Virus record (IMG/VR): IMGVR_UViG_3300038652_000029
Coordinates: 1-20,533 of that record
Length of the DNA: 20,533 bases
Reading direction: 5' to 3' (one strand)
From: a virus
Both the position numbers and the translations under genes were made by a program. Below, piece by piece: positions 1-20,533 of this stretch (the stretch's first letter is position 1; every line of letters begins with the position of its first letter). Below the pieces are notes generated by a model that was not told where the DNA came from, did not search any database, and was given only the letters and a program-made list of their open reading frames with translations.

Positions 1-506
1 ACATGGATTACGCTACTGGCGAATTCATGAAAGAGAACGAAGTTGCTATCGAGTCTGGCGTAAAGGTAGAGCTTGCAGAAAGCTTCCTTGGTGGTCTGTC
101 TACCGTTGCTGAAAAGTTCAACGTAGAAGTTCCGGCTGGTAAGGATGATTATCTGGGCGAAATGGAAAGCAAGGTCGAAGACCTGCAAAAGCGCTTTGAT
201 GCCGTTCTCGAAGAAAAGAACGTACTCGAAGAATCCGTTGTCGATAGCAAGAAAGAAAAGATCATCGATTCCAAGGTTTTTGATCTGACCGAAAGCCAGA
301 AAGAAGAGTTCGTTGGTGTTGCCGAAAAGGTTTCTTACCACAGTGACGAGCAATTCGAGCGTGCGGTTGAAGACCTTTACGAATCTTACTTCCCAGCGAA
401 TAAGAGCGAAGAGTCTGACACCATTACCGAAAAGCTTGACGAAGGTCAAGAAGCCGAAGAGCCAAAAGCTAAGTCTTGGGCCGACGAGCTTCTTTCACGA
501 GTTTAA
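1..506 (+). CDS. 22: Prohead core scaffolding protein, gp22-like (5' end outside window)
   Basis: This is the C-terminal part of the main scaffolding protein of the T4-type prohead core, which guides capsid assembly and is later degraded by the head protease. The reading frame is open from the window edge (first whole codon at 3), so the true start lies upstream. The visible 167 residues are highly charged, rich in Glu and Lys, and have a predicted coiled-coil stretch (about residues 55-90), as expected for gp22. The N-terminal part (KENEVAIESGVKVELAESF) resembles the matching region of T4 gp22. Several L-x-E sites such as LAE|S are candidate head-protease cleavage points. Gene 23 follows after 49 nt, the T4 order. 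Identification is by recalled similarity and context. Confidence 0.88.
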   Translation, partial: MDYATGEFMKENEVAIESGVKVELAESFLGGLSTVAEKFNVEVPAGKDDYLGEMESKVEDLQKRFDAVLEEKNVLEESVVDSKKEKIIDSKVFDLTESQKEEFVGVAEKVSYHSDEQFERAVEDLYESYFPANKSEESDTITEKLDEGQEAEEPKAKSWADELLSRV

Positions 507-517
507 TCCATTCACAG

Positions 518-525
518 TATAAATA
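518..525 (+). promoter_or_regulatory. T4-type late promoter core TATAAATA
   Basis: TATAAATA is an exact match to the T4 late promoter core that is recognised by gp55-RNA polymerase, with gp45 as activator in T4. It lies 30 nt before the gene 23 start. A ribosome binding site AGAGG (542-546) follows. It gives gene 23 its own strong late transcript in addition to read-through from gene 22. Confidence 0.88.
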
Positions 526-555
526 ACTTATATACACATTAAGAGGTATTTTTCA

Positions 556-1839
556 ATGCAAGCAATTAACGAAAAGGTTAAAGGTCTAGTAGAGGATACT
601 GAAAAGTTTCCTGCTATCACCGATAACTACCGCCGCACGGTTACCGAGCAAGCGCTGACCAACCAGATTAAGTACATGGAAGGTCTTAACGAAGCTAGTG
701 CCGACGCTAGTTCCGGTACTTCTGGCGTAAGCAATTGGGACCCGGTTCTGATTCGCATGGTTCGTCGCTCCATGCCGCAACTGATGGCATTCGATCTGGC
801 AGGCGTTCAGACCATGAGTGGTCCGACTGGCTCCATCTTCGCAATGCGTGCTCGCTACGACAACCAGACTGGCGACGAAGCTCTGCACAACGAAGCTAAG
901 ACTGGTCAATCCGGTACTGGTGCTAACGCTGGTGACACTTCTGGTTTCGCTGCTGACGCATTCGGTTCTAGTGATCCGGCAACTGGTACTGGCACTGGCA
1001 CTGGTATGAGCCTCGCTAATGCTGAAGCTCTGGGTACTGCTAGTGGTAGTGCTTGGAACGAAATGAGCTTCACTGTTGAGCGCACAGACGTTAGCGCGAA
1101 GAGCCGTAAGCTCAAGGCTTCCTTCACTCGCGAACTGCAACACGATCTGCGTCAGATTCACGGTATGGATGCGGAGTCAGAACTGGCTAACATTCTGTCT
1201 ACCGAAATCACTGCTGAAATGGACCGTGAGCTTCTACGTACTATCAACGTAGCTGCTAAGCTGGGCGCACAAGGCGCTGCTACTGCTGGTTCTTTCGACC
1301 TTGCTTCCGACTCTGACGGTCGTTGGCTCGTTGAGAAGTTCAAGGGTCTGATGTTCCAGCTTGAGCTTGAAGCTAACGCAGTTGCAAAAGCAACTCGTCG
1401 TGGTAAGGCTAACCGCGTAATCTGCTCTAGTAACGTTGCTTCTGCCCTTAACATGGCAGGCGTTCTTGAGTACAACCCCGGCATCGCGGCAAACCTGAAT
1501 GTTGACGAGACAAGCACTACCTTCGCTGGTGTTCTGCTTGGCCGTTATCAGGTTCACGTTGATCCGTATGCAACTGTTGATTACATCACTGTTGGCTACA
1601 AGGGTCAAAACGCTTGGGACGCTGGTGTGTTCTACTGCCCTTACGTTCCGCTAGAAATGGTTCGTGCCGTAGGCGAAGACAGCTTCCAGCCTCGCATCGG
1701 TTTTGCAACTCGCTACGGCATCATTGCCAACCCGTATGAGTCTACCAACGCTGACGGTTCTGCCGTAGCTGGTAAGGGTCTGGGACAAGGCGAGAACGGT
1801 TACTTCCGCAAGTTCCGTGTAGAAAACGTTGCAGGCTAA
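556..1839 (+). CDS. 23: Major capsid protein, gp23-like precursor
   Basis: This is the major head shell protein (HK97 fold) of a T4-like phage, 427 residues against about 520 in T4. Recognisable gp23 segments are NWDPVLIRMVRRSMPQLMAF (residues 59-78), the following FAMRARY, and the C-terminal part with FYCPYVPLEMVRAV and GFATRYGIIANPY. An N-terminal propeptide is expected. The segment GLNE|ASAD places a head-protease site of the (L/I)-x-E|A type after E46, compared with position 65 in T4. Residues 115-160 form a Gly/Ser/Thr/Ala-rich low-complexity loop, probably the variable insertion region. The ATG at 556 has AGAGG 9 nt upstream and a late promoter at 518. A strong terminator follows directly, so no gene 24 homologue is adjacent. 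Confidence 0.96.
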   Translation: MQAINEKVKGLVEDTEKFPAITDNYRRTVTEQALTNQIKYMEGLNEASADASSGTSGVSNWDPVLIRMVRRSMPQLMAFDLAGVQTMSGPTGSIFAMRARYDNQTGDEALHNEAKTGQSGTGANAGDTSGFAADAFGSSDPATGTGTGTGMSLANAEALGTASGSAWNEMSFTVERTDVSAKSRKLKASFTRELQHDLRQIHGMDAESELANILSTEITAEMDRELLRTINVAAKLGAQGAATAGSFDLASDSDGRWLVEKFKGLMFQLELEANAVAKATRRGKANRVICSSNVASALNMAGVLEYNPGIAANLNVDETSTTFAGVLLGRYQVHVDPYATVDYITVGYKGQNAWDAGVFYCPYVPLEMVRAVGEDSFQPRIGFATRYGIIANPYESTNADGSAVAGKGLGQGENGYFRKFRVENVAG

Positions 1840-1858
1840 ACCTAGCCTATAACGAAAC

Positions 1859-1883
1859 AAACCCCGCTTCGGCGGGGTTTTTT
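1859..1883 (+). terminator. Bidirectional intrinsic terminator after gene 23
   Basis: A perfect 9-bp stem (AAACCCCGC / GCGGGGTTT) closes a TTCG tetraloop, with a T6 run overlapping its 3' side on the plus strand. On the minus strand the same stem is followed by TTTGTTT, so it can also stop the converging small gene that ends at 1889. Confidence 0.93.
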
Positions 1884-1888
1884 ATTGC

Positions 1889-2152
1889 CTAGATTTTTCT
1901 ATATCCTGCTCGATACAGGTGTCTTGCCGCATCAGCAAGAGTTACGTGCCTCGGGCAATATGGGCTATATTTCGCCTCATTCAACGCATCGCGAACCATC
2001 TGTTTAACGGCCACATCTTCTTCAGATTCGAGAACGGAAAAATAATGTTCGTGTGCCAACACCTTGAATTGTTCAAACGTGTTGTAGAATGGTCCCCGGT
2101 TTTACAATCCTTTTCTGTAGACCTTTGGCGTCCACGTTCGCAACTCCACCAT
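1889..2152 (-). pseudogene. Small gene interrupted by one in-frame TAA
   Basis: Reading from the ATG at 2152 (preceded by GGAG, 21 nt after the stop of the upstream gene) gives 16 codons (MVELRTWTPKVYRKGL). A TAA follows at 2104-2102. The same frame then continues for 70 codons to a TAG at 1891-1889. The downstream part looks like genuine protein: mixed charge, helical character, and an ending of TLADAARHLYRAGYRKI. No start codon with a Shine-Dalgarno sequence is seen just after the TAA. The simplest reading is an 86-residue gene with a nonsense mutation or a base-calling error. Translation of the 70-codon part from an unseen internal start is an alternative. I do not recognise the family. 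Confidence 0.6.
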
Positions 2153-2173
2153 ACTACACTCTCCATAAAAATT

Positions 2174-2437
2174 TCAATTCAAATCAAACAGTTCGTCGGT
2201 CAGTCGATAGAATGCGCCCAAACTTCCTACGTTCTTCCATTCGATACTCGCGCCTCTAGGAACCGGGCATTTGGTACCATTATATGAAATCCAACCATCG
2301 GCGTCTGCGTCAGCAATGCACCAAACACATGTTCCGCTTTTGTGAAACTTGATGTATTTCCAGATATGATAATCCGATTCCTCATCGAATCGAATGTGTT
2401 CTCTCGTATTCGTGTTGATCGCGTATTTGATGTTCAT
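2174..2437 (-). CDS. Hypothetical protein, 87 aa
   Basis: I do not recognise this gene. The product is small and acidic, with a central WCIADADADGWISYNGTKCP segment containing two cysteines (C38 by count from the start, C40 region) and a Trp. This could be a compact beta-rich fold; metal binding is possible but unproven. The start at 2437 has GAGGA 6-7 nt upstream. It is the first gene of a two-gene minus-strand unit whose second member (1889-2152) is interrupted. A weak late-like sequence TTTAAATG lies on the minus strand near 2469-2462, and the divergent late promoter of the 2491 gene shares the same 53-nt gap. Confidence 0.7.
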   Translation of the reverse strand: MNIKYAINTNTREHIRFDEESDYHIWKYIKFHKSGTCVWCIADADADGWISYNGTKCPVPRGASIEWKNVGSLGAFYRLTDELFDLN

Positions 2438-2447
2438 GCTTCCTCAC

Positions 2448-2455
2448 AGTAAATA
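2448..2455 (+). promoter_or_regulatory. Late-type promoter core AGTAAATA
   Basis: AGTAAATA matches the last six bases of the T4 late core (TAAATA) and lies 35 nt before the ATG of the 2491 gene. The following bases GATGTACA resemble those after the late motif at 18695 (GATGCATA). Confidence 0.6.
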
Positions 2456-2490
2456 GATGTACATTTAAACAACTATACCACTATACCACT

Positions 2491-2922
2491 ATGAAAGAAC
2501 TAAGTCAACATCTTGAAGAGGCTATATCTTCATTCTCTGGCTTCCTGCTGTCTAGGGTCCAAATGCCCCAGATTGACGATATCGAGGATTTCAAAACCTT
2601 CTTGTACGAGAACGATATTCGGTTCGTGTCAATCAGGCTAGAACTCGACAACTTCTTATCGAAAAATATTTTCAAGCCTACGCAAACCGACTACGACGAA
2701 AATAAGGTAGACCGGATTGTAGCAGACCTTGAAAACAAGAATCTGGATGAAGTCAAACCCGTGATCTTCAGCGAAGACGGTTATGTTCTAGACGGTCACC
2801 ACAGATACTATGCGGCCAAGAAGCTTGCACTTACAAGGCCGCATAGTAAGTTTCCTATCTTAAAGGTTAATTTGCCTATCAACAAGCTCTTGGTCTCGGC
2901 TAACCAATACCAAGAGTCCTAG
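2491..2922 (+). CDS. ParB/sulfiredoxin-fold protein, possibly head-packaged
   Basis: The 143-residue product carries the ParB/Srx-type nuclease-like core: KPTQTDYDENKV (62-73), then KPVIFSEDGYVLDGHHRYYAAK (89-110) with the signature DGHHR at 101-105. The preceding SRVQMPQIDD segment is typical of phage and mobile-element members of this family. Members can be nucleases or NTP-binding switches; the activity here is unknown. The N-terminus MKELSQHLEE|A has the length, pattern and LEE|A site expected of a T4-type capsid targeting sequence (inference). A late core motif lies 35 nt upstream. There is no clear Shine-Dalgarno sequence before the ATG; the leader ends in two copies of CTATACCA followed by CTATG. 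Confidence 0.85.
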   Translation: MKELSQHLEEAISSFSGFLLSRVQMPQIDDIEDFKTFLYENDIRFVSIRLELDNFLSKNIFKPTQTDYDENKVDRIVADLENKNLDEVKPVIFSEDGYVLDGHHRYYAAKKLALTRPHSKFPILKVNLPINKLLVSANQYQES

Positions 2923-2972
2923 CGCGATCACGCTCTGAATTTAGGCTTCAACTCTAGTCTTGACAATGCTCA

Positions 2973-3263
2973 TTAGTTCCACCGCTTGGTTCGTACTACC
3001 TGCCATGTATCCCAATCGAGCTTCGAGAATCGCTTGATATAGTAGTTGACGGAATTCGTGTTTTTGGTCCCGTATAGCTCCATCATGTTGTCCTTTTCGT
3101 TGAACACGGACAAGAAGTCTGGGCTACCGTACACGATATAGAAACCATCCTCTTCCGTATGATTGTCCTCTTGGGGCTTAAATTCTCCGTCAGGCAATTC
3201 CATACCGTTGATGATATCTTGACAGTCTTTGACTGAATATGCTTTGTATTTGAAAATAATCAT
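2973..3263 (-). CDS. Hypothetical protein, 96 aa
   Basis: I do not recognise this gene. The product is a soluble, mixed-charge protein beginning MIIFKYKAYSVKDCQDII and ending in a basic, Trp-rich segment (WDTWQVVRTKRWN). It contains the aromatic stretch DGFYIVYGSPDFLSVF, suggesting a small alpha/beta domain. It lies downstream of uvsY on the same strand with a 91-nt gap that holds a weak hairpin (3307-3325). GGAGAG is about 15 nt before the ATG, which is rather far. Its 3' end faces the ParB-like gene, with 50 nt between stops and no clear terminator. Confidence 0.7.
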   Translation of the reverse strand: MIIFKYKAYSVKDCQDIINGMELPDGEFKPQEDNHTEEDGFYIVYGSPDFLSVFNEKDNMMELYGTKNTNSVNYYIKRFSKLDWDTWQVVRTKRWN

Positions 3264-3354
3264 GCCTGAGTTTGTCTCTCTCCAATCTTTTTATTGTTTG
3301 AATGCCAACCCACACAAAATGGGTTAGAACGTCTTACATCGCGTCTCAGAGCTT

Positions 3355-3837
3355 CTAAGAGCCTGACGTGAATCGCCGCCATTCGATGATAGACTTGATG
3401 TGGAAACCCCTGTTTCCGATTTCCTTCATCACCTTTTCCACGTAGTCTACCAACGCCTTCTGCCTAGTGACAACATCGTTGACAAGCTCTAGCTTATCGT
3501 CTGCGGCCATGTATTTGTCAACATCAGATTTGAGAATCTTCTCGTGTTGAAGTCCATTCTCCGCGTAGTATTTGTCCGTCTGCTTGCCCATCCAATACTT
3601 CCAGCGTTCGAGCTTAGTCTTTTCCTTGAACGAATACAGGTTCTTCAGCGTAATGGTTTCGTCCGTAAAGACGGCCAACCATTTACTGTGGCGCTTAGGC
3701 GTGTCAACAAGCGCCGTGTCTAGATTGAGTTCATCAATTTCTAAGTCTTGACCGGCCTCGGTTTTAAGGACTTCCAAGCGCTCGTCAATCTGATCTCGAA
3801 TGTCGATCAACTGTTGTCTAGCCTTATCACTTACCAT
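3355..3837 (-). CDS. uvsY: Recombination mediator, UvsY-like
   Basis: UvsY loads the UvsX recombinase onto gp32-covered single-stranded DNA during T4 recombination-dependent replication. The C-terminal segment (EIGNRGFHIKSIIEWRRFTSG) closely follows the T4 UvsY ending (SRGFAIKHIQDMRAFEAG). The HSKWLAVFTDETITLKNL part corresponds to the N-terminal 'YSKWLNKHSSI' region. At 160 residues it is slightly longer than T4 UvsY (137). The chosen ATG at 3837 overlaps the stop of the upstream tube-fold gene by 11 nt; the frame stays open to 3903, but that would cover 77 nt of the neighbour. It probably shares the late transcript starting near 4369. T4 also places uvsY next to late tail genes. Confidence 0.88.
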   Translation of the reverse strand: MVSDKARQQLIDIRDQIDERLEVLKTEAGQDLEIDELNLDTALVDTPKRHSKWLAVFTDETITLKNLYSFKEKTKLERWKYWMGKQTDKYYAENGLQHEKILKSDVDKYMAADDKLELVNDVVTRQKALVDYVEKVMKEIGNRGFHIKSIIEWRRFTSGS

Positions 3838-4333
3838 ACGTTTCGTCAATCTCTTCGCCTGTTGATGTAATGATCTTAAATTTGTTGTATGCGAGCGTGA
3901 CATTGCATACGAGAATGTTTGACTGGTCTTCGTTGACCATGAGTTCGATGCCAGTCATTTCTACCGGCAGGCAGTCTTGATACACAAACTTTGTTGATTC
4001 TCGGTTCTGACTATCCAGAGCAATGAGTTGACACGTCTTGATTTCGCTAATGTGTGCGGCATTGTTGTTCTTACATCTGAGCATCCATTTGTAGATCGTC
4101 ACCATTTCGCGATAGTCTTCGGACAAGATGATAGACAGTTGAACCGGGTCATTGTCAACCTTGTTCGAAGCCACCATCAAATCCTTTGCCCCAGACGGGA
4201 AAGGCGTTTGCCCCAGAACCATGCCAGTTACGTTAGACGACTGGACGGCCATTGTCGTCTGTCGGTCTTCCCCGATTGTGAACAAGAAATTGTTTGAACG
4301 CGCTTCGTTCGCGTGTCCGATGCTGTTAGCCAT
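3827..4333 (-). CDS. Tail tube-fold protein (gp19-superfamily), exact role uncertain
   Basis: The 168-residue product looks like the single beta-sandwich tube proteins of T4-like phages. It has an N-terminal NNFLFTIGEDR strand, a loop with GMVLGQTPFPSGAKDL, then DPVQLSIILSEDYREMVTIYKW (a strand followed by the conserved helix). It ends QDCLPVEMTGIELMV...ILVCNVTLAYNKFKI, the usual final strands. Many T4-like phages outside the enteric group have such a protein, called tail tube or a tube/baseplate paralogue. I cannot tell the main tube protein from a tube-initiator protein. The start MANSIG is chosen because GGAG lies 9 nt upstream and a late motif lies 35 nt upstream (4376-4369, minus); an in-frame ATG further upstream has no such support. 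Confidence 0.72.
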   Translation of the reverse strand: MANSIGHANEARSNNFLFTIGEDRQTTMAVQSSNVTGMVLGQTPFPSGAKDLMVASNKVDNDPVQLSIILSEDYREMVTIYKWMLRCKNNNAAHISEIKTCQLIALDSQNRESTKFVYQDCLPVEMTGIELMVNEDQSNILVCNVTLAYNKFKIITSTGEEIDETYGK

Positions 4334-4368
4334 GTTGGTTATCTCCAATAAATTGTTGTATACACATT

Positions 4369-4376
4369 TATTTAAG
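4369..4376 (-). promoter_or_regulatory. Late-type promoter core CTTAAATA (minus strand)
   Basis: The minus-strand sequence CTTAAATA shares TAAATA with the other late motifs and lies 35 nt before the ATG of the tube-fold gene. It lies 10-17 nt upstream of the divergent uvsW start, so uvsW and the tail gene share a very short regulatory gap. Confidence 0.62.
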
Positions 4377-4385
4377 TGCGACAGC

Positions 4386-5909
4386 ATGGCCGATATCAAA
4401 ATTACGAAAATCAATTCTACATGGATGAAGGTCTTGTGTCAAGAGACATACCAAGAACTGGATATCCAAGACAGGTTCAGCTTTAAGATTCCTGACGCCA
4501 AGCACGATCCTCGTGTGAAGAAAGGAATCTGGGATGGGATTAAGAAGCTGTACAACCGCAAGACTAAAAGGATGCCGATAGGTTTGCTCGTGTCTTTGAT
4601 CGCGTTTTTGGAAAAGTGTGATTACACGTATGACATTGATCCGAATCTGTTGCCCGACGACGGAATCACAAAAGACGAAATTGCCGATGTTGTATCATAT
4701 TTGGTTAAGCCACACAAGGGCGGCGAACCTATTGAACCATATGACTACCAGATCGAGGCTGTTGAATACATGCTGAACATGGGCAGAGGCATTTGTTTGT
4801 CTGCCACATCTTCGGGCAAGTCGTTGATCATTTATCTCGCCGTGCGATTGTACCAGCTTCTTGACGAGACGCAAGGCAAGACGATCTTCATTACCGTTCC
4901 GTCGTCTGACCTTGTGGAACAGATGTATGACGACTTTGCCGAATTTTCGCAAATGGATGACGACTGGCATGTAAACGCATGGTGTCAGAAAGTGAACATG
5001 AAGTACACCAAGTTTATTGAAAAGCAGGTGGTCATAACCACTTGGCAATCCATGAAGAAAATGAGTTTCGACGCTATCGAGAATGCGGGCGCTATCTTCG
5101 TTGACGAATGCCATACGGCCAAAGCTGATGTATTGTCTGGCATGTTGGAAAGCATGACTTCCTGCGATATCAAGCACGGTCTTACAGGCACGCTAGACGG
5201 ATTCGAAGCTAACGAAACGTTTGTCGAAGGGGTGTTAGGCCCGCCGAAGCGCATCGTAACCAGTCGGGAAATCATCGACATGGGAAACGCGTCAGAAGTT
5301 GAAGTTCATGTAGTCGTGCTCGACCACAGCGAGGAAACGAGAAAGCAGTACAGGCGCGTAATGGCGAAGACGCCTAGAGAACTTCAGTACAGGGCCGAAG
5401 TCCAATTCATTGACGCGCTCGCGCACAGAAGAGACATGATCTTAGATATGATCGACAGCGTTGAAGGCAATACGTTGACCCTGTTTGACCGTGTTGAGGA
5501 ATATGGGAAGGAACTACATGATCAATTCATTCTTGACCATCCTTACAGCACGTTTCTGATCGTTGGTGAGGTTGAAGGGGACGATAGAAAGGATATTCGT
5601 CATGGCATGGAAGATCAAGAAAATGCGGTTATCTTCGCGTCTTATGGAACCATGTCAACAGGTATATCTATCAACAAGTTGCACAACATGTTTCTTATTT
5701 CATCAACCAAGTCAAAAATTCGTGTCCTACAGTCTATTGGTAGAATGATGCGTAAACACAAGAGTAAAGAAGTTGGTTTCATATTTGATATCGTAGATGA
5801 CCTATCTAGTGATACCAGAACTAACTTTGTGTTCAACCATGCTATCAAAAGATTAGAGTATTATAAGAAAGAACAGTTTAAGATCAAATTTCACAAAATA
5901 AAAATTTAG
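4386..5909 (+). CDS. uvsW: UvsW-like SF2 DNA/RNA helicase
   Basis: In T4, UvsW is an SF2 helicase that unwinds R-loops at replication origins and branch-migrates stalled forks and recombination intermediates. This 507-residue protein (T4: 503) has Walker A SATSSGKS (139-146), the motif II box VDECH (D240, E241), LTGT (266-269), and the arginine-rich motif VI QSIGRMMR (449-456). The N-terminal 110 residues form the small substrate-recognition domain typical of UvsW. The ATG at 4386 is chosen because the longer frame would run antisense through the tube-fold gene. No clear Shine-Dalgarno sequence or plus-strand late motif is visible in the short divergent gap. The TAG stop abuts the first TTGACA of the promoter array. 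Confidence 0.94.
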   Translation: MADIKITKINSTWMKVLCQETYQELDIQDRFSFKIPDAKHDPRVKKGIWDGIKKLYNRKTKRMPIGLLVSLIAFLEKCDYTYDIDPNLLPDDGITKDEIADVVSYLVKPHKGGEPIEPYDYQIEAVEYMLNMGRGICLSATSSGKSLIIYLAVRLYQLLDETQGKTIFITVPSSDLVEQMYDDFAEFSQMDDDWHVNAWCQKVNMKYTKFIEKQVVITTWQSMKKMSFDAIENAGAIFVDECHTAKADVLSGMLESMTSCDIKHGLTGTLDGFEANETFVEGVLGPPKRIVTSREIIDMGNASEVEVHVVVLDHSEETRKQYRRVMAKTPRELQYRAEVQFIDALAHRRDMILDMIDSVEGNTLTLFDRVEEYGKELHDQFILDHPYSTFLIVGEVEGDDRKDIRHGMEDQENAVIFASYGTMSTGISINKLHNMFLISSTKSKIRVLQSIGRMMRKHKSKEVGFIFDIVDDLSSDTRTNFVFNHAIKRLEYYKKEQFKIKFHKIKI

Positions 5910-5938
5910 TTGACAAACTATTCAAAACATGTTATACT
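5910..5938 (+). promoter_or_regulatory. Sigma70-type promoter P1 of the gene 55 array
   Basis: TTGACA (5910-5915), 17-nt spacer, TATACT (5933-5938), with TGT directly before the -10 (extended -10). This is close to an ideal promoter. The -35 starts at the base after the uvsW stop. The expected start near 5945 gives a leader of about 420 nt to gene 55. Confidence 0.88.
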
Positions 5939-5992
5939 CTACTAATACACTATTAGAGAACTAATACACTAATATACTAAAGAAAAATTTAG

Positions 5993-6021
5993 TTGACAAA
6001 CTATTCAAAACATGTTATACT
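5993..6021 (+). promoter_or_regulatory. Sigma70-type promoter P2 of the gene 55 array
   Basis: Identical to P1 over the whole 39-nt block: TTGACA (5993-5998), 17-nt spacer, TATACT (6016-6021) with extended -10 TGT. It lies 83 bp after P1. Confidence 0.88.
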
Positions 6022-6056
6022 CTACTAATACACTAATATACTAAAGAAAAATTTAG

Positions 6057-6085
6057 TTGACAAACTATTCAAAACATGTTATACT
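6057..6085 (+). promoter_or_regulatory. Sigma70-type promoter P3 of the gene 55 array
   Basis: Identical block again: TTGACA (6057-6062), 17-nt spacer, TATACT (6080-6085). It lies 64 bp after P2 and is followed by the longest run of ACTA words, about 200 nt. Confidence 0.88.
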
Positions 6086-6289
6086 CTACTAATACACTAT
6101 TAGAGAACTAAAGAACTAATACACTATTAGAGAACTAAAATACTAATAAAGAACTAAAATACTAATAAAGAACTAAAGAACTAAAGAACTAAAGAACTAA
6201 AGAACTAAAGAACTAATAAAGAACTAAAGAACTAATAAAGAACTAAAGAACTAATATACTAATAAAGAACTAAAGAACTAAAAATTTAG

Positions 6290-6318
6290 TTGACAAACTA
6301 TTCAAAACATGTTATACT
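6290..6318 (+). promoter_or_regulatory. Sigma70-type promoter P4, proximal to gene 55
   Basis: TTGACA (6290-6295), 17-nt spacer, TATACT (6313-6318) with extended -10 TGT. The sequence just after the -10 (TTATTAAT) differs slightly from copies 1-3 (CTACTAAT). The expected start near 6325 gives a short leader with AGAGGAAAG before the ATG at 6369. Confidence 0.9.
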
Positions 6319-6368
6319 TTATTAATACACTATTAAAGAACTAGAGACTTAGAGGAAAGATATAGTAT

Positions 6369-6989
6369 ATGGGAATTGTAAAGAAAGAAGAAATAAACGA
6401 TATTGATCAAGTAGAAAGAGACTTGATTAAACAAGGTAAGCTTAAAGAGAATACAGGTAACCAGTACGTCAATAACAAGGAATTGTATAACGAGCTTATC
6501 AAATTTCATGAGAAGAAACTAGAATGTCTGGAACAGGGTCTGCCTATTCCACCATTCAACGACAAGATCGGTAGTGCAATTATACAGATTGCGACCAGAC
6601 GTTGTAACTCGCGTAGTTACTATCGGTATACCAACAGTTGGAAGGAGGAAATGATCTCCAACGCAATTGCGACAGCCGCCATCAGGGGTCACAATTTTGA
6701 CCCTAACAAGTCTAGTAATCCGTTCGCATACTTTACCCAGATTTGTGACTCCGCTATCAAGGAACAGATCAAGAAGGAAAAGAAGCAACTCTACATCAAG
6801 TACAAGTCTATTGACAACGCACGCGGGTACATGGCGCAGGAAGACGAGAACAGCAACGAAGACAACGTTTACCATGACGAGGTTGACATTGCGTATGAAG
6901 ATAGGTTAAAGTTCATCAATGACTACGAAGATCGAAACTTCTCAAAGAAGAAGGAAGAGAGCGAAGAAGATAAGGGGATTTTTAGATGA
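6369..6989 (+). CDS. 55: Late-transcription sigma factor, gp55-like
   Basis: gp55 is the small sigma factor that directs host RNA polymerase to TATAAATA-type late promoters and, in T4, works with the sliding clamp gp45. The 206-residue product (T4: 185) contains the family's YVNNKELYNELIKFHEKK near the start and the region-2-like segment SWKEEMISNAIATAAIRGHN followed by FDPNKSSNPFAYFTQI and KEKKQLYIKYKSID. The C-terminal tail is charged (KKKEESEEDKGIFR). The ATG has AGAGGAAAG about 9 nt upstream. It is the first gene after the four-promoter array. Its stop overlaps the next start (ATGA). Its presence supports reading the TAAATA motifs of this window as late promoters. Confidence 0.95.
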   Translation: MGIVKKEEINDIDQVERDLIKQGKLKENTGNQYVNNKELYNELIKFHEKKLECLEQGLPIPPFNDKIGSAIIQIATRRCNSRSYYRYTNSWKEEMISNAIATAAIRGHNFDPNKSSNPFAYFTQICDSAIKEQIKKEKKQLYIKYKSIDNARGYMAQEDENSNEDNVYHDEVDIAYEDRLKFINDYEDRNFSKKKEESEEDKGIFR

Positions 6990-7138
6990 ATGCATTCGAA
7001 ATATTTGTGACTATCTATATTGTGCTTTCGGCAGTGTGTTTGGCCGTCCTGTTTTTCAAAGTGGCGGACTTGGGGTGCGAAGATCGACACCTCCACAACC
7101 GAATCGACATTAACAAATGGACTGCAAAGACAGAATGA
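6986..7138 (+). CDS. Small single-span membrane protein, 50 aa
   Basis: A 51-codon frame starts in an ATGA overlap with gene 55 and ends in a TGA that overlaps the ATG of gene 47 (7135). Such double overlaps support real translation. Residues 5-25 (EIFVTIYIVLSAVCLAVLFFK) form one hydrophobic segment, followed by a short polar tail with Cys and His. The function is unknown; a small membrane-anchored accessory protein is the most one can say. Confidence 0.7.
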   Translation: MNAFEIFVTIYIVLSAVCLAVLFFKVADLGCEDRHLHNRIDINKWTAKTE

Positions 7139-8214
7139 GCGACAAAATTCTTTTGCTGACGGACACGCACCTTGGGGCTAGAAACAACTCCAAGGTGTTT
7201 CGCAATTTGTTCCGTGAATATTTTCGAGACGTGGTGTTTCCATACGTGGAAGAACATCAGATCAAGACCATTCTCTTCGGTGGTGATTTCTTTGACAACC
7301 GCAACTCCATTGGTCTGAACGAAATCGACTACGTACAGACAGAGTTTGTCCCCGCGCTTGAGCGCTCGGGCGCACACATGTACGCTGTGCCGGGCAACCA
7401 TGACGTTGCGTACAGAAACACCAACAGAGTCAACAGCCTGTCTATACTGAAGAACAGTCCTAACGTCACGGTATTCGAAGACGAGCTAGGCGTGATCAAG
7501 ACTGGTGGCAAGACGTTCGTCATGTGCCCGTGGATCAACGACGAGAACAGAGACGAGTTGTTAGAAGACCTGCTGTTCTATGCTGGCGATGACCATATTG
7601 TGTTCGGCCACTTCGAAATTGAAGGTGCGCTGATGTACAAGAATTCAAAAGCTTGTGAACACGGCATTGATCCGGTATTCTTTGCAAAATTTCATAAAGT
7701 TCTGAGCGGGCACTTCCACCATCCGTCCACCTATGGTAACATCGAGTACATTGGTGCGGTGTTCCACCTGAATTGGCAGGACTACAATGACTGGCGCGGG
7801 TTTCATGTCTATGACCCACAAGTCAACGAGTTTGAACACGTTGAAAACGAGTTCTGTCTGTTCACCGAACTGCAATACGGGAAGGACTTGCTAGAGGCTG
7901 GCGACGACGATATTGAAACGTTGTGTGAAGGCCAGATTGTAAGAATCGTCATTGATGAAGACTATGATCGGGTCGAGCTAAAAGACTTGGTGGCTCGTGT
8001 CGAGAACTGCAAGCCCGTAAGCGTCGATATTGTGGACAACACGATTGTAGACGCTAGCGACGGGGACGAAACCAATTGGCAAGACAACACCGGAAAGGAG
8101 TTGGGTGACTACGTTGAAGAATTTCTTGCCGACAGCGACAAGAAGCAAGAGTTGGCAACCATGTTTAATCGCGTGTATGATCAGGCAAAACAGGCAATGA
8201 ATGAGGTTGAATAA
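7135..8214 (+). CDS. 47: Recombination nuclease subunit, gp47-like (SbcD/Mre11 family)
   Basis: gp47 with gp46 forms the T4 SbcCD/Mre11-Rad50-type complex that resects DNA ends for recombination-dependent replication and degrades host DNA. This 359-residue protein has the metallophosphoesterase motifs in order: DTH (D10, H12), GGD (D51), PGNHD (N88, H89, D90), GHFE, and GHFH (192-195). The C-terminal 120 residues are acidic and would contact gp46. The ATG at 7135 fits the overlap with the small gene upstream; an in-frame ATG at 7117 lies further inside it and has no ribosome site. The stop overlaps the next start as TAATG. Confidence 0.95.
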   Translation: MSDKILLLTDTHLGARNNSKVFRNLFREYFRDVVFPYVEEHQIKTILFGGDFFDNRNSIGLNEIDYVQTEFVPALERSGAHMYAVPGNHDVAYRNTNRVNSLSILKNSPNVTVFEDELGVIKTGGKTFVMCPWINDENRDELLEDLLFYAGDDHIVFGHFEIEGALMYKNSKACEHGIDPVFFAKFHKVLSGHFHHPSTYGNIEYIGAVFHLNWQDYNDWRGFHVYDPQVNEFEHVENEFCLFTELQYGKDLLEAGDDDIETLCEGQIVRIVIDEDYDRVELKDLVARVENCKPVSVDIVDNTIVDASDGDETNWQDNTGKELGDYVEEFLADSDKKQELATMFNRVYDQAKQAMNEVE

Positions 8215-8408
8215 TGACTAGACATGAAGCGGCTATAATCAGTGCGTACACCGGAATCTTTATCGGTTATTTCACGGACTTCCATCGATACGTCGAGTAC
8301 CTAATGGATCGCCCTGTCATGACTTATGAACTAGATGACCCCGAAGTTTCGATCCGGATTAAGGAACTTGCCAAGCCAGATTTCATGAACATCGATGTAG
8401 CGGGTTGA
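8214..8408 (+). CDS. Small conserved phage protein, 64 aa
   Basis: Its ATG shares one base with the gene 47 stop, so it is translationally coupled. The sequence contains AAIISAYTGIFIGYFTDFHR, then a Pro-Val-rich middle and an ending of IKELAKPDFMNID. This pattern of an 'ISAYTG...F.DFH' start and 'KPDF' end is one I recall from short phage proteins of unknown function, but no activity can be assigned. Confidence 0.72.
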   Translation: MTRHEAAIISAYTGIFIGYFTDFHRYVEYLMDRPVMTYELDDPEVSIRIKELAKPDFMNIDVAG

Positions 8409-8409
8409 C

Positions 8410-8685
8410 ATGAAAAGAAGTGAAGTTCTGGACTACATCAAGAAGAACCACAAGGGCAGATGCTTTGGTCTAGCGTTCGTCAAGGCAGACGGGACGATTC
8501 GTCGCATGAACGCTAGAAAGAAGCATGTCGCCAGTCTCAAGGGTGGCGAATACAAGGGCAAGAACCCTGACGTTATGCCCGTGTATGACAACAACAATAA
8601 AGCATGGCGGTCATTCGACGTGAATCGCTTGCTTGAACTGCACATGAACGGAAAGAAATTCAGATGGAAACCGGAGAGTGACTAA
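8410..8685 (+). CDS. Small basic protein, probably SH3-like beta-barrel
   Basis: The 91-residue product is basic. Its core, FVKADGTIRRMNARKKH followed by PVYDNNNKAWRSFDVNRLLEL, resembles small phage proteins usually described as SH3-type beta-barrels ('KKDG.iR.mN' then 'vyD....g.R.....ril'). It could bind nucleic acid, but that is inference. It starts one nucleotide after the stop of the preceding gene and ends in a TAATG overlap with the next, inside the 47-46 operon. Confidence 0.72.
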   Translation: MKRSEVLDYIKKNHKGRCFGLAFVKADGTIRRMNARKKHVASLKGGEYKGKNPDVMPVYDNNNKAWRSFDVNRLLELHMNGKKFRWKPESD

Positions 8686-8867
8686 TGGCGGTAGTATATG
8701 ACGTAGTGTGCGACGAATGCGGTCATTCAATTGACGTTAGGAAAATGGAACTGGATACGGACGGCGACCTACATGTAAAGGAATGCGTATCTGTTGCCAA
8801 TACGCGAGGTTACGACGAGGGTTACACCGAAGGACGTGACGACGGCCTAGAGGAATGTGATGATTGA
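8685..8867 (+). CDS. Small acidic protein with a CxxC pair, 60 aa
   Basis: It begins in a TAATG overlap and overlaps gene 46 by 8 nt. The N-terminal VVCDECGHSIDV holds one CxxC pair (C9, C12), with one further Cys at about 34, which suggests half of a zinc ribbon or a redox pair. The C-terminal half is very acidic with a repeated GY-acidic pattern (RGYDEGYTEGRDDG). The function is unknown. The tight packing between genes 47 and 46 suggests co-production with the nuclease. Confidence 0.68.
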   Translation: MAVVYDVVCDECGHSIDVRKMELDTDGDLHVKECVSVANTRGYDEGYTEGRDDGLEECDD

Positions 8868-10563
8868 ATTCAAGGAAGTCGAGTACAAGAACATTCAGAG
8901 CGCAGGCAATCACCCGATCAAGATCAGCCTAGACCAGAGCCAGACCGTGTGCGTAGGCGGGTCTAACGGTTCCGGTAAGTCGCTGCTTTTGCAGGCCATC
9001 ACGTATTGCTTGTTTGGCAAAACCTTGTCTGGGATCAAGCTTAGCCAAGCGATCAACAGCATCAACAAGAAGAACCTGTTGGTCAAGACTTCGTTTGTCC
9101 GAAATGGCGAAGACTGGCAGGTTGTGCGTGGAGAAAAGCCAAAGAAGTTCGAAATCTGGCGCAACGGCGAAACGGTCGATCAGTACGCGAACGCTAGGGA
9201 TCAACAAAAGTTTTTGGAAATCATCTTAGGCATGGACTTCAAGACCTTTACCCAGATCGTGGTCTTGAACAAGGAACGCTACACCCCATTCATGGAAATG
9301 AGCGCAGCCGACCGGCGCAAAGTCGTTGAAGACGTGCTTGATATTTCTGTTTTCACGGTCATGAACGACGTGGTGAAACAAGAACTGAAGGCCATAAAGC
9401 GAGACGAAGCGAACATAGACAAAGAGCGCGAAGTCAAGCGGGCGAAAATGGACGGCCAACAACGGCTGATCGCCCAGATTCGTGAATCGATTGCGGAAGG
9501 CGAGCGAGAGATACAGAACCAAATCGACGACTACCATGCTAAAATCTGTAGAGAGCGCGACCGCATCGAAGAGGCTGATCAACAGTTGCAAGAGCTTAGC
9601 GTCAAGGGTTGGAAAGAGGTGAAAACCAAGCTCAAGGAGTTCAACTCCTTGGCAACCGACTTCGATGCGAAAGTCAAAACCGCGTCCAAAGGTTCACATT
9701 TCTTTGCCCAGAACGACCACTGTCCTACGTGCGAGCAAGGCATTGACGAGGACTTGCGTCAGGCCAAGATCAAAGAATTCGATACGCAAATCAAAGAAGT
9801 GCGGTCAACAGTTGGCGAGCTAGTAGAGGAAATCGAGAAGATCAGCCAAGAGGATCAACGGTTTGCCGAAATCGACATGGAGATCAACGAGCTTCAAAAA
9901 CAGGTTCGCGACCACGAGAGAAAGATTTCTCACTTGATGGAGAGCATTGAATCTGTTGAGAACCGGGCTGACAACGGCTCTCAAGGCGAAAAACTGGAAG
10001 AGAATGTCAACCTATATGAACAGATGGACAACGCCTTAGAAGAGCTTACAGACAGTCTCAGGCAGTGCATTGCCGACAAGGAACTTTATGACGAGTTGAG
10101 AACCGTGCTGGCGGACGACGGCGTGAAGTCGTTCATCATCAAAGACTATATCGAGTTGATCAACAAGAAGATCAATGACTACCTGAATTCGATGGGCTTC
10201 TATCTCAACATGCGGATAGACGAGAACTTCAGAGAGTCGTTCCATTCGATCAACCGAGACGGGTTCACGTATGAGAACTTGTCCACAGGCCAGAAGACTA
10301 GGGTCAGTATCGCTATCTGGTTGGCGCTCCTAGAGGTGGCGAGCGTGAAGAACAGCGTCAGCACCAACCTAGTCATGATTGACGAAATTTTGGAGCCGCT
10401 TGATGCCGAAGGGGTCAAGGACGTGATGCGTTTGTTTGCGGACAAGCTCAAACACAAGAACGTGTTCGTCATTACGCAAAGGTTTGACGAGTTTGAGGAC
10501 ATGTTTGAATCCGCGCTCAAATTCAGTCTCAACAACGGATTCACCGAAATGGAGGTTGCATGA
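8860..10563 (+). CDS. 46: Recombination nuclease ATPase subunit, gp46-like (SbcC/Rad50 family)
   Basis: gp46 is the SMC-like ATPase partner of gp47. The 567-residue protein (T4: 560) shows Walker A GSNGSGKS (34-41), a Q-loop region at TQIVVLNKERYTPFM, long coiled coils with a zinc hook CPTC (288-291) at the apex, the ABC signature LSTGQ (474-478), and Walker B LVMIDE (D508, E509) followed by a D-loop LEPLDAEG. The ATG at 8860 has AGAGG 6 nt upstream; a GTG directly before it is an alternative start adding one residue. The last codons and TGA overlap the -35 box of the gene 45 promoter. Confidence 0.96.
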   Translation: MIEFKEVEYKNIQSAGNHPIKISLDQSQTVCVGGSNGSGKSLLLQAITYCLFGKTLSGIKLSQAINSINKKNLLVKTSFVRNGEDWQVVRGEKPKKFEIWRNGETVDQYANARDQQKFLEIILGMDFKTFTQIVVLNKERYTPFMEMSAADRRKVVEDVLDISVFTVMNDVVKQELKAIKRDEANIDKEREVKRAKMDGQQRLIAQIRESIAEGEREIQNQIDDYHAKICRERDRIEEADQQLQELSVKGWKEVKTKLKEFNSLATDFDAKVKTASKGSHFFAQNDHCPTCEQGIDEDLRQAKIKEFDTQIKEVRSTVGELVEEIEKISQEDQRFAEIDMEINELQKQVRDHERKISHLMESIESVENRADNGSQGEKLEENVNLYEQMDNALEELTDSLRQCIADKELYDELRTVLADDGVKSFIIKDYIELINKKINDYLNSMGFYLNMRIDENFRESFHSINRDGFTYENLSTGQKTRVSIAIWLALLEVASVKNSVSTNLVMIDEILEPLDAEGVKDVMRLFADKLKHKNVFVITQRFDEFEDMFESALKFSLNNGFTEMEVA

Positions 10564-10584
10564 TGTAGCAGTTTTTGATATGAT
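10556..10584 (+). promoter_or_regulatory. Sigma70-type promoter for gene 45
   Basis: TTGCAT (10556-10561), a 17-nt spacer, and TATGAT (10579-10584) preceded by TGA, an extended -10. The -35 overlaps the gene 46 stop codon. It would start transcription near 10591, about 33 nt before gene 45, giving the sliding clamp its own early transcript in addition to read-through. Confidence 0.65.
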
Positions 10585-10623
10585 GACCGGATTATAACCT
10601 GAAGTTGAAATAAGAGGAAACCC

Positions 10624-11346
10624 ATGAGCATGAATCTATCTGCCGAAACGCTTAGCGCTTTCAAAAAACTGTATGAAGTGGATCAATCACTGAAGATCGA
10701 TTGTGAGGCCGTTGCCGAGGGTGGCGGCACCATCCTTCGCTCCAAGAGCGAGAACAACACCATGATGGCGCGCATGACCGTCCCAGACGAGTTTCCGCGC
10801 AACGTCCATATCTATGACTTGCGCGAGTTCATTTCTGTCATCAACATCGTGAATGATCCTAAGCTCGACTTCGATGACAGTCGCTTCGTTCTTATCGAGA
10901 GCGAGCAAGGCGATCAGCAGCTTCGCTATCTGGAAACGAATGCGAAAATGATCACGTCTTTCATTGATAAGGATTTGGAACTAAAGAGTTCCGACGTAGA
11001 GCTAGTCGTTACTGAAAAGCAACTCAAGTCCGTTCTGACCGCTGCTCAGACAATGCGTCTTGCATACGTGGGTTTCATCGGAGACGGCGAAAATGTTCGG
11101 TTCACGGCGTTCAACAAAAACGACGGAGACGAAAGCGAGACGAACAAGTTTAGCGTGAATGTAGGCAAAACAGACCTGACGTTCCGTATGTTCTACAAGC
11201 TGGAAGTCCACAACCTGAATGTGCTACAATCCGAAGGCGATCTTGCGTTTACCCTAGACGGGAAAAAGAAGATTTCCAATGTCGTTACCGAGAGCGGTAA
11301 GACGTTCTGGATCGCATTTGATTCGAATAGTGAAATCGAGGGCTGA
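10624..11346 (+). CDS. 45: Sliding clamp, gp45-like
   Basis: gp45 is the trimeric PCNA-like clamp that tethers the replicative polymerase and, in T4, activates gp55-dependent late transcription. The 240-residue product (T4: 228) starts MSMNLSAETLSAFKKLYEVD, similar in pattern to the T4 clamp. It contains VHIYDLREFISVINIVNDPKL with the clamp-typical LxxFL-like helix, and ends with a strand-rich domain (LDGKKKISNVVTESGKTFWIAF). Identification is supported by position directly before clamp-loader genes. The ATG at 10624 has AGAGG 6 nt upstream; a second ATG two codons later lacks good spacing. The stop lies one base before gene 44. Confidence 0.93.
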   Translation: MSMNLSAETLSAFKKLYEVDQSLKIDCEAVAEGGGTILRSKSENNTMMARMTVPDEFPRNVHIYDLREFISVINIVNDPKLDFDDSRFVLIESEQGDQQLRYLETNAKMITSFIDKDLELKSSDVELVVTEKQLKSVLTAAQTMRLAYVGFIGDGENVRFTAFNKNDGDESETNKFSVNVGKTDLTFRMFYKLEVHNLNVLQSEGDLAFTLDGKKKISNVVTESGKTFWIAFDSNSEIEG

Positions 11347-11347
11347 T

Positions 11348-12301
11348 ATGAGTTTGGACGCAAACATGAGGGAACCCCTCTGGGTGGAACGATATCGCCC
11401 GACCAAGATCGAAGACTGTATTCTCAAGACGGACGCTCAAAGGGTGTTGTCATCTATTGTCGAAGATGGTCATGTACCGAACATGTTGTTCTATGGTCCA
11501 CCGGGCACGGGCAAAACCACGGCGGCAAAGGCATTGTGTCAAGAGCTTGGCCTAGACTGGACCGTTGTCAACGCGTCTAACGAGCGTGGCCTCGACATGA
11601 TCCGCGAAAAGATTTACGGTTTTGCGTCTACGGTAAGCCTTGGCGGCAATGGTAAATGCTTCATCCTAGACGAAGCGGATTACCTCACGCCTAATGCTCA
11701 GTCGGCATTGCGTGCGGCTAGTGAAGAGCTTTCAAGCAATTGTTCGTTTGTCATGACAGCGAACTATCCTAACCGGATCATCGAAGCTCTGCACTCGCGC
11801 TTTACCGGCATGGATTTCTCCGCGTCTAAACAAGACTCCGAGAGGATGCAGGCCGAATTCTTCTTTCGCCTGACTGAAATCCTGTTTAACGAAAGCGTGG
11901 AGTATGACGAGCGCGTGTTGGCGGAAGTCGTGTCTAAGTTCTTCCCTGATAACCGCAAGATTTTGAACAAGCTTCAGCACTATGCCAAGGGCGGAAACGT
12001 CGTTGACGAAGGCATTCTGATGGAGATCGAGGAAGTCAATCTAGACTCGTTGATCGCCGCCATCAAAGACAAGAAGTTCAATCAGGTAAAGCAGTGGGCG
12101 GCTGACAACAAGGATAACGACACGTCTATCCTGTACGAAGGTCTGTACCAGCGTATGCGCGATATCGTCGTGCCTGACAGCATCCCAGACGCAATCATGA
12201 TTCTGGAAGAGGCACAGCGCTATGACGCTATCGTGCCGAGCAAAGAGCTTCACCTAGCCAGCACGGCGGTAGAGCTTATGATGGGGGTGGATTTCAAGTG
12301 A
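11348..12301 (+). CDS. 44: Clamp loader large subunit, gp44-like (AAA+)
   Basis: gp44 is the AAA+ ATPase that, with gp62, opens and loads the gp45 clamp. The product is 317 residues (T4: 319). It shows the family start LWVERYRPTKIEDCIL, Walker A GPPGTGKT (50-57), Walker B LDEAD (D108-D111), a sensor-1 region VMTANY, and the SRF arginine-finger motif (R151). The ATG at 11348 follows the gene 45 stop at once (TGATATG); the frame is open further upstream, but that would overlap gene 45. The last codon region is shared with the GTG start of gene 62 (GTGA). Confidence 0.96.
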   Translation: MSLDANMREPLWVERYRPTKIEDCILKTDAQRVLSSIVEDGHVPNMLFYGPPGTGKTTAAKALCQELGLDWTVVNASNERGLDMIREKIYGFASTVSLGGNGKCFILDEADYLTPNAQSALRAASEELSSNCSFVMTANYPNRIIEALHSRFTGMDFSASKQDSERMQAEFFFRLTEILFNESVEYDERVLAEVVSKFFPDNRKILNKLQHYAKGGNVVDEGILMEIEEVNLDSLIAAIKDKKFNQVKQWAADNKDNDTSILYEGLYQRMRDIVVPDSIPDAIMILEEAQRYDAIVPSKELHLASTAVELMMGVDFK

Positions 12302-12696
12302 AGAAAGAGCCGAGTCTGTTTGATTTTCTCAACGATATCACGCACAATAAGAGCGGTCTTTTTGAGAATGGTCAGACAAGAAATTACTCGGTTTTTATGG
12401 TCAACCGAGGACTTGGGCAACACTTGGACACGATATTGCTAGCCAATGAAATGAACAAGCGCCCAAACATGTCTGACCAAATGCATTACGATTTTTTGTT
12501 TCATAGCGTTGACGCAAAACGGAGGTACGGAAAATGGGCTAAGTCGGATGAAGACAATAAGGATTTGATCGAATTCTTACAGCACGAATACCAAATCGGC
12601 AAGGAAGTCGCGCTTGATTATCTCAAGGTTATTGGTAAGGACACAGTACAACAAATGAAATATGAACTACAAGATACAGGTGGAATACAAAAATGA
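12298..12696 (+). CDS. 62: Clamp loader small subunit, gp62-like
   Basis: gp62 is the single non-ATPase subunit of the gp44/62 loader. This 132-residue version is shorter than that of T4 (187) and resembles the shorter form known from other T4-like phages: SLFDFLNDIT, then YSVFMVNRGLGQHLDTILLA, MSDQMHYDFLFHSV, and KRRYGKWAK. The start is a GTG overlapping the gene 44 stop by 4 nt, with GGGGGTGG about 8 nt upstream. A GTG start and overlap fit coupled translation at a fixed ratio to gp44, as known for T4. Its stop overlaps the regA start (ATGA). Confidence 0.88.
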   Translation: MKKEPSLFDFLNDITHNKSGLFENGQTRNYSVFMVNRGLGQHLDTILLANEMNKRPNMSDQMHYDFLFHSVDAKRRYGKWAKSDEDNKDLIEFLQHEYQIGKEVALDYLKVIGKDTVQQMKYELQDTGGIQK

Positions 12697-13121
12697 AGTT
12701 TGATTACAACACTCCGGCAGAAATTGTTCTCCAATCGATGGTGGAAGTCGATTTCCCCGATGGGGCAGAAGACGGTTTCCGCAAGGTGAAGGAAACGCTA
12801 CAGCGTATGGGCGTGCCCTCGCGTCGAGATAACACGCTTTTCCAGACTGCGCACGTACTTCACAAGCAAGGCCGGTACTACATTTGCCACTTCAAGCAGA
12901 TGTTCGCAATCGATGGTCGAACCGCCGAATTGTCGGAAAGTGATATTGCCCGACGCAACCTTATTGTTAAGTATCTGACCGATTGGGGTATGACCACGCC
13001 CATTACCGACAACTGGCAATCACCAATGGGCGTCCCGCGTATGCTCAAGGTTCTTCGCCATAGCGAAAAGGACGACTGGAACCTCGAACCGAAATACAAC
13101 ATCGGTTTCAAGGCCGCGTAA
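12693..13121 (+). CDS. regA: Translational repressor RegA
   Basis: RegA binds the initiation regions of many early phage mRNAs, including those of genes 45 and 44 in T4, and represses their translation. The 142-residue product (T4: 122) has the RegA core FRKVKETLQRMGVPSRRDNTL, then QTAHVLHKQGRYYICHFKQM, FAIDGRTAELSESD and the end LEPKYNIGF, all parallel to T4 RegA (VKETLTRMGIA, HILQKKGLYYIVHFKEM, LVPKYTIGN). It has about 20 extra residues at the N-terminus. It closes the replication operon and is followed by a strong terminator rather than by the DNA polymerase gene 43 as in T4. Confidence 0.95.
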   Translation: MKFDYNTPAEIVLQSMVEVDFPDGAEDGFRKVKETLQRMGVPSRRDNTLFQTAHVLHKQGRYYICHFKQMFAIDGRTAELSESDIARRNLIVKYLTDWGMTTPITDNWQSPMGVPRMLKVLRHSEKDDWNLEPKYNIGFKAA

Positions 13122-13125
13122 CATC

Positions 13126-13147
13126 AGCCCGCCTAGGCGGGCTTTTT
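13126..13147 (+). terminator. Intrinsic terminator after regA
   Basis: The perfect 18-nt palindrome AGCCCGCCTAGGCGGGCT (13126-13143) forms a 7-bp stem with a CTAG loop and runs into T5. It starts 4 nt after the regA stop and lies only 17 nt before the next start, so the following gene depends on read-through or an unseen promoter. Confidence 0.92.
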
Positions 13148-13164
13148 ACTTAAACGATAAGAAC

Positions 13165-13767
13165 ATGAACACAATCACAATCGTAGCCAGCGGTCCTAGC
13201 CTGTCATTTTCACAAGTCGAGCTTGTTAGGCAGGCCATCGCTTCAGACAGAACCGAGTGTATGGCTGTCAACGATAACTACGTGCGCGTGCCCGAGTGCG
13301 GACACGTGTTCGCACTAGATATGAAGTGGTGGTACAGGAACTACGACAACATTCCTTTGACTGCCCAACTCTGGACTCTTGATACGGTCGAACAGAATTT
13401 CAAGAATTTCAAGAAGATGAAGGCCACTAGGCTTAACGGCATCCCGTTTACTAGGGAGTTCGGCGTATATGACGACAAGGTTCATCACGGCGGTAACAGC
13501 GGGTACGTAGCCATTCAACTCGCACGCATTCTCGGGTATGACAAGATCGTTCTTGTCGGATTTGACCACCAACATGCTGACGGGAAGCGTCACTGGTTTG
13601 GCGATCACGACATGTCTTATTACCGCAAGAACGCTGACGACGTTGATATCTGGCAAGACAAAATTGAAAATCTTGCTCTTGAACTAGATGACGTTGATGT
13701 GGTAAACTGCACGATTAACACCGCTATACAAGGCTTTAGAAGAAGCACACTCGAACAGGAGATTTGA
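13165..13767 (+). CDS. Rossmann-type MptE/DUF115-like protein, possibly glycan-related
   Basis: The 200-residue product begins with a beta strand and a glycine-rich turn (ITIVASGPSLSF, residues 4-15), as in the MptE/MAF-flagellin 'DUF115' and sialyltransferase-like folds. A central HHGGNSGYVAIQLARILGYD and the following KIVLVGFDHQH match the second nucleotide-binding half of these proteins. The likely role is transfer or handling of a nucleotide-linked group, but substrate and activity are unknown. It stands just after the regA terminator with only a weak ribosome site (GATAAGAAC), and is followed by dda after 6 nt. The nearby glycosyltransferase and methyltransferase genes support a surface- or DNA-sugar theme. 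Confidence 0.65.
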   Translation: MNTITIVASGPSLSFSQVELVRQAIASDRTECMAVNDNYVRVPECGHVFALDMKWWYRNYDNIPLTAQLWTLDTVEQNFKNFKKMKATRLNGIPFTREFGVYDDKVHHGGNSGYVAIQLARILGYDKIVLVGFDHQHADGKRHWFGDHDMSYYRKNADDVDIWQDKIENLALELDDVDVVNCTINTAIQGFRRSTLEQEI

Positions 13768-13773
13768 ACACAT

Positions 13774-15069
13774 ATGTCATTGAACGATAAACAATCGGAA
13801 GCAATGAAAGACGTTATTGCCGACGAGCGAAACCTATACATTTCTGGTCCGGGCGGGACAGGAAAATCGTTTGTGGTAAAGCACATCATGGAGCACTTTG
13901 GTGAAAGCACGGTGTTGCTAGCGCCAACAGGCATTGCTGCTCTCAGCATCGGGGGCGCGACCATTCATTCGGTTTTCAAGTTCCCGATCCGCATTCTGGA
14001 ACAGAAGGACTATAGCAACGTACATGGTGACGTACATGCGCTTTTTGGTCCTGATAGCCCGGTCAAACGCATTATCATCGATGAAATTTCAATGGTGCGA
14101 GCGGATATCATGGAAGCACTTGACTGCCAGCTTCGACGCGCTCGCAGAATCAAGAACGTGCCATTCGGCGGCATTCAGATGATCGTTGTTGGCGACTTCT
14201 ACCAGCTACCGCCTGTTGTAGTTGGAAACGAAAAGAAGGCTTTCTTCTCCGTCTATGATTCGCCATTCGCCTTCTCTACGCAAGCATGGTCAGCAGCAAA
14301 CTTCAAGCATATCGAACTGACCGAAGTCATGCGACAAAAGGACGAAGAATTCGTGTCCCACTTGCAAAATATTCGTCGCAAGTCCGAGGGATACGGCAAT
14401 AGCCTGAAGTACCTGAATTCGGTATCTGAGCAGAACTTGCATACGGTTCTGGACAATGACCCGACTTTCCTTTGCTCGACCAACCGCACAGCGGATCAGA
14501 TCAATGTCGAAAATTATGAATCAATTGACGACGAGGAAGAACACGTATTCCAGTCTACCCAATGGGGCGAGATCGGAGCTACGCCCGCGCCAAAGGAATT
14601 GAAGCTGAAGGTCGGGTGTAAGGTTATTCTGGTTGCGAACACCGATTCTTTCAAAAACGGGGAAATCGGTTATGTAGCCGGATTCTTGGAAACCGGGGAT
14701 ATCCACGTCGTCAAGGAATCGGATGAAAGCGACGTATTCGTAGGCAAGTACACGTGGGAAGAAAAAGACTACAGCATCAACTCTTCTGGCAAGCTCTATC
14801 CAGTGACCAAAAGCGGGTTCACACAATACCCGATGAAGCTAGGCTGGGCGGTTACTATTCACAAGTGTCAGGGCTTGACTCTCAAAAACGGCGTAATTGA
14901 TCTTGGCCGTGGTGCGTTCGCAAGCGGGCAAACCTACGTGGCATTGTCTCGAATCAAGAGTATTGACGGTCTGGCGATTATCAGCCCCATTCAAGAAAAG
15001 GACGTGATTGTAGATAAAGAAGTCAAGGATTTTTACAATAGCGGGTGCAAGGGGATTGGTCTGTTTTGA
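13774..15069 (+). CDS. dda: Dda/Pif1-like SF1B DNA helicase
   Basis: Dda is a 5'-3' SF1B helicase of T4 acting in early replication and in displacing proteins from DNA. The 431-residue product (T4: 439) shows Walker A GPGGTGKS (25-32), motif Ia LLAPTGIAALSIGGATIHSV, motif II IIIDEISM (D103, E104), motif III VVGDFYQLPPV, motif V TIHKCQGLTL, and motif VI YVALSRIKSIDGL. The motif Ia form is closer to cellular Pif1/RecD2-type enzymes than to T4 Dda as I recall it. The ATG at 13774 has AGGAG 12 nt upstream. Its stop overlaps the TTG start of the next gene. Confidence 0.92.
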   Translation: MSLNDKQSEAMKDVIADERNLYISGPGGTGKSFVVKHIMEHFGESTVLLAPTGIAALSIGGATIHSVFKFPIRILEQKDYSNVHGDVHALFGPDSPVKRIIIDEISMVRADIMEALDCQLRRARRIKNVPFGGIQMIVVGDFYQLPPVVVGNEKKAFFSVYDSPFAFSTQAWSAANFKHIELTEVMRQKDEEFVSHLQNIRRKSEGYGNSLKYLNSVSEQNLHTVLDNDPTFLCSTNRTADQINVENYESIDDEEEHVFQSTQWGEIGATPAPKELKLKVGCKVILVANTDSFKNGEIGYVAGFLETGDIHVVKESDESDVFVGKYTWEEKDYSINSSGKLYPVTKSGFTQYPMKLGWAVTIHKCQGLTLKNGVIDLGRGAFASGQTYVALSRIKSIDGLAIISPIQEKDVIVDKEVKDFYNSGCKGIGLF

Positions 15070-15689
15070 ACGTAGCAACCGTAGTTTGTGTCTATCGTTC
15101 TGGCGGGGATTACTCGCCAGAATACGTTGACAAGCTGAAAGACGGGGTGTTGTCGAACACTAGCCTAAATCCTGATATTGTATGCCTTACTGACCAACCG
15201 GATGAACTGGTGGAACAAATCAGTGGGGTCGAGTTTGTGGGTTTGCAGCGCGACTATCCGGGCTGGTGGGCCAAGCTCGAAATGTTCCGCCTCGTCAATC
15301 AAAAATGCCTGTACATAGACTTGGACACGATCATCAACGATAACATAGACGACTTTCTGACCCACGATTACTACATTACGATGTTGAAGGATTTCAACGA
15401 CAGGGTAGATCGTCCTGCGTCTGGGCTGGTGGGATGGAATGGTAACTTCCGACACATTTTGGACGAGTTTAGTACGGACAAAATCAGAGCCTATACGCCG
15501 GGGGTTGGTAAACTTGGTGATCAAGCATGGATTGCCGACACGCTAGGATTTCGTCCAGAATACTTTCAAACGCACTTCCCTTATCGGGTGGTAAGTAGAA
15601 AGTGGGCAAGCGAAGAACAGAAGCGCAAGGCTTCAATCGTTTGCTACCACGGGAAACCAAGACCACACGAAACCGGATGGGCGCTATGA
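15066..15689 (+). CDS. Glycosyltransferase, GT-A type
   Basis: The 207-residue product has a nucleotide-sugar-binding start (ATVVCVYRSGGDYSPEYV), WWAKLEMFRL, the metal-binding DxD box YIDLDTII, and a closing CYHGKPRPHE segment whose His may complete the active site. This is the layout of small phage GT-A glycosyltransferases. The acceptor is unknown. The proposed start is TTG at 15066, in a TTGA overlap with the dda stop and with AAGGGG 11 nt upstream. A GTG at 15045 in the same frame would add seven residues. The stop overlaps the ATG of the methyltransferase gene (ATGA), so the two are probably co-translated. Confidence 0.78.
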   Translation: MNVATVVCVYRSGGDYSPEYVDKLKDGVLSNTSLNPDIVCLTDQPDELVEQISGVEFVGLQRDYPGWWAKLEMFRLVNQKCLYIDLDTIINDNIDDFLTHDYYITMLKDFNDRVDRPASGLVGWNGNFRHILDEFSTDKIRAYTPGVGKLGDQAWIADTLGFRPEYFQTHFPYRVVSRKWASEEQKRKASIVCYHGKPRPHETGWAL

Positions 15690-16342
15690 AAGTAAACGGC
15701 ATAGAGTTAGAAGAAAGGGGAGACATGGTTGTTCGAGCGAGCAAAGACGGCTTGTTCGAACCCATGTCTTTTGACGTTTGGAGACAATACGCGTTACCAA
15801 ACACGGTCTGCCTAGACATAGGAGCATATTCGGGCATCTATTCTATTGACGCTGCGGCACGCGGGTGTGAGGTAAAGGCGTTTGAGCCAAACCCGAACAA
15901 TGTTGAAATGTTTAAACACAATCGAGAAACCAATCTTGACCCCGTGGCGTCAGACCGTCTCAGATGCTACGAGAAGGCCGCATCAGACGTTAGCGGGGGC
16001 ATGGTCCCACTACGGGTAAAAACCGGCTTACCAACCACGTCAGCGTCTTACATCGATACTGACGCGCTACAGGGAAGCAAAGATTGGGGCGTGGTCATGG
16101 TAGAAACCATTCGGATAGACTGTATCCCTCTTGGTGACGTGTCGGCTATGAAGATAGATGTTGAGGGTCATGAACTTCAGGTTCTTGCGGGTGCGAAACG
16201 AACGATCACGAGAGACAGACCGGCCATCATTCTCGAATCGCTGTCCGACGAACACGAACAACAGATTACCGAATTCTTGGCGCAGTTTAATTACGGTCTG
16301 GCCCAACGCATGGACGGACGTAATCTCTTGTTTTTAGGCTAG
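15686..16342 (+). CDS. FkbM-type SAM-dependent methyltransferase
   Basis: The 218-residue product has the SAM-binding motif VCLDIGAYSGIYSIDAAARG (41-60), the acidic strand end VKAFEPNP (63-70), and the FkbM family motif KIDVEGHE (156-163). FkbM-type enzymes O-methylate sugars and other small hydroxyl groups. Coupling by ATGA overlap to a glycosyltransferase suggests that it caps or modifies the transferred sugar (inference). The frame is open upstream, but the ATG at 15686 is preferred because of this overlap. Confidence 0.83.
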   Translation: MKVNGIELEERGDMVVRASKDGLFEPMSFDVWRQYALPNTVCLDIGAYSGIYSIDAAARGCEVKAFEPNPNNVEMFKHNRETNLDPVASDRLRCYEKAASDVSGGMVPLRVKTGLPTTSASYIDTDALQGSKDWGVVMVETIRIDCIPLGDVSAMKIDVEGHELQVLAGAKRTITRDRPAIILESLSDEHEQQITEFLAQFNYGLAQRMDGRNLLFLG

Positions 16343-16349
16343 TAAGAGG

Positions 16350-16357
16350 GGTAAATA
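16350..16357 (+). promoter_or_regulatory. Late-type promoter core GGTAAATA
   Basis: GGTAAATA shares TAAATA with the other late motifs and lies 30 nt before the ATG at 16388, the same distance as for gene 23. It would drive the four-gene run 16388-17497. GGTAAA can also pair with TTTACC at 16371-16376, which would place a weak hairpin in the DNA or leader. Confidence 0.6.
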
Positions 16358-16387
16358 TAAGCAGTAGCTTTTTACCGAGGAACATCA

Positions 16388-16510
16388 ATGCAAACAAGCC
16401 TTCCAACCAATTTCAGACATTACAGGCTGGAAGAGGGTCAGGTTCTATTCTCAGAATACAGGCAAGCCCATCAACTCAGAAAAATGATCAAACAAAAGGT
16501 GTACCGATAA
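16388..16510 (+). CDS. Small basic protein, 40 aa
   Basis: A 41-codon frame begins MQTSLPTNFRHYRLEE and ends in a basic segment (RKMIKQKVYR). The ATG has GAGGA about 8 nt upstream, and the TAA overlaps the next ATG (TAATG). This spacing, plus the late motif 30 nt upstream, supports it as the first gene of the late unit. The function is unknown; the basic tail could bind nucleic acid. Confidence 0.65.
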   Translation: MQTSLPTNFRHYRLEEGQVLFSEYRQAHQLRKMIKQKVYR

Positions 16511-16815
16511 TGTTTTCAATGCTTTCCCTACAAGAATACCAATCACTGGCAGAAGAGGTCGATCAGGCCGACGAACAGTTCGATGACGACGTTATCGACA
16601 AAGCGGAATCCTACGATATCGACACTGACGAGCAAACGGGTATGACGACCGTGACCGTCTATGATGTTAATGGTGCGGCCCTTCGTAGTGCCAAATTTTC
16701 CGATTATGACGTAGCCCTATCATACATGGAAGAGAATTTCGACCTAGAAGACCATGAGCCAGAGTTTTCTAATCCTGATGCGGTTGCGTCTGCTAGCAGA
16801 TACGGGCACGACTAA
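16510..16815 (+). CDS. Hypothetical acidic late protein, 101 aa
   Basis: I do not recognise this gene. The product is strongly acidic. A second ATG three codons in (16519) would give an N-terminus MLSLQEYQSLAE|E, which resembles a T4 capsid targeting sequence with an L-A-E cleavage site; this is inference. The middle (TTVTVYDVNGAALRSAKFSDY) looks like a beta hairpin followed by a helix. Start and stop both overlap the neighbouring genes by one base (TAATG), so the unit is translationally coupled. Confidence 0.72.
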   Translation: MFSMLSLQEYQSLAEEVDQADEQFDDDVIDKAESYDIDTDEQTGMTTVTVYDVNGAALRSAKFSDYDVALSYMEENFDLEDHEPEFSNPDAVASASRYGHD

Positions 16816-17264
16816 TGATTAAATTCTGGCAATTCGTTGACGAGTCTAAGCAGCAGGGTGGTAGCCGTAAGTGGGGCATGTCCAAAGAAGAGGAAATGGA
16901 AGTCGCTGACGGTGCGCCAATCAATGTCAAGCTTAAATACAAGGGCTGGCTTATCATCCCGACTATCCATGCTGCCGCACAGTCGGTTGAACGCCGTGCC
17001 GAGTATGAGCTTAGTGACTGGAAGCTCTTGCATGGCAAGGCTATCAACGCGCTCGAAGACAAGAAGAAAAAGAAGAACGGCGAATATCTGTTCTACTCGC
17101 GTTCGCAAAGACAGGGCTATGTCGTGAACGTAAATTATGGGCGTAAGCGCATGAGAATCATCACTGTCTTGCCTGTAGGTCGCAAGAACCCGAAGCCGGG
17201 CACGACTCAGATGATGATCGAGGGCAAGACGGTAAACATCGTGGAAGAAATCGAGGTCGATTGA
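16815..17264 (+). CDS. Hypothetical late protein, possibly head-packaged, 149 aa
   Basis: I do not recognise the family. The N-terminus MIKFWQFVDE|S has the pattern of the T4 capsid targeting sequence (Met, basic residue, aromatic residues, then an acidic cleavage site), although VDE is only a near match to (L/I)-x-E. The rest is basic: residues 70-90 include KAINALEDKKKKKNGEYLFY, followed by beta-rich segments (GYVVNVNYGRKRMRIITVLP). A basic soluble protein fits packaging with DNA. It overlaps the preceding gene by one base and the next by one base. Confidence 0.72.
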   Translation: MIKFWQFVDESKQQGGSRKWGMSKEEEMEVADGAPINVKLKYKGWLIIPTIHAAAQSVERRAEYELSDWKLLHGKAINALEDKKKKKNGEYLFYSRSQRQGYVVNVNYGRKRMRIITVLPVGRKNPKPGTTQMMIEGKTVNIVEEIEVD

Positions 17265-17497
17265 TGAAGTCTTTCCGCGAATTCATGATAGGCGAGGCGA
17301 GGATATTGGACCGTCAGGAAGCGATTCAGAAAGCAATCGACTTCGGCCCGTCCAACCTGTATGATCGAAAGGATATCGATATCAAGGTAGCGAAAGTTCC
17401 GCTCCCGCTCAAAGGGACCGTGTACGATATTGCGAACTACCTTCCGGTTGTTAAAGGTCTGGAAGTTGACTACGTTGGTCCGGTAGGAGAAGCATAA
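17264..17497 (+). CDS. Small late protein with strong capsid-targeting-like N-terminus, 77 aa
   Basis: The N-terminus MKSFREFMIGE|A closely matches the T4 internal-protein targeting sequence (for IPIII: MKTYQEFIAE|A), including an I-x-E|A cleavage site. If processed, the mature protein would be 66 residues beginning ARILDRQEAIQKAIDF. The remainder has a helix and a strand-rich tail (KVPLPLKGTVYDIANYLP). The ATG at 17264 overlaps the previous stop (TGATG); an in-frame TTG just before it is less likely. It ends at 17497 in a TAAGGAGG sequence that is also a strong ribosome site. Confidence 0.76.
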   Translation: MKSFREFMIGEARILDRQEAIQKAIDFGPSNLYDRKDIDIKVAKVPLPLKGTVYDIANYLPVVKGLEVDYVGPVGEA

Positions 17498-17506
17498 GGA
17501 GGATTT

Positions 17507-17533
17507 ATGATCCCGAGCAATCTCTTGACTTGA
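17507..17533 (+). other. Eight-codon micro-ORF with strong ribosome site
   Basis: AAGGAGG (17496-17502), a near-complete anti-16S match, is followed 4 nt later by ATG and the reading frame MIPSNLLT-stop. The TGA (17531-17533) is inside the -35 box of the next promoter. It could be the remnant of a gene replaced by the downstream cassette, or a leader peptide. Translation is not shown. Confidence 0.4.
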
Positions 17534-17558
17534 CAACCTTCCTAAAATTTGAGATAAT
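17530..17558 (+). promoter_or_regulatory. Sigma70-type promoter for the 17590 gene
   Basis: TTGACA (17530-17535), 17-nt spacer, GATAAT (17553-17558). The leader contains ATTGAG (17569-17574) and a GGAAGGAGA ribosome site before the ATG at 17590. The -35 box includes the stop codon of the micro-ORF. Confidence 0.82.
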
Positions 17559-17589
17559 GTCACCAGACATTGAGGAAGGAGATTTGATT

Positions 17590-17871
17590 ATGAACGGTTT
17601 CAACTACAGCTACTACGCGAAAGAGCGCCTTCTTGACAAGATGGATGCTTACATTGAAGAAAAGATGCCAAGGGGCGTTAACGGTCAGCTAAACGCTATC
17701 GCCGCTAGAGAAAAGCGCAAGATCATCGAAGCGCTCAACCGCGCACAAGCATACAAGCTTGAGAAGAAGATCATCGAGATCGAGTATTACGATCCGAGCA
17801 AAGACAAATGGGGCTTTGGCCCGCGAACAGTCAACGCAATCGACTACACCGCATTTTTGGAGGACATTTAA
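17590..17871 (+). CDS. Hypothetical early protein, 93 aa
   Basis: I do not recognise this gene. The product is mostly helical and charged (LLDKMDAYIEEKMPRG, then AREKRKIIEALNRAQAYKLEKKII), followed by a short strand-rich segment with WGFGPRTV. The ATG at 17590 is used because the promoter and AAGGAGA ribosome site lie just before it; the longer open frame overlaps the promoter. It is followed after 2 nt by the 17874 gene, forming a two-gene unit. Confidence 0.75.
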   Translation: MNGFNYSYYAKERLLDKMDAYIEEKMPRGVNGQLNAIAAREKRKIIEALNRAQAYKLEKKIIEIEYYDPSKDKWGFGPRTVNAIDYTAFLEDI

Positions 17872-17873
17872 TC

Positions 17874-18122
17874 ATGTACGCAGAACGAATTTCCCGCGTT
17901 CTTTACTACCACGACCTAGCAGATACGTCGTGCAAAGAGAACAAAGCATACGACGAATATGACCTGTTCGCACGCTATGTCTTGTCGGCGGTCGAAGAAG
18001 ATGGGGTTTCGCTGAAAGACGCGATTGAGTTTAATCTAGAATACTTCTTCGCACTCGAACCCGACGAGATTGACGAAGAGCGAGTCAACTCAGTTGTTGA
18101 CGAGATCGAAAAAACTGCTTGA
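17874..18122 (+). CDS. Hypothetical acidic early protein, 82 aa
   Basis: I do not recognise this gene. The product is very acidic and probably all helical: LFARYVLSAVEEDGVSLKDA and FALEPDEIDEERVNSVVDEI. Small acidic early phage proteins often bind host proteins or mimic nucleic acid, but there is no direct evidence here. GGAGG lies 10 nt before the ATG at 17874. Its TGA (18120-18122) is part of the TTGACA of the following promoter. Confidence 0.74.
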   Translation: MYAERISRVLYYHDLADTSCKENKAYDEYDLFARYVLSAVEEDGVSLKDAIEFNLEYFFALEPDEIDEERVNSVVDEIEKTA

Positions 18123-18147
18123 CACCTAGTCAAAAATTGCGTAAGCT
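18119..18147 (+). promoter_or_regulatory. Sigma70-like promoter for the 18178 gene
   Basis: TTGACA (18119-18124), 17-nt spacer, TAAGCT (18142-18147). The -35 is perfect and the -10 is weak, identical to that of the next promoter. ATTGAG occurs again in the leader (18156-18161), followed by AGAGGA before the ATG. Confidence 0.7.
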
Positions 18148-18177
18148 TGAACCACATTGAGAGAAGAGGATTAGATC

Positions 18178-18441
18178 ATGAAAATTAACCCGAACAAGAA
18201 ATTCCATAGCGACCCCGGCCAAGGCTGGCTAGCCGTAAAGGAAGCCGACCTTGACAAGCTGGGTATCAGTGACAATATCACGGAATTCAGCTTCAAGAAC
18301 GGCAAGACGGTCTATCTCGAAGAAGACTGTGATGCAGGCACCTTCATCAACGCATGTAAGGAGCACAACATCAAGGTAAACGTCATCGAGCTAGAACCCA
18401 AAACCTATTCCCCGGTTCGTTACTACGAAAGGTTTCGATAA
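18178..18441 (+). CDS. Conserved small protein, 87 aa
   Basis: The sequence GQGWLAVKEADLDKLGISDN, then FSFKNGKTVYLEEDCDAGTF, matches a pattern I recall in short conserved proteins of phages and proteobacteria (G-W-L-x-V, LGI, and TVYLEEDCDA). No function is known to me. The fold is probably a small alpha/beta domain with a basic, aromatic C-terminus (VRYYERFR). AGAGGA lies 7 nt before the ATG, and the gene has its own promoter. It ends 3 nt before the next TTGACA. Confidence 0.78.
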   Translation: MKINPNKKFHSDPGQGWLAVKEADLDKLGISDNITEFSFKNGKTVYLEEDCDAGTFINACKEHNIKVNVIELEPKTYSPVRYYERFR

Positions 18442-18444
18442 GGG

Positions 18445-18473
18445 TTGACAACCGACGAAAGAACGTGTAAGCT
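18445..18473 (+). promoter_or_regulatory. Sigma70-like promoter for the 18505 gene
   Basis: TTGACA (18445-18450), 17-nt spacer, TAAGCT (18468-18473), the same boxes and spacing as the promoter at 18119. The leader has ATTGAG (18484-18489) and AAAGGAGA before the ATG. Confidence 0.7.
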
Positions 18474-18504
18474 GTAACTGAAGATTGAGAAAAGGAGAAT
18501 GATT

Positions 18505-18639
18505 ATGAAACTGTACTGCAACACTCGTAACGCCGCTCGCGCTGTCGCAAAGGGCAACGAAAGCCGAAAGGTTGTTGACGCCAAGACAAACCCGAGTCCG
18601 AACGGTAGCCGCTGGGCGGTAGAGCTTCGGGCTTCATAA
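18505..18639 (+). CDS. Small basic protein, 44 aa
   Basis: A 45-codon frame begins MKLYCNTRNAARAVAKGNES and ends GSRWAVELRAS. AAAGGAGA lies 7 nt before the ATG, a dedicated promoter lies upstream and an intrinsic terminator lies downstream, so it forms a complete single-gene unit. The product is basic, with one Cys and an Arg/Lys-rich N-terminal helix. I do not know its function; small phage proteins with this N-R-x-A-A-R-A pattern seem familiar but cannot be named. Confidence 0.72.
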   Translation: MKLYCNTRNAARAVAKGNESRKVVDAKTNPSPNGSRWAVELRAS

Positions 18640-18659
18640 CCCAGAAGCCAATCCAGACG

Positions 18660-18694
18660 AAAGGCCAAGGATTTCGCCTTGGCCTTTCTTTTTT
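18660..18694 (+). terminator. Intrinsic terminator after the 18505 gene
   Basis: An 11-bp stem AAAGGCCAAGG / CCTTGGCCTTT (18660-18670 with 18677-18687) has an ATTTCG loop and is followed by C-T6. It separates the early cassette run from the following late gene, whose promoter motif begins at the next base. Confidence 0.93.
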
Positions 18695-18702
18695 GGTAAA
18701 TA
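18695..18702 (+). promoter_or_regulatory. Late-type promoter core GGTAAATA
   Basis: GGTAAATA lies directly after the T-run of the terminator and 36 nt before the ATG at 18739. The following GATGCATA resembles the bases after the late motif at 2448. AAGAGGA (18721-18727) is the ribosome site. Confidence 0.62.
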
Positions 18703-18738
18703 GATGCATAGGTTTAATTCAAGAGGACACACTAACCA

Positions 18739-19830
18739 ATGCTATCTTTCAAACGATTTACTGAACTAGAAAGCCGTCAGGTTCAAGAGGGTGTGGCAAA
18801 CCCCATGATGGTTAATGACAAAGAACTACGCTACCTAGACAGCCTGATCGACCGTGGCAGACACAAGGCGGGCGAGTACGAGTCCAAGGCCAAGGCCATG
18901 ATTCGCGACATGTATGAGCGTTACGCTAAGAAGTTTGAGAAAATTAAGAAGAAGCTTGGTCGCATCATCAGCAAAGAGGTTCGCAAGCTAAACAAGTCGG
19001 AAAAGGTCAAGGTGTTTACCGATATCAAAGAGCTTGATTCTATCGAAGACAAGGCAATGGATCGCAACAGAGGCATCATCCAAATGAACGATATCGTTCG
19101 TGGTGCTGTGCTGTTCACTACCAAAGTGGAAGCCGACGAATTCGTTAGCAAGTTCACCCGCAGAAACAGAAGCATGATCGTTGCCTATGAAGAGAAGAAG
19201 CGCGGTGGCGATACGGAATACGGTTACTACGGGTCGCACCACCTTGACCTTAGTATCGAAGGCATGGTTGTTGAGCTACAGGTAATGACTCGCAAAATGT
19301 GGAGTTACAAAGAAGCGGCACACGACATTTACAACAAGTACCGTTCTAAGTCTGGCGGACCAGACAAGTTTGATAAGCATATGTCTAAGCGCATGTTCTC
19401 TATGGCTAACGAGTCTGTCGGTATTGACCCTGAGTTCACGCTAGAAGAGATTGTGGAAATGGGCGACACGTGGGAAGAGGTCGATATTGATGCTGTTCTT
19501 CGCGAGGAAGAGATTGAAGAGAAAGTCGGTATGACAGACACGTTTTACCCGAGCGAAGTCATGTCCGCTATTCAGGCATGGGGATCGATCACCGGGCGCG
19601 GAAAGCCAAGAGAAATTTCGTCCACGAGAAAGATTTCTAACACTGACGTAAGTGCTACGGCCATTGGTATCGGAAACGCTTCTATCACATACAAGGTCGG
19701 GTCAAAGGGTATTGCGTACACAGTCACGACCAAAGACGGTAAAGAATATGATAGTGAGTACGTACCAAACAAGGCCAGAGGACAGGATAAGGCCAAAGCA
19801 CTAGGAAAAGTGCTTAGAAAGGTTAGCTGA
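18739..19830 (+). CDS. RelA/SpoT-domain protein, late, possibly head-packaged
   Basis: The 363-residue product has three parts. Residues 1-17 (MLSFKRFTELESRQVQE) resemble a capsid targeting sequence. Residues 30-90 are basic helices. Residues 88-205 match the RelA/SpoT nucleotidyltransferase pattern: K97...SIEDK (101-105) for the R-x-K...SI..K loop, NDIVRGAVLF with the metal Asp at D118, YYGSHH (163-168) for G-Y-x-S-x-H, VVELQVMT (177-184) with E179 and Q181, and HDIY (195-198). The Arg of R-x-K appears to be Asp95, so classical ppGpp synthesis is uncertain. Residues 265-363 form a separate beta-rich tail. Family members make (p)ppGpp or (pp)pApp, or pyrophosphorylate tRNA (toxSAS). It has its own late motif and no adjacent antitoxin-like gene on the same transcript. 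Confidence 0.75.
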   Translation: MLSFKRFTELESRQVQEGVANPMMVNDKELRYLDSLIDRGRHKAGEYESKAKAMIRDMYERYAKKFEKIKKKLGRIISKEVRKLNKSEKVKVFTDIKELDSIEDKAMDRNRGIIQMNDIVRGAVLFTTKVEADEFVSKFTRRNRSMIVAYEEKKRGGDTEYGYYGSHHLDLSIEGMVVELQVMTRKMWSYKEAAHDIYNKYRSKSGGPDKFDKHMSKRMFSMANESVGIDPEFTLEEIVEMGDTWEEVDIDAVLREEEIEEKVGMTDTFYPSEVMSAIQAWGSITGRGKPREISSTRKISNTDVSATAIGIGNASITYKVGSKGIAYTVTTKDGKEYDSEYVPNKARGQDKAKALGKVLRKVS

Positions 19831-19831
19831 T

Positions 19832-19859
19832 TTGACATTTTCCTCCTTTCATGTATACT
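19832..19859 (+). promoter_or_regulatory. Sigma70-type promoter for the 19883 gene
   Basis: TTGACA (19832-19837), 16-nt spacer, TATACT (19854-19859). It starts one base after the stop of the RelA/SpoT-domain gene. AAAGGAGA precedes the ATG at 19883, giving a very short leader of about 17 nt. Confidence 0.8.
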
Positions 19860-19882
19860 AATGATGTGAAAGGAGATTTTAT

Positions 19883-20248
19883 ATGAGAAAGACCTTTGTA
19901 TGTGACAAAATTCATTATGTGGCCGAGTACGTCAATAACCATTTCAACTTCTGGATTGACAATGTTAAAACGGAAGTGAAGCTTGTTAAAGACGATCCAT
20001 TTGGTGACGACCCTCCTAAGCGAATCGTGACCACGCTTGGCAACACCGATTGCGTGTTCCGGGTCAAGAAAGAGATCGAAGACTTCATGGCCCACGTGCT
20101 GGCGAAAGAGAACCCATATTACTTCACATTCGTCGCCAGTGACTTGAAACGAGTTCGAATTTACGTTAAACTAGCAGAGAAGATTGGCCGGAAGTACGGT
20201 TACTTTGTCCATGTCGACGGACTGTTCTTCCACTTTTACAAAGTTTGA
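19883..20248 (+). CDS. Hypothetical early protein, 121 aa
   Basis: I do not recognise this gene. The product is rich in aromatic residues and Val/Lys, with DKIHYVAEYVNNHFNFWIDN near the start and alternating strands and helices. It ends in KYGYFVHVDGLFFHFYKV, which looks like a closing beta hairpin. A small alpha/beta fold is likely. AAGGAGA lies about 7 nt before the ATG. It is expressed from its own promoter, and the 20261 gene follows 12 nt downstream with its own GGAGG. Confidence 0.75.
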   Translation: MRKTFVCDKIHYVAEYVNNHFNFWIDNVKTEVKLVKDDPFGDDPPKRIVTTLGNTDCVFRVKKEIEDFMAHVLAKENPYYFTFVASDLKRVRIYVKLAEKIGRKYGYFVHVDGLFFHFYKV

Positions 20249-20260
20249 CGGAGGTTTATT

Positions 20261-20512
20261 ATGGAAATTGGTACGAAGGTATTTGACGTTCGCATCCGGT
20301 TCGTTTCCGGCGATTTGGCTGGTATCACCCAAGACACGGAAATCACTTTTCCTGAAGGTATGGAATGGCGAGCCGACGAGTGGGCGGAAACGATCAATGA
20401 CAAGGCCGCAGACTACGAATCGGAATATATCGTAGTAAACGTTCGTGATCGAGAAACACACAAATTCGTTTACATAAATCAAGAAGTAAATACGTTCACA
20501 TACACAAATTAA
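20261..20512 (+). CDS. Hypothetical protein, 83 aa
   Basis: I do not recognise this gene. It is an acidic protein with a beta-rich start (FDVRIRFVSGDLAGITQDTE) and a central WRADEWAETIND helix. GGAGG lies 8 nt before the ATG. It is probably co-transcribed with the 19883 gene. Its last codons contain a late-type motif (20485-20492) for the gene that starts at 20522. Confidence 0.75.
   Translation: MEIGTKVFDVRIRFVSGDLAGITQDTEITFPEGMEWRADEWAETINDKAADYESEYIVVNVRDRETHKFVYINQEVNTFTYTN
20485..20492 (+). promoter_or_regulatory. Late-type promoter core AGTAAATA
   Basis: AGTAAATA lies inside the 3' end of the 83-aa gene and 29 nt before the ATG at 20522. The distance matches the gene 23 arrangement. 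Confidence 0.55.
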
Positions 20513-20521
20513 GGTTAAGAC

Positions 20522-20533
20522 ATGAAAACATTT
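20522..20533 (+). CDS. Start of a gene cut by the window end (MKTF...)
   Basis: Only four codons, MKTF, are visible. AAGG lies about 8 nt upstream and a late motif lies 29 nt upstream. The MKTF start is what a T4-type capsid targeting sequence looks like, but nothing more can be read. Confidence 0.45.

Follow-up and report, generated by a model that had tools for sequence, protein, structure and literature searches.

So far, alarmone-type enzymes have been known to serve as stress factors of the host, as toxins against phages (CapRel), and as MuF toxins of temperate phages. In FaRel2, the adenine of the donor lies between R64 and R95, and E145 and Q147 touch the base; the triphosphate is held by K66, S70, K74, and R77, and the metal by D90 (PMC11782079). 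The syn2 motif reads RYT in the Apk2 (p)ppApp synthetases and AVR in RSH enzymes (PMC12226406). In phage T4, internal proteins are directed into heads by a capsid-targeting peptide (CTS) (PMC3012670). Our literature search found no description of a head-packaged RelA/SpoT protein in T4-type phages. For the locus analysed here, we give an even chance to the reading in which a late, packaged, and injected alarmone-type enzyme, most likely a producer of (p)ppApp, is restrained by an early, non-packaged partner.

The 20.5-kb window, which is the whole stretch of DNA analysed (20,533 nucleotides), derives from a T4-type phage. Its genes include those for the head scaffold gp22, the major capsid protein gp23, the tail tube, UvsY, and the late sigma factor gp55, as well as gp46/47-type nuclease subunits, a sliding clamp, RegA, and Dda. 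The late sigma factor gene and the enzyme gene, with two parts of the latter, were placed as follows.

6369-6989, plus strand: gp55-type late sigma factor gene (phrog_234, E = 1.2e-41)
18739-19830, plus strand: RelA/SpoT-fold enzyme gene, 363 aa (PF04607, E = 1.3e-4; phrog_37685, E = 4e-35; AlphaFold2 model compared with RelQ and CapRel)
18904-19437, plus strand: pyrophosphokinase (SYNTH) core, residues 56-233 (VIA alignment range on 5dec_B)
19627-19827, plus strand: extra C-terminal beta-rich segment, residues 297-363 (AlphaFold2 secondary structure; window member only)

The preliminary description had proposed a RelA/SpoT-like domain and had named profile and structure comparison as the tests on which it would stand or fall; the two agreed in returning RelA/SpoT matches. 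Residues 96-201 of the window protein matched Pfam PF04607 (RelA_SpoT) at 22.7 bits (E = 1.3e-4), under the 27-bit cut-off. The same family was matched by 16 of the 19 aligned members (best E = 7.5e-11), and a profile of the 19 members hit a solved GTP pyrophosphokinase (E = 8e-5) and three further RelA-type chains (E < 0.001). The AlphaFold2 model had an overall pLDDT of 79, with the core mostly above 90, and its core superposed on B. subtilis RelQ (5dec_B) with Z = 15.2 and an rmsd of 3.5 Å over 172 residues. CapRel scored Z = 14.7 in VIA, RelQ and CapRel being tied by Z, and was the top Foldseek match (7ztb, E = 6.9e-6). Many SAS and RSH structures exceeded Z = 10, and unrelated entries reached at most 7.2. 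We regard membership of the enzyme in the RelA/SpoT fold as settled. Pfam gave no match to a MuF domain in the window protein at E ≤ 1. The extra beta-rich C-terminal part, also noticed previously, was modelled by AlphaFold2 as beta strands plus a helix (approximately residues 297-363; pLDDT about 50 at the start and 75-83 thereafter). A tblastn search with this extension gave no significant relative, and its VIA matches to profilin (Z = 7.2) were distrusted and set aside.

Approximately 20 relatives of the enzyme were found in T4-type phages, with an identity of about 25-45% among family members. Isolates carrying them are the Sinorhizobium phages phiM12, phiM19, phiN3, and phiM7, the Desulfovibrio phage SRB7757, and the Variovorax phage V45v66, and relatives are carried by about 16 distinct viral contigs (12 and 18 loci in the alignment searches, partly shared). 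A single-sequence search of viral contigs found none, and none was found in one genome per bacterial or archaeal species using two short patterns, an absence that is no proof. In phiM7 (L004:2747-3498), the annotation gives two short, overlapping ORFs (gp278 and gp279) in place of a single RelA-like gene, a split relative to phiM12 and phiN3.

The core residues picked out in the preliminary description (D95, K97, S101-I102, D118, Y164-x-S166-x-H168, E179-x-Q181-x-x-T184, and H195-x-x-Y198) were all found at those positions. Invariant across the 19 members are K97, K105, D118, K153, Y163, G165, H168, E179, Q181, K191, Y198, and R202. Residues of the window protein were equated with those of FaRel2 by our own mapping from the alignment. 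By this mapping, the phosphate and metal residues (K97, S101, K105, R109, and D118) and the base-contacting E179 and Q181 are kept, and both adenine-stacking arginines are absent, D95 and A123 standing in place of R64 and R95. Asp95 had been read as a sign of a changed nucleotide donor or acceptor. Position 95 varies in the family, however (D, G, Q, N, R, or K, with Arg in only two of the 16 tabulated members), so that this residue says little alone and is ruled out as the key change. Position 123 (D118+5) is A, S, T, or M and never Arg among the 16 tabulated members, and an Arg at D+3 (Arg121) has been gained in most members, the window reading R121-G122-A123 and L014 and L027 reading RAT. 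Applying the published motif by our own mapping, we found the window syn2 to be Apk2-like (Arg at D+3, no Arg at D+5); its syn3 is SxH (S166-H167-H168), as in RSH enzymes, and the GxN of Apk2 is absent.

The systematic change is the loss of the second adenine-stacking Arg (Ala123) together with the gain of an Arg at D+3, which resembles the Apk2 signature. In our analysis, (p)ppApp is the first choice of candidate product, ahead of (p)ppGpp and tRNA-PP. With both adenine-stacking arginines missing, the donor could be another nucleotide or the activity could be low; the syn3, SxH as in RSH enzymes and not the GxN of Apk2, makes (p)ppGpp a possible product.

Signals of late expression and head targeting were located at and before the start of the enzyme gene.

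18659-18688, plus strand: terminator-like hairpin closing the unit upstream of the enzyme gene
18697-18702, plus strand: TAAATA, the late-promoter motif belonging to the enzyme gene, 42 nt ahead of the ATG
18739-18789, plus strand: capsid-targeting-like peptide, residues 1-17, MLSFKRFTELESRQVQE/G (here and below, the slash marks the cleavage point), with a putative prohead-protease site after E17

The gene's own late motif and the MLSFKRF start resembling a head-targeting peptide, both pointed out before, are present and recur among the relatives. TAAATA has 7 copies in the window, about the chance number (8.6 expected); most copies lie just 5' of genes, including those of gp23 (TATAAATA, 518) and the enzyme (18697). 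Of the 19 enzyme genes, 14 have the late motif within 90 nt upstream; among 399 other genes from these loci, 52 do (p = 1e-8). CTS-like starts were seen in 16 of the 19 enzymes and in 35 of the 399 (p = 2e-13). Both p-values are optimistic, because the loci are related and the genes were called mechanically. The promoter and CTS tests are not circular, because the loci were picked by the protein sequence of the enzyme and not by promoters. The loose CTS pattern fits 16 and the strict one 14 of the 19 members; the window enzyme fits only the loose pattern (V at -3), and L011 has neither a late motif nor a CTS-like start by the patterns used.

In the window enzyme, the MLSFKRF start is combined with the cleavage-type site VQE/G at residues 15-18. 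In six members, among them the closest relatives of the window enzyme, the position of a [LVI]xE/ site ahead of NP[AM][MF] hardly varies, the aligned sites being VQE/GVANPMM, LQE/GVVNPAM, LDE/GTTNPAF, LDE/GSLNPAM, IDE/MANPAM, and LNE/NTLVNPAF. For comparison, T4 internal proteins start with MKTYQEFIAE/A and, for ipI, MKTFKEFTSTTTPVSTITE/A, with cleavage marks placed according to T4 background. With good support from these recurrent starts and motifs, the enzyme appears to be packaged in a T4-type head and injected with the DNA, and we infer cleavage by the prohead protease at VQE17/G18.

Two other genes of the window belong to families that are found fused to the enzyme elsewhere.

2491-2922, plus strand: ParB/sulfiredoxin-like protein with the CTS-like start MKELSQHLEE/A and its own late motif at 2450-2455
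16815-17264, plus strand: phrog_17629 protein with the start MIKFWQFVDES

At L013 and L015, a ParB-like domain precedes the RelA-like domain in a fusion protein; this ParB-like family forms a separate gene in the window and is adjacent or close in L019 and L026. In the Variovorax phage V45v66, the phrog_17629 domain, likewise a separate gene in the window, is fused C-terminally to the RelA-like domain. From the sequences, these fusions look like domain shuffling among apparent head cargo. Homologues of the 2491-2922 protein were found in 382 phage records, one of them annotated 'structural protein'. Genes encoding CTS-like starts (MLSLQEYQSLAEE, MIKFWQFVDES, MKSFREFMIGEA, and MLSFKRF..., with MKTF at 20522 behind GTAAATA) are grouped at window positions 16510-20533, likely forming a head-cargo gene cluster. 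A small ORF at 17530-17871 showed a weak match to the phage ADP-ribosyltransferase family phrog_15144 (E = 0.0034), and a consensus-like promoter (17530-17558) overlaps its listed start. DnaJ-like proteins with CTS-like starts were observed near the RelA-like gene in two unrelated phages (L002:7133-8206 and L003:4868-5896, the latter on the minus strand).

The enzyme gene is accompanied by a small neighbour, hereafter the partner, with a promoter of its own.

19832-19859, plus strand: sigma70-type (early) promoter of the partner, TTGACA-16-TATACT, 11 of 12 consensus matches
19883-20248, plus strand: partner gene, 121 aa, phrog_24699, DUF6934-like; candidate immunity/shut-off protein

The partner family was present at 18 of the 21 RelA-like loci, adjoining the enzyme gene at 17 and lying about 1 kb off in the Variovorax phage; it was absent at L014 and L027, and L025 is cut by the contig end. 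The partner gene can follow the enzyme gene in tandem, converge on it with overlapping ends, or precede it (as in L026), and it occurs on either strand. An exact TTGACA was found within 70 nt upstream of 13 of 17 partner genes, compared with 35 of 382 other genes (p = 4e-10, optimistic for the same reasons) and none of the 19 enzyme genes. A late motif preceded only one of the 17 partner genes, and the CTS pattern was seen in one of 16 partners. Enzyme and partner distances correlate (Mantel r = 0.77). Partner-first searches returned only contigs already carrying the enzyme and thus give no independent test of specificity.

The AlphaFold2 model of the partner had a pLDDT of 86.5, and comparison of its fold with the PDB gave no clear match (best Z = 7.2, within the background range). 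Pfam DUF6934 was matched by some members (best E = 7.8e-8). A resemblance to the N-terminal domain of Alt, seen by eye and accompanied by a weak DUF6934 match (0.052), was rejected at an hhalign probability of about 0.5% or less. In Vibrio phages, the partner has homologues in the KVP40.0058 family (hhalign probability 97.6, E = 3e-12). The genes of this family are convergent with alt, mostly have a late motif, usually encode a CTS-like start, and have no RelA-like gene nearby; such homologues were observed at L037:3001-5577 (KVP40), L034:3926-6468 (VH7D), L039, and L040. The KVP40.0058-family protein may itself be head cargo. The partner family would thus be not only an immunity protein for the RelA-like enzyme, and these other uses of its domain lower our confidence in the immunity reading. 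The neighbouring early gene probably makes a protein that restrains the enzyme, as its candidate function; an early, non-exported partner next to a late, exported enzyme would follow the logic of immunity plus effector.

Genes for HD proteins resembling alarmone hydrolases were also found in relatives. A gene that overlaps the partner at L013 has the (p)ppApp hydrolase of solved structure 7smg as its match (E = 4.8e-27); at L018, a SpoT/MESH1-type HD protein (HD_4, E = 5e-19) with its own CTS-like start and late motif directly follows the partner. HD hydrolase genes lie two genes further on in L008 and a few kb away in L019. Among the 18 records with the enzyme, 10 contain HD_4, including 8 of the 9 longer than 140 kb, compared with 2 of 12 T4-type records without the enzyme; in nine of these 12, the absence of the enzyme was checked. 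Counted by lineage, the excess is only suggestive, and HD genes also occur in the RelA-less phages Aeh1 and ACP17. Most of the phage HD proteins are nearer to 7smg than to MESH1. HD hydrolases with CTS-like starts were observed at L018:2592-3197 and L051:1408-1992 (MNMKNFKDFVAE/K and MRTFKQIVKE/M), and these two are possibly injected alarmone hydrolases.

The proposed mechanism starts from the computed fold, the conservation of catalytic residues, the asymmetry of late and early promoters, the CTS-like N-terminus, and the linkage to the partner. The enzyme, a RelA/SpoT-fold (SAS/toxSAS) protein and putatively a nucleotide 3'-pyrophosphokinase, would be transcribed late under a gp55-type promoter. 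Its capsid-targeting peptide would carry it into the prohead, where the prohead protease would trim it at the proposed site, and it would enter the host along with the DNA. Once inside the new host, the enzyme would move pyrophosphate from a donor nucleotide, most likely giving (p)ppApp and drawing down ATP, and host metabolism would be stalled at entry. The partner, early and without a head-targeting peptide, would turn off the injected enzyme once phage transcription begins and would shield the cell during the synthesis of new enzyme for packaging. In some relatives, an HD alarmone hydrolase would add to this restraint.

The preliminary description had likened the protein to T4 Alt, and the head-targeting-like start and the late motif bear out that part; the features missed at that stage, namely the early-promoted partner gene, the fusions, and the genes for hydrolases, point to an arrangement that is toxin-immunity-like and not only Alt-like. 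Tentatively, we extend this to virulent T4-type phages. A capsid-injected RelA-fold enzyme would deliver a timed strike from entry, the phage's own early immunity protein would stop the enzyme, hydrolases would clear its product in some phages, and the enzyme would be swapped among cargo through ParB-like and phrog_17629 fusions.

The alternative that survives best is a packaged and injected tRNA pyrophosphokinase like CapRel or FaRel2, which would briefly block host translation and have the partner as its antitoxin. The best Foldseek match (CapRel 7ztb), a VIA alignment to CapRel that includes the N-terminal helices (25-246), and a helical region ahead of the core, as in FaRel2, are in line with it. 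We nevertheless consider it unlikely: a translation stop at entry would presumably harm the phage, the linked hydrolases resemble (p)ppApp hydrolases (though tRNA-PP is also a possible substrate), and RelQ equals CapRel by Z. Next comes a packaged (p)ppGpp maker, which would set the host's stringent state at entry, blocking rRNA synthesis and replication and freeing resources. Its SxH syn3 (S166-x-H168) matches guanosine-recognising RSH enzymes, and a ppGpp synthetase, RelQ, is the best structural match, whereas the syn2 has no RSH Arg at D+5 and an Arg at D+3 as in Apk2, and most of the hydrolases are closer to the (p)ppApp hydrolase than to MESH1; this reading is also doubtful.

The lack of both adenine-stacking arginines (D95 and A123) in the window protein would also suit a late, packaged RelA fold that has little or no catalytic activity and serves to bind nucleotides or RNA or as a decoy, for instance in anti-defence by binding CapRel-type antitoxins or alarmone receptors. 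The phosphate and metal residues are (nearly) invariant at about 25-45% identity, however, which is hard to explain without catalysis and makes such a role improbable. The least probable reading, an ordinary, unpackaged late auxiliary gene with a CTS-like start by coincidence and an unrelated early gene beside it, would account for members without one or both signals (L011 having neither), but runs against the frequencies of CTS-like starts (16/19 versus 35/399) and late motifs (14/19 versus 52/399) and the linkage of the partner at 18 of 21 loci in either orientation.

If the preferred reading, an injected enzyme held in check by an early partner, is true, lytic phages would have turned the RelA fold to offence at the first moment of infection, and some of the extensive, uncharacterised cargo of T4-type heads would gain a concrete function. 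A direct test system is offered by phiM12 and phiN3 with Sinorhizobium meliloti. The 'RelA/SpoT family protein' of these phages (YP_009143198 and YP_009212523) is a direct homologue at 34-36% identity, with a late motif and an adjoining partner gene; it had already been annotated by domain and is without the C-terminal extension of the window protein, and our literature search on these proteins found no packaging, partner, or delivery model.

Among described systems, T4 Alt and IPI-III are alike in being encoded by late genes and in having an N-terminal capsid-targeting peptide with a prohead-protease-type site and proposed injection, whereas Alt has an ADP-ribosyltransferase fold and the enzyme here has a RelA/SpoT fold and a linked early partner gene. 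The toxSAS systems (CapRel, FaRel2/ATfaRel2, and FaRel) share the fold, the triphosphate and metal residues, the pairing of toxin and partner, and sometimes an alarmone hydrolase; they stay in the cell, whereas the enzyme here is seemingly exported in virions and has no adenine-stacking Arg pair. The Apk2-IapK-Aph1 system of temperate phages (MuF-type) likewise places a RelA/SpoT-fold domain on a head-associated phage protein (PMC12226406), beside a small neighbour gene and, as in some loci here, a (p)ppApp-hydrolase-type gene, and its syn2 has an Arg where RSH enzymes have Ala and none at the RSH position. Apk2 is delivered by a MuF domain; here, the phages are T4-type, the proposed delivery is of the CTS type, and the syn3 is SxH. 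The partner, a candidate counterpart of IapK, is early-promoted on its own. Loci with a hydrolase have the same three-part make-up as Apk2-IapK-Aph1 and the FaRel operon (hydrolase plus Tis1-like antitoxin). Overall, the nearest known kind is that of the Apk2/toxSAS effectors with immunity, combined here with T4-type cargo delivery.
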